46,191 bases of DNA from a bacterium (lineage in GTDB: Bacteria; Patescibacteriota; Saccharimonadia; Saccharimonadales; Saccharimonadaceae), in NCBI GenBank assembly GCA_027451105.1, contig DAIDKB010000035.1, forward strand, positions 1 to 46,191, in the 5' to 3' direction. Under the pieces are notes generated by a model that worked only from the letters and a program-made list of their open reading frames with translations, was not told where the DNA came from and did not search any database. The translations under genes were made by a program, and so were the position numbers. Positions within the stretch are counted from its first letter, which is position 1; each line of letters opens with the position of its first letter. This document shows, in pieces, positions 1 through 46,191 of this stretch.

Positions 1-2285
1 CCGCGATGAGCATGGTGACGGCCGGGGCTATCATGACGATATGATGTGCCAAGTTGTGCCATAAAACTAGGTCCAAGATGATGATGCAATTTTGATAAAT
101 TAATTAATTCTTGACGTGACTTAGAGTCCAGCTCGGCTAGTGAAACGACGCCGTCGGCCAAGGCTTGAACCTGTTGTTTTATCTGTTGCAAGGGTATGCT
201 TGGAATGCGTTTAACGTAAAACTTATTGAGGGTGCGGCGTTCGTGCTCTAGCTGATCATAAGCCCAGATTGCGTAGCCATCCTGAAAACTGCGCTGGTTG
301 GCTTTGTTGTTTTCGGCAATTGGCGAGCCCAGACCTTCCAGGATTTTTTTACCATACCTTACCTGCTGCCTGGTAATTAGCATGCCAAGTCGCGGGTCGT
401 AAACTGTGCGACCGCGCTTAATATTAAACCGACTTGAATCAAGCTCAGCTAACCAATTTGGGTTACAGGCTGTAATTGACTGCAAAAGATGCAAAGTTTG
501 GAGGGCGCCGCCACTAGTTGGAACCTGCAAGTCAAACGGTATGCCCGTGACTAATTTCGGATTACGAACAACGGTGCTAGACGAAACCTCGCGGACGGCA
601 TTAGTGTCAATGTGGACCGCGTTGCCACCGTCGTCAACGACCCATAACTGATCAATCTGACCAGCGACAATACAGCGTAACAAATCCGACTGCTCGTCGT
701 CATTAATTGGCGTTAAGGCGCGTTCGCTCATATCGATATCGCCCAGGTCGTTACTTAGCCGCTCCATCACTTCGCGGGCTTTGTTAACATTTTTACCGAT
801 AATACCTAGGTCTTCATAAGCCTCTTCGGCAATGTTTTTAAGCGCCAAAAAAACGTCATATTGCGCCAGCGGATCAGACTGGTGTTGCTTGGTGAATTTG
901 TGCCAACCAGTGTAGCGTGGACCACCTTTGACGATGCCACCGACTTCTTGAATACCAATAATAGCTGCTAGTTTAGACTGTACAGATGGGCTAAATGATT
1001 TTGATTCAACCAGCATGCGGCCAAAGTTTGACTCGACTGGGTATTGCTCCATTTGATGACCAATTTTAGTAACTTGTCCAGTTTTGGTTAAGGCGCCAAG
1101 GGTAATTAGTTTTTGCTTGGCGCGTTTAATCGCCCGAGCGCTGGGATCATGATAAAAGTCGAGTTTTTCAATATCAATATCGGCACTAGCTAGCCTTAAG
1201 GTCAGCCGGTCGATATGCTTACGCAAAATTTCGGGTGTTGGATATTCGGGGCGCTCCTTAAGATCAAGACATGGCATTATGTCGTATGGCGCTAAGATAT
1301 ATTCGCCAGGTTTGGTTCGACCAGCGCGACCGGCGCGCTGTAGACTGTCGGCTTGTGATATCTGAGCAATAAATAGACCCTCGACGCCGTTACGCACCTC
1401 GCTGCGACGCTCAAGGCCGCTATCGATGACGACGTCAATATCATCAATTGTCACGCTGGTCTGGGCAATGTTGGTCGATAAAATCACCTTTCCTTTTGGA
1501 TAATTTTCAAAAACGCGTTGTTGAGCGGACAGCTCAAGCTGAGAATGCAGTGGCAAGACTGGAATGCCGGCTGCCTTGGCTTTGGCGGCAATGGCGCTGG
1601 CGACTTGCTCGATTTCGGCCTTGCCTGGCAAAAATACCAACATATTACTGACGGTAGTTTCGATTTGATTGATGATTTCGCTGACAATATCGGTACCGCG
1701 GCGCGACTTCACTTCAAAACTGCGGCCCGGAATATTGATAATTGCTTTGGTGCCAAAAAATTCAGCCAAACTGCCAGTTTCAATCGTGGCGCTCATGATA
1801 ACAACTTTAAAGCGTGCATCTTCCAGACAGCGTTTTTTAGCCCAGGCGACTAAAACCTCGATGTTTTCATTCCATTCGTGAACTTCATCAAGCACTAAAA
1901 TCTGATTGACGCCAACCCCAGCACCAGTAACTTCGCGGACTAGCTGCAACCCGTCGGTGCAATATAAAATTTGCGTATCAGGGCTGTCGTCGCGTTCGTG
2001 GGCTGTACGATAGCCAACGATTGCTGGGGTTACTGATTGATTTCTGGCTTGCCACTCTTCGCGTACCCGGTAGGCCAAATTTCTGGCCGCCAAGATACGT
2101 GGCTGGGTAACGATAACTTTCGTAAAGCCATCATCGGCCAGATACTGCGGAATTTGCGTACTTTTGCCGGCACCGGTTTCAGCGGTGATGATGGTAACTT
2201 GATTGTTATTGACCGTCTCGATGATGTTTGATTTGTAATCATAAACTGGCAAATTAGTAATAAAGCCATTGTGCGTAATATCCAT
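1..2285 (-). CDS. HrpA/HrpB-type DEAH-box ATP-dependent helicase (3' end cut by window edge)
   Basis: The reading frame is open from an ATG at 2285 to the left edge, about 761 residues, so the C-terminus is missing. Visible superfamily 2 helicase motifs are Walker A GAGKST (about residues 38-43), DEVH (133-136, a variant of DEAH), SAT (165-167) and QRAGRAGR (about 314-322), followed by a long helicase-associated region. This order is that of the HrpA/HrpB RNA helicases, which unwind RNA with ATP in the cytoplasm. The last visible residues are His-rich. No Shine-Dalgarno site is present; a TACAAT box (2292-2297) ends 6 nt before the ATG, suggesting a leaderless mRNA. Which of HrpA or HrpB it is cannot be decided here. 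Confidence 0.9.
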   Translation of the reverse strand, partial: MDITHNGFITNLPVYDYKSNIIETVNNNQVTIITAETGAGKSTQIPQYLADDGFTKVIVTQPRILAARNLAYRVREEWQARNQSVTPAIVGYRTAHERDDSPDTQILYCTDGLQLVREVTGAGVGVNQILVLDEVHEWNENIEVLVAWAKKRCLEDARFKVVIMSATIETGSLAEFFGTKAIINIPGRSFEVKSRRGTDIVSEIINQIETTVSNMLVFLPGKAEIEQVASAIAAKAKAAGIPVLPLHSQLELSAQQRVFENYPKGKVILSTNIAQTSVTIDDIDVVIDSGLERRSEVRNGVEGLFIAQISQADSLQRAGRAGRTKPGEYILAPYDIMPCLDLKERPEYPTPEILRKHIDRLTLRLASADIDIEKLDFYHDPSARAIKRAKQKLITLGALTKTGQVTKIGHQMEQYPVESNFGRMLVESKSFSPSVQSKLAAIIGIQEVGGIVKGGPRYTGWHKFTKQHQSDPLAQYDVFLALKNIAEEAYEDLGIIGKNVNKAREVMERLSNDLGDIDMSERALTPINDDEQSDLLRCIVAGQIDQLWVVDDGGNAVHIDTNAVREVSSSTVVRNPKLVTGIPFDLQVPTSGGALQTLHLLQSITACNPNWLAELDSSRFNIKRGRTVYDPRLGMLITRQQVRYGKKILEGLGSPIAENNKANQRSFQDGYAIWAYDQLEHERRTLNKFYVKRIPSIPLQQIKQQVQALADGVVSLAELDSKSRQELINLSKLHHHLGPSFMAQLGTSYRHDSPGRHHAHR

Positions 2286-2311
2286 AGTTTTATTGTAGCC
2301 TACAACCGAAT

Positions 2312-3256
2312 CTAATCTTCAATAACGTTGGCTGACTCAAAGGCTAAAAGTGGTACTAGGTACAAGCTGCCGGTTTCATAGTTTGATAGAACAATTGACG
2401 GTTGGCGCCAATGCATCGATTGAATTTTGCTATTTGGGGCTTGGGTGATTAGTTCGTAAAAAGTACAGCCGCCAAATTGTCCCATTGGTATATTCCATTC
2501 TTCCCTTGGTTTTAACCTTTGATCAACATGAAGAATCCCCGACTCGGTTACAACCAAAAATTCACTGGCCTCAATCTCGATTGTCTTTTTACCGTATTCA
2601 TCATTGATGAATTCAGCTGAATCTTGAGCGCACATCTTAAGGATGCGGTGCTGCTCTTCGCCATGGGCCAAGGTAAAACGAGGACTGGTCAAAAGTTGTC
2701 TGGTGTTATCGGCGTGGAATTTTAGGACCGACTTAATCAGCTCGTTTTCTTCCTCGGCTGATATTTCAGCGTATGCTTCGTTCGCATGTTTAGGCTTTGG
2801 TTTTGGGCGCATTACGATTAAATCTTCTGGCGCAAAATACAAAGTTTCAAGATTGCTGCCACCACGCGACCGATTGAATCGACAAAACGCCTTATAGGCC
2901 TTTTCGTCGCTATCGTGCTCGATATAGAGCATCTCAATGCCGATAAATTTAAGACCGCGAGCGCTGATGATGTCGTTTTTAGGCTTGCCGTCAGCTACAT
3001 AGACAATATTGCCGTGATGGTCGGCAAAATAGGCTCGCCCAATTGCTTCAACCGTCGTGTTTAGGTATTCACCTGTGATGTAGCCGGTTAAGGCTTCTTC
3101 AACATAATTGATAGCCGAGCGTATTTCTGAACGACTTACGGCAGACCGACCAACTATATTTTCAGCGTTTTTGACGTCGAATAAAAAACCCGGTTCAGTA
3201 AACTCGCTAGGCATATAGCTAGTTGGCTGTTCGTTGTGCCTGGACTCATTTTCCAT
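2312..3256 (-). CDS. hypothetical protein, about 314 aa
   Basis: I do not recognise this family. It is a soluble, acidic, mixed alpha/beta-looking protein with no signal peptide or membrane segment. An acidic stretch near the middle (SAEEENE) precedes a region rich in His, Glu and Cys. It lies 50 nt downstream of metK on the same strand and could be co-transcribed with it. The start is uncertain. ATG 3256 has no Shine-Dalgarno site. An in-frame GTG at 3319 overlaps the end of metK by 13 nt and would add 21 residues through translational coupling. Confidence 0.7.
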   Translation of the reverse strand: MENESRHNEQPTSYMPSEFTEPGFLFDVKNAENIVGRSAVSRSEIRSAINYVEEALTGYITGEYLNTTVEAIGRAYFADHHGNIVYVADGKPKNDIISARGLKFIGIEMLYIEHDSDEKAYKAFCRFNRSRGGSNLETLYFAPEDLIVMRPKPKPKHANEAYAEISAEEENELIKSVLKFHADNTRQLLTSPRFTLAHGEEQHRILKMCAQDSAEFINDEYGKKTIEIEASEFLVVTESGILHVDQRLKPREEWNIPMGQFGGCTFYELITQAPNSKIQSMHWRQPSIVLSNYETGSLYLVPLLAFESANVIED

Positions 3257-3306
3257 GAAGGCTATTTTGTTATATAAATATTGTAATTGCAAGCTTAAGT
3301 AACGCG

Positions 3307-4278
3307 CTATTGCTCCCACCTAAAGTGACAGTGGCCAAAATGGCCGTAACAGGCGGTTTGTTCATAAATCGGACGCTTTAGGTCCAAAAAGCGAATGATA
3401 CCGTTTGGAGATAGATCGTATCCTTTAATTTTTTCTTTTTTACGATCAATGATGACACTAGCTTCAAGTGGCTGATTGTAGCCGATAGCATAGGCTAAAT
3501 ACACATAAACTTCTTTGGCACCACGTGCCCGCAAGTAATCAATGGCGATACGGCGCGCCATGTAGGCGGCTGAGCGATCAACCTTAGACGGATCTTTACC
3601 ACTAAAGGCGCCACCGCCGATTGGAATGTGCGGTCCATAGTTATCAACAATCAATTTACGGCCGGTTAGACCGGCGTCGGCATCGAAGCCACCCTGTGAC
3701 CAATCACCGGCTGGATTAATATGAAAATCTATTTTGGCAAACTTGGCAAGTGGCTCACCGCGAAGCCAATGTTTAACGCGGGCAAATAGCTCGTCGCGTG
3801 GTGCGTTTTGAAAGCTAGCAACGATCGACTCGATTAGTCCATCCTTAAGTGTTACTTGAGTCTTGCCGTCAAATGGCCATTTTTTAAAAAGGTATCGATT
3901 AAGATTGCGCGCCAGAACGGTTTCAAGCGGCAGCATTTCTTTTGTCTCGTTGCAGGCGTAGCCAACCATAATCCCTTGATCGCCAGCGCCACCAGTATCA
4001 ACACCTGCGGCAATTTCAGGGCTCTGTTTGGCAATATGTTTGGTAATTTTAACAGGTCCGGCGAGTCTTTCGACGATGCCTTCAATGTCAACGACTTCAA
4101 CCTTTGAGGTTACTTCTCCGGTAATAAATACATGTCCGTGGCCGCCAGCAACATCAATTGCTACGCGCGAATCAGCATCAATTGCCAGGTAGGCATCCAA
4201 AATTGCATCTGATATTTGATCGCAAATTTTGTCAGGATGCTTCGGTGAGACGCTCTCGGCGGTTTTATAATTTGACAT
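3307..4278 (-). CDS. metK: S-adenosylmethionine synthase (compact form)
   Basis: Makes S-adenosylmethionine from methionine and ATP in the cytoplasm. Hallmarks are HPDK at 14-17, GAGDQG at 97-102 (ATP/methionine site) and GGGAFSGKD at 221-229 followed by KVDRSAAY. The protein ends in the conserved GHFG...FRWE segment. At 323 residues it is about 60 shorter than the usual 380-400. The losses appear to be in the region between the first two motifs, in the central domain and at the extreme C-terminus. Start ATG 4278 is fixed by AAAGGAG 8 nt upstream and by homology at SNYKTAESVS. The leader carries a SAM riboswitch, so the gene is very probably repressed by its own product. Confidence 0.97.
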   Translation of the reverse strand: MSNYKTAESVSPKHPDKICDQISDAILDAYLAIDADSRVAIDVAGGHGHVFITGEVTSKVEVVDIEGIVERLAGPVKITKHIAKQSPEIAAGVDTGGAGDQGIMVGYACNETKEMLPLETVLARNLNRYLFKKWPFDGKTQVTLKDGLIESIVASFQNAPRDELFARVKHWLRGEPLAKFAKIDFHINPAGDWSQGGFDADAGLTGRKLIVDNYGPHIPIGGGAFSGKDPSKVDRSAAYMARRIAIDYLRARGAKEVYVYLAYAIGYNQPLEASVIIDRKKEKIKGYDLSPNGIIRFLDLKRPIYEQTACYGHFGHCHFRWEQ

Positions 4279-4285
4279 AAAAAAT

Positions 4286-4324
4286 ACTCCTTTTAATATC
4301 TTATCCCGAGGAAAATTAAGGAGT
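4286..4324 (-). promoter_or_regulatory. Candidate Shine-Dalgarno-sequestering hairpin of the metK riboswitch
   Basis: The metK ribosome site AAGGAGT (4286-4292, read on minus) is exactly complementary to ACTCCTT at 4318-4324, just downstream of the aptamer. A 7-bp stem would hide the ribosome site, and neighbouring A/T bases could extend it. No T-run follows, so translational rather than transcriptional control is the likelier output. The pairing is seen directly; its role is inferred. Confidence 0.6.
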
Positions 4325-4336
4325 TTTAATAGACGC

Positions 4337-4430
4337 CTATCTTTCCCTATGCGGGCTAGAGGGGGCACCGAGGCATTTATGCTGGTTGCCGGCAGGTCAT
4401 CGAGCTAGATCTCTTGCTGCACTCTTGATA
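4337..4430 (-). promoter_or_regulatory. SAM riboswitch aptamer (SAM-I/SAM-IV clan) in the metK leader
   Basis: On the minus strand the leader contains, in order, the conserved blocks of the SAM-I clan: TATCAAGAG, then GATGA, CCGGCAACC, GGTGCC and GGAAAGATAG. P1 can form from TATC (4427-4430) and GATA (4338-4341). GGCAACC and GGTGCC frame P3. AGAG in the P2 loop could pair with CTCT after P3 as a pseudoknot. GGTGCC rather than GGTGCTAAT makes SAM-I versus SAM-IV or SAM-I-IV uncertain. The position directly ahead of metK fits. Confidence 0.85.
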
Positions 4431-4507
4431 TGTTTTGTTTTTAAATTGTATGGAACTTAATCCAATAAATATTTTATCAGAATAAGCATGATATATCTAG
4501 CTAACGG

Positions 4508-4903
4508 CTATGTGTCTGACATACCATCCTGATAAGTCATAAAATAGCCGCGCAGTACGACCATGCCGATGCTTTGGGCGGTTATTCTGAGTGGCATGTC
4601 CGGATTGCCAATCCAAAAGTTCTTTCTATCGATTAGCCAGGTGCCCCGGCTAGCCGTGATTAAGTCGGCATTTTTTGCCCCGACGTCAACTGGCATGCCA
4701 TGTCGAGCCGAGTGTATCCAGTCAAGCGAAACTGGCATTTGATAGTAGCTGTCACCTTCTTCGCTCGTTGTTTTAGCAAAAAGGTTGTAGATTATCTCGC
4801 TATTTTGCTCTCTCAAAATTTGGTCTAATGTCAACCGATCTTGCGCTCTTGAGCGATATAAAACGTAGTTTGATTTGATCGCAAAAACTTCGTTATCGAT
4901 CAT
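4508..4903 (-). CDS. hypothetical protein, 131 aa, co-operonic with metal ATPase
   Basis: Begins 2 nt after the stop codon of the upstream P1B ATPase, so the two genes almost certainly form one transcript. I do not recognise the family. It is soluble, with no signal peptide or membrane segment, and has a pattern of short beta-like segments ending in a hydrophobic strand (MVVLRGYFM). It resembles a small PGDYG-like or regulatory-domain fold only in a vague sense. The context suggests a role linked to the metal ATPase, but no cysteine or His cluster supports direct metal binding. Confidence 0.75.
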   Translation of the reverse strand: MIDNEVFAIKSNYVLYRSRAQDRLTLDQILREQNSEIIYNLFAKTTSEEGDSYYQMPVSLDWIHSARHGMPVDVGAKNADLITASRGTWLIDRKNFWIGNPDMPLRITAQSIGMVVLRGYFMTYQDGMSDT

Positions 4904-4905
4904 TC

Positions 4906-6768
4906 TTAAATAATAAACTTCTTGTCTGTGTGCGCCCTGAGAGCGTTAAATATAACTACGACGTCAACCAGCTCTTGAATAAGCGCTCCGGCTACTGGTG
5001 AAAACTTGCCGGTAGCAAAGATAAGCATCAAACCAATACTAAGGGCTATACCAATAAAAATACTCTGCCTGGCAATCGATAACGTCTCTTTGGCAATGTT
5101 AATGGCCTTGGCGACATAGCTTAGATCATCGTTCATAATTACCAGATCAGCTGATTCGCTCGCAGCTGTACTGCCTTTGGCGCCAAGGGCAATACCAACC
5201 GTCGCCGCGGTTAGCACTGGGGCGTCATTGACGCCATCACCGACAAATGCAACTGGTTGAGTGGTGACTTCGCGAACAATTTTTAATTTGTCTTCGGGCA
5301 GTAGATGTGATTGGTACTCTTTAATATTAAGTTGATTCGCGATTGCAGCCGCGGCGGCTTCATTGTCACCCGATAACATTAAGATGTGACGAATACCAAG
5401 ACCGCGAATAGCTTTTAGTGTGGCTTTTGACTCTTTACGCAGCTCATCCTTAAAGCTAATTACGCCTGCTAGGTTATTGTTAATTGCAATATAAGTCGCG
5501 GTTTGGCTGATGACATTTTGGTCAAAGTCGGTTGGTATCGTGACGGTATTTGATTCCATAAACTTGTAATTACCAACTAGAACCGTCAACTCACTCACTA
5601 CGGCCGACATGCCATTGCCAGCTAGCTCTTTGACGTCCTCAGCACGAACTAATTCAATGTTGCGACTTGTAGCCTCTTTTGTAATAGCATTGGCTAGGAC
5701 GTGATTTGATACCTGTTCAATACTGGCAGCATGGTGCAAAATCGTCGATTCATCATAATCACCCAGAACAATTACCTGGTCGACTACTGGTGTACCATGT
5801 GTCAACGTGCCGGTTTTATCAAAAGCAATTGTTTGAATTGAGGCCAGCTTTTCAAGGGCGGCGCCGGTTTTGACAATTATTCCATAACGACTGGCCCGGC
5901 TCATGCCTGAAATTATGGCGATTGGTGCAGCTAAAATTAATGGACATGGTGTAGCTACTACGATTACCTCAAGAAAGCGAATTGGGTCACCCGAAATTAC
6001 CCAGACGGCTATAGCGATAGCATAAGCGACAATCGTAAAAGGAACGCTGTAGCGGTCGGCCATGCGCACAAACGGCGATGGCGTTTCGGCGGCTTGGCGA
6101 ACTAGTTTGATAATTTGCTGATATTGACTATCTTCACCTGTGTGAATAGCGCTAACTCGGATTAAACCATCGACAACAATTGAACCACTTAAAATACTGT
6201 CACCAATATTTTTAAGTTGTGGCAAGCTTTCGCCGGTTAGGCTTGATTCGTCGACGCTAGTCGTACCTTCAATAATTTTCGCGTCAACCGGTACGGTATC
6301 GCCTGGTCGAATCTCAAGGACGTCACCTACGGCAATATCTTCAATTTTCACTTCTTCTATTTTGTCGTTTTTGACAAGTCTAGCGGTAATTGGCGCGCGG
6401 TCAAGCAGGGCGCGAAGTTCGGATTGAGCGCGACGTCCGGCGTAATCCTCCAGAGCTTCACCACCGGTCAGCATAATAACAACGATGATGGCTGCCCACG
6501 GCTGGTTCAATAATGCCGCCGAGATTATAGCGGTTGCTGCCAAAATATCAATGCCGTATTTACCAGACTTGATATCAATCCACATTCTATAAACTAGCGG
6601 CAAAGCCAGGCCAATCGAGACGGCGTCCATGGCAAACAAGCCGGCGCTGGCCAGCGGCGTAAACTGCAATATACTAACAATGACGAGCGTCAGGGCGGCA
6701 ATACTGAATTGCCAGTAATGTTTAATGAACTGTAAAACGGTTGTTGGTCGGTTTGCTAAAGTACTCAT
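4906..6768 (-). CDS. P1B-type heavy-metal-transporting ATPase (ZntA/CadA-like, no metal-binding N-domain)
   Basis: Pumps a metal cation across the membrane using ATP. It has the P-type ATPase core: two N-terminal membrane helix groups, TGES in the actuator loop (about 175), the membrane motif TPCPL with Cys at 275, the phosphorylation motif DKTGTLT with Asp 317, and GDGVNDAP near 510. The CPL replaces the usual CPC or CPH, and no N-terminal metal-binding domain is present, so the substrate (Zn, Cd, Co or another ion) cannot be read. It is 620 residues. It is divergently oriented from an Nramp-like transporter, and the shared 124-nt gap contains an AT-rich near-palindrome (TATATAGTATATAG) just upstream of this gene. 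Confidence 0.93.
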   Translation of the reverse strand: MSTLANRPTTVLQFIKHYWQFSIAALTLVIVSILQFTPLASAGLFAMDAVSIGLALPLVYRMWIDIKSGKYGIDILAATAIISAALLNQPWAAIIVVIMLTGGEALEDYAGRRAQSELRALLDRAPITARLVKNDKIEEVKIEDIAVGDVLEIRPGDTVPVDAKIIEGTTSVDESSLTGESLPQLKNIGDSILSGSIVVDGLIRVSAIHTGEDSQYQQIIKLVRQAAETPSPFVRMADRYSVPFTIVAYAIAIAVWVISGDPIRFLEVIVVATPCPLILAAPIAIISGMSRASRYGIIVKTGAALEKLASIQTIAFDKTGTLTHGTPVVDQVIVLGDYDESTILHHAASIEQVSNHVLANAITKEATSRNIELVRAEDVKELAGNGMSAVVSELTVLVGNYKFMESNTVTIPTDFDQNVISQTATYIAINNNLAGVISFKDELRKESKATLKAIRGLGIRHILMLSGDNEAAAAAIANQLNIKEYQSHLLPEDKLKIVREVTTQPVAFVGDGVNDAPVLTAATVGIALGAKGSTAASESADLVIMNDDLSYVAKAINIAKETLSIARQSIFIGIALSIGLMLIFATGKFSPVAGALIQELVDVVVIFNALRAHTDKKFII

Positions 6769-6892
6769 ATCTATATACTATATATTACTTTAAGCGCAAT
6801 GACCGCTGTCATTTAGCGAAAACTGTCAAAAAAGTTAACCGTATAGTATTCTTAGAATAATTAACATAAGCACGTAAGAATAACTAATCAAT

Positions 6893-8278
6893 ATGACTAA
6901 GAGACTAAGCCCGTTAAAACGCAACTCACGTAAAATCAATCGCGACATTACAAAAGCCGAACGTTATGCGGCTAATATTGCCAAGCATATGGTGCAGCGT
7001 AAACGGTTTGGTCGATTTATTCGCATCTTGGGACCTGGTGTTATAACCGGCGCAGCCGACGATGACCCGTCGGGTATTGCTACTTATTCACAAGCTGGTG
7101 CTGTGTATGGTAATGGGCTTTTATGGGCCTTCCCTTTTATGTATCCGCTTCTTATTGCCGTGCAGGAGTCTTGCTCGCGTATTGGCGCCGTTACAGGTAA
7201 GGGCTTGGCGGCGGTTATTAAACAGCATTATAGTAAAAGGCTATTATATATGTCGGTCTTTTTGGTCGTGATTGCTAATACTGTGAATATCGGAGCTGAT
7301 TTTGGTGCGATGGCTTCTACTACACAGCTATTCTTTGATATACCCTACATGATACTGGCGATTGCTTATGCGATAATCATTATTCTTTTAGTTGTATTTG
7401 TGAACTATAAAAAATACGCCAAGATATTAAAGTGGTTAGCTCTAAGCTTGCTGGCTTACCCTATTACGGCTTTTATGGTCGGTCAAAACTGGCCAGATGT
7501 TTTTCGAGCTACCTTTAATGTTATGCCGCAAATTAATTCCAACACAATTTATCTATTGGTTGGTATGATTGGTACCACAATCTCGCCATATCTTTTCTTT
7601 TGGGATACATCAGAGGTTGTTGAAGAGGAAATATCCACACATCGCTTAAGCGGCGCCGGTAATAATCCTGCAGTGAACCGGCATTTTTTACGAGGTGTTC
7701 GGATAGACAACTTTGTTGGCATGACGATAACAATCGTTACTGCTTGGTTTATAGTCTTAGTCTGTGCTTCGGTGCTGTTTAGGAACGGCATCACCGAGAT
7801 TAATTCAGCTGCTGATGCCGCTCGTGCGTTGGAGCCACTAGTAAAAGGCTTTCCTAATGCCGGCTTTATAGCTAAGGTTATATTTTCGGTCGGAATTTTA
7901 GGTATCGGTCTATTGGCTATTCCAGTCCTAGCCGGTTCGTCTTCATATGCAATTAGCGAGACATTTGGCTGGAGGGAAGGCTTGTATCGAAAATTTAAAA
8001 AAGCCACCGGTTTTTACGTCATAATTATAGCCGCCACGGCAATTGGCGTATTAATTAATTTTTTGGGAATTGATCCAATTAAAGCGCTAGTATTTGCAGC
8101 CGTCTTTAACAGTATTGCGTCGGTGCCTTTGCTGTGGATGTTGGTTAAAGTTGGTAATAATGCTAACATTATGGGCCAATATAAAAACAAGCTACTCTCA
8201 AATGTATTTTTACGAATAGCGGCGACAGTTATTACGATTACTGTCTTGATTTTGTTCTACTTTACGTTCTTTAAATAG
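6893..8278 (+). CDS. Nramp-family divalent metal transporter with non-canonical motifs
   Basis: Integral membrane protein of about 11 helices, related to the Nramp/MntH secondary transporters. The TM1 signature is DPSG (58-61, in the context DDDPSGIATYSQAGA) where canonical Nramps have DPGN. TM6 reads ISPY (about 231-234) where canonical ones have MPH, so the Asn and Met metal ligands are replaced. This places it among the divergent Nramp relatives rather than with MntH, and substrate may differ (Mg2+ is transported by one such group). The first 40 residues are basic and cytoplasmic. No ribosome site precedes ATG 6893. It is divergent from the P1B ATPase, suggesting a metal homeostasis locus. 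Confidence 0.88.
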   Translation: MTKRLSPLKRNSRKINRDITKAERYAANIAKHMVQRKRFGRFIRILGPGVITGAADDDPSGIATYSQAGAVYGNGLLWAFPFMYPLLIAVQESCSRIGAVTGKGLAAVIKQHYSKRLLYMSVFLVVIANTVNIGADFGAMASTTQLFFDIPYMILAIAYAIIIILLVVFVNYKKYAKILKWLALSLLAYPITAFMVGQNWPDVFRATFNVMPQINSNTIYLLVGMIGTTISPYLFFWDTSEVVEEEISTHRLSGAGNNPAVNRHFLRGVRIDNFVGMTITIVTAWFIVLVCASVLFRNGITEINSAADAARALEPLVKGFPNAGFIAKVIFSVGILGIGLLAIPVLAGSSSYAISETFGWREGLYRKFKKATGFYVIIIAATAIGVLINFLGIDPIKALVFAAVFNSIASVPLLWMLVKVGNNANIMGQYKNKLLSNVFLRIAATVITITVLILFYFTFFK

Positions 8279-8294
8279 ATTTGCCTCATTTGTA

Positions 8295-8322
8295 TTGCGA
8301 CTGATTATGCTTATGCTATTAT
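8295..8322 (+). promoter_or_regulatory. Promoter of phosphoketolase gene
   Basis: TTGCGA (8295-8300), a 16-nt spacer and TATTAT (8317-8322), with an extended -10 TGC directly before it. The start codon lies 65 nt downstream behind an AAGAGGGTGGG ribosome site. The TGCTATTAT core recurs upstream of the gene at 18351. Confidence 0.65.
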
Positions 8323-8387
8323 TGGTATTGTAAGCACCAAGGTGTAAATATTTTAGGTTATCTTGTAAAGAAAGAGGGTGGGTTCAG

Positions 8388-10763
8388 ATGGAATTAGCAA
8401 ATTTGCCGCTAAGCGACGATGCTTTATATAAAATAAATGCATATTGGAGGGCCGCAAACTACTTGTCGGTTGGCCAAATCTATCTTTGCGACAACCCACT
8501 TCTTCGTGAGCCACTTAAGCTTGAACATGTTAAGCAACTACTGCTTGGTCACTGGGGTACGGCGCCTGGTCAAACCTTTATTTATACTCACCTTAACCGC
8601 GTTATTAAAAAATACGACCTAAATATGATTTATATATCTGGACCAGGCCATGGTGGCCCTTCAATGGTCAGTAGCGTCTATCTTGAAGGTACATTTAGCA
8701 AATATTATCCAGAAGTTGGTCAAAATGAGGCTGGCTTGAAACGACTATTCCAGATGTCGTCCTTCCCCGGTGGCCTGTCCAGCCACGTATCACCCCAAGT
8801 TCCAGGCTCAATTCATGAAGGTGGCGAGCTGGGATACTCGCTGAGCCATGCCTTTGGTACGGTTTTTGATAACCCAGATTTGATTACGGCCTGTGTAGTT
8901 GGTGATGGTGAGGCCGAGACTGGCCCGCTAGCAACCGCCTGGCACTCTAATAAGTTTCTAAACGCCAAGACTGACGGCGTGGTCTTGCCTATCTTGCACC
9001 TTAACGGCTACAAAATTAGTAACCCAACGATTTTAGCGCGTATTGAGCGTGAAGAACTTGAGCAGTTGTTCCGAGGTTACGGCTGGACGCCTTACTATGT
9101 TGAGGTTGACGATAATGATCCATACGCGATGCATCAGATGATGGCCGCCAAGCTTGATGAAGTTATTGAGCGCATTAAAGAGATTAAAGCCAACGCTATT
9201 AACAATGACGACACGACTCGCCCACGTTGGCCAATGATTATCCTCCGTTCGTTAAAGGGCTGGACTGGTCCAAAGTTTATCGACGGCAAAAAAGTTGAAG
9301 GAAACTTTAGGGCTCACCAGGTGCCATTGGCTGTTGATGCGGATCATCCCGAAAATGTCCAGATACTTGAAGAATGGATGCGTAGCTACAAACCAGAAGA
9401 ACTATTTGATGAGTCGGGACGCCTTCGTCCAGAGCTAGCCGAATTGGCACCTGCAGCTGAAAAGACGATGAGCGAAAACCAGAATGCTAATGGCGGTAGC
9501 CTGCTTCGCGAACTACATATGCCTGATTTCCGCGATTATGCGACCGATATCCCCTACCGTGGTATCTCTAATGTCGGTAACGTGCATGTGCTCGGCCCAT
9601 TTATTCGCGATGTTATTAAACTAAACGAAGATCAGCACAACTTTAGATTATTTGGTCCAGATGAGACTGTTTCAAACCGTCTTGAGAATGTTTTTGAAGT
9701 CACTGACCGCCAATGGTCGGGTCGAACAGTTGAGGCCGACGAGTTCCTTGATACTCGTGGTGCTGTTTTGGACTCGATGCTGAGTGAGCACCAGATGGAG
9801 GGCTGGCTTGAGGGCTACCTGCTGACTGGCCGTCATGGTCTATTTAATAGCTACGAGGCCTTTATCCGTATTATCGATTCGATGGTCAGCCAGCACGCAA
9901 AATGGATTAAAATGTCGTCTGAATTGCCATGGCGTAAACCAATTTCGTCGCTAAACTATCTACTAACCTCCCACGTATGGCGCCAAGACCACAATGGCTT
10001 TACGCACCAAGATCCAGGCTTTATTGACCACTTGGTTAACAAAAAAGCTCAGGTTGCTAGAATTTACTTGCCACCAGACGCTAACACCTTGCTTTCGGTC
10101 ATGGACCACTGTTTGCGTAGTCGCAACTACATTAACCTAACAATTGTCGGCAAGCACGACAGCCCGCAGTGGCTGAATATGGATGAGTCAATCGAACATT
10201 GTACCAAGGGTATTGGCGCCTGGAATTGGGCCGGTACCGATAACGGCCAAGAGCCTGATGTTGTGATGGCTTGTGCTGGCGATGTACCGACACTAGAGGT
10301 GTTGGGAGCTGTATCGATTTTGCGGACTCACATGCCTGATCTTAAGATTCGTGTTATTAACATTGTAGACTTGATGCGACTTGAGCCGGATACTGAGCAC
10401 CCGCACGGCTTGAGCGACCCTGACTACGATGCACTATTTACTCGCGATAAGGAGATAATCTTTGCCTTTCACGGTTACCCATGGCTGATTCACCGCCTAA
10501 CTTACCGTCGCGCTAACCGTAATATGCACGTTCGTGGCTACAAAGAAGAAGGTACGATTACAACCGCATTTGACATGACTGTTCGTAACGAAATGGATCG
10601 TTTCCATCTTGTAATGGACGTTCTTGAACGGACGCCAGTCGAAGGTGAAGCTGCTAACGAATTACGCGAATTGATGCAAAAGAAGCTTATCGAGCACACA
10701 AACTATATCGACAAATATGGTGTCGATATGCCCGAAATTCGTGACTGGCACTGGAACTTTTAA
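8388..10763 (+). CDS. xfp: Xylulose-5-phosphate/fructose-6-phosphate phosphoketolase
   Basis: Thiamine-diphosphate enzyme that cleaves xylulose-5-P (and often fructose-6-P) with phosphate to acetyl-phosphate plus glyceraldehyde-3-P or erythrose-4-P. The length, 791 residues, is typical. Visible family blocks are GPGHGGPS near 85, the TPP site GDGEAETGP near 180, [17 protein letters not shown] and [10 protein letters not shown] early on, and the conserved C-terminal segments [19 protein letters not shown] and VNIVDLMRL. It starts behind GAGGGTGGG. It is a monocistronic gene with a promoter and a terminator. In a bacterium with few pathways it would provide acetyl-phosphate and ATP through acetate kinase. 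Confidence 0.98.
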
Positions 10764-10775
10764 TGACAAATACTA

Positions 10776-10805
10776 AAAGGTCGCCGACTTTTACGGCGAC
10801 TTTTT
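10776..10805 (+). terminator. Rho-independent terminator of xfp
   Basis: GTCGCCG (10780-10786) pairs with CGGCGAC (10794-10800) around a 7-nt loop, followed by TTTTT; an A-run precedes it. It lies 13 nt after the xfp stop. Confidence 0.9.
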
Positions 10806-10891
10806 AGCTTTAGTAGGCGGTTAATTAATGATAATGACAGCTACGATGTCTGTTATGGCCGTCATTATTCTGTTAAACTTAAACGTATTGT

Positions 10892-12550
10892 ATGAAAAAT
10901 CCATATAGAAATACCGATAATTTTATTGCGCCCAAGCGGACGCCTGTTTATGAAGAACCACCTCAGTTAAGTGCGCCCGAGGAAGACGCGCAGACCATAC
11001 GCCTTGTCTATGACGACGACACGGACGAAACGGTTGCGTTTCAGGGACGGTCGGATGAACATTTCCCTAATTTGTCTAATCTAATGCCGATAACAGACAC
11101 TAAGCCATTTCAGGATAAAAAAAAGAAGCACATTTTTTTTCATAGGTCTAATAAACAGATTGCCAAGCGGCCGCACCGACATCGGCTACGACGCTATATT
11201 GCGTTTAGTATCTTAATTATTCTACTGGCTGGTGGTGGTTTTTTTGCCTGGAAGGTTCTAAGTAATACGAGCCAGATTTTCAAGGGCAATGTCTTTAGCG
11301 CCATTAGTAGTGCTGTTTTGCCCGACAAACCGCTTAAAATGGATCAAAATGGTAATACCAACATACTACTGCTGGGAACATCTGAGAGTGATCCGAATCA
11401 CCCTGGTGCACAGTTAACTGACTCGATTATGATCGTTAGCTTTAACCAGACGACACATGCGGCTTTTTTGTTGAGCGTTCCAAGGGATTTGTGGGTTAAG
11501 TACAGCGCACCATGTTTTGCGGGTTATGAGGGAAAAATTAACGCAGTCTATGAATGCGCACTTAACGGGTCAACAACGAGTGAAGGCGAATTGAATGCCG
11601 AGACGATTACGGCCAATACTGTAGGAAATGTCGTCGGTGTCAATATTAACTATGTTATGCACCTAAACCTGGCTGTAATTCAAAAAGTTGTTGATGCTGT
11701 TGGCGGTATTGATATTACTATTGATAGCCCTGACCCGCGCGGCATTCTGGACCGTAACTTTGACTGGCGTTGTCACTACTCTTGCTACCTGGTTAAGTAT
11801 GCTAATGGCCCGGCGCACCTGACCGGAACCGATGCAATGTGGCTAGCCCAGGCGCGTAATGACGGCGAAGGATATGGCTTGCCTCGTGGTAACTTTGACC
11901 GCGAAGCCAATCAGCGAAAAATTATGATTGCTACCAAAGATAAAGCCTCGAGCGTTGGTTTTTTGGCTAACCCAATCAATACGACAAATCTACTGGACGC
12001 ATTAGGGTCCAATATCCACACGACGATAGATATGTCAGAAATCAAATCCTTTATCGATGCGGCGAAGGCTATTCCATCAAATAATATTACTTCCATCGAT
12101 ATTGTTAATAATGGACCGGGCATCCTTACGACCGGTACGGGACCAGATGGTTCAAGCATCGTCAGGCCCGTTTCAGGTATTTATGATTATTCGGCGATTC
12201 AAGATTTTACTGCAAAGCTTCTGTCAGGTGAAGCTCCGCTTATTCAAGAAGCTGCCCCAGTCGATGTCTTGAATGGTAGTAGTACGAGTGGCCTCGCCAG
12301 CCAAGAAGCCGATTCGTTAAAGACAAGCGGTTTCACTATAGGTAATGTCGGCTCTGCCCCATCGTCCTATTCGAGTAATTCACAATATACCCTATACGAC
12401 TTAAGCAAAGGATCTAAGCCGGCTACCCTTGCTCAGCTAAAGAAAACACTTAGTGTATCAACAGTCGAGACGACGCTGCCAAATGGCATAAAGAGCCAGT
12501 CGCCGTTTGTTGTAATTATCGGCAACAGTCAAAACTCAGCCCAGAATTAG
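10892..12550 (+). CDS. LytR-CpsA-Psr (LCP) family protein with LytR C-terminal domain
   Basis: Membrane-anchored enzyme family that transfers polyprenyl-phosphate-linked glycopolymers to the cell wall. It has a 100-residue charged cytoplasmic N-terminus, one membrane helix (about 103-122), then an extracellular LCP domain starting at NILLLGTSE with the signature TDSIMIVS...SVPRDLWVKY. The Arg-Asp of the active site is seen in SVPRD. A C-terminal LytR_C domain (VDVLNGSSTSGLA..., about 455-535) follows. It is followed by another envelope gene. No clear ribosome site precedes the ATG; a weak TAAACT box lies at 10874-10879. Confidence 0.93.
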   Translation: MKNPYRNTDNFIAPKRTPVYEEPPQLSAPEEDAQTIRLVYDDDTDETVAFQGRSDEHFPNLSNLMPITDTKPFQDKKKKHIFFHRSNKQIAKRPHRHRLRRYIAFSILIILLAGGGFFAWKVLSNTSQIFKGNVFSAISSAVLPDKPLKMDQNGNTNILLLGTSESDPNHPGAQLTDSIMIVSFNQTTHAAFLLSVPRDLWVKYSAPCFAGYEGKINAVYECALNGSTTSEGELNAETITANTVGNVVGVNINYVMHLNLAVIQKVVDAVGGIDITIDSPDPRGILDRNFDWRCHYSCYLVKYANGPAHLTGTDAMWLAQARNDGEGYGLPRGNFDREANQRKIMIATKDKASSVGFLANPINTTNLLDALGSNIHTTIDMSEIKSFIDAAKAIPSNNITSIDIVNNGPGILTTGTGPDGSSIVRPVSGIYDYSAIQDFTAKLLSGEAPLIQEAAPVDVLNGSSTSGLASQEADSLKTSGFTIGNVGSAPSSYSSNSQYTLYDLSKGSKPATLAQLKKTLSVSTVETTLPNGIKSQSPFVVIIGNSQNSAQN

Positions 12551-12605
12551 TGTTAATAGTCGATCATTAAAAGCTGACATTTTGCTTATGTCTATACGCT
12601 ATACA

Positions 12606-12614
12606 TGGTATAAT
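12606..12614 (+). promoter_or_regulatory. Extended -10 promoter element upstream of phosphodiester glycosidase gene
   Basis: TGGTATAAT is a full extended -10 with a consensus hexamer at 12609-12614. No good -35 is visible at the right spacing. The gene begins 28 nt downstream behind AGGGAT. Confidence 0.5.
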
Positions 12615-12642
12615 TAAAAAGATTTTTACATAGGGATAAACG

Positions 12643-13866
12643 ATGCTATCAACGGAAACTGTTCACTCGTTACATAAAGGTTATGACAAGCGCCCCAGGC
12701 CGCATAGAAGTCGGGCTCGTCGTATTGTCACAACGAGCCTTGTTAGCCTATCTGCGCTTTTGGTGATTAGCTTGGCGGTAGTGTCGTTTTCGCCTGGAAT
12801 TGCCGCGAATGTTGCCGATTCGGTTTTGCGCCCTACTATTGGCTCGACAGCAACAGTTAATCTTGAGTCTTTTTTCTTTTCAGTTAGTGATTTTTTTAAG
12901 CAAATATCCTATAAGTTTGGTGCAAAACCAAACGCCGATATTTTTACACAACCGGCTAGCCCCGTCGTCTCTAAGCCGGCTGTCATAGTAAAAAACTCGA
13001 AAACAGTTTATACGCATAGCTTAGACTTATCGCCAATTAATTTTCACCCAGGCTCATTCGCGAAGTTGCCAAACGAAGGTCAATGGTCACTTTTACAGTT
13101 GCCTCAATTTGGTCCATCGCAAGATATGGCGAGGACTTTCGTGACGCCTGATCCAAAACGGTCATATGCAATTACTAGTGTTGTTAAGATGAATATGTAT
13201 GATTTAAGGCTTTATGCCGTAGCGGGTACCGATCAGCCCGGTGGTCCTATTGGAAACGCTGGCGCCGGCTTTATACCTAAAGCCGATCAGCTTGACGGCA
13301 AGCTTGTGGCCGCATTTAACGGTGGTTTTCAGTACAAAGATGGTCGATTTGGTATGGTTGTTGGCCAAAAAACCTACGTTCCGCTACAAATCGGTCTTGG
13401 TACTTTGATTATTCGAAAGAATGGCACCGTTTCTATCGAGACCTATAGCGGCAATCAATCGGATATTGCCGATGCCGTTGCGGTTCGTCAGAACGGATAT
13501 ACGATTGTTGAGAATGGCCAAGTGACAAATGTTACTGCAGCTGGCGGTATGGCGCGCTGGGGCCTGACTGTTACTAACTCAATGTATACGTGGCGCTCTG
13601 GCATTGGTGTCACAAAAGACGGTGATCTATTGTATGCGGTTGGGCCATCATTGAATGTTGATACCTTGGCAGCTGCGCTGCAGGCGGCTGGAGCTGTCAC
13701 TGCTATACAGCTTGATATAAATCCATACTGGGTAAGATATGTTACCTATCAGCCAAAAGACGCGGGAACGTACACTCATCAGAGCTTATTAAAAGATATG
13801 CAAGACGGCGGCAACAGCTACTTGCATGGCTATAATAAAGATTTCTTCTATATAAAAATGAAATAG
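12643..13866 (+). CDS. Phosphodiester glycosidase (NAGPA) domain protein, membrane-anchored
   Basis: One N-terminal membrane helix (about 29-52) places the rest outside the cell. The C-terminal 250 residues match the NAGPA/phosphodiester glycosidase family: FNGGFQ (about 225), GMVVGQKTYVPLQ, a GTLIIRKNG strand, GGMARWGLTV, RSGIGVTKDGDLLYAVGPS, and ALQAAGAVTAIQLDINPYWV near the end. Members remove sugar-phosphodiester modifications, and in bacteria probably act on cell-wall or teichoic-type polymers. Its position directly after an LCP glycopolymer transferase supports an envelope role. The natural substrate is unknown. Confidence 0.88.
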   Translation: MLSTETVHSLHKGYDKRPRPHRSRARRIVTTSLVSLSALLVISLAVVSFSPGIAANVADSVLRPTIGSTATVNLESFFFSVSDFFKQISYKFGAKPNADIFTQPASPVVSKPAVIVKNSKTVYTHSLDLSPINFHPGSFAKLPNEGQWSLLQLPQFGPSQDMARTFVTPDPKRSYAITSVVKMNMYDLRLYAVAGTDQPGGPIGNAGAGFIPKADQLDGKLVAAFNGGFQYKDGRFGMVVGQKTYVPLQIGLGTLIIRKNGTVSIETYSGNQSDIADAVAVRQNGYTIVENGQVTNVTAAGGMARWGLTVTNSMYTWRSGIGVTKDGDLLYAVGPSLNVDTLAAALQAAGAVTAIQLDINPYWVRYVTYQPKDAGTYTHQSLLKDMQDGGNSYLHGYNKDFFYIKMK

Positions 13867-13910
13867 TTATGAACGCATTGTTTAAAATGTACTTTGGCCC
13901 TAAATTAATT

Positions 13911-13916
13911 TATAAT
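13911..13916 (+). promoter_or_regulatory. -10 box (TATAAT) ahead of the redox operon
   Basis: A consensus TATAAT sits 14 nt before the ATG at 13931, giving a leader of about 8 nt with no Shine-Dalgarno site. No good -35 was found. It is the only promoter candidate for the four genes at 13931-17390. Confidence 0.45.
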
Positions 13917-13930
13917 TAGGCGTAACCGCA

Positions 13931-15088
13931 ATGCAAAAGTATATTGTCAAAAGCGCCAATCAGATAACGGATACGACGTTATTATTAAACCTGGAACAGA
14001 AACCTGGCAAGGCGCCGTTTTTATATCGCCCTGGACAATATGCGGCGATTAGCTTTTATCACAAAGGAAGACCGACGCCGGCTCGTTGTTTTTCGATAGT
14101 TAGCTCGCCGACAGACCAGGGTAAGCTTCAGTTTGGTATGCGCACTAAAGGCCACTTTACGAAGTCGGCGGCCAAATTAAAACCAGGCGACCTCGTAAAA
14201 GTGCGTGGTCCTTATGGTGGCTTTGTTTTAGATATTGCCGATAGCGATGACGTCGTTTTCTTGGCTGGAGGTATCGGCGTTACGCCATTCATGAGTATGG
14301 TCTCTTACGCAACAAGTACAAAGTCGTCTACAAAAATAACCATGTTCTACAGCTGTCAAACTCAGGATGACGTTCCGTTTTTAGATGAACTACGTGCCGA
14401 CGAGCAACAAAATCCAAATTTAAAAGTCATCTATGTTATTGGCGGCGGGGTAACAGACAAATTAGCGGGATTATCAGTCGCAAGTGGACATCTGTCTTTG
14501 GATATAATTAATGCGGCGCTTAATAACAATTATGATAATCGGACTTTTTATGTTTGCGGACCACCGCCCTACATGAATGCGATGGCCAAATCTCTTAGGC
14601 AAAAAGGTGTTGGTAAAAATAGTATTATCACTGAGGCGTTTGCACAGGGTTCGCATCCCCAGACTGGTAAAGTGCAAAGTTGGCCATATAATATTTATGT
14701 CCTAGGTGCGGCAAGTCTAGTGTTGGGCAGCTTGGCAGTGACAATTAGTGATATGATAAAAACATTGCCGCCGCAGTCATTACTTAATTCGGCCAACCTA
14801 TCACCAACTTTGACGTCGTCAAATTCAAGGCAGCGAGATTTAGATAATCTTGTTAATAGTTTGCCGCCGCTGGCTTCAAGTGCCCCGTCAACTGCTGCCG
14901 TTCAGGCGTCTGACCAAGCTGCTCAGAATGACGCGGCGGCATCAGCTACCGCTGCAGCCGCCGCGGCTGCAGCTTCAGCAAGCGCTACCAAGGTAGTATC
15001 GACTCCCGTGGTTGTTCGAGCACCGGTTGCTGTACCGGCACCAAAAACCTGCACAACAACCCAAAGCGGTGTCACGACATGCGTCTAG
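13931..15088 (+). CDS. FAD/NAD(P)H ferredoxin-reductase-type oxidoreductase with C-terminal membrane anchor and Ala-rich tail
   Basis: Ferredoxin-NADP reductase fold. The FAD-binding barrel carries RPGQY and R52-C-F-S (the RxYS/T flavin motif), with the G-rich GPYGGF block after it. The nucleotide domain has GGIGVTPF (113-120) and FYVCGPPPYM (about 205-214). Unlike soluble relatives, a membrane helix follows (about 250-270), then a 110-residue low-complexity tail rich in Ala, Ser and Pro with two late cysteines. This predicts a cytoplasmic flavoprotein tethered to the membrane with its tail outside. It is the first gene of a tight operon with apbE and a two-heme membrane protein, so it probably feeds NAD(P)H electrons to that heme protein. 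Confidence 0.88.
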   Translation: MQKYIVKSANQITDTTLLLNLEQKPGKAPFLYRPGQYAAISFYHKGRPTPARCFSIVSSPTDQGKLQFGMRTKGHFTKSAAKLKPGDLVKVRGPYGGFVLDIADSDDVVFLAGGIGVTPFMSMVSYATSTKSSTKITMFYSCQTQDDVPFLDELRADEQQNPNLKVIYVIGGGVTDKLAGLSVASGHLSLDIINAALNNNYDNRTFYVCGPPPYMNAMAKSLRQKGVGKNSIITEAFAQGSHPQTGKVQSWPYNIYVLGAASLVLGSLAVTISDMIKTLPPQSLLNSANLSPTLTSSNSRQRDLDNLVNSLPPLASSAPSTAAVQASDQAAQNDAAASATAAAAAAAASASATKVVSTPVVVRAPVAVPAPKTCTTTQSGVTTCV

Positions 15089-16044
15089 TGTCCTATTATC
15101 AGACGAGCCTAGCACTTGGTAGCGATGTGGGTTTGACATTGGTCAGCGACGAATCGGTTGACGCGATTGATAAAATTTTTAAGGATTTATGGCACCGTAT
15201 CTATACATTCGAGCGGTCATTTAGTCGCTTTATTCCCAGAAGTGAACTCACTTTATTTAATCGCTCAGCTGGTCGGCGAACCAAGATATCTGCAGAATTT
15301 AAAGATCTGCTTAACGATGCCAAGTCCATTAGTGAAAAAACTGACGGACTTTATAACCCCTTTATTATGCCAGCACTACAAAAAACTGGTTATAAGCAAT
15401 CGGCTGTGCCGGGTTACGAGCATGATATTGTTGATGACTATTCACGACGACGAGTTGGTTTGATGGATGAGTTACAGATTGGTGATGATTGGGCGTTAAT
15501 ACCTAGTGATACAGCTATTGATATGGGCGGTTGCGGAAAAGGCTATTTAGCCGACAGGTTGGGTGACGCCTTGACCGGTCTTGGCATAACTAATTATCGC
15601 CTGTCACTCGGCGGAGACATCGCGACATCAGGCACGGATGAGATGGGTAACGAGTGGATTATTGGTATTCAGGACGCAAATAATCTTGACGGTGAGATAC
15701 CTAAAATGGTCAAGTGTCCGACTAGCCGGTTCGCCGTTGCAACCTCAGGTACGTTTAAAAGAAAAGGTTACGTAGCGGACGAGGGTTGGCATCATATCAT
15801 TAATCCTATTACGTTGAAGCCTGCTGTTACCGACGTGCTTCTTGCGACGATATGTGCGGATAAAGCTATATTAGCCGATGTCTTGGCGTCTTGTGCAATC
15901 ATTGTCGGATCAAAAGATGCGAATGATTTTGCTAAACCGCTCGGAGCCGATGCTATGCTGTTACAATGTAATAACCAGAATGTTCTGTTTGAAAACCAAT
16001 CTGGACAATTTATAATAAAAACACCAGCAAGCGAGGGTATTTAA
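15079..16044 (+). CDS. apbE: FAD:protein FMN transferase (ApbE family)
   Basis: Covalently attaches FMN from FAD to Ser/Thr of target proteins. Family features are FSRFIPRSELTLFNRS near 47-62, DMGGCGKGYLADRL (about 148-161), LSLGGDIATSG, and ATSGTFKRKG...WHHIINP, with a late conserved TDVLLATICAD-type block. The length is usual (321 residues). No lipoprotein or Sec signal is evident, so it may act in the cytoplasm, unlike many ApbE proteins. It overlaps the reductase gene by 10 nt. I found no FMN-binding domain or D-x-x-S/T-G-A-S/T acceptor motif among the proteins of this window, so its target is elsewhere or unrecognised. Confidence 0.93.
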   Translation: MRLVSYYQTSLALGSDVGLTLVSDESVDAIDKIFKDLWHRIYTFERSFSRFIPRSELTLFNRSAGRRTKISAEFKDLLNDAKSISEKTDGLYNPFIMPALQKTGYKQSAVPGYEHDIVDDYSRRRVGLMDELQIGDDWALIPSDTAIDMGGCGKGYLADRLGDALTGLGITNYRLSLGGDIATSGTDEMGNEWIIGIQDANNLDGEIPKMVKCPTSRFAVATSGTFKRKGYVADEGWHHIINPITLKPAVTDVLLATICADKAILADVLASCAIIVGSKDANDFAKPLGADAMLLQCNNQNVLFENQSGQFIIKTPASEGI

Positions 16045-16047
16045 ATA

Positions 16048-16770
16048 ATGCGCCAGTTTATGACAGCAACAATACTAATATTGATCACTTTCATGTTTGC
16101 GATAACAGTTAATAGTAGCGTCGCTCGGGCTCAGTCGCAAAACTCGTCAGGGACAATTATTGTGCAGACTATACCCGGACCAACCGTGGCGCAAAAAATT
16201 TTACAGCGGGCCGATAGCTCATGGCCATGGTATGTCACCCGGGCATCAGGATTTGTCGCCGCCGCTGCTTTGTTTATGCTAATATTATCCGGAATTGGTC
16301 TCGTTGCTGGCGGTGCTTTTAGGTTTTTAGAGCCGCTAACCGCTTGGGCCTCACACCGTGCGCTTGGTCTAACTTTTGGAATATCAGTTTTAATACATAT
16401 GTCATCATTATTGTTTGATCATTTTGTGCCCTTTAATATTCTTGACGTTCTAGTGCCGTGGCTGTCAAACTATAAGCCAGTTAGCCTATTTGGATTTCAG
16501 CTTGGCTCACTGTTTGTGGCGCTCGGCGTGCTGGCTTTTTATGGTGTGGCGGCGATTATTATTACATCAATTGTCTGGGTCGATAAAAAACCTCACACCT
16601 GGAAAATCTTTCATCTTCTGTCCTACCTAGTCCTTTTGTTTGTCTTTGTACATGCCCTATATCTGGGTACAGATTTGGCTGGAGGCATTTTGCGACTAGT
16701 TTGGTTGGCGCTTGGATTAATTATGGCCTTGGCTATTTTATATAGATTGTGGCGCGCGAAAACGATATGA
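16048..16770 (+). CDS. Two-heme ferric reductase/NOX-like transmembrane protein
   Basis: Predicted signal-like segment (1-28) then about five membrane helices. Four histidines lie in helices as two pairs: H103 and H117 (14 apart), and H189 and H202 (13 apart). This is the spacing of the heme ligands of NADPH oxidases and ferric reductases, so two stacked b hemes are expected, carrying electrons across the membrane. The usual fused FAD/NADPH domain is absent, but a separate reductase is encoded two genes upstream in the same operon. Starts 3 nt after apbE. Final acceptor (Fe3+, O2, a quinone or a flavinylated protein) is unknown. MsrQ-like function is an alternative. Confidence 0.8.
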   Translation: MRQFMTATILILITFMFAITVNSSVARAQSQNSSGTIIVQTIPGPTVAQKILQRADSSWPWYVTRASGFVAAAALFMLILSGIGLVAGGAFRFLEPLTAWASHRALGLTFGISVLIHMSSLLFDHFVPFNILDVLVPWLSNYKPVSLFGFQLGSLFVALGVLAFYGVAAIIITSIVWVDKKPHTWKIFHLLSYLVLLFVFVHALYLGTDLAGGILRLVWLALGLIMALAILYRLWRAKTI

Positions 16771-17390
16771 GAGGCGAATTACGTTATGCTAACAGTAAAC
16801 GATTTAGCCGTGTTGCCTGGCTCCTATTTTGGACGCTACTGTTGGGATTGTTGATGTATGGATTTTATCAGCTTGTTAGTCATATCCAGATGCGATCATT
16901 GCCGGCCGGCCAAATTCAGTTATCGGTACCCTATTCAAAGTATTTAGTGGGCGAACCTATAACATTTACGATCAAGAATAACTACAACAGCTCAATTTAT
17001 TTATCAAATGACTGTCCGGCCGAACCGCTCAGGGTGTACCGCCAAGAGAATAATTTGTGGGTGCGTATTCATGATACGGCATCAATTAGCGATTGTCCGA
17101 CCGAGAATCGTCAGATCGAAGTGCCGGCCAACAGTTCGGTTAATGGTAGCTTTGCGCCTTGGCATAATTTATTTAACACACCTGGTAAATATAGGATTGT
17201 TGCCTATGTCGAGTATTATGATGCACTTCCCTACCAGGACTTCGAGGTTGTTGCAAAGTATGTGCCGTTACCGAAGCCAGCGCCTGTTACACCCGCGCCG
17301 GCCGTGCCGGTATACACTCAGCCGGTAGTCAGAACGGTCAGCCCTACGACCACTACAACAACTACTTATACTGAGCCAGCGGATGACTAG
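16767..17390 (+). CDS. Membrane-anchored extracytoplasmic protein with Ig-like domain and Pro/Thr tail
   Basis: ATG overlaps the preceding stop as ATGA (16767-16770), so it is translationally coupled to the heme protein. One membrane helix (about 17-38) is followed by an extracellular domain of about 115 residues, beta-rich, with two Cys-Pro motifs (NDCP and SDCP) likely to form a disulfide. The pattern (YLVGEPITFTIKNN ... PGKYRIVAYVEY) resembles Ig-like/BsuPI-type beta sandwiches. The tail is Pro-rich and ends in a run of Thr. No redox motif is present. An ATG 18 nt upstream is possible. Function unknown; the operon suggests a partner of the membrane redox system. Confidence 0.75.
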   Translation: MRGELRYANSKRFSRVAWLLFWTLLLGLLMYGFYQLVSHIQMRSLPAGQIQLSVPYSKYLVGEPITFTIKNNYNSSIYLSNDCPAEPLRVYRQENNLWVRIHDTASISDCPTENRQIEVPANSSVNGSFAPWHNLFNTPGKYRIVAYVEYYDALPYQDFEVVAKYVPLPKPAPVTPAPAVPVYTQPVVRTVSPTTTTTTTYTEPADD

Positions 17391-17950
17391 TTGTTGGATT
17401 TATTTAATAGTTCGATAATCTCATCCGTTGAGCCAATCTCGCCAATTTTTGGAAAAATATTATTTAAACTACTGTTATGAGCTTCAATACTTGCATCGGT
17501 CATGGCATCGGTGGCAAATGCGACATTATAACCATGCTCGTGGGCCGCTCTGGCCGTAGACTCAACGCCCATACTGGTGGCAATGCCAGCAAGGACAATT
17601 TGGGTGACATTTTGTTTTTTAAGTTGTTCGTCCAGCCCGGTTTGATAAAAGGCGCCCCACTGATGCTTGGTGATAAAGATATCAGAAGGTTGCGGCCTTA
17701 ATTCGGTGACCAAGTCCGCCCAGTCATCGGGTCTTGGACTGTTATTTATGCCCCGTTCGGTGCGACCGGGCGCGCCACCTTTGACGTTGACGAGTACCAC
17801 CGGCAAACCATAGCTCCGAAAAGCCTCGGCTAGCTTAGCAGCATTGGCGACGACTTGCTGAGTAGGATGGGCCTTTTCACCGGCAACGATACCTTTTTGT
17901 AGATCTATAACGACTAGGGCGCTGACTGGATCAAGTGCTGTGATTGACAT
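17387..17950 (-). CDS. Isochorismatase-like hydrolase lacking the catalytic Cys
   Basis: Isochorismatase/cysteine-hydrolase fold with ALVVIDLQKG (catalytic Asp in VIDLQ), the Lys in FITKHQWGAF, and the third-motif region LAGIATSMGVESTARAA. In cysteine hydrolases the last motif carries Cys (as in xxCVxxTAR); here Gly occupies that site, as in true isochorismatases of the EntB/PhzD type, so an amidase or nicotinamidase role is unlikely. The natural substrate is unknown. An AAAGGAG site lies about 11 nt before ATG 17950. It converges on and overlaps the preceding gene by 4 nt. Confidence 0.85.
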   Translation of the reverse strand: MSITALDPVSALVVIDLQKGIVAGEKAHPTQQVVANAAKLAEAFRSYGLPVVLVNVKGGAPGRTERGINNSPRPDDWADLVTELRPQPSDIFITKHQWGAFYQTGLDEQLKKQNVTQIVLAGIATSMGVESTARAAHEHGYNVAFATDAMTDASIEAHNSSLNNIFPKIGEIGSTDEIIELLNKSNN

Positions 17951-18075
17951 ATGATTTACTCTCCTTTATCTCCTATAGTTATAACATCAATAGCTTGATT
18001 TGAACTGTGACGGTGCTAACAGAAATATTTGTTGAGTTTTTCTACAATTAAAGTCGTAACTAGGAGGTATATAAA

Positions 18076-18303
18076 ATGCCCTACGCACACATCTATGAAT
18101 TACCTGGCGGTATAAGGCATAATTTGCCTGTACACGCCCAAGAAATTTACCGAGAAGCCTTTAATAGCGCCTATCACGAATATAAAGACCCAAATTTGCG
18201 CAGGGACGGTGCTGATTTAGAAGAGACGGCCCATAAGGTTGCCTGGTCAGCCGTTAAGTCTAAATATCGTAAAGATGAATCTGGCGAGTGGGTGAAAAAA
18301 TAA
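18076..18303 (+). CDS. chaB: ChaB family protein
   Basis: 75 residues matching the ChaB family over its length: LPGGIRHNLPVHAQEIYREAFNSAY early, then ETAHKVAWSAVKSKYRK and a short W-x-K end. ChaB was named as a putative cation transport regulator, though its true function is unsettled. A strong AGGAGG site lies 9 nt before the ATG. Unlike many neighbours it is not leaderless. Confidence 0.88.
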   Translation: MPYAHIYELPGGIRHNLPVHAQEIYREAFNSAYHEYKDPNLRRDGADLEETAHKVAWSAVKSKYRKDESGEWVKK

Positions 18304-18312
18304 GACGCCAAG

Positions 18313-18341
18313 TTGACTTTATATAACGTTTATGCTATTAT
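18313..18341 (+). promoter_or_regulatory. Near-consensus promoter of the gene at 18351
   Basis: TTGACT (18313-18318), exactly 17 nt, then TATTAT (18336-18341) preceded by the extended element TGC. The start codon begins 9 nt after the -10, so the transcript is leaderless or nearly so. Confidence 0.75.
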
Positions 18342-18350
18342 ATTAGGATT

Positions 18351-19115
18351 ATGAGCAACCCAAATGAATTCCCTGCGGATATTAATAAGTTTTTAGATGA
18401 TATCGAAACTAATGTCCACGCCGAAATCGATTTAAAAGCGCGAGAGCAGCAGGCTGAGCTGGATGAATATGAAGCCGAGTTCGATGTCTTTAGGCAACAA
18501 GTATTTAACGCCCTGACACCGGTTTTTGATAATGAAGTGCGCGAAATTCGTAGCCGGGCTGTTGGTATTGGCTATGAAAATCTTGGATATAATCTGATAC
18601 TAGCCAGCGGCACCTACTATGAATTAACAGGTGAACGTAATCATGGACTTGACCGATTGGCGGATATAATGAGGGGCGCTGATAGTATTGCCGAAGCGTT
18701 ACAATACGGCGATAAGCAAACCGTGCTAGAGGTCATTGACGTTCTGCATGATTTAAGTCCGGAAGAGAAAACAGCACTTTTAAAGGTTGCTAACCATTTG
18801 GTTGATGACGAGACTGATATATTTGATCTGGATATCCAGATGAAGGCGGTTCTTAAGAATGATAAAAATAGCCAAGAGCAAAAAGAGCTGCAAGATTTAT
18901 CTCGGAAGATTTGTGGATTACTTGATGAACGATTTGCTTCCTTATGTAGCTTGGATGATCCGATTTATAGTGATATGCGTACTTTTGTCTCTGTCGCGTT
19001 GACATTCAACTTTGATGCGTCCAATGAATTTGATAAGTTTAGTAAAAAGCTTGGTATATCAGTCGAAAAGACTCGTAAAGCAATCGATGAAGTCAAAGCC
19101 AAACTTTCTATATAA
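18351..19115 (+). CDS. hypothetical protein, 254 aa, helical
   Basis: Not recognised. Mostly helical and acidic, with charged heptad-like stretches early (about residues 20-60) and a C-terminal segment that ends in EKTRKAIDEVKAKLSI. No signal peptide, membrane segment or catalytic motif. It is expressed from a strong promoter 9 nt upstream with no ribosome binding site, so it probably has a leaderless mRNA. Its start is set by that promoter. Confidence 0.8.
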   Translation: MSNPNEFPADINKFLDDIETNVHAEIDLKAREQQAELDEYEAEFDVFRQQVFNALTPVFDNEVREIRSRAVGIGYENLGYNLILASGTYYELTGERNHGLDRLADIMRGADSIAEALQYGDKQTVLEVIDVLHDLSPEEKTALLKVANHLVDDETDIFDLDIQMKAVLKNDKNSQEQKELQDLSRKICGLLDERFASLCSLDDPIYSDMRTFVSVALTFNFDASNEFDKFSKKLGISVEKTRKAIDEVKAKLSI

Positions 19116-19134
19116 AAAATAACAATATAAAACA

Positions 19135-19188
19135 CCCCTCATACATACGGCATCGTCCAATGTGGACGGGCGGCGTATGTATGAGGGG
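19135..19188 (-). terminator. Large 15-bp stem hairpin between convergent genes
   Basis: CCCCTCATACATACG (19135-19149) is perfectly complementary to 19174-19188. The loop can form an inner GTCC/GGAC stem. On the minus strand it is followed by TGTTTTATATTG, so it fits a terminator of the small minus-strand genes to its right. On the plus strand only TT follows, though it may still stop or stabilise the transcript of the 18351 gene. Confidence 0.65.
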
Positions 19189-19204
19189 TTATCCCGCGCT
19201 GGCT

Positions 19205-19513
19205 TCACCTGCCGGATTCGATACGGCGTGCGAACTCATCGACCTCTGCCTTGAAATCCGGTTCCTCGGTCGGCCTGTCGAAGAAATACCTATCATCGAC
19301 AGAATCATCGACTATTAGATCGACGACAATCGAGATTCCTGTGACGCCGATCACGACTATCCAGCCATAATGCGACCAGAAAAGCCTGTGTCCCGTGTGA
19401 GTGAAGATCTGCACGATCAGGAAGCCGAGCTCGATCATTACTGCCGACACCGCAACCTTGAGCGCCAGGTAGCGCACCCGTAATGCAAACTTGCTATTGC
19501 GCAATTCAATCAC
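19205..19513 (-). CDS. hypothetical small membrane protein, about 102 aa
   Basis: Two predicted membrane helices (about 14-36 and 49-68) followed by an acidic cytoplasmic-type tail (IVDDSVDDRYFF...). Not recognised. The start is uncertain: the GTG at 19513 has AGG directly before it, too close for a ribosome site, whereas the in-frame TTG at residue 4 has AGGTGA 4-5 nt upstream. Codons are richer in C/G-ending choices (GGC, CTC, ATC, GTC) than in neighbouring genes, suggesting transfer. Confidence 0.6.
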   Translation of the reverse strand: MIELRNSKFALRVRYLALKVAVSAVMIELGFLIVQIFTHTGHRLFWSHYGWIVVIGVTGISIVVDLIVDDSVDDRYFFDRPTEEPDFKAEVDEFARRIESGR

Positions 19514-19629
19514 CTACTTTCATCGTCGGTGAAGTCACGGTATGGTGTTATCATAGCACTTATTTAACTTATGTCTACCCCATGAAAGTGTAACCCCGGA
19601 CATCTGGTTAAAGACGCCGGGGCTAAACT

Positions 19630-19809
19630 CTACCAGCTGTGGCGTCCACGGCCTTTCTTGGTCTGCGGAAGTGCGCCAAGGGTGCTGGACTGGCCGTAAT
19701 GCCGACTGTCCAGCCATCGCTCCAGCTTTTCCTTCGCAGAAACCTTTCGTACGCCAGTCGACTTGCTGTCGTTTGACGTCATCGGCTCGGACTTCTTGTC
19801 ATCCGACAT
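19630..19809 (-). CDS. hypothetical small basic protein, 59 aa
   Basis: Start chosen at ATG 19809, preceded by GGAGG 5 nt upstream; a longer frame exists but has no ribosome site. The product is hydrophilic, Ser/Lys/Asp-rich at the start and basic at the end (KKGRGRHSW), with KEKLERWLDSRHYG in the middle. No family recognised. Base composition resembles the neighbouring 19205 gene rather than the rest of the window. Confidence 0.6.
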   Translation of the reverse strand: MSDDKKSEPMTSNDSKSTGVRKVSAKEKLERWLDSRHYGQSSTLGALPQTKKGRGRHSW

Positions 19810-19894
19810 GATTCCTCCTTGTGAAGGGTGCAGTGACGCCTGATAGAGCCGCATCAATACCACGGTATTGACTACTGTTAACGTATCATAAAAC

Positions 19895-19918
19895 TTGACA
19901 AATGTCAATATTATACCA
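19895..19918 (-). promoter_or_regulatory. Extended -10 promoter with an adjacent TTGAC-N4-GTCAA inverted repeat
   Basis: On the minus strand TGGTATAAT (19910-19918) is an ideal extended -10. Immediately downstream, over the expected start of transcription, lies TTGAC-N4-GTCAA (19895-19908), a perfect 5-bp inverted repeat that could be a repressor site. It would drive the small gene at 19809 with a leader of about 90 nt. Confidence 0.45.
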
Positions 19919-20023
19919 CTATTGACGCGGTACTTAGACGACTGGCTTCAGGTCGAGCTGTTCGATTTTTTCTACCTTGGCATTTAGCCGGATTATAAAT
20001 ATAACGTGAAGCGGTCTATTATC

Positions 20024-20344
20024 CTAGCTTGCTTGTGCTCGGCGCATTGATTCAAGTAGGTTTGATTTTGAGGTCGCGCCGGCGCTTCCGCTTAGCAACT
20101 TGCCGTGATTATACACAAGATAAGTTGGTAGGCCGCGTACATCAAGTTGCTGGACGATATCCATTTCGGTGGAGGCATCGAGTTTAATGATTTCCGCCCA
20201 ATCTGCTGTCTCTTTTGAGAGGTCTTCGAGAATTGGCTCCATGCCCCTACATGGTGCGCACCAGGGCGCCCAGACGTCGACTAGGACGACCTTTGAAGAT
20301 TTAATAACGTCTTGCTCGTATGTTTGTTGTGTCGTTGATTTCAT
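20024..20344 (-). CDS. trxA: Thioredoxin
   Basis: 106 residues with the thioredoxin fold: VLVDVWAPWCAPCRGM with active-site C29 and C32, and the cis-proline segment GLPTYLVY. The active site is WCAPC, where classical thioredoxins have WCGPC. AAGGAAG lies 5 nt before the ATG. It is divergent from nrdJ, whose class II reductase needs a dithiol reductant, so it probably serves that enzyme. Confidence 0.95.
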   Translation of the reverse strand: MKSTTQQTYEQDVIKSSKVVLVDVWAPWCAPCRGMEPILEDLSKETADWAEIIKLDASTEMDIVQQLDVRGLPTYLVYNHGKLLSGSAGATSKSNLLESMRRAQAS

Positions 20345-20379
20345 ATTCTTCCTTTGCTACGTAATAATAACAACTTACG

Positions 20380-20409
20380 TTGACAAACGCAATATATAGC
20401 GCCTATAAT
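20380..20409 (+). promoter_or_regulatory. Consensus promoter of nrdJ
   Basis: TTGACA (20380-20385), an 18-nt spacer and TATAAT (20404-20409), both full consensus. The start codon lies 46 nt downstream behind AAGGTAGGGG. The leader is too short for a cobalamin riboswitch. Confidence 0.85.
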
Positions 20410-20455
20410 CTGAATTTATACACCACATGTATAAAAATCATAAGGTAGGGGTAAA

Positions 20456-23047
20456 ATGAAAAAAACATTTCGCAAGGAATCTAGCAACGGAACTATCGAC
20501 GATATATCAAAAATATACGAGCTTGGGCGTGCTGTTCCGGCGCCACCAAAAAACATTATCGAGCCAGAATTAAGCGACAATGCGCAGTATATAGCAAGTA
20601 CTCGTTATGCTCGCAAAAATGCTAACGGTGAGCCAACCGAAACACCAAAAGAGATCTTTTGGCGGGTCGCATATAATATCGCAACGGCTGATCGACTATA
20701 TGATGGCAGTCGCGGAATTCACGACAAGACGGCGCATGAATTTTATGATCTTATGGCAACTCGTCGATTTTTGCCAAACACACCAACGCTACTAAATACC
20801 GCTAAACCTGGTCAACAGCTATCGGCGTGTTTTGTGTTACCGGTACCAGATAGTTTGGATGGTATTTTACAGACCGCATCAGACATGGCGATGATTCATA
20901 AGTCTGGTGGCGGTACTGGCTTTTCGTTTTCAAGACTGCGTCCAAAGAACGATGTTTTGCAGTCATCTGGCGGTACGACGACCGGCCCGGTCTCATTTAT
21001 GCAGATGTATAACGACATTACGTCTTCTGTTCGACAAGGTGGTGTGCGTCGCGGTGCCAACATGGGTATACTGCACTACAATCACCCAGATATCTTGTTA
21101 TTTTCGATATACAAACTTGATGAGTTCTCGCTAACAAACTTCAACATATCAGTCACAACTGACCAGGCATTTTTTGACCAAGTGAAAATTGACAGTAAGG
21201 TATTACCAGACAACTATGAAGATGATTTTGACTTTGAATCACTTGTAGCCGAGGTTCGTGCTGCCCATCAAACCCGAGACATCGATCTTAAGCAGGTCCG
21301 TTTGGACGCCGCCGTTAAAAGATTACGTGATTGGTGCGATGAAGATCGAGACGGCTATGGCTATGATCTGATTAATCCACGGACGAATGAAGTCGTTGGT
21401 CGCTTGAACGCCAAGAAGGTTTTTGATTTAATTACACGTCTGGCTTGGCAATATGGTGATCCTGGCATGATATTTATTGATCGAATTAATGATTCACGGG
21501 CTAACCCAACGCCGCAATTGGGCCGAATTGAAGCAACAAATCCGTGTGGTGAACAACCGCTACTACCTTATGACGCATGTACGCTTGGTAGTATTCAGCT
21601 GGCGCTGTTCGTAAAAGATGGTCAGATTGACTGGGATGGTCTTCGTACGACAACTCATCAAGCAATCCATTTTCTAGATAATGTTTTGGATATGAATGAA
21701 TATCCAATTGATAAGGTTCGTCAGATGACGCGTTCGATTCGTCGTATCGGTCTGGGAATTATGGGTCTTGCTGATGCGCTTTTGGCGCTTAACATTGGTT
21801 ACAATACCGATGGGGGCGTCGAAATGGCGTCAAAACTTATGAAGTTTATCCAAGACGAATCAGACATTGCCAGTGTTGAACTAGCAAAAACTCGCGGTGT
21901 CTTTCCTGCTTTTGAGGGTTCGATCTATGACAAGCCGGGTGAAATTAGTCCACGCAACGGAGCGCGCACAACGATTGCACCAACCGGTACGATTGCCATG
22001 CTGGCCGATGCATCGAGTGGTTGTGAGCCGCTATTCGCGCTTACCTATGCTAAAAATACAATCGAAGGCAAACGTATGTTCCAAACTAGTCCATACTTCG
22101 TGAAGGCTTTAACTGACCGTGGTCTGTACTCGGAGGCATTAATGGAAGAGATCCAAGCTAATGGCGGCTCGATTCAAAATATCGCCTCCCTACCCGACGA
22201 CCTAAAAGAAGTCTTTGTAGTTGCGGGTGACATTAGTCCGGAGTGGCATTTGAAGATTCAGGCAGGATTGCAAAAATATGTCGATAACGCCATATCAAAG
22301 ACGATCAACTTCTCTAATAACGCGACGATTGATGATGTTCGCAATGCCTATCTGACGGCCTATGAAACTGGTTGTCGCGGTATTACGATCTATCGCGACG
22401 GAAGCCGTGAAAAGCAAGTTCTTGAAGTTAAGGGCGAAACGTCATACTACGATAAGCTTGCCGGCAAGACTAAGCCAGCTCCAGAGGCTGCTCAGGCTGC
22501 ACCAGTTATGCTAAGGCCACGCCCTGACGTCCTTAACGGTCGTACTTACAAAATATCAACACCGGTTGGCAAGGCATTCGTCTGTATCAATGAGGATAAC
22601 AGCGGAAATATTTTTGAGGTATTCATCAATGTTGGACGTGCTGGATCGGACATAACAGCCGACGCCGAAGCGATTGGTCGCTTAATATCGCTTAACTTCC
22701 GAATTCCAACCGACTATGGATCGGATCGAATTGCTCAAAATGTTGCCGAGCAACTACGCGGTATTGGTGGGTCTGGCTCAACCGGCTTTGGGGCTGATAG
22801 GGTTCGATCTCTTGCTGATGCTGTCGCGAAGGCTATTGAAGAGCACGAGGCAACCAAGGCTAGCCGATTACCTCAAAGCGAACATTATAGCGTCGCACCG
22901 GCCGCCGTGTCGTCAGCTGCCATAGGTGTCGAGAGCGACAAGAAGGCCGATAGCTTAAAGGATATCTGCCCAGAATGTGGTTCGGCCGCGCTGCGCTATA
23001 TCGAAGGCTGTCAAAAGTGCGAATCATGCGGCTTTAGTAAGTGCTAA
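20456..23047 (+). CDS. nrdJ: Adenosylcobalamin-dependent (class II) ribonucleotide reductase
   Basis: Reduces ribonucleotides to deoxyribonucleotides with adenosylcobalamin as radical source. 863 residues. Visible: PNTPTLLN, QQLSACFVLP with C125 (half of the redox pair), GGGTGFSFSRLR, VRRGANMG, NPCGEQPLLPYDACTLGS with thiyl-radical C364, IAPTGTIAMLA, and GCRGITIYRDGSREKQ. A TSCPD-like domain lies at about 700-790. The C-terminal 26 residues hold six cysteines in a zinc-ribbon-like arrangement that passes electrons from thioredoxin. Next to it are thioredoxin, B12 adenosyltransferase and predicted cobalamin-uptake genes. No other RNR is in the window. Confidence 0.97.
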   Translation: MKKTFRKESSNGTIDDISKIYELGRAVPAPPKNIIEPELSDNAQYIASTRYARKNANGEPTETPKEIFWRVAYNIATADRLYDGSRGIHDKTAHEFYDLMATRRFLPNTPTLLNTAKPGQQLSACFVLPVPDSLDGILQTASDMAMIHKSGGGTGFSFSRLRPKNDVLQSSGGTTTGPVSFMQMYNDITSSVRQGGVRRGANMGILHYNHPDILLFSIYKLDEFSLTNFNISVTTDQAFFDQVKIDSKVLPDNYEDDFDFESLVAEVRAAHQTRDIDLKQVRLDAAVKRLRDWCDEDRDGYGYDLINPRTNEVVGRLNAKKVFDLITRLAWQYGDPGMIFIDRINDSRANPTPQLGRIEATNPCGEQPLLPYDACTLGSIQLALFVKDGQIDWDGLRTTTHQAIHFLDNVLDMNEYPIDKVRQMTRSIRRIGLGIMGLADALLALNIGYNTDGGVEMASKLMKFIQDESDIASVELAKTRGVFPAFEGSIYDKPGEISPRNGARTTIAPTGTIAMLADASSGCEPLFALTYAKNTIEGKRMFQTSPYFVKALTDRGLYSEALMEEIQANGGSIQNIASLPDDLKEVFVVAGDISPEWHLKIQAGLQKYVDNAISKTINFSNNATIDDVRNAYLTAYETGCRGITIYRDGSREKQVLEVKGETSYYDKLAGKTKPAPEAAQAAPVMLRPRPDVLNGRTYKISTPVGKAFVCINEDNSGNIFEVFINVGRAGSDITADAEAIGRLISLNFRIPTDYGSDRIAQNVAEQLRGIGGSGSTGFGADRVRSLADAVAKAIEEHEATKASRLPQSEHYSVAPAAVSSAAIGVESDKKADSLKDICPECGSAALRYIEGCQKCESCGFSKC

Positions 23048-23079
23048 TAACAAATTAAATAATTAAGAGGATTAAAGAA

Positions 23080-23463
23080 ATGAAAAAACGAATTATCATC
23101 ATTATAGCCAGTGTACTAGTAATCACAGGACTTAGTGTCGGCGGCGTAATGTGGGCGAATCGAACAAACTCGACATCGAAGGCTAGCCAGACTACCACAA
23201 CCGCACAACAACCGACAACCAGCATTACCTACAAAGGCAAAGCTGGCACGACTGCCCTAGCGCTTTTGCAGCAAGCGGCTAAGGTTGATATGACCGGTAC
23301 TGGCGACATGGCATACGTAACAAGTATCAATGGCACTTCTGCCGATTCGGCCAAAAAACAATATTGGGAATTTGATGTTAATGGTACTGCCGCAGCCGTT
23401 GGTGCTGGCAGCTATGTTACTAAAGACACTGATACGATTACTTGGAAGTTGAGTTCGTACTAG
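23080..23463 (+). CDS. DUF4430 (transcobalamin-like domain) anchored extracytoplasmic protein
   Basis: N-terminal membrane helix (about 5-24), a Thr/Ser/Gln linker, then a domain of about 75 residues (from TYKGKAGTTALALLQ) ending in YWEFDVNG, AAAVGAGSY and KDTDTITWKL. This matches the DUF4430 domain, which is related to the C-terminal domain of intrinsic factor/transcobalamin. It starts 33 nt after nrdJ behind AAGAGG and is followed at once by a predicted transporter S component. Inference: a surface cobalamin-capture or delivery protein. Confidence 0.8.
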   Translation: MKKRIIIIIASVLVITGLSVGGVMWANRTNSTSKASQTTTTAQQPTTSITYKGKAGTTALALLQQAAKVDMTGTGDMAYVTSINGTSADSAKKQYWEFDVNGTAAAVGAGSYVTKDTDTITWKLSSY

Positions 23464-23466
23464 ATC

Positions 23467-24048
23467 ATGAAAAGTTTTAAATCAATCATAACTATTCTTG
23501 GTTTGATTGCTGTCGCGGTTATCTGGCGAATCATCAACCACCAGTATGAGTTTGCGCCTAACCTTGAATTAGTTACATTGGTAAGTATAATCGCGGCTTT
23601 AGCCTATGGTTGGCGCGTGGCCCTTCTGGTATCGATTGGCAGCATGGCTGTATCTGATGCTATTATCGGCAATACATCAATCCTGGTTTATACATGGGGG
23701 GCATTTGGTCTAATTGGGCTTGGTGCGGTTATCTTACGCAAGCTTAATAATAAGCCGAAAACACAAGTTTTGGCATCAGCTGGATTTGTGATTGCCAGTT
23801 CGACATTGTTCTTTGTTATAACAAACTTTGGCGTATGGCTTGAGGGCTGGTATCCAATGACCTGGGCTGGTCTTGCAACATGCTATCAGCTGGCAATACC
23901 GTTTTACCGTACTATGCTAATCGGTAACCTGATTATGGTGCCGGTTGCAGTGGCCGCCTGGCGGTACTTGCGAGTACGCGCTGCCGCTAGATTATCAGTA
24001 GTCGATTCCCTTGTTAGCGATAAACCTATCGTCAAAGTGGTGCTTTAA
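23467..24048 (+). CDS. DUF6580-type membrane protein, predicted ECF S component (cobalamin?)
   Basis: Five to six membrane helices in 193 residues, with the family-like features LEXVTLVS...ALAYGWR near the start, and WYPMTWAGLATCYQLAIPFYRTMLIGNL. This matches my memory of the DUF6580 family, thought to be substrate-binding S components of ECF vitamin transporters. Between a transcobalamin-like protein and cobalamin adenosyltransferase, cobalamin is the likely ligand. EcfA/EcfT partners are not in this window. It begins 4 nt after the previous stop with no ribosome site of its own. Its last 54 nt overlap the convergent cobO gene. Confidence 0.75.
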   Translation: MKSFKSIITILGLIAVAVIWRIINHQYEFAPNLELVTLVSIIAALAYGWRVALLVSIGSMAVSDAIIGNTSILVYTWGAFGLIGLGAVILRKLNNKPKTQVLASAGFVIASSTLFFVITNFGVWLEGWYPMTWAGLATCYQLAIPFYRTMLIGNLIMVPVAVAAWRYLRVRAAARLSVVDSLVSDKPIVKVVL

Positions 24049-24561
24049 TTTAGTCATATCGGTTGCAATATCGGTCTTTTGAAGAAGTGAAGCCGGAAAG
24101 TTACGCCCCGTCAAGCAAAGGCTTGTACGGGGGTCTCTTTTATCAATCAGTTTTTCAAGATCAGCGACAGTCAACAGCCCGTCATGAACGGCGTTATTGA
24201 TTTCATCGCATATAACTAGCTGATAATCACCCGAGGAGGCATGCTTTAGGGCAAGTTTGTAGGTCTTTTTAGCCTCAGCGATATGTTCAGCTTTGGTGGC
24301 TTTGGAGCTAATTTCACCTGCTTCAAAAAAACCGAGGCCGCCCTTATAGAACGATAGCTTGTCGCCATAAAGTGGTTGAATATTACGGATAAAGTCATGT
24401 TCGCTAACATTCCACATTTTAATAAACTGTACGAACGAGACTTTCCAGCCAGCACCTAGGGCGCGCGCTAAAAGACCGATACCGGCGCTTGTCTTACCTT
24501 TGCCGTCACCCGTATAGACCAATACGACGCTATCTTTTTGTTTAAAATCTTCAAATGCCAT
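23995..24561 (-). CDS. cobO: Cob(I)alamin adenosyltransferase (CobO/CobA type)
   Basis: Transfers the adenosyl group of ATP to cob(I)alamin, making the cofactor NrdJ needs. The P-loop is TGDGKGKT (17-24), followed by GLLARALGAGWKVSFVQFIK, the conserved DYQLVICDEINNA block and LCLTGRNFP, ending in the family-typical KGIDY. Start ATG 24561 (MAFEDF) was chosen because TATAAT ends 6 nt before it, implying a leaderless mRNA; an upstream GTG at 24588 would overlap this -10 box. It converges on and overlaps the S-component gene by 54 nt. Confidence 0.95.
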   Translation of the reverse strand: MAFEDFKQKDSVVLVYTGDGKGKTSAGIGLLARALGAGWKVSFVQFIKMWNVSEHDFIRNIQPLYGDKLSFYKGGLGFFEAGEISSKATKAEHIAEAKKTYKLALKHASSGDYQLVICDEINNAVHDGLLTVADLEKLIDKRDPRTSLCLTGRNFPASLLQKTDIATDMTKLKHHFDDRFIANKGIDY

Positions 24562-24594
24562 AATCTTATTATAATCTATATAATTCACTTTAAT

Positions 24595-24627
24595 TTTAAG
24601 TACGCAGCCATTTGCTGCGTACTTAAA
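24595..24627. terminator. 14-bp stem hairpin downstream of the secreted-protein gene
   Basis: TTTAAGTACGCAGC and GCTGCGTACTTAAA form a perfect 14-bp stem around a 5-nt loop, between the end of the gene at 24650 and the cobO promoter. Neither side has a long T-run beyond the stem, so termination is likely but not certain. Confidence 0.55.
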
Positions 24628-24649
24628 CAGGGCTCAGATTTACTTTAAA

Positions 24650-25180
24650 CTATTTTAATCCGTTTGGTGTTGCGAATGTGTATACATTATGTACACCACC
24701 CACCATACCTTGATCCATAATTGTTTCGTAGTTTCCCCAGATTGGTGATCCGCCCTTAACCCAGTACGGGCTGGCTTCAAGTGCGGCCCCGACCCAAATA
24801 ATCTTAACATGCTCGGTCTCACCACTGCCGCCAGGTACCATGCCGTTCCACTCGTTTGTGTCCCATGCGCCAGCGCAATAGGCTGGGTCATTGTAGCCAT
24901 GACTGTTACAATCATCCCAGGCTTTATTCCATTTCATTACTAGGTGGTCATTGGCGTAGGTTGGATCACCATAGATTGTACCGTCCAAATTCTTGTCAAC
25001 ACCGTCGGCCTTACCTGAAAAAATTCGGGCATTATAGTTGTAGCCGAACTCATTAAACCCATTTAGGCTTAGCGCCGACGCCGACAGCGCACTTGCGCCG
25101 ACAAAAGCCAAGCTAAGTACAGCCGATAAGCTAACTTTAATTACCTTTATAATATGATGATATTGTTTTCGAATGATCAT
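24650..25180 (-). CDS. hypothetical secreted protein, 176 aa
   Basis: Sec signal peptide: basic start (IIRKQYHH), hydrophobic core (about 18-34) and a likely cleavage after ASA (ASALSASA). The mature part is Gly/Asn/Trp/Tyr-rich, with two cysteines and no recognised motif. Start ATG 25180 is preceded by GGAGG 6 nt upstream. Because it lacks a membrane anchor it is probably released to the surface or medium. Family unknown. Confidence 0.8.
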   Translation of the reverse strand: MIIRKQYHHIIKVIKVSLSAVLSLAFVGASALSASALSLNGFNEFGYNYNARIFSGKADGVDKNLDGTIYGDPTYANDHLVMKWNKAWDDCNSHGYNDPAYCAGAWDTNEWNGMVPGGSGETEHVKIIWVGAALEASPYWVKGGSPIWGNYETIMDQGMVGGVHNVYTFATPNGLK

Positions 25181-25195
25181 GCTCGCCTCCAAGTC

Positions 25196-25219
25196 TTATT
25201 TAAGTCCCTGATGGTTCAT
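25196..25219 (-). CDS. Possible 7-codon leader peptide
   Basis: ATG (25219) with AGGAG 6 nt upstream opens a 7-residue frame (MNHQGLK) ending in TAA 15 nt before the secreted-protein start. The ribosome site is good, but so short a frame may be chance. Confidence 0.3.
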   Translation of the reverse strand: MNHQGLK

Positions 25220-25284
25220 ATTGTACTCCTATTTAGAAATAACTGTTATAATAAGCAAAATTTAATGATAAAAATTAGCAGTAC

Positions 25285-25758
25285 TTAAAAACTAAATAAT
25301 CCATTCGGCAGATCGCCATCAAGATACCATTTATTTTGGTATTCAACGATTTTGATAGTCTTACCGGATGATAATTTACAAATGCCACTGTTGGATGATT
25401 TGCTAACCAATGTCGTGCAGCCTCGAAAATTATAATAGTTTTGAAAACTACTATGAGCATTTTGCAAGACAAAATATTGCGCAGTTGCAACATTAATCAT
25501 CATCGACAGAACTATGGCGATAAGCGCAACTATGTTTCGCCTCTTTGTCACAGCTATACGCCAGACGATATCACCTGCAATCATTACGACTACATATATA
25601 ATTGAAAATAGTCTGTAATTAGGACTAAGTATAGCGCTCGCGCTAAGTATGGACAGCAGGATAACTAGCAAGATTAGTCCAGTCGCTACATATGCAAATT
25701 GAGCAATCCAGATGATAATTGGGACACCAAGTAATTTTCTATTAAACTGACTATTCAT
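25285..25758 (-). CDS. hypothetical membrane protein, 157 aa
   Basis: Four predicted helices in the first 100 residues (starting VPIIIWIAQFAYVATGLILL) and an extracytoplasmic C-terminal domain with two cysteines (RGCTTLVSKSSNSGICK), probably disulfide-linked. Not recognised. Start ATG 25758 was chosen over an upstream frame extension because TATACT with a correctly spaced -35 ends 7 nt before it. Confidence 0.7.
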   Translation of the reverse strand: MNSQFNRKLLGVPIIIWIAQFAYVATGLILLVILLSILSASAILSPNYRLFSIIYVVVMIAGDIVWRIAVTKRRNIVALIAIVLSMMINVATAQYFVLQNAHSSFQNYYNFRGCTTLVSKSSNSGICKLSSGKTIKIVEYQNKWYLDGDLPNGLFSF

Positions 25759-25765
25759 ATAATCG

Positions 25766-25794
25766 AGTATAGTCGCCGCTGGACTAACATACAA
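25766..25794 (-). promoter_or_regulatory. Promoter giving a leaderless mRNA for the gene at 25758
   Basis: TTGTAT (25789-25794), 17-nt spacer, TATACT (25766-25771), then 7 nt to the ATG. Transcription would start at or next to the start codon. Confidence 0.7.
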
Positions 25795-25846
25795 TGAAGC
25801 CTTGCTTAAGCCTGTTATGGTTATTAAATTAGAGTACAATAATGAC

Positions 25847-26719
25847 ATGAATCTGCTTCAAGTTAAGAATCTGTCAAAAAAATTTGGTAACCTACAGGCG
25901 CTCGATAACGTATCATTTACTATTGAAAAGGGCGAAATCTTTGGCTTTTTGGGGCCAAATGGCGCTGGTAAATCAACGACTATTCGCATCATTATGGGCT
26001 TTTTGCACCCAACTGCCGGAAGCATAGAAGTATTTGGTCAAGATTCAGTGGCGGACGCGGTCGAGCTGAAGAATAAGATTGGTTATGTCGCTGCTGAACC
26101 GGTGCTATATCAAGATTGGACCGTTGACGATCATATTCAGTTTTTAGTTAATGTCCGCGGTGCCCAAATTAAGGCTAGTGCCGAAAAACTTAAAAAGATT
26201 CTGGAACTTGACGGTAAAAAGAAGGTCAAGCAACTTTCGACTGGTAACCAGCAAAAACTAGCGATTACCTTGGCTCTTTGTATTAATCCCCCACTACTTG
26301 TTTTGGACGAGCCGACCAGGGGGCTTGATCCATTGCTGCGCGCAACTTTTCATCGTTTGCTGCGCGAGTACAAGAAAGCTGGCGGCACGGTGCTGTTGTC
26401 GTCGCACGACCTATCAGAAGTCGAAGATTTATGTGACAAGATTGTCATTATTCATAACGGTAAACTTATTCAAGATACGACGGTTAGCCGATTAAGGGCA
26501 AACCACGGTCACAAGATTAAAGCTCACTTTTTGGACGCGGTGCCTGATTTTTCCAACATTAATGGTGTTGAGGGTCTGATTGCGACCAAACATACTGTCG
26601 AGTTTAAAGTTAAAGACAATTTACATCCGATTCTTGAAAAACTATCAGCCAGCAGGGTCGAAGACCTCGAGATTACCAGCGCCAGCCTAGAAGATATATT
26701 TGAGGAGATTTACCAATAA
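25847..26719 (+). CDS. ABC transporter ATP-binding protein (ABC-2 exporter type)
   Basis: ATPase subunit of a membrane exporter. Walker A GPNGAGKST (36-44), Q-loop region, signature LSTGNQQKL (about 131), Walker B LLVLDEPTRGLDP (about 150), switch His in LLSSHDLSEVEDL, and a C-terminal regulatory part ending EDIFEEIYQ, typical of ABC-2 drug or polymer exporters. Start ATG 25847 was chosen because TACAAT (25835-25840) ends 6 nt before it. It shares a 1-nt overlap with the permease gene. Substrate unknown. Confidence 0.95.
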   Translation: MNLLQVKNLSKKFGNLQALDNVSFTIEKGEIFGFLGPNGAGKSTTIRIIMGFLHPTAGSIEVFGQDSVADAVELKNKIGYVAAEPVLYQDWTVDDHIQFLVNVRGAQIKASAEKLKKILELDGKKKVKQLSTGNQQKLAITLALCINPPLLVLDEPTRGLDPLLRATFHRLLREYKKAGGTVLLSSHDLSEVEDLCDKIVIIHNGKLIQDTTVSRLRANHGHKIKAHFLDAVPDFSNINGVEGLIATKHTVEFKVKDNLHPILEKLSASRVEDLEITSASLEDIFEEIYQ

Positions 26720-27522
26720 TGTTTTACAACTTAATCAGACAGGCCTTAAGGGCAAAACGAGCGCTTTGGGTAACGTATAGCGCAATTGGGCTGGGCTTTT
26801 TGATGCTGTACGTTTCGGTATGGCCCTCAATTCAAAGTCAGTCGGCTGATTACAGCAAAATCTTTTCATCGCTTCCAAAGGGCCTAGTCCTGGCATTGAA
26901 CATTAGTAATGAAACCCCAACCTTAATGGGATACCTCAGTAGCAAACATTTTGGCCTGATTTGGCTATTTATGATTGCGATGCTAGTTGTTGCCTACGGT
27001 AGTTTTGTAATTGCAAAAGAGGTTGAAACTCGAACCATGGGCTTTTTGTTGTCGCAGCCTATCAACCGACTTAAACTATATCTTGCTCGATTTGGTGCCG
27101 GTGCAATCATTCTGGCGAGGTTTGTTGTTCTGTCAGAGATAGTCGTCTGGCCAATTGCAAAAATATATAACTACTCAATTGGCGGCACTGGCGTACTTTT
27201 GGTCGGCGTCGCTGGCTTCTTGTTCGGGTTAAGTATTATGGGCCTCAGCTTTATGTTGTCGGCTATGTCTAGCAGCGCCGGACGGGTTAGCGCTTGGTCG
27301 GGTGCGGTTTTGCTCGCCATGTATGCCATTTATATCGTCTCGAGTCTTGTCGATAGTCTAGATAAGCTAAAATACCTATCACTGTTCCACTACATCGCCC
27401 CTGGCGACATTGTCACTAATAATTCAATCCCGCTGTCATCAATTGTTGTATTCGTGCTATTTAGCGTCGTAACGGCGACTATCGGCGCCATAATCTTTCA
27501 AAAGCGACAGGTTCAAGTCTAA
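26719..27522 (+). CDS. ABC-2 type transporter permease
   Basis: Six predicted membrane helices in 267 residues with a large extracytoplasmic loop after the first, in keeping with ABC-2 permeases that pair with the preceding ATPase. The segment EVETRTMGFLLSQPINRLKLYLARF matches the coupling-helix region of this family (usually TxxxLLxxPISR). The ATG overlaps the ATPase stop (TAATG), so the two are coupled. Confidence 0.9.
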   Translation: MFYNLIRQALRAKRALWVTYSAIGLGFLMLYVSVWPSIQSQSADYSKIFSSLPKGLVLALNISNETPTLMGYLSSKHFGLIWLFMIAMLVVAYGSFVIAKEVETRTMGFLLSQPINRLKLYLARFGAGAIILARFVVLSEIVVWPIAKIYNYSIGGTGVLLVGVAGFLFGLSIMGLSFMLSAMSSSAGRVSAWSGAVLLAMYAIYIVSSLVDSLDKLKYLSLFHYIAPGDIVTNNSIPLSSIVVFVLFSVVTATIGAIIFQKRQVQV

Positions 27523-27523
27523 G

Positions 27524-27763
27524 CTATTTATCTTCAGGCAAATCTGCAAAGGCCTTCTTGGTTTTCATGTACCAGCCCATGCCACCAATTGGATTGCGCC
27601 ACCTAGCCTTCATGTCTTTTAGTGCGCTTTCATGATCTGCGTCACCGTTTGCTACTACCTCGTTAAGATGCGCGTCCTGAGCTTTAATAATTTCGTCAGC
27701 AGTGTTGCCGTGAAAAGCCAAGTCGCAAGGGCCACCAAGTTGTTTGCATGTCATTGTCTTCAT
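27524..27763 (-). CDS. DUF1059 family small protein
   Basis: 79 residues starting MTCKQLGGPCDLAFHGNT, the hallmark of DUF1059: two cysteines within the first 15 residues, then a helical domain with NEVVANGD...AHLNE-like spacing. AGGAG is 6 nt before the ATG. Function unknown. The C-terminal part (WRNPIGGMGWYMKTKK) is longer than in most members. Converges on the permease gene with 1 nt between stops. Confidence 0.85.
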   Translation of the reverse strand: MKTMTCKQLGGPCDLAFHGNTADEIIKAQDAHLNEVVANGDADHESALKDMKARWRNPIGGMGWYMKTKKAFADLPEDK

Positions 27764-27855
27764 GGGATTCTCCTATTATGTATAGAGCCATTATACAAGA
27801 TAGCTAGTGATAGCGCCGTGATGCTTTTGCGTGAATCTCGGATATAATGGAACAG

Positions 27856-28062
27856 ATGAAGCATAAAAAGCGCAGCGCCAATTTTCCGACAGTAATTAAT
27901 CCGACAGGTTATTGCTATGCTAATGATAAAAAGAAGCGAAAATACGCTACCAAACTGGACGCCGAGTTATTTGCGCCGTCAAAAAACCTGGAACAATATG
28001 TTTGCGAATATTGCGGCCATTGGCATAACGGCACGCCATCAGGACGAACCAGACGGTCTTAA
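27856..28062 (+). CDS. Small zinc-finger-like protein, 68 aa
   Basis: Very basic N-terminus (MKHKKRSANF) and a C-terminal C-x2-C-x2-H-x-H cluster (CEYCGHWHNG) that could bind one zinc. The start was moved to ATG 27856: the upstream ATG at 27847 lies inside a perfect TATAAT (27843-27848) 7 nt before this codon, implying a leaderless mRNA. Possibly a nucleic-acid-binding protein, by inference only. Confidence 0.7.
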   Translation: MKHKKRSANFPTVINPTGYCYANDKKKRKYATKLDAELFAPSKNLEQYVCEYCGHWHNGTPSGRTRRS

Positions 28063-28066
28063 TCTG

Positions 28067-28897
28067 CTACGAAAGTATTTCTGATGAAGCCTGTAGATAA
28101 TCTTTAACTATAGGTAAATCCAGGCCCCTTTTCCCATTCGGTTGAGTCGGGTGCAGTTTACCTTCGGCGTCCCACGACAGATTTGGGAATATATTGATTA
28201 GTCCTGGCAGATCCTCTCGTACGATTTGACCGTCAAGTCCGCCAGCAATAGTGACACCAGTTCTGGACAGGTCTAATTTGCCGTGCGCCTCTTCGATGAA
28301 AGGTTTTAAAGCCGATACGTCAAGGCGTTTGCCGGTACCATGCGATGCGTCAAATAATAGGTAGTCGACAAAATTAGCATACATACCAAGGCGATTGACA
28401 ATACCTTTTGGACCCAACTCTTCCATAGCAGGTTTGTGGGCCTGCAGGAATATATCTAGATCATAAGAAGCTTTTAATTCTTCCAAAAAGTACAACATGT
28501 CTTTATTGTCATGCCACGGTAACATGTCAAATTGAACTGCCTGTAGCCATGGCGTGCCACGGCGGCTAATGCGCTCAACAAAGGCTTTACGGTAATCAGC
28601 ACTGTCAACATAATCGGGATCCAGATAAGTTTGTGCGACGGCGATTGTTTGCTGGTTTTGATTATCGTGACGGAGTGCATTTTTAAAACTGCTTTCGCCG
28701 ACTGGATACCATTCGGCGCCATATTTATTTTCAATATCTAAGAACTGAGTTTTGTGAACAGCTTTTACGCCAAGTGCCAGAATGCGATTTTTTGCAACTA
28801 ATCCAACTTCATCATAAATATCTTCCAGTGATGTTTGTATTTCGGGTGATGTTACACCGCTAACGCCTACGTAGGGCTGCTTAAATTGTTCACTCAT
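28067..28897 (-). CDS. TrpF-like (phosphoribosylanthranilate isomerase-type) TIM barrel protein
   Basis: 276 residues. Motifs in TrpF order are GVSGVTSPEIQ near the start, AVQFDML, YLLFDASHGTGKRLD, TIAGGLDG (phosphate loop-like), and a terminal SWDAEGKL...GKRGLD, similar to the GVDVSSGVE/G-x-K-D end of TrpF. No other tryptophan genes are in the window, and the catalytic Cys/Asp pair is not clearly aligned, so activity is uncertain. It begins 9 nt after the upstream gene in the same operon. Confidence 0.55.
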   Translation of the reverse strand: MSEQFKQPYVGVSGVTSPEIQTSLEDIYDEVGLVAKNRILALGVKAVHKTQFLDIENKYGAEWYPVGESSFKNALRHDNQNQQTIAVAQTYLDPDYVDSADYRKAFVERISRRGTPWLQAVQFDMLPWHDNKDMLYFLEELKASYDLDIFLQAHKPAMEELGPKGIVNRLGMYANFVDYLLFDASHGTGKRLDVSALKPFIEEAHGKLDLSRTGVTIAGGLDGQIVREDLPGLINIFPNLSWDAEGKLHPTQPNGKRGLDLPIVKDYLQASSEILS

Positions 28898-28906
28898 TAA
28901 ATCTAA

Positions 28907-29353
28907 TTATCCGATATTCTTACTGTCAAGCTGGGCTGACAATTTACCAATAAATCTATAAAATCCCGATCTAGGATTGTCGCGAATATGATCAATATCT
29001 CCAACCCGTGTGCGCTCGGTGGCGGATAGGTCTTTTATGGAGATAAATCGGCTGGCGACGGCTGCCGTCAGCTCATCGTCCGTTAATGCCTCGGTTGTAA
29101 ATTCGGCAGCGTTTAATATTGGCGTTGTTTGACCAGTTGTGGGTATAACAGTATCACCAAAACGGCTGTCATCTGGAATTTGCAAAGCGCTACGATCATG
29201 AGACTCCCATAGTTTGGCGCGGCGTTGGGCGTATAGCTTGTCATCAATTTCTTTGCGACTACGTAGCTTAAATTCGCGAAAAGTTTTTGGTCGTTCTCCG
29301 CTAGCCGAGGGCTCTAATGAAAATTCTGGACTACTAAAATTATTAGGTCTCAT
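28907..29353 (-). CDS. hypothetical protein, 148 aa
   Basis: Hydrophilic, Arg/Ser-rich protein with no signal or membrane segment and no recognised domain. Start ATG 29353 (MRPNNF) chosen because TATAAT with an acceptable TTGTGT 16 nt upstream ends 6 nt before it. It precedes the TrpF-like gene in one operon. Confidence 0.65.
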   Translation of the reverse strand: MRPNNFSSPEFSLEPSASGERPKTFREFKLRSRKEIDDKLYAQRRAKLWESHDRSALQIPDDSRFGDTVIPTTGQTTPILNAAEFTTEALTDDELTAAVASRFISIKDLSATERTRVGDIDHIRDNPRSGFYRFIGKLSAQLDSKNIG

Positions 29354-29399
29354 TACATCATTATACAATCAGACATGATATACACAAGCTACGCCAGAA

Positions 29400-29987
29400 C
29401 TATGGTCGATCGTAGTATGTCGACTGGCTGTATTTAATAAGACCTTCAAAGATTTCATGGCAAAATTTAGACGATTTTACCAAAAGTTCTTCATACTTTG
29501 CAACAAATTGGTCATACGTTATGCCAATTTCTTGATACGGCCGCCAACTATCCATATCCCCCATGATTAATGGCTGCATCTTATCGACGGTCCAGACGAA
29601 TAATGATTCCTCATCGGCTTTTAATTCATAACCTCGCATTGAACTTATCATGTCGCCAAAATCACCAAATTCATTTGATAATTTGTCGAGCGATTTGCGT
29701 TCGCGGTCAACTTTGCTGCTTCTTTCATCGCTACTTGCAAAAGTATTTACGTCACCGGCGTATCTTTCAACAAAGTCATGGGTTAATGCGTATTTAAGTA
29801 TTTTCGATAAGTCTAAGTCGATTTTATAGTGATCATGGATATACCAACACAATATAGCGACGGTCATGCTATGTTCGATGTCATTCTCGCGCCTGTCAGT
29901 TTTGGCCAGGTAGTGAGTTCGATCAATCAATGACAAATCAATCAACATTTGTTGTAGTGATGAAAAAAGAGGATCTAGCTTTGGCAT
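29400..29987 (-). CDS. HD domain phosphohydrolase (YfbR-like)
   Basis: Metal-dependent phosphohydrolase fold: H39 in ENDIEHSM, H70-D71 in ALTHDFVE, and a later Asp near LIMGD, consistent with the H...HD...D metal site of YfbR-type 5'-deoxynucleotidases and related HD proteins. Length 195 is usual. Together with the neighbouring Ham1-like gene it suggests nucleotide-pool control. TATACT ends 6 nt before ATG 29987, indicating a leaderless mRNA. Confidence 0.85.
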   Translation of the reverse strand: MPKLDPLFSSLQQMLIDLSLIDRTHYLAKTDRRENDIEHSMTVAILCWYIHDHYKIDLDLSKILKYALTHDFVERYAGDVNTFASSDERSSKVDRERKSLDKLSNEFGDFGDMISSMRGYELKADEESLFVWTVDKMQPLIMGDMDSWRPYQEIGITYDQFVAKYEELLVKSSKFCHEIFEGLIKYSQSTYYDRP

Positions 29988-29999
29988 AGTGTAAGTATA

Positions 30000-30551
30000 T
30001 CAGACAGAATATTTCGAAAACCATTTTGCGAAGTCGTCCCAAATATAGTCCTTTGGATCATAAGTCGAGTTGCCTTGTCGGTGATGCTCGCCAAGTGTCA
30101 TTCCATTAAATATAGCGACCTGGTCGATTGAGTTACCGCTGCCACTTGGTGCTTGCGCTATTTCGCCCCAAAAATCCTTTGTGATAAGCTTTTCGGTCTT
30201 TGCGTCTTTATAGACAATACATTCCGTGATGCAAACTCGGCGGTCTGTCTTGTCTTTCATTAGATTGACAAAGTCCTTCGGTGCAAACCAATGGATTATA
30301 TCTTTCATGTATCCGCCCGGAAAACCGTTTAAGGCCGGTATTTGCCAGAATGAGTCGTTAATCACAATTGGTTGTTGCGTGATGCCGTAGCCGGTCCTAG
30401 CTTTATGCAGTGCAATTTCTAGTGGGGCGCTTGACTGAATCTCATCTATTGAAAAATTTTTGTGGATTATATTTATATTAAATGGAGTACAGGCTTCGAT
30501 AGCTTCTTTTAGTTTGGTGGAATTACCTGTTGAGAAAATGACTTCTTTCAT
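30000..30551 (-). CDS. Ham1/RdgB-type non-canonical purine NTP pyrophosphatase
   Basis: N-terminal TGNSTKLKEA (the TGNxxK start of ITPase/RdgB), an acidic SIDEIQS segment, and the second site INDSFWQIPALNGFPGGY (usually EDSGLxVxALxGxPG). It cleaves deaminated purine nucleoside triphosphates such as ITP and XTP. The second motif has Asn-Asp where Glu-Asp is common, and the C-terminal half is divergent. It begins 11 nt after the upstream flavin reductase gene, probably in one operon. Confidence 0.85.
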   Translation of the reverse strand: MKEVIFSTGNSTKLKEAIEACTPFNINIIHKNFSIDEIQSSAPLEIALHKARTGYGITQQPIVINDSFWQIPALNGFPGGYMKDIIHWFAPKDFVNLMKDKTDRRVCITECIVYKDAKTEKLITKDFWGEIAQAPSGSGNSIDQVAIFNGMTLGEHHRQGNSTYDPKDYIWDDFAKWFSKYSV

Positions 30552-30561
30552 CGGCAGTGAT

Positions 30562-31146
30562 TTATTTGTTATCTAAAGTGCCGTGATATTTGCTTGGTAC
30601 GTTTTCGCGGCCGTTCTTCATTACTTTGCACATCCAAATTAGTTCAATCCAGGCGCCTTTGACGTATTCGCGGTAAGCTTCGTTCTGGAGAATGCCGTTG
30701 TCATCAAATAATTCTTGAACTTTTGGAAATTGCATGTCTGTAAAAGTCGATACCATGCCCATTTCGCGGACTGTGCCAACCAGCTGTTCGATTGCGCGGA
30801 CGCCGCCCCATTGTCCTGATGATGCGCCGGCAAAGGCTACTGGCTTGTGGATGTAGTTGCTTAGCTCACTGTCGAGCATGCGCTTCAGGCTGCCGGGAAA
30901 ACTGTGATTATATTCAGGCGTTACGATAAAGAAGCCGTCGGCACGTTCTGTGATTGCAGTATAACGGGCGTCTTTGCCTTCGGGATCGTTGCCGTCGCCC
31001 GGAAAGTAAAAATCCTTCGGGTCAATTACTTCGGTTTCGATCTCATCAAATGTGTTGCCGACTTCGGCCACTAACCTGGCGGCAAAGATGCTTTTACGCT
31101 GCTCGCGCGTTGTGCCTGCTAACACTGGAATGTATAACTTTGACAT
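30562..31146 (-). CDS. NADPH-dependent FMN reductase family protein
   Basis: 194-residue flavodoxin-like protein. Features are the phosphate loop LAGTTREQRKS near the start, FIVTPEYNHSFPG (about 76-88) which is diagnostic of this family, and the FAGASSGQWGGVRA loop. It reduces FMN, quinones or azo compounds with NAD(P)H in the cytoplasm. GGGGAG is 4 nt before ATG 31146. Confidence 0.93.
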   Translation of the reverse strand: MSKLYIPVLAGTTREQRKSIFAARLVAEVGNTFDEIETEVIDPKDFYFPGDGNDPEGKDARYTAITERADGFFIVTPEYNHSFPGSLKRMLDSELSNYIHKPVAFAGASSGQWGGVRAIEQLVGTVREMGMVSTFTDMQFPKVQELFDDNGILQNEAYREYVKGAWIELIWMCKVMKNGRENVPSKYHGTLDNK

Positions 31147-31232
31147 ACTCTCCCCTATCCTGATTAATAATCTCTAACATAATCATATCAGAGTCGTTTA
31201 GATAAAGTCATACGGTGTGATCGTTGGGCGTG

Positions 31233-31261
31233 TTTACAGATACGAAAGGGTTGAGTATAAT
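31233..31261 (+). promoter_or_regulatory. Strong promoter of lysS (class I)
   Basis: TTTACA (31233-31238), 17-nt spacer, TATAAT (31256-31261). The ATG begins 10 nt after the -10 box with no ribosome binding site. Confidence 0.8.
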
Positions 31262-31271
31262 ATAAACCAAT

Positions 31272-32804
31272 ATGCGATGGCTCGAAACAGTAGTAAACGA
31301 GGCGATTGAACGTCAGCCTGAAGGTGAGATTTTAGTCTCATCTGGTGCTTCGCCATCTGGTGTTTACCACTTTGGTCACCTGCGAGAAGTTATTATTAGT
31401 GATGTGATTGTGCTTGCACTCAAAAAACGAGGCAGGACGGCTCGACACATCCATGTTGTTGACGATCTAGATGGCTTTCGTAAAGTTCCAGTAAATCTAC
31501 CTGAAAGCTATGCCGAATATCTTGGAATGCCTTTATGTGACGTTCCTGCACCTGATGGCTCAGGCCGAAGTTATGCTGATTTTTGTTTTGATCCTTTTTC
31601 TGAAAGTATGACAAAGCTCGGTATCGAGTTTGACGCTATCTATTCCCATGAACGATACCGAAGTGGGTTTTATGTACCGGCTATCGAGCGCTCACTGGAT
31701 AGGATTGAGGCGGCAAAAAGCGCTATTCAGGTTGTGTCGGGCCGAAAGCTTGATGAAAACTGGTCTCCTATCCAGATTATGGAAAACGGCCGTCTAAAGA
31801 ACCGTAAGTTTATTGCTATTAATACCGATACCAAGACTATTTCATGCGTGACGGCCGAAGGTGAAGAAATGTCCGTAGCGTATGGTGATGGTCAAGTTAA
31901 GCTTGATTGGCGTCTTGACTGGCCGGGCCGATGGTGGTTAATGAATGTTGCGATTGAGCCATTTGGTCGCGACCATGCGACTAAGGGTGGTTCATATGAT
32001 ACTGGTGTTGCAATTTCCAAAGACGTCTATGATAGCACTGCGCCGATTCCTGTGCCCTACGAATTTATAAACCGTACTGGTGATACAAAAAAGATGAGCG
32101 CCAGCAAGGGTACCGGCGTCAATGCTCACGAAATTACCGATGTATTGCCCGCCGAAGTTATTCGCTATTTTATGTTACGTAATTCTCCAGACAAGCGTCT
32201 TTTCTTTGACGAAACGGATGGCCTGATTAGACTAGTTGATGACTACGCCGAACTGCTTGCCAAGAAGGATCGTACCGAACTCGATGATGAGATTATTTAT
32301 TTGAGTGCACGCGGCGTAACCGACAAAACGATTAGTAGTGTACCGTTCTCTCATCTCGTGGCAGCGTATCAGGCATCATTGGGAGACATCGATAAGACCT
32401 TAGAGGTTATTGGTAGAACTGAATACGTTGCCGCCGTCAGGGATGAAGCTGACGTTATTCGTCGCGAGCTTGCTTTTGTTGATAGATGGCTAAAATTATG
32501 GGCACCTGAGAGTATTCGATTTAGCCTTAGCGATACGGTTAATCCAGCCGACTTTAGTGACGACGAACTGGCATATTTACGTTCTTTGGCTACTGAAATC
32601 AGCAATGCCCCAGCCGATGCTGATGGGGTTTGGTTTCACGACTGCATTTATTCACATCGAGAATCTAGTGGGCTTAAACCGGGCGAGCTCTTTACGGTTC
32701 TGTATCGAGCATTGATTGGTAAGACATCCGGCCCGCGTGCAGGCTGGTTCCTTTCGATCCTTCCACGGGATTGGCTAGTCGACAGATTGACGATGAACAC
32801 TTAG
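31272..32804 (+). CDS. lysK: Lysyl-tRNA synthetase, class I
   Basis: Charges tRNA-Lys with lysine. The Rossmann-fold class I signature motifs are present: HFGH (33-36, a HIGH variant) in ASPSGVYHFGHLRE and KKMSASKG (about 273-280, KMSKS). The sequence WRLDWPGRWW...EPFGRDHATKGGSYDTG is typical of the archaeal-type class I LysRS, which is found in some bacteria instead of the class II enzyme. 510 residues. A near-consensus promoter puts the transcript start within a few nt of the ATG. Confidence 0.95.
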   Translation: MRWLETVVNEAIERQPEGEILVSSGASPSGVYHFGHLREVIISDVIVLALKKRGRTARHIHVVDDLDGFRKVPVNLPESYAEYLGMPLCDVPAPDGSGRSYADFCFDPFSESMTKLGIEFDAIYSHERYRSGFYVPAIERSLDRIEAAKSAIQVVSGRKLDENWSPIQIMENGRLKNRKFIAINTDTKTISCVTAEGEEMSVAYGDGQVKLDWRLDWPGRWWLMNVAIEPFGRDHATKGGSYDTGVAISKDVYDSTAPIPVPYEFINRTGDTKKMSASKGTGVNAHEITDVLPAEVIRYFMLRNSPDKRLFFDETDGLIRLVDDYAELLAKKDRTELDDEIIYLSARGVTDKTISSVPFSHLVAAYQASLGDIDKTLEVIGRTEYVAAVRDEADVIRRELAFVDRWLKLWAPESIRFSLSDTVNPADFSDDELAYLRSLATEISNAPADADGVWFHDCIYSHRESSGLKPGELFTVLYRALIGKTSGPRAGWFLSILPRDWLVDRLTMNT

Positions 32805-32939
32805 CATAAACTCCCCATGATTAACAAATGAGGCGCCGGAGACGCATGACTTTTTGACGTGATGTTTAAGCGGGAGCCGACGGCTGCACCGCTCTCCTGG
32901 CAGATGCTATTTATTAGCCGCAGACTAACTGGTGTGAAG
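32805..32939. other. Intergenic segment with GC-rich hairpin potential
   Basis: Between convergent lysK and the deaminase. It can form AGCC/GGCT and CGG.../CCG-type stems near 32870-32900 and a GTC-aaaaa-GAC near 32848-32860. No good terminator, tRNA or coding frame longer than 10 codons stands out. Identity unknown. Confidence 0.3.
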
Positions 32940-33440
32940 CTATGCCAGCCGGACTAGATGATGTGGTGCCTCATAATGACTTGCAAGCAGCTGTGCACAA
33001 GCTTGTTCATTGATACCGCCAATAACGCTCATACCTATATTTTCACGCAAATTCATCCTCTTGCCTTCTTCTTCATCGCTAAAATCGCCTTTAATGTCAA
33101 ATAACGTTTCGTCGACATCTTTGCGATATGCGCCAAAGTAAATGCGCGGAATGCGAGCCCAAGCTGCTGCACTAAGGCACATATGACATGGCTCTAGCGT
33201 GCTATATAAAGTTAAGCTAAATAAATCATCCGTATTTAGCGCCTCGGCGGCCTTGCGTATCGCGTTAATTTCTGCATGGGCGGTCGGATCGTGTGATATT
33301 GCGACCATACTACCGCCAACTGATACAATTGAACCGCTTTTGCTGTCTACAAGAACTGCACCAATAGCCACCCCACCATTTAATTTTGTAGAGTTTGCGA
33401 CTTCAATAGCCTTATCCATGTATTGTTCGTGACTATTCAT
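32940..33440 (-). CDS. Nucleoside deaminase (cytidine/deoxycytidylate deaminase family, guanine-deaminase-like)
   Basis: Zinc hydrolase with the canonical signatures H55-A-E57 (zinc ligand His and catalytic Glu) and P84-C85-x2-C88. The context TLYSTLEPCHMCLSAAAWARIPRIYFGA resembles guanine deaminase GuaD/TadA-type enzymes; the long insertion after YFGAYRKDVDET is nearer to GuaD. Specific substrate not assigned. TATGCT lies 6 nt before the ATG, a weak leaderless signal. Confidence 0.9.
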   Translation of the reverse strand: MNSHEQYMDKAIEVANSTKLNGGVAIGAVLVDSKSGSIVSVGGSMVAISHDPTAHAEINAIRKAAEALNTDDLFSLTLYSTLEPCHMCLSAAAWARIPRIYFGAYRKDVDETLFDIKGDFSDEEEGKRMNLRENIGMSVIGGINEQACAQLLASHYEAPHHLVRLA

Positions 33441-33469
33441 ATTTTAAGCATAACAAATAAAGTCTTGAA

Positions 33470-33811
33470 TTACGTATTTTGTTTATGCCACTCGCGTTTA
33501 AACTGCTTAGCCTTACTATCTAGCACTTCGTTGAAGTCATATAACTGCGCAAAGCTGCTGATCGTCTGGCGGAGTGAGTCCATGCGAGCGGCGGCTTGAT
33601 GCATCATAGCACTTGCTTCATCAGCGCTATGACCCGATTCTTGGGCTGCTCTCAATACAAAGTCGCGTCCGTATTTGTCTAAAATATCCTCAACATATAC
33701 TAATGTCATAAAGTAATTATCATTGTCTGGATTTCCAGGCTTTATTCGACCGGTTAGCTCATCTGCAAAATTAAGTAAGTTAAATACATGTTCGTATGAT
33801 TGTATATTCAT
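33470..33811 (-). CDS. hypothetical protein, 113 aa, helical
   Basis: All-helical, soluble, no recognised motif. Tyr- and Asp-rich start (MNIQSYEHVFNLLNFADEL), Ala/Met/His-rich middle (ASAMMHQAAARMDSL). TACAAT ends 6 nt before ATG 33811 with no ribosome site, consistent with leaderless expression. Function unknown. Confidence 0.7.
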   Translation of the reverse strand: MNIQSYEHVFNLLNFADELTGRIKPGNPDNDNYFMTLVYVEDILDKYGRDFVLRAAQESGHSADEASAMMHQAAARMDSLRQTISSFAQLYDFNEVLDSKAKQFKREWHKQNT

Positions 33812-33836
33812 AAGCTAATTGTACTATAGCGCGATT

Positions 33837-34088
33837 TTAGCCGTGGACGGCAAGGTTAATTATTGCGACAAAGGCAATTATGGCCCAGACGGTATTAGAA
33901 ACGGCTGGCTGTTTAGCCTTCTTTTTTATGGAAATGTAGGCAATTCCAGCTGCTCCGGTCAGGTTTAATAATTGGTATAAGTAACCGCTAGCCGATATAG
34001 CACCAAAGCTAACAAGCGTGTATGAACTGACGACTGCTATAGCGCCATACCAGCCCACCATTTCTGCGATGTTTATCTTTTTTAGCAT
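33837..34088 (-). CDS. CBU_0592-type small membrane protein
   Basis: 83 residues with three membrane helices: VGWYGAIAVVSSYTLVSFG, then YLYQLLNLTGAAGIAYISI, then NTVWAIIAFVAIINL. The pattern Y-x-L-L-N-x-x-G-A-x-G followed by W-x-x-I matches the CBU_0592 family as I remember it. TATCAT ends 6 nt before the ATG, with no ribosome site. Function unknown. Confidence 0.75.
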   Translation of the reverse strand: MLKKINIAEMVGWYGAIAVVSSYTLVSFGAISASGYLYQLLNLTGAAGIAYISIKKKAKQPAVSNTVWAIIAFVAIINLAVHG

Positions 34089-34110
34089 TTTTCAATGATA
34101 ACATACGCTT

Positions 34111-34239
34111 TCATGATGAGACGATGACATAACTCCGCTTATAACGAAAAGGCCGCCGAAGCGGTGCAAGCTGGATGATGCGTGTGTCGATTGAGCTGAT
34201 GTTGGGGCGCGTTCTCGAGCCAATGGTGATGGCGGTCAT
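34111..34239 (-). CDS. Small ORF of 42 aa or a structured small RNA
   Basis: A strong promoter (34291-34319) reads into this stretch. A hairpin TCGTGCAA/TTGTACGA lies in the leader. AAAGG lies 7 nt before ATG 34239, which opens 42 codons of an Arg/Ile/Ser-rich, basic peptide ending VIVSS. Alternatively the transcript is a non-coding RNA ending at a CCGC-TTCG-GCGG hairpin followed by CCTTTT (34149-34164), which lies inside the frame. I cannot decide between these. Confidence 0.4.
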   Translation of the reverse strand: MTAITIGSRTRPNISSIDTRIIQLAPLRRPFRYKRSYVIVSS

Positions 34240-34290
34240 TGCGACACCTTTCCCCTGCGATTCGTACAACCTTTGCACGAATATTTATAA

Positions 34291-34319
34291 ATTATACCAT
34301 AAAAATTAAAAATAAGCAA
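34291..34319 (-). promoter_or_regulatory. Strong promoter of the small ORF/RNA transcript
   Basis: TTGCTT (34314-34319), 17-nt spacer, TATAAT (34291-34296) with extended TGG before it. It points into a 250-nt gap holding no annotated gene, so it drives an unannotated transcript. Confidence 0.75.
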
Positions 34320-34343
34320 TATGTATATGTTTATACTTATATA

Positions 34344-34874
34344 TTAGTCTCTGATTGTGGCTGACTTAAACAGGCCTTTGCATACTATTACACTGGCCTG
34401 CTTGTGATTTACCGAAGCTGCCTCAAACTCGTATTTGACAGCATCGCTGCCATCGCAGCCCTGGAGCGCTACAAATTCAACGCTCTTTTCTGTTAAGGAT
34501 ACGTCTGTATAGCCTTGTTCCTCAAGAAATTGACTTGCCTGCTCGCTGCCATAGCCCGAGTCCGTTAATGGGCCCATCGAAAGACCAATAGCAGCTGCCG
34601 CAATGATCAGGCCGACAGGTGCGATCATGCCGCTACCCTCAGCTTTGTTCCTATAACTTTTAAAATATCGCCTTGCATAAGAAGACGTGAATCTATTGAT
34701 ATCGCTTGCCTCAGCCATATCGCGCATAGCTATTTCATATGGTGTCATTGTCGCTTCTTTTGCCTGTTGCTCGTCAGCCTGTTCTTGTTTGCGCCGCGCT
34801 ATTGCAGCAAAAGCTTCCTCTTTATCGGAAGAGTTAAAAGACAGTTCGCCTGAATCGCTGTTGCTGGATGTCAT
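34344..34874 (-). CDS. hypothetical membrane-anchored protein, 176 aa
   Basis: Acidic Ser/Gln-rich cytoplasmic N-terminus, one membrane helix (about 83-102, MIAPVGLIIAAAAIGLSMG) and an extracytoplasmic domain with two cysteines (LQGCDGS and VIVCKG) that may pair. Not recognised. A TATGAT box lies 11 nt before ATG 34874. Confidence 0.7.
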   Translation of the reverse strand: MTSSNSDSGELSFNSSDKEEAFAAIARRKQEQADEQQAKEATMTPYEIAMRDMAEASDINRFTSSYARRYFKSYRNKAEGSGMIAPVGLIIAAAAIGLSMGPLTDSGYGSEQASQFLEEQGYTDVSLTEKSVEFVALQGCDGSDAVKYEFEAASVNHKQASVIVCKGLFKSATIRD

Positions 34875-34903
34875 ATGTCACGTAAATCATACAATTTATT
34901 TGG

Positions 34904-35509
34904 CTAATTGTAAACTCGAAACGCAAGCTCAACGTCGTTTATCATCTGTGTAGGATTTTTAGCCAGTATTGTCTTCATTCCTAGTTGATTTGCCGGAACT
35001 AAGTTCTTTGGCAGATCGTCAATATATAAACACTCATCAACCCTTAACACTAATCGTTCCAGCACGAGCCTGTAAATATTTTCGTCTTGCTTACAAAGGC
35101 CGACTTCATCTGACAAAACGACTGTATGAAAGCCGTCATAAAGTGCCTCTTGATGTATGCGCAAAGACAGCGGCTTGACTGTATTAGACAGAATAGCCGT
35201 AATAATTCCTCTGCTATGGATTTTATCTATAAATTCCATGGCGTCCTCCCATGGCTGTAGAGCGCTACCATCAATCCAGACTCTATTGAGGTTATTAGGG
35301 AGTGGCTTGCCGTATGACTTCTCAAATTGAGCCCAAAACTGAGCCTCGTCAATCAGTCCCGAGCTGAACTTTTCGTATTCCGCGGCATGCCAATGTGGCA
35401 AAAGATCATTAACGGTAGAGCCGAGCATATCAGCAAGCACATTCACCCAACCGCCGTGCGGGTTAGGGGCAATTACCCCACCCCAGTCAAAGATTACGGC
35501 TTTAATCAT
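34904..35509 (-). CDS. HAD superfamily hydrolase (HAD-IA type)
   Basis: Phosphatase fold with motif I IFDWGGVI (Asp nucleophile; second Asp replaced by Gly as in the DWGGV subgroup), motif II SNT, motif III around Lys in CKQDENIY, and motif IV LYIDDLPKN. Substrate unknown. Start ATG 35509 (MIKAVIFD) chosen because TATACT with TGC before it ends 6 nt upstream; the longer frame from 35533 overlaps this promoter. Confidence 0.9.
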   Translation of the reverse strand: MIKAVIFDWGGVIAPNPHGGWVNVLADMLGSTVNDLLPHWHAAEYEKFSSGLIDEAQFWAQFEKSYGKPLPNNLNRVWIDGSALQPWEDAMEFIDKIHSRGIITAILSNTVKPLSLRIHQEALYDGFHTVVLSDEVGLCKQDENIYRLVLERLVLRVDECLYIDDLPKNLVPANQLGMKTILAKNPTQMINDVELAFRVYN

Positions 35510-35586
35510 GGTACAAGTATAGCAAAAAAGCATTGTAGCTTGTTGTATGCCTAATGGTTTATAGGGAACGGTGTTAGATTTTGTAT

Positions 35587-36156
35587 CTAATGCGCTGCCT
35601 GATTAATCGGCGTATTATACGGACCAGCTGTTGGCTCTGGTGCATGACCGGCGTGCTGATTAAAAAACTTCACAATTATAGATTCATTGTACTGATCAAG
35701 ATTGAGTGTGTATCTCCAGCTTGCAAGTTCTATGGCATGCGTGTCTTTCGCTCTAGGTGCTACCAATGCCTTTAGCGGCGAGAAAGACTTATTGCTATAT
35801 GGTGGAACAAATAGTGCCTGCAGCTTTTTAAGCTGATCACTCGGTAACAAGTTTGGCTGATAGGTTATCACGACGCCACCATGTTCTTCATTATGTAAAA
35901 ACACCTCATCGGGAACTGCGGTTGTGTACACGCCCCAATCAGTAGGAGCACCAGTATCGTCGTAGTGAGGCCCTGAGCTTGCTGGGTCAGAATTATACGC
36001 TAGGTGCGATTGGCCGCGCGCAATATGCGCTTCTCCTTGATCCGCATGCTGAACACCAAGCAGAGGTTCTTTTGATTTTGTAACTTGATTCACGACGATA
36101 AGGCCCGTAAACCCAAAGATGAGAATCCCTGACGTAATCCATAATGTTTTTGACAT
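35587..36156 (-). CDS. DUF3105 family membrane-anchored protein
   Basis: N-terminal membrane helix (about 5-23), then a DUF3105 domain outside the cell: YNSDPASSGPHYDDTGAPTDWGVYTTAVPDEVFLHNEEHGGVVITYQ, with the conserved His-rich LHNxEHG motif, and IELASWRYTL later. Function of the family is unknown. AAGGAAT precedes the ATG by about 10 nt. Confidence 0.9.
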   Translation of the reverse strand: MSKTLWITSGILIFGFTGLIVVNQVTKSKEPLLGVQHADQGEAHIARGQSHLAYNSDPASSGPHYDDTGAPTDWGVYTTAVPDEVFLHNEEHGGVVITYQPNLLPSDQLKKLQALFVPPYSNKSFSPLKALVAPRAKDTHAIELASWRYTLNLDQYNESIIVKFFNQHAGHAPEPTAGPYNTPINQAAH

Positions 36157-36195
36157 TGCAATGTTATTCCTTATATATTATTAAAAAATTAAATA

Positions 36196-37401
36196 TTAAA
36201 AGTAGAGATATGTTAGCCCGGCGCTTGAAATTGTACGTTTCGAAAAAAGCCCCGACCAATTGTAGTTATACTCACTGATAGTGATTCTCGTTTTGTCGCT
36301 ACTGACAGCCTCAACGTACATCACGTGTCCATAGGCTCCACCATACAATACAGCCGCCGAACCCACAACTGGTGTTGAGCCAGACTTAATTCCATATTGG
36401 GCAACATATGCCTGCCACTGATTTGCATTACCTCGACCGCTAAAGTTTGGTACGAATCTTCCGGTAGAGGCAATCTTCCATGCAACGTAGCTAACACATT
36501 CACGGTTAAAAAGGCTCCACGTGTCTATGACGGAATCTTGCGGGGCGTTCGCCCAAGAGGAAGGATAGCCACCTCCGCCAGCGCTATCACTAACAAGCGT
36601 TTGACTGTCGCCTTTTTGTGCGGCGCTCATATTATATGCAATCTGCTCTTTTATTAACTGAGCTTCTTCAATTTTTTTATTGGCAGATAACTGTTCGTAA
36701 GCAGCCTCCTGACCATTGGTCTGACTTAGTAGTTGAGTTTGCTCAGCTTCTTTGGATACTAATTCTTGGCTTGCGTTCTTGCTATCTGTCAACGTACGCT
36801 GGATATCTACTTTTTGCTGATCAAGCTGTGCTTTTAGAGTCTTGATTGTCTGAATAGTACTTGTTAATTGGTCCCGCACGGAATTACGGTATTGTTGCTT
36901 ATCAAGATAGTTACTAATATTTTTGCTGCTAGCTAACATTTCTAGTGGCGTTATACTACCATCGACATATAAATCGGCAATTATCGAGCCTAGGGCATCT
37001 TGATTCTCTTTTATTTTTATCTGAGTAGAATTAATTTGTTGTTGCAGGTGGCTATACGTAATCTGCGCAATATCAATCTGTGCCTGGATGGCCGCTTTTT
37101 CACTAGCGATTTTATTAATTGCGTCCGATAAACTTGAGGCTTGGTTTTGCAACGTGATTGCTTGAGTCTGGTATTGCAAGACTTGATCATGCAATACCTT
37201 AATGCGGTCACTGTACTGATCGGCGTAAACGTTAGTCGCTAGACTGATAGATGAGGCCGATGCTACTAACACCGCGAGTATAATCGTAGTAGCCCGAACG
37301 GCATATTCATATCTAGACACTCGACTGTACTTGCTGGTTTTAGCCATTCTCGATTCGCTAAAATGATAATGTATAGACGATATACAATCGTTTTGCTTCA
37401 T
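36196..37401 (-). CDS. PcsB-like secreted peptidoglycan hydrolase: coiled coil plus CHAP domain
   Basis: Long N-region, hydrophobic signal helix (about 34-60), coiled-coil domain (about 62-255) rich in Gln and Ala, a Gly hinge, and a C-terminal CHAP amidase/endopeptidase domain (about 285-401). The catalytic Cys is in RECVSYVAWK, His in YGHVMYVE, and the third polar residue lies in EYNYN. This architecture is that of PcsB/CwlO-type cell-division hydrolases, whose coiled coil is held inactive by an FtsEX-like partner. GGAG precedes ATG 37401 by 6 nt. Confidence 0.92.
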   Translation of the reverse strand: MKQNDCISSIHYHFSESRMAKTSKYSRVSRYEYAVRATTIILAVLVASASSISLATNVYADQYSDRIKVLHDQVLQYQTQAITLQNQASSLSDAINKIASEKAAIQAQIDIAQITYSHLQQQINSTQIKIKENQDALGSIIADLYVDGSITPLEMLASSKNISNYLDKQQYRNSVRDQLTSTIQTIKTLKAQLDQQKVDIQRTLTDSKNASQELVSKEAEQTQLLSQTNGQEAAYEQLSANKKIEEAQLIKEQIAYNMSAAQKGDSQTLVSDSAGGGGYPSSWANAPQDSVIDTWSLFNRECVSYVAWKIASTGRFVPNFSGRGNANQWQAYVAQYGIKSGSTPVVGSAAVLYGGAYGHVMYVEAVSSDKTRITISEYNYNWSGLFSKRTISSAGLTYLYF

Positions 37402-37446
37402 AATTTCTCCGAGGATTAAAAGTATACTGAAAGAGAATCAGTTATC

Positions 37447-37812
37447 TTATCTACGGATTACGTTAAACAGCCTATAAAGCGGTACTTTACTGCCATAACC
37501 TCCTTGTACGGTGGATGCGAGCGCCGACATATCAATCCTAATATTGGAACAAACGAATTGAAGATAATAAGGTGGCTGCGGCTCCTTATCAGTTTTAATT
37601 TTTACTGTAAAATTATCACTTTCCTCGTCACCTGTCGCAAGAATATTAGTACGAAAACTCGAACAGTGACCCTCGTAGCTTTTAGCGGTGCCGTGCAACC
37701 CTATGCCCATCTCTGGTTGACTTTGCATCGCCAAGACATGATTAACTCCACCAAGATTGATCACCAAGGCTGCTACAAGTGCCGATAATAGTATAGGTAT
37801 GAGCTTATTCAT
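37447..37812 (-). CDS. hypothetical secreted protein, 121 aa, downstream of copB
   Basis: Signal peptide (about 1-28, ending in NHVLA-type). The mature part has two cysteines (EGHCSSF and LQFVCSN), likely one disulfide. No recognised domain. It begins 15 nt after copB and has no ribosome site of its own, so it is probably part of the copper operon and may be translationally coupled. Role unknown. Confidence 0.7.
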   Translation of the reverse strand: MNKLIPILLSALVAALVINLGGVNHVLAMQSQPEMGIGLHGTAKSYEGHCSSFRTNILATGDEESDNFTVKIKTDKEPQPPYYLQFVCSNIRIDMSALASTVQGGYGSKVPLYRLFNVIRR

Positions 37813-37827
37813 TTATAATTATTAGGC

Positions 37828-39963
37828 CTAAATTTTTACTCGGTGTAGTAATTGCGCATTGGCGGCCACTATGATCGTCGATAGCGACATCAGAACAGCT
37901 CCAAGGGCTGGCGACAAAACGAAACCAAGCGAATACGTGACGCCAGCGGCTAATGGTATCGCAAAAACATTGTAACCTGTCGCCCAGACCAAATTTTGTA
38001 TCATTTTTCGATAAGTGGCCTTAGATAGCGTAATAGTTTTCGCAACACCGCGAGGATCACTCCCCATTAGCACAATTCCAGCCGATTCAATAGCTACATC
38101 TGTGCCGGCGCCAATAGCAATACCGACCTCGGCTTGGGTGAGAGCTGGTGCATCGTTAACACCGTCGCCAACCATAGCGACGCGACTGCCATCGGCTTGT
38201 AATTTTTTGACTATTGCAGCTTTATTCTCTGGTAAAATTTCCGCAAAATACTCCTTAATACCGAGTTCTTTAGCTACCCAGGCAGCAACCCCTTCGGCGT
38301 CACCTGTTAGCATAGCGACTCGTTTGCCCATGCCGTGTAGAATAGCTACCGCTTCCTTCGACTCTTCACGAATTACGTCAGCAAGGACTATTGCGCCAAG
38401 TACTGCCGTGCCTTTTATCACGTAAACTACAGTTGAACCATTTTTCGAAGCCTTTTCGGTAGACTGTACGATTGACTCCGGTAAGTTCAGTTGTAATTCG
38501 CGTAGTAGGCTAGGCCCGCCAACATATACCACTGAATCGCCGATTGTTGCTCGCGCACCGCGTCCGGCCAGCGCAGAAGAGCCTTTTGAAGATGCGGGTG
38601 TGATATTTTTTTGTTTTGCAGATGTGACAATTGCTCGCGCTATCGGGTGCTCAGAGTCATACTCGACGGCGGCAGCAAGACTCAGTAGCTCAACTTGATC
38701 ACCGTCGGTAATAATATCTATAACGCCCTGTTCGCCTTTGGTTAATGTACCGGTTTTGTCGAACAAGACAACATCGACATTGCGCGCGGCCTCAAGAGCT
38801 AGTCTTTGCTTGACTAATAAACCATTTTTTGAAGCCATAGTTGTCGAGATTGATGTAACGAGCGGGACGGCCAATCCTAACGCATGCGGACAGGCAATAA
38901 TCAGTACTGTTACGATTCGCGCCAAGATGAACCCAAACGATGCATTGGTAAATAACCCCCAGCCTAGCCAGGTGGCAATAGCTGCACCTAACGCGATAAA
39001 AGTTAGATATGAAGCGGCTCTATCGGCTAATATTTGAGTTTTAGACTTTGTACTCTGAGCATCGGCGACTAGCTTCATTATACCGGCGAGTGCAGTATCG
39101 TCACCGATTTTGTCGATGCGCACTGTCAGCGCGCTCATGCCATTAATAGTGCCTGCGATTAGCTGTGATTTCGGCGTTTTTCGGACAGCCTTGGACTCAC
39201 CCGTCAGCATCGATTCATTCACATCAGACACACCCTTTGTCACCTCGCCATCAGCTGGAACTTTAGCGCCAGGACGAACCAGAATAATATCACCAATTTT
39301 CAATTCCGATACGGCAATTTTCTTCGTTGTGTCACCCGCAACAAGCTCAGCCTCATCCGGTAATAGTTTTGCCAATTCGTTCAACGCACCTTGAGCGCGC
39401 TTGACGGAGGCCATCTCGAGCCAGTGACCGAGTAGCATTATAGTAATAAGGGTAGCCAGCTCCCACCAAAAATCCATACCACTGACGAGCCGTAGCGTAA
39501 TTGCGAGGCTATAGGCAAAGGCAACCGAAATAGCCATAGATATGAGTGCCATCATGCCAGGTTGGCGGCCCGCAATCTCTATTTTGGCGCTTTTTAGAAA
39601 TACCAGGCCGCCATACCAGAAAAGGATAATTCCGAAAACTGCCGGTATGTATTCACTTCCCGCAAAAGAAAAATTGACACCAAACCAGCCTTGCACAGTA
39701 GACGAGAATAGCAGCACCGGTATTGTTAGTACTAGGCTCAGCCAAAACTTCTTTTTGAAAACATTTGGGCTGTGACCGGCATGTTTATCGTGACTAGGCT
39801 GATCGTTATCAGACCCATTATCCTTCACTCGTACCAATGCCATACCGCACTCTGGGCACATTCCCGATTGAGACTGATGAATTTCTGGGTGCATTGGACA
39901 GGTATATGTCATTTGGGTGTCAGCGGTCTTAACAGCAGCCATGTGGTCGTGATGGTTTGGCAT
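37828..39963 (-). CDS. copB: Copper-translocating P1B ATPase of the CopB (CPH) type with N-terminal metal-binding domain
   Basis: Exports copper from the cytoplasm. N-terminus has a heavy-metal-binding zinc-ribbon-like domain, CPMHPE...CPECGM. Core motifs are TGES, the intramembrane CPH (C358, [12 protein letters not shown]), phosphorylated D402 in DKTGTLT, and [13 protein letters not shown] rather than CPC places it in the P1B-3 group, associated with Cu+/Cu2+/Ag+. Start ATG 39963 (MPNHHDH) preferred over GTG 39972. It overlaps the preceding metal-binding peptide by 35 nt. Confidence 0.93.
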
Positions 39964-40162
39964 TATTATCACTCACTTTCATTGTTTTGCCTACAGGATT
40001 ATTATCAATTGGTTTGAGTAACATGCCGCATTCAGGACATTTGCCCGGATTAGACGACTTTACTTCTGGGTGCATCGGGCACGTATATGTATCACCATTA
40101 ATTTGACTGGACGAGTTTTTGCTACTATTTTGAGTGAACGCATGTATTATATGTTTAATCAT
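39929..40162 (-). CDS. Small stand-alone heavy-metal-binding-domain protein, 77 aa
   Basis: Contains one copy of the same CPMHPE...CPECGM domain found at the N-terminus of the adjacent CopB, ending in HGCC. The first 25 residues are basic and polar without a signal. It likely binds copper and passes it to CopB, or buffers it. Its 3' end overlaps copB by 35 nt. Confidence 0.8.
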   Translation of the reverse strand: MIKHIIHAFTQNSSKNSSSQINGDTYTCPMHPEVKSSNPGKCPECGMLLKPIDNNPVGKTMKVSDNNAKPSRPHGCC

Positions 40163-40189
40163 TATTAGTGCGCCTTCTTTCTGTAAATT

Positions 40190-40456
40190 CTATTTGTCGC
40201 TTAAGTCTTTTTTTATCTGTTCAAATTGTTTCTTATCGATCTCTCCAGCTACATAGCGCTGCTTAAGCAACTCTTCTGCGCTGTCCTTTGCGCTATCGGC
40301 CCGAGCGGTGCGAGTAAAAAATCTCACTGCCCATATAATCAGAACGATAAATAAAATCATCATGATAGACATGAAAATCAGTGAGACTATACTATTCCCT
40401 TGGCTATATCCACCGCTCCATCCGTCCATCATATTGTTGTAATCGTATCCGTACAT
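40190..40456 (-). CDS. SHOCT domain membrane protein
   Basis: One membrane helix (about 25-50) after a Tyr/Met/Gly-rich start (MYGYDYNNMMDGWSGGY), then a C-terminal SHOCT motif (LLKQRYVAGEIDKKQFEQIKKDL). Such proteins are common in copper-resistance loci. AAAGGAG lies 7 nt before the ATG. Second gene of the csoR operon. Confidence 0.85.
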   Translation of the reverse strand: MYGYDYNNMMDGWSGGYSQGNSIVSLIFMSIMMILFIVLIIWAVRFFTRTARADSAKDSAEELLKQRYVAGEIDKKQFEQIKKDLSDK

Positions 40457-40467
40457 ATTATTCTCCT

Positions 40468-40758
40468 TTATTTATTATTGGTTCTTAAATTTGTTAATTC
40501 ATAAAGTGCTAATAGATCACTTATAGCTTCAGACTGCGCTGTTTCGTCGCCACTACTAAGCATGTCTTTAACATGAGTCTTAATATGATTTTCTAGAATT
40601 AACTTATTGAGCGAGGCTAACGATTTCTGAATTGCAAGTGACTGCGTAATGATATCCATGCAGTAGACCTCATTATCTATCATAGTTTCGACACCTCTTA
40701 GTTGACCCTGGATGATTTTACTGCGATGCAGTGCACGTCGTTTTATTTCTACTAGCAT
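40468..40758 (-). CDS. csoR: CsoR-family copper-sensing repressor with Cys-His-His ligand set
   Basis: 96-residue all-helical repressor (RcnR/CsoR family): HRSKIIQGQLRGVETMID is the DNA-contact helix, EVYCMDIITQSLAIQKSL carries C33, and ENHIKTHV carries H58 and H62. Canonical CsoR binds Cu(I) with Cys-His-Cys; here the third position is His62. The gene is followed by copper genes and preceded by an operator, so it probably represses its own operon until copper binds. Start ATG 40758 chosen because TATGAT lies 6 nt upstream; the longer frame begins inside the -35 box. Confidence 0.92.
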   Translation of the reverse strand: MLVEIKRRALHRSKIIQGQLRGVETMIDNEVYCMDIITQSLAIQKSLASLNKLILENHIKTHVKDMLSSGDETAQSEAISDLLALYELTNLRTNNK

Positions 40759-40764
40759 GAATTT

Positions 40765-40794
40765 ATCATATACCCCGGGGGGGTATATTGTCAA
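40765..40794 (-). promoter_or_regulatory. csoR operon promoter with palindromic operator
   Basis: TTGACA (40789-40794), 18-nt spacer, TATGAT (40765-40770), then 6 nt to the csoR ATG. Across the spacer lies a perfect palindrome: ATATACCCC, then GGG, then GGGGTATAT (40768-40788). This C-tract/G-tract type of repeat is the known style of CsoR operators. Confidence 0.85.
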
Positions 40795-40863
40795 GGCACT
40801 AATAAACGTTAAATAGTCTAACTAGAAATTTTCTATTTATACTATCGGGTGTATACTAGGGCT

Positions 40864-41238
40864 ATGTTTTTCACTAGCAAACAGACTATAAAAAATCGCT
40901 ATTCAGTCATTCGCCTACTGATTGCTGTCTGTTTAATTTTTATAGGTCCATTGCTTGATACTCTACATGTATCCGCAACATCAATGAGCCATGATGACAT
41001 GCAAAGTATTCAAGACTGCACAAGTACCTGTGCTATCAATAAGCGCGCAAATGTGCAGTATGAAGCACCAGTTTTCCAGGATGAAAAAAAATTACCGATT
41101 CCTCCGTTTAACGTGCCGTATTATATGCAAATTAGGAACCTGGGTTTTTCGTCACCTAGTCAGCCGATTGAGCTGATATACAGTTCATCGTTCAAGCCGC
41201 CTGACATAAACATTCTTTATTCTTTATTTAGGATCTAG
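40864..41238 (+). CDS. hypothetical membrane-anchored protein, 124 aa, divergent from csoR
   Basis: A membrane helix (about 18-37) then an extracytoplasmic part with two cysteines in QDCTSTC (C-x3-C) and a Met/His-containing segment (MSHDDM) just after the helix. No recognised family. TATACT (40852-40857) ends 6 nt before ATG 40864. The position between a copper operon and a thiol-redox operon and the C-x3-C motif suggest metal or disulfide handling, by inference. Confidence 0.65.
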   Translation: MFFTSKQTIKNRYSVIRLLIAVCLIFIGPLLDTLHVSATSMSHDDMQSIQDCTSTCAINKRANVQYEAPVFQDEKKLPIPPFNVPYYMQIRNLGFSSPSQPIELIYSSSFKPPDINILYSLFRI

Positions 41239-41305
41239 ACTTCTAACATTACGAATTTCGGCTATTTTTTGTAGTCAATTTTATTGTATTTAAAGGAGTT
41301 TTCTT

Positions 41306-41368
41306 ATGTGGCATAATCAAAATATTATTATAAATTCGGGTGCGACTATCCGTAGGACTAGGATATAG
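41306..41368 (+). CDS. 20-codon ORF with strong ribosome site (leader peptide or frameshifted gene start)
   Basis: AAAGGAG lies 8 nt before ATG 41306, the only good ribosome site in this gap. The frame runs 20 codons and ends in TAG at 41366-41368, one nt before ATG 41370 of the next gene. It is in the -1/+1 register relative to the downstream frame, which is also open from a GTG at 41340. Either it is a leader peptide coupled to 41370 or the real gene start was split by a one-base shift. Confidence 0.45.
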   Translation: MWHNQNIIINSGATIRRTRI

Positions 41369-41369
41369 T

Positions 41370-41804
41370 ATGCTGCTGTTGGTTTTTATGGCTATTACCG
41401 TCCTGTTCGTAGCTATTTTAGGAGTAAAAAAAGTTCTATCACTTAAAGTTTGCGTTCTTTGTGCAAGTATCGCGCTGACTTGGATTGGTCTATTGTTCTT
41501 GTATCAGATTGGATATTTTCATAACGTCGTTCTTTTGAGTTTACTAATGGGCCAGAGCGTAACAGGGCTTTACTATGCCATCCGTAAACGAGTCCCCGCC
41601 GTACTGCGTATTTTTACACTACCGTTTTTTTTGACACTCACGGCGATATTTTATATTGCCATAGTCGGTGCCGATTCGACGCTTTCGGTGTTCTTGATGC
41701 TACTGGGGCTGTGGATATTTACCTACGTTTTATTCGCATATCGTAACGATCCGGGTAAAAAGTTAATTTCAGATGCAGTCATGAACTGCTGCGAGGATAA
41801 ATAA
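41370..41804 (+). CDS. hypothetical four-helix membrane protein, 144 aa
   Basis: Four predicted helices with short loops and an internal C-V-L-C (VCVLCAS) in the second helix, plus a CC pair near the C-terminus (VMNCCEDK). Not recognised, though size and position next to ccdA are like MauE/DoxX-type thiol-pathway proteins. Start ATG 41370 was chosen for AGGA 8 nt upstream and coupling to the 20-codon frame; a GTG at 41340 is the alternative. Confidence 0.6.
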   Translation: MLLLVFMAITVLFVAILGVKKVLSLKVCVLCASIALTWIGLLFLYQIGYFHNVVLLSLLMGQSVTGLYYAIRKRVPAVLRIFTLPFFLTLTAIFYIAIVGADSTLSVFLMLLGLWIFTYVLFAYRNDPGKKLISDAVMNCCEDK

Positions 41805-41805
41805 G

Positions 41806-42693
41806 ATGGGTATTGTTGAAACTGCTTCATTAATTACCGCCTTTCTAGCTGGTGGCGCGGCCTTGTTTGCTCCATGTTGCGTCGGGGTATTGCTGCCCTC
41901 CTATCTTGCATCTATCTTTCAAACAAGAACAAAAATATTCTTAATGACGTTCGTGTATTACCTAGGTCTACTGACGGTATTTTTGCCACTTGGCCTAGGT
42001 TTTGCCAGTCTGGGCGGACTGTTCAGGGACAATCATACAATCATATTTGCAGCTGGCGGACTCTTTATGGTCGCGCTAGGCGTTTTGCTGGTTATTGGTA
42101 AATCAATCATGCTGCCGATACATATTCATCCAAAGTTAGGCAAACAGCATAATTTTTGGGCATTCTATGTGCTGGGTGTATTTTCCGGTATAGCAACTAG
42201 TTGCTGCGCACCTGTGCTAGCCGGTGTAATGGCCTTAACCGTCCTGCCGGGATCATGGGCGCTTGGGGCGGTATATTCGCTAGCATTTGTAACGGGTATG
42301 GTAGTTCCCTTATTTATTGTCGCCATGTTTGTTGATCGTACAAAAATGCTTGAGAGGTTTCAACTTCTAAAGCGTCAAATCCACTACACTTTTTTTGGAC
42401 ACAAAGTATATCTACACTTGTCTCATTTAGTATCGGGTATCCTGTATATCGCCTTCGGCTCATTAGTCTTGTATTTTGGTAGTCGTGGCCCAGAGGCCTT
42501 GAGTAATGCTTATCAGCTAAATATTAATATTTGGACGGCTCAGACTACGCAGATGATCGGTCAGGCAACAAGCGGTATTCCACAATATATATGGGCGTTA
42601 ATTTTTGTCGGTATATTTATATTAATCGCATGGTCTGCCTACAGGCAGGCTAACAAAGAATTAATCAAAAATAAGCAGGAGAATAAAAAATGA
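41806..42693 (+). CDS. ccdA: Cytochrome c biogenesis/disulfide reductase transmembrane protein CcdA
   Basis: Transfers reducing equivalents from cytoplasmic thioredoxin across the membrane. It has six to seven helices, with the conserved cysteine pairs C24-C25 in LFAPCCVGVLLPSYL and C133-C134 in ATSCCAPVLAG, each CC in place of the single Cys of classical CcdA. The C-terminus is Lys/Asn-rich. It overlaps the redoxin gene by ATGA (42690-42693), so reductant is probably delivered to that protein. Confidence 0.88.
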   Translation: MGIVETASLITAFLAGGAALFAPCCVGVLLPSYLASIFQTRTKIFLMTFVYYLGLLTVFLPLGLGFASLGGLFRDNHTIIFAAGGLFMVALGVLLVIGKSIMLPIHIHPKLGKQHNFWAFYVLGVFSGIATSCCAPVLAGVMALTVLPGSWALGAVYSLAFVTGMVVPLFIVAMFVDRTKMLERFQLLKRQIHYTFFGHKVYLHLSHLVSGILYIAFGSLVLYFGSRGPEALSNAYQLNINIWTAQTTQMIGQATSGIPQYIWALIFVGIFILIAWSAYRQANKELIKNKQENKK

Positions 42694-43262
42694 AATTTAA
42701 AATTACATTAGCAGTTCTGATTGTTGGGTTTTTGGGTCTAATAGCCATTAGTCGTATCGGTAATGGCCCGACGAGCACAAGACAGCAAAATACTTTTTCA
42801 GATTTAGTCGGTAAGCCAGCACCAGCCTTTAACCTAGTAGCATACGACGGTCACACAGTGTCTCTCGATAGCCTAAAAGGTAAAACAACTGTTCTGTTTT
42901 TTAACGAAGGGATAGTATGTTATCCGGCCTGCTGGAACCAGGTGGCGGCGCTTGGTACAGATAAGGACCTTAACAATGACAAGGTGACGACCCTAAGCAT
43001 CGTGCCCGATCAACAGGGCGAATGGGCTTCGGCTATACAACGCCAGCCGGACCTCGGGAAAGAAACTCTACTGTTTGATAGTAATTTAAAAACGTCTCAA
43101 GACTATGGGGTCTTAAATCTTGAATCATCGATGCACAAGGACGTGAAGCCAGGCCATTCGTACGTGATTATCGACAAAAGCGGTATTGTACGATACACCT
43201 ATGACGACCCCACTATGGGTGTTCAGAATCCTTTAATAAAAAAAGAGATAAACACATTATAA
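42690..43262 (+). CDS. Membrane-anchored redoxin (AhpC/TSA-like, C-x3-C)
   Basis: N-terminal membrane anchor (about 5-23) and an extracytoplasmic peroxiredoxin/TlpA-like domain starting PAPAFNLVAYDG, with FFNEGIVCYPACWNQVAAL carrying C77 and C81. The C-x3-C replaces the TlpA C-x2-C or the single peroxidatic Cys with TxxC of peroxiredoxins. Resolved by CcdA in the same operon. Possible roles: peroxide detoxification or thiol maintenance at the surface, perhaps relevant to copper stress. Confidence 0.85.
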   Translation: MKFKITLAVLIVGFLGLIAISRIGNGPTSTRQQNTFSDLVGKPAPAFNLVAYDGHTVSLDSLKGKTTVLFFNEGIVCYPACWNQVAALGTDKDLNNDKVTTLSIVPDQQGEWASAIQRQPDLGKETLLFDSNLKTSQDYGVLNLESSMHKDVKPGHSYVIIDKSGIVRYTYDDPTMGVQNPLIKKEINTL

Positions 43263-43302
43263 TTACAAATTAAGGTCACACACTAACCTCTTAATCAGTT
43301 GG

Positions 43303-43331
43303 CCTACGGCCTGAATTAGTCAGGCTGTAGG
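43303..43331 (+). terminator. Hairpin after the ccdA-redoxin operon
   Basis: CCTACGGCCTGA pairs with TCAGGCTGTAGG over 12 positions (one G-U) around a 5-nt loop, then TGTTTAAGC. It lies 41 nt after the redoxin stop. The T-run is short. Confidence 0.6.
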
Positions 43332-43483
43332 TGTTTAAGCTTATACTGCTCATTTGAAGATATTATCTGACAAAACTAGACAGATTAGACTATAGTTGTT
43401 TTAATCTAGCGAGTTTGAGAAACTGATGCTCCAGTTTACTCATATCAATCGGTAGCGTTAATGATGCAGTCCTTATATCTAAA

Positions 43484-44242
43484 TCAGGTCAGATCATTAG
43501 GCTTGATGTCGTTCTTCGCGAGCGAAACATACAACACCATACCGACAATCATTACAATCAGCACAAGACTTACCCATCCACGCCCCAAATCAAGACCGCC
43601 TAATTCGCGTGGGACACCGAGCCAATCGGCAAACGAGGCGCCGAGCGGTCGTGTGAGGATGTAGGCTATCCAAAACATTAAAACTTCGTTCATCTTAAAT
43701 ACAAAATACAAAATCGACGGAATAGCAAACAGCACTATAAATGACATTCCTGAGGCAAGGAAGCCAAGGCCTAGTGTATAGGCCGTCATATCACCTGTGG
43801 CCGTGCCGAGGGCAAAGGTCGCCATCACGGTTAGCCAATAAAATATCTCACGACGGATGGTATAGATACTGTGAATCGACAGCGTTTTCTCGGTTTTGTG
43901 CCAAACGGCAAAAATTGCCAGTAATGATATTCCAAAGAAGATTGTTGAGACGATATATGGGACGCCAAGGCCGATATGGAGCACGTCGGCAGCCATGGTG
44001 CCAAAGATTGCCACCATGGATACCGTTAGCCAGTATTTCCATGGCTGGTATGATTTCGACCTAAATTGAATGATTAGCGCGATAGTCAGTCCGGCGGCAC
44101 CAATGAGAACTGCAATAACTGGGTTAATGGTATGAACGAGAAAGTCCGATAAGGCTTCGCCCATTGCGGTTGAAAGTATCTTAATAATCCAAAAATGCGC
44201 GGATAAATCTGGTACTTTCTTGGCTCGAATGAACGTAGGCAT
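43484..44242 (-). CDS. COG4705-like multi-pass membrane protein
   Basis: 252 residues with about eight helices. Repeated units of TMxADxLHxGLGVPYxxST and FWIxKILSTAMGEALSDFL or YWLTVMATFALGTATGDM resemble the uncharacterised COG4705 family, where two such units occur. A further segment, FWIAYILTRPLGASFADWLG, completes the pattern. Function unknown. TATACT ends 7 nt before ATG 44242, implying a leaderless mRNA. The 240 nt on its 3' side hold only the terminator and no gene. Confidence 0.75.
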   Translation of the reverse strand: MPTFIRAKKVPDLSAHFWIIKILSTAMGEALSDFLVHTINPVIAVLIGAAGLTIALIIQFRSKSYQPWKYWLTVSMVAIFGTMAADVLHIGLGVPYIVSTIFFGISLLAIFAVWHKTEKTLSIHSIYTIRREIFYWLTVMATFALGTATGDMTAYTLGLGFLASGMSFIVLFAIPSILYFVFKMNEVLMFWIAYILTRPLGASFADWLGVPRELGGLDLGRGWVSLVLIVMIVGMVLYVSLAKNDIKPNDLT

Positions 44243-44372
44243 GGTATCCAGTATACGTCAGGAAGTGATATATTGCCTTGCTTAACTTAATGTGCTGACA
44301 ATAAAAGGGCGCCAGAAATTGGACTTTTCTTACGTTACCCTGTTCGCCGGCCATTAGTCGATGAGCTTCGCA

Positions 44373-44966
44373 CTATTTCGACAACTTTCTTAATATATCG
44401 ACAGCATCTTCATAGAATTGGTTATTGTAATGGTTAATAATCGTACCGTCTGCAAGTTCCATAATTGCACGCATACTCATACTATTTCTGTCATTTGGAT
44501 CACCGTCCATTTGCGCTGTATCGCGCGCGAGCATACCATCGATTGATTCTGGCGCATCGTGACGGCCACGTTCAACTAGTCGTTTAAATCGTTCTCCAGA
44601 ATCTGATACATTAATATGGAGAACCGCTCCGCCTCGTTCTTTTACTCTTTTAATTTCAGGCAATCGTCGTATGCCGTCAAGTACAAGTCCGGTATATCGG
44701 TCTTTATCTGCTTCGAATTGGCTAACGGCCGAGTCTGTAATGAAAGTTGGGCCAAGCTCTTCCTTTAGCAGTCTTGCTGCTTCGTCAGGATGAAGACCTT
44801 GAAGATGTGGCCGTTCAGCCTTTGCTCTTCCTATTATTTCACTTGCGCCAAGTGTAAGAAACCCATAGCGATCTCTCAAGTGTGCGGCAAGTTCACCTTT
44901 TCCAGTTCCGTCAAGACCGGTCAAAGCAATTAGCTCCGGTAAATTACTTTCGGTCGACTTTGTCAT
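44373..44966 (-). CDS. P-loop kinase-like protein (dephospho-CoA/adenylate-kinase type)
   Basis: Walker A GLDGTGKG near residues 17-24 and a nucleoside-monophosphate-kinase layout: DGIRRLPEIKRV, a lid-like RGRHDAPESIDG segment, and a C-terminal helix. Substrate not assignable; similar proteins are annotated as AAA or dephospho-CoA kinase-like. Start ATG 44966 chosen because TATAAT ends 6 nt before it. Confidence 0.75.
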   Translation of the reverse strand: MTKSTESNLPELIALTGLDGTGKGELAAHLRDRYGFLTLGASEIIGRAKAERPHLQGLHPDEAARLLKEELGPTFITDSAVSQFEADKDRYTGLVLDGIRRLPEIKRVKERGGAVLHINVSDSGERFKRLVERGRHDAPESIDGMLARDTAQMDGDPNDRNSMSMRAIMELADGTIINHYNNQFYEDAVDILRKLSK

Positions 44967-45088
44967 GATTTGATTATACAAGAAAGCCTCGAATTAGAGA
45001 CCTTTTTATTATGCTTATGCTTGGCAGGGGCTCCAGGACGACTACCGAACTTATTGTGGTGTAATAAGTTTTTCTAAGGAGGGGGAAG

Positions 45089-45538
45089 ATGAGTAATATT
45101 CTCAACTCTCGCCTATTTGATCAGAACACCTTCTACGACGCCTTCCTCCGTGACCTACAGCGTGCAAAATCACGCGTCATAATAGAGAGTCCATTCATAA
45201 CCGGAAAACGTATGTCGGCCTTGTTACCGGCGCTCCAGAGGCTTCGTAGACATAATGTAACAGTCATTATCAATACTAAGCCGTTCGAGGAACATGAAGT
45301 ACGATTTCAAAAACAGGCTATTGATGCCGTTGGCCTTATGCAGGATATGGGTATTGAGATACTTATGACGGGCGGGCACCACCGCAAGCTTGCAATCATC
45401 GACGACGATATCCTATACGAAGGAAGTCTTAACATCCTTTCGCAAAACGAAAGCCGTGAGCTTATGAGACGTATTAACGATAGTTCGGCCGTTAAAGAGA
45501 TGATGGCTTTTACTGGCCTTAAGAAATGGTGTAAGTGA
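45089..45538 (+). CDS. Phospholipase D-like protein (single HKD motif)
   Basis: 149 residues with one H-x-K-x4-D motif: H98, K100, D105 in HHRKLAIID, followed by YEGSLNILSQNES (typical G-S-x-N). Enzymes with a single HKD act as dimers and include nucleases and phosphodiesterases. AAGGAGGGGG lies 4 nt before the ATG. Substrate unknown. It is 1 nt from the next gene, in a run of genes of similar style. Confidence 0.85.
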   Translation: MSNILNSRLFDQNTFYDAFLRDLQRAKSRVIIESPFITGKRMSALLPALQRLRRHNVTVIINTKPFEEHEVRFQKQAIDAVGLMQDMGIEILMTGGHHRKLAIIDDDILYEGSLNILSQNESRELMRRINDSSAVKEMMAFTGLKKWCK

Positions 45539-45539
45539 T

Positions 45540-46046
45540 ATGATTGAAGTGATGAATATAGTTGCGGTCATTCTAGGTGTGGCGATTAGTGCGTATTGGA
45601 CGCGACAGAATACTATTGCGTGGTTTTTTCAGCTCATACACCTCTGGAGATTCCGTAGCAAGGATGCATTCTATGTGATGTACGACGAAGCCGACGACAG
45701 GGTATCTTACGAATGGTACTTCTCGAATGGCAAAAATCTAAAGAAGTACAGTGACTACACTCGCCTACTATCTAAGGCGCGCGATACTGCCTACGACAGT
45801 TTTTCGCATACACACGCCGAGCTACAAAAGATGGTACTTCTACGTATTTTCCCGTATATTTTTGCGCCGGCAGTATTGTTTTGGTCGTACTGGTACCTTT
45901 ATGTTCTAGGTGCCTTAGGTATGATCATTATCCGAATGCTTTATGACTTGATTGTTAGGGGTTACAGGCCTGGTTTCTATCAACGTATCGCCGTTTACGC
46001 AGTACTGAGCGATTACGAAAACAAACAGGTTAAAGAAGCTCACTAA
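45540..46046 (+). CDS. hypothetical membrane protein, 168 aa
   Basis: Helix at the N-terminus (about 5-24), a soluble region, then two helices (about 103-140) and a basic C-terminus. Not recognised. It starts 1 nt after the phospholipase D-like gene, so it is likely co-transcribed. Its 3' end overlaps the convergent partial gene by 17 nt. Confidence 0.7.
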   Translation: MIEVMNIVAVILGVAISAYWTRQNTIAWFFQLIHLWRFRSKDAFYVMYDEADDRVSYEWYFSNGKNLKKYSDYTRLLSKARDTAYDSFSHTHAELQKMVLLRIFPYIFAPAVLFWSYWYLYVLGALGMIIIRMLYDLIVRGYRPGFYQRIAVYAVLSDYENKQVKEAH

Positions 46047-46191
46047 CCTTAAGGAGTTGTTGAGGGTCTTTATTAAGGTCGATAAGGATCATATTATCTT
46101 TTGCATCGTTATCTTCAAGGACGGCAAGCTCCTCCTGCCAGAGATCGTCATCAAGCCATAGGAATTTCTTTGTGAAGTCGATGCCGTCAGT
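46030..46191 (-). CDS. C-terminal part of an unknown protein (5' end beyond window)
   Basis: Open frame of 53 codons ending in TAA (46030-46032) that enters from the right edge. The visible C-terminus contains FLWLDDDLWQEE and is acidic. The LDDD run with an upstream strand recalls motif IV of a HAD-like domain, but this is only a guess. It converges on the plus-strand gene with 17 nt overlap. Confidence 0.6.
   Translation of the reverse strand, partial: TDGIDFTKKFLWLDDDLWQEELAVLEDNDAKDNMILIDLNKDPQQLLKVSELL

Follow-up and report, generated by a model that had tools for sequence, protein, structure and literature searches.

The systems closest to the locus described here are the MsrQ-like flavinylation clusters surveyed by Meheust et al. 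(2021, PMC8238504), in which an FRD membrane cytochrome, an NAD-binding reductase and ApbE are clustered and the proposed electron route runs from NAD(P)H via the hemes to a flavinylated site outside the cell. While those clusters usually have reductase and FRD in one chain, with the flavin in a separate FMN-binding protein, the reductase at our locus is encoded by its own gene, and the likely flavin carrier is the tip of that reductase's tail. In the two-component MsrQ/Fre system, a NOX-like one (E. coli; Juillan-Binard 2017, cited in PMC11031084), a separate FNR-type reductase also supplies the membrane FRD, although MsrQ passes its electrons to MsrP and the reductase has no exported tail. 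SpNOX (PMC5676040, PMC11031084; PDB 8qt6) likewise has two bis-His hemes, whose ligands (H69/H129 and H82/H142) come from two helices, and an FNR-type partner domain, but there both parts are fused into one chain, the FAD motif differs, and neither ApbE nor an exported tail is present. The DUF4405 flavinylation-associated cytochromes (PMC11334425) are divergent four-His membrane cytochromes that adjoin apbE, yet they belong to a different family by HMM, have partners that include Flavodoxin_4 proteins and lack the RED-ApbE-HEME order described below. Finally, in the Flavin-tag method (Tong 2021), ApbE flavinylates a short C-terminal peptide without an FMN-binding domain; as summarized in a review (PMC12052999), this is an engineered tool that uses the canonical seven-residue motif, whereas the motif we propose is natural, shorter and divergent.

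According to published descriptions, CPR bacteria have no electron transport chains (PMC7507113); they were strikingly under-represented in the flavinylation survey, which filtered out genes without signal peptides (PMC8238504). Our literature search found no paper that connects flavinylation to Saccharibacteria or ApbE to Patescibacteria. A sequence-only reading of this DNA had found no described counterpart for exactly this gene set; that the split between reductase and heme protein is in itself new is not supported, since MsrQ/Fre is already known as a two-component NOX-like system (cited in PMC11031084 and PMC5676040), as are ApbE-linked FRD clusters (PMC8238504). The new element is the exported tail of the reductase with its conserved tip.

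The locus occupies positions 13,931 to 17,390 of contig DAIDKB010000035.1 (GCA_027451105.1; Saccharimonadaceae), within a 46,191-nt stretch referred to here as the window. The four abutting or overlapping genes claimed for it were all found as ORFs on the + strand, the strand of every feature given below: RED, an FAD/NAD(P)H reductase of 385 aa with a single predicted TM helix followed by an exported tail at its C-terminus (13931-15088); ApbE, an FAD:protein FMN transferase of 321 aa (15079-16044); HEME, a predicted two-heme FRD-type membrane protein of 240 aa with a signal peptide and 5 TM helices (16048-16770); and IG, a membrane-anchored protein with invariant C89 and C116 (16749-17390). 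RED and ApbE overlap by 10 bases, ApbE and HEME are separated by 3 bases, and HEME and IG overlap by 22 bases, with IG starting at either GTG 16749 or ATG 16767. IG has an Ig-like beta-sandwich fold; its match to Big_14 (PF20251; E 0.0015, 18.9 bits) fell below the cut-off of 27, and a PDB sequence search gave no meaningful match.

The RED-ApbE-HEME-IG order was found again at nearly every closely related locus, indicating that the arrangement is not due to chance. RED-ApbE-HEME is kept throughout Saccharibacteria, with IG present in most. RED accompanies HEME at nearly all loci, so the worry that the reductase might never co-occur with the heme gene can be set aside, and apbE likewise adjoins this membrane cytochrome at nearly all loci. 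Counting against the reading favored below, two HEME loci have no adjoining tailed RED (L131 and L149) and one has no adjoining apbE (L146). No acceptor was shared among neighboring genes; DUF2127, TM2, FtsX, Mntp and CorA matches occurred in one locus each.

HEME contains histidines at positions 103, 117, 125, 183, 189 and 202. The ligand-type pairs H103/H117 and H189/H202, spaced 14 and 13 as previously noted, did not vary among 33 homologues with identities as low as 31%, nor in a more distant set of 20 reaching down to 22%, while H125 and H183 were not invariant. Their codons lie at 16354-16356 (H103) and 16612-16614 (H189) for the predicted inner heme ligands and at 16396-16398 (H117) and 16651-16653 (H202) for the predicted outer ones. 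The predicted model places H103 and H117 on one helix and H189 and H202 on another, consistent with the FRD pattern of two His pairs, spaced 13-14, on two TM helices. A Pfam search of HEME gave no match, nor did a PF01794 search of its own genome; the only match of a profile search against the PDB was STEAP4 (E 9e-4), and the best fold matches were SpNOX, which ranked highest, CsNOX5, NOX5 and STEAP2, with probabilities near 1 but weak E values (0.01-0.4). By sequence and model HEME belongs to the ferric-reductase/NOX fold, and its heme content is predicted. The earlier assignment is supported in these respects: a two-heme membrane protein of the FRD type, a reductase encoded apart from it, a tiny genome of the Saccharibacteria type and, as a prediction, the export of electrons from the cytosol. 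No match to ferrochelatase or COX1 was found in the window's genome, so the heme would need an outside source.

The cytosolic FNR-type domain of RED (aa 1-240, 13931-14650) matched NAD_binding_1 (9e-16) and FAD_binding_6 (1e-7) in Pfam, and its PDB relatives include flavohemoprotein and the SpNOX DH domain. It carries a GGIGVTPF NAD motif and, at R52-C53-F54-S55, an RCFS FAD motif, with the NOX FAD motif H[PSA]F[TS] (PMC5676040) being absent; unlike in NOX proper, FRD and dehydrogenase are encoded by separate genes rather than fused in one chain. Hydropathy predicts a TM helix at aa 252-273 (14684-14749), which is conserved in the alignment, and the flanking charges (K/R/H before, D after) suggest an N-in/C-out orientation. 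About 112 residues of RED are predicted to lie outside the membrane and to end in a conserved tip, a feature that had gone unremarked. Fre is soluble and is not known to be encoded in an operon with ApbE.

ApbE matched PF02424 (9e-48), and its PDB matches were transferases (1e-33). Residues S223, H239 and D267, which correspond to the described Ser/His/Asp catalytic triad (PMC12052999), were invariant among aligned homologues. None of these homologues carried a signal peptide, a point not raised before. ApbE thus lacks a signal peptide whereas the tail lies outside, which counts against flavinylation of the tail. However, CPR ApbE proteins without a signal peptide also adjoin exported proteins bearing near-canonical SGAS motifs, and the missing signal peptide therefore does not rule out transferase function. 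Among HEME-linked apbE genes, a tail was present in 38 of 38 loci and an SGAS protein in none, while 27 of the 41 other apbE genes had an SGAS protein; a single change suffices to separate these two sorts of ApbE on a tree. Compared with MsrQ-like clusters, our loci thus share the adjacency to apbE but have neither the SGAS/FMN-binding protein, in place of which stands a divergent [ST]x[ATV][ST] tip, nor a secreted ApbE. A PF04205 search of the window's own genome gave no match, but this null result was misleading: a protein with an ISGASLT motif adjoins a second apbE (L130), and the statement that the genome lacks an FMN-binding protein was dropped.

The exported tail of RED contains a conserved segment (aa 297-311, 14819-14863) in which N298, D305 and N309 are invariant, and it ends in the tag CTTTQSGVTTC (aa 374-384, 15050-15082), where T377 (in CTTT) or T382 (in SGVT) is the proposed FMN acceptor. 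In many relatives the tip reads [ST]-x-[ATV]-S and is exactly C-terminal; the bare tip of L141, for example, is PVSTVS. Since the same core lies within a Cys-bracketed loop and is not strictly C-terminal in the window's clade, and since CQTTPSGRCI, the tag of the sister clade, offers no SGVT alternative, the exact acceptor residue is uncertain. The tip resembles the ApbE target motif [ST]GA[ST] but has no Asp and, in most relatives, no Gly. Studies of the canonical motif found that FMN is attached to its last S/T, that changing Asp to Ala has only minor effects, that changing A to V leaves about 50%, and that C-terminal tags are functional (PMC12052999). S, T, A and P abound in the tails, and a motif this short therefore calls for a composition control, which was carried out. 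The pattern [ST]x[ATV]S, written down before 13 later loci were retrieved, matched 10 of them as written and 12 when widened, against a background rate of 2.5% (4.8% widened) within the same tails; about 5 of 650 unrelated neighbor proteins matched. In other CPR classes (L078-L081 and L105), a small TM protein of its own takes the place of the tail; it adjoins apbE and ends in KTKTS or KTRTS. A PDZ-type reading of the tail ends (-TCV, -RCI) was ruled out, as most of the distant relatives end in Ser.

We favor, at a probability of about 0.6, the view that the operon encodes an FRD-type transmembrane electron exporter whose next carrier is FMN on RED's own tail. In the cytosol, the FAD of RED would accept hydride from NAD(P)H, and the electrons would then cross HEME from the inner heme (H103/H189) to the outer heme (H117/H202). 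ApbE would attach FMN to the tip of RED's flexible exported tail, replacing the usual separate FMN-binding protein, and this tethered flavin would take electrons after the outer heme and deliver them to an outside acceptor, e.g. Fe(III), O2, a quinone-like compound or a protein disulfide. IG may act as a docking or scaffold protein. We infer the reductase, hemes, topology and ApbE activity from sequence and fold, while co-occurrence and motif suggest that the tail tip is probably the putative FMN site. As for the acceptor modified by ApbE, which the earlier reading had left open, our evidence favors RED's own exported tail.

A plain split NOX or ferric reductase could instead hand electrons straight from the outer heme to Fe(III) or O2. 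The tip would then be a structural anchor or a dithiol with redox activity (C374/C384), and ApbE would serve another protein. A two-heme FRD and a reductase need no further carrier, and MsrQ/Fre operates in this manner (PMC11031084); furthermore, the Cys pair is kept in most IG-linked tails, and the canonical D-x-x-[ST]-G-A-[ST] motif was not found when the loci examined first were scanned. We consider this explanation unlikely, since apbE lies within the operon at nearly all loci, standalone tail proteins also adjoin apbE, and most other tails have no Cys. It is missing from L076, L077, L083, L084, L086 and most of L132-L150, as well as from the IG-linked L038, L040, L044 and L045, yet the [ST] core persists in these tails. 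This absence also makes a thiol-only reading of the tail less likely.

Lying at the very C-terminus of exported tails of low complexity, or close to it, the tip would also suit a processing or attachment signal that has nothing to do with ApbE, e.g. one recognized by a protease, a C-terminal transpeptidase or a partner at the cell surface. One homologue (L140) carries a Peptidase_S74 domain (1.3e-7) that starts at S380, directly after PVTTAS, and domains of this type cleave just N-terminal to this Ser (PMC8326128). This fits a processing signal, but it also supports the favored reading, since the self-cleaving domain sits where cleavage would expose the tip. A signal of this kind is improbable given that tails and SGAS proteins are mutually exclusive by ApbE type, that the ApbE tree divides by partner type, and that the tip, unlike sortase-type signals, is not followed by a hydrophobic or charged stretch. 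Rather than transferring FMN, ApbE might also hydrolyze FAD or load RED with its cofactor, making the operon a flavin/heme maturation unit. Treponemal relatives of ApbE hydrolyze FAD, and both the missing signal peptide and the 10-base overlap with RED fit such a role. We nevertheless give it very little weight, because the transferase catalytic residues are retained and CPR ApbE proteins without signal peptides are also found beside the exported near-canonical SGAS proteins.

Returning to the tail-borne flavin, we think it somewhat better than an even bet that these loci represent a natural flavin-on-a-string, in which FMN would be carried on a minimal C-terminal Ser/Thr tag of a disordered, membrane-tethered tail without an FMN-binding domain, the tail being RED's own or, in the other CPR classes, that of a separate protein. 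Such a class would have been hidden in CPR since its ApbE has no signal peptide and its targets lack the known domain, and the carrier would have escaped an earlier survey that relied on signal peptides. Flavinylation of the tail tag would establish a new, minimal kind of ApbE target and a simple tethered electron carrier of an unusual sort, and it would offer a directly testable route by which host-dependent bacteria could shed electrons or reduce metals at the cell surface. The gene apbE was present in 83 of 380 CPR genomes, and some CPR genomes hold complete predicted chains from NAD(P)H to the outside.

An ORF check of the window recovered all four genes of the operon at the positions assigned in the sequence-only reading: a FAD/NAD(P)H reductase with one transmembrane helix and an exported C-terminal tail (RED, 13931..15088, forward strand, 385 aa), the FAD:protein FMN transferase ApbE (15079..16044, forward, 321 aa), a predicted two-heme membrane protein of the ferric-reductase-domain (FRD) type (HEME, 16048..16770, forward), and an anchored Ig-like protein (IG, 16749..17390, forward). 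The RED and ApbE genes share 10 bases, a 3-base gap separates ApbE from HEME, and the HEME and IG genes share 22 bases. Domain searches identified FAD and NAD domains in RED, a clear ApbE match, and a sub-threshold Ig-like match in IG; HEME had no match in the Pfam domain search. HEME gave any match in 22 of 100 relatives searched, with strong matches mostly confined to the genus, where its presence is patchy. The suggested search for the four-gene order elsewhere showed that RED-ApbE-HEME-IG is nearly always retained in the loci of these relatives and in 22 additional loci. Several genomes carry two operon versions (L082/L083, L085/L084, L157/L139, and L151/L147), one with IG and a signal-peptide HEME and a shorter one without IG. 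The operon is a real, conserved electron export unit of a known general kind, and its new feature is probably that flavin is carried by the reductase's own exported tail.

The histidines claimed for HEME were found in the translated sequence, with H103, H117, H189, and H202 being invariant in 33 aligned sequences and in a set of 20 that extends to other CPR classes at 22% identity, while H125 and H183 were not invariant in the alignments. Hydropathy indicated a signal peptide and five helices, and the AlphaFold model (pLDDT 82.7) places H103/H117 in helix 96-121 and H189/H202 in helix 182-205. Human STEAP4 was the only PDB profile match (9e-4), and the top fold-search matches were SpNOX, CsNOX5, NOX5, and STEAP2 (probability 0.9-1, weak E-values of 0.01 to 0.4). 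SpNOX pairs its heme ligands across two helices (H69/H129 and H82/H142; PMC11031084), in agreement with the pairs we infer for HEME, inner H103/H189 and outer H117/H202. HEME is predicted to bind heme. In L077, L079, L080, and L081, DxDxDGxxD repeats located outside the membrane, on HEME or on its neighbours, resemble thrombospondin type 3 calcium-binding repeats. IG is modeled as a single helix and an Ig-like sandwich (pLDDT 80.7) with two invariant cysteines; it accompanies only part of the operon family, and our guess is that it is a scaffold or docking protein.

The FNR-type domain of RED is similar to flavohemoprotein and the SpNOX dehydrogenase domain and is followed by a single helix (aa 252-273). 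Since NAD(P)H is cytosolic, the 112 residues past this helix should lie outside. This tail is variable and S/T/A/P-rich, but the alignment showed conservation in two places: around N298, D305, and N309, which are invariant, and at the tip, which reads CTTTQSGVTTCV in the window's clade and CQTTPSGRCI or KTTASIPPP in others. The putative FMN acceptor residue in the window's own tail might be T377 or T382. The closest relative has another copy of the reductase (L025:3871-4587), which immediately follows IG and lacks both helix and tail.

ApbE transfers FMN onto the last Ser/Thr of D-x-x-[ST]-G-A-[ST], a motif in which changing Asp has minor effects and G-to-A or A-to-V leaves about half, and ApbE tags work well at the C-terminus (PMC12052999). 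We compared partners across 79 CPR apbE neighbourhoods, 38 HEME-linked and 41 others. All 38 HEME-linked neighbourhoods had a tail with the conserved core and none (0/38) had the usual exported ApbE target with a [ST]GA[ST]-type motif (SGAS protein), while in 27 of the 41 others an exported protein carried a near-canonical SGAS or SGSS motif. A single change separates the two partner types on a quick, midpoint-rooted ApbE tree (branch support 89). L108 and L110 combine a fused FRD-reductase, ApbE, and an SGAS protein, the same as the described MsrQ-like arrangement; the RED tail substitutes here for the SGAS protein of that arrangement. In L140:741-2150, RED carries a C-terminal self-cleaving Peptidase_S74 domain from S380, directly past PVTTAS, with a Ser/Lys dyad spaced by five residues. 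Such domains cleave before their Ser (PMC8326128), so cleavage would leave PVTTAS as the C-terminus; this is a single sequence at a contig end and no more than suggestive.

RED tails in more distant loci end in RSRAS, RTTVS, SSTAS, RSSVS, or RGGAS. L078-L081 encode, next to apbE and HEME, a standalone small single-TM protein that terminates in KTKTS, KTRTS, or TTKTS; the L081 reductase lacks helix and tail, and in L105 such a tail protein adjoins apbE at a contig end. Using tip patterns fixed before new loci were fetched ([KR][ST]x[ATV]S and [TSG]x[ATV]S), we scored 13 new RED tails from the IG-less type: 10 matched as written and 12 matched with the third position widened to S or M, the last being intermediate (MTCTSRGC). 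Median identity in this set was 29%, although one member, L148, shares 90% identity with L083, a discovery sequence. Within the same tails the pattern occurred at 2.5% of positions (4.8% widened), and of 650 other genes nearby, about 5 ended in it. The IG-linked type retains the core [CT]-x-[TAV]-[ST] in its tail. Three HEME loci do not fit this scheme: in L131 and L149 no tail RED adjoins HEME, and in L146 there is no adjacent apbE.

No signal peptide was found in the operon ApbE or its aligned homologues. ApbE lacks one in almost all CPR loci, which fits poorly with the export of the tails and SGAS proteins. Flavinylation may precede export; cytosolic ApbE is known from Klebsiella and trypanosomatids (PMC12052999). 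We found apbE in 83 of 380 CPR genomes, and in L091-L130 ApbE, almost always without a signal peptide, often adjoins an exported [SN]G[AS]SLTxxGF protein. A survey filtered on signal peptides described CPR as poor in flavinylation (PMC8238504), and earlier surveys with such filtering would miss these loci. CPR lacked electron transport chains in a published survey (PMC7507113), and a search of this genome (0.92 Mb assembly) gave no COX1 or ferrochelatase match.

This genome's second apbE locus (L130, G000:C43:52200-63000) encodes an SGAS protein, ApbE, and a 500-aa fusion of NQR2/RnfD-like (NqrB-like) and reductase parts; the SGAS protein is exported, 167 aa long, carries an ISGASLT motif, and is not picked up by PF04205. 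Elsewhere in the window, a ribonucleotide reductase (PF02867, TSCPD domain) is followed by DUF4430 and DUF6580 proteins (20456-24048), possibly cobalamin uptake serving a B12-dependent enzyme. An Nramp metal transporter adjoins a P-type ATPase (4906-8278), and another P-type ATPase has a heavy-metal-binding domain (37828-39972). A DUF3105 protein (35587-36156) and a DsbD_TM/CcdA-like protein (41806-42693) suggest that the cell surface has further roles in redox or copper handling.
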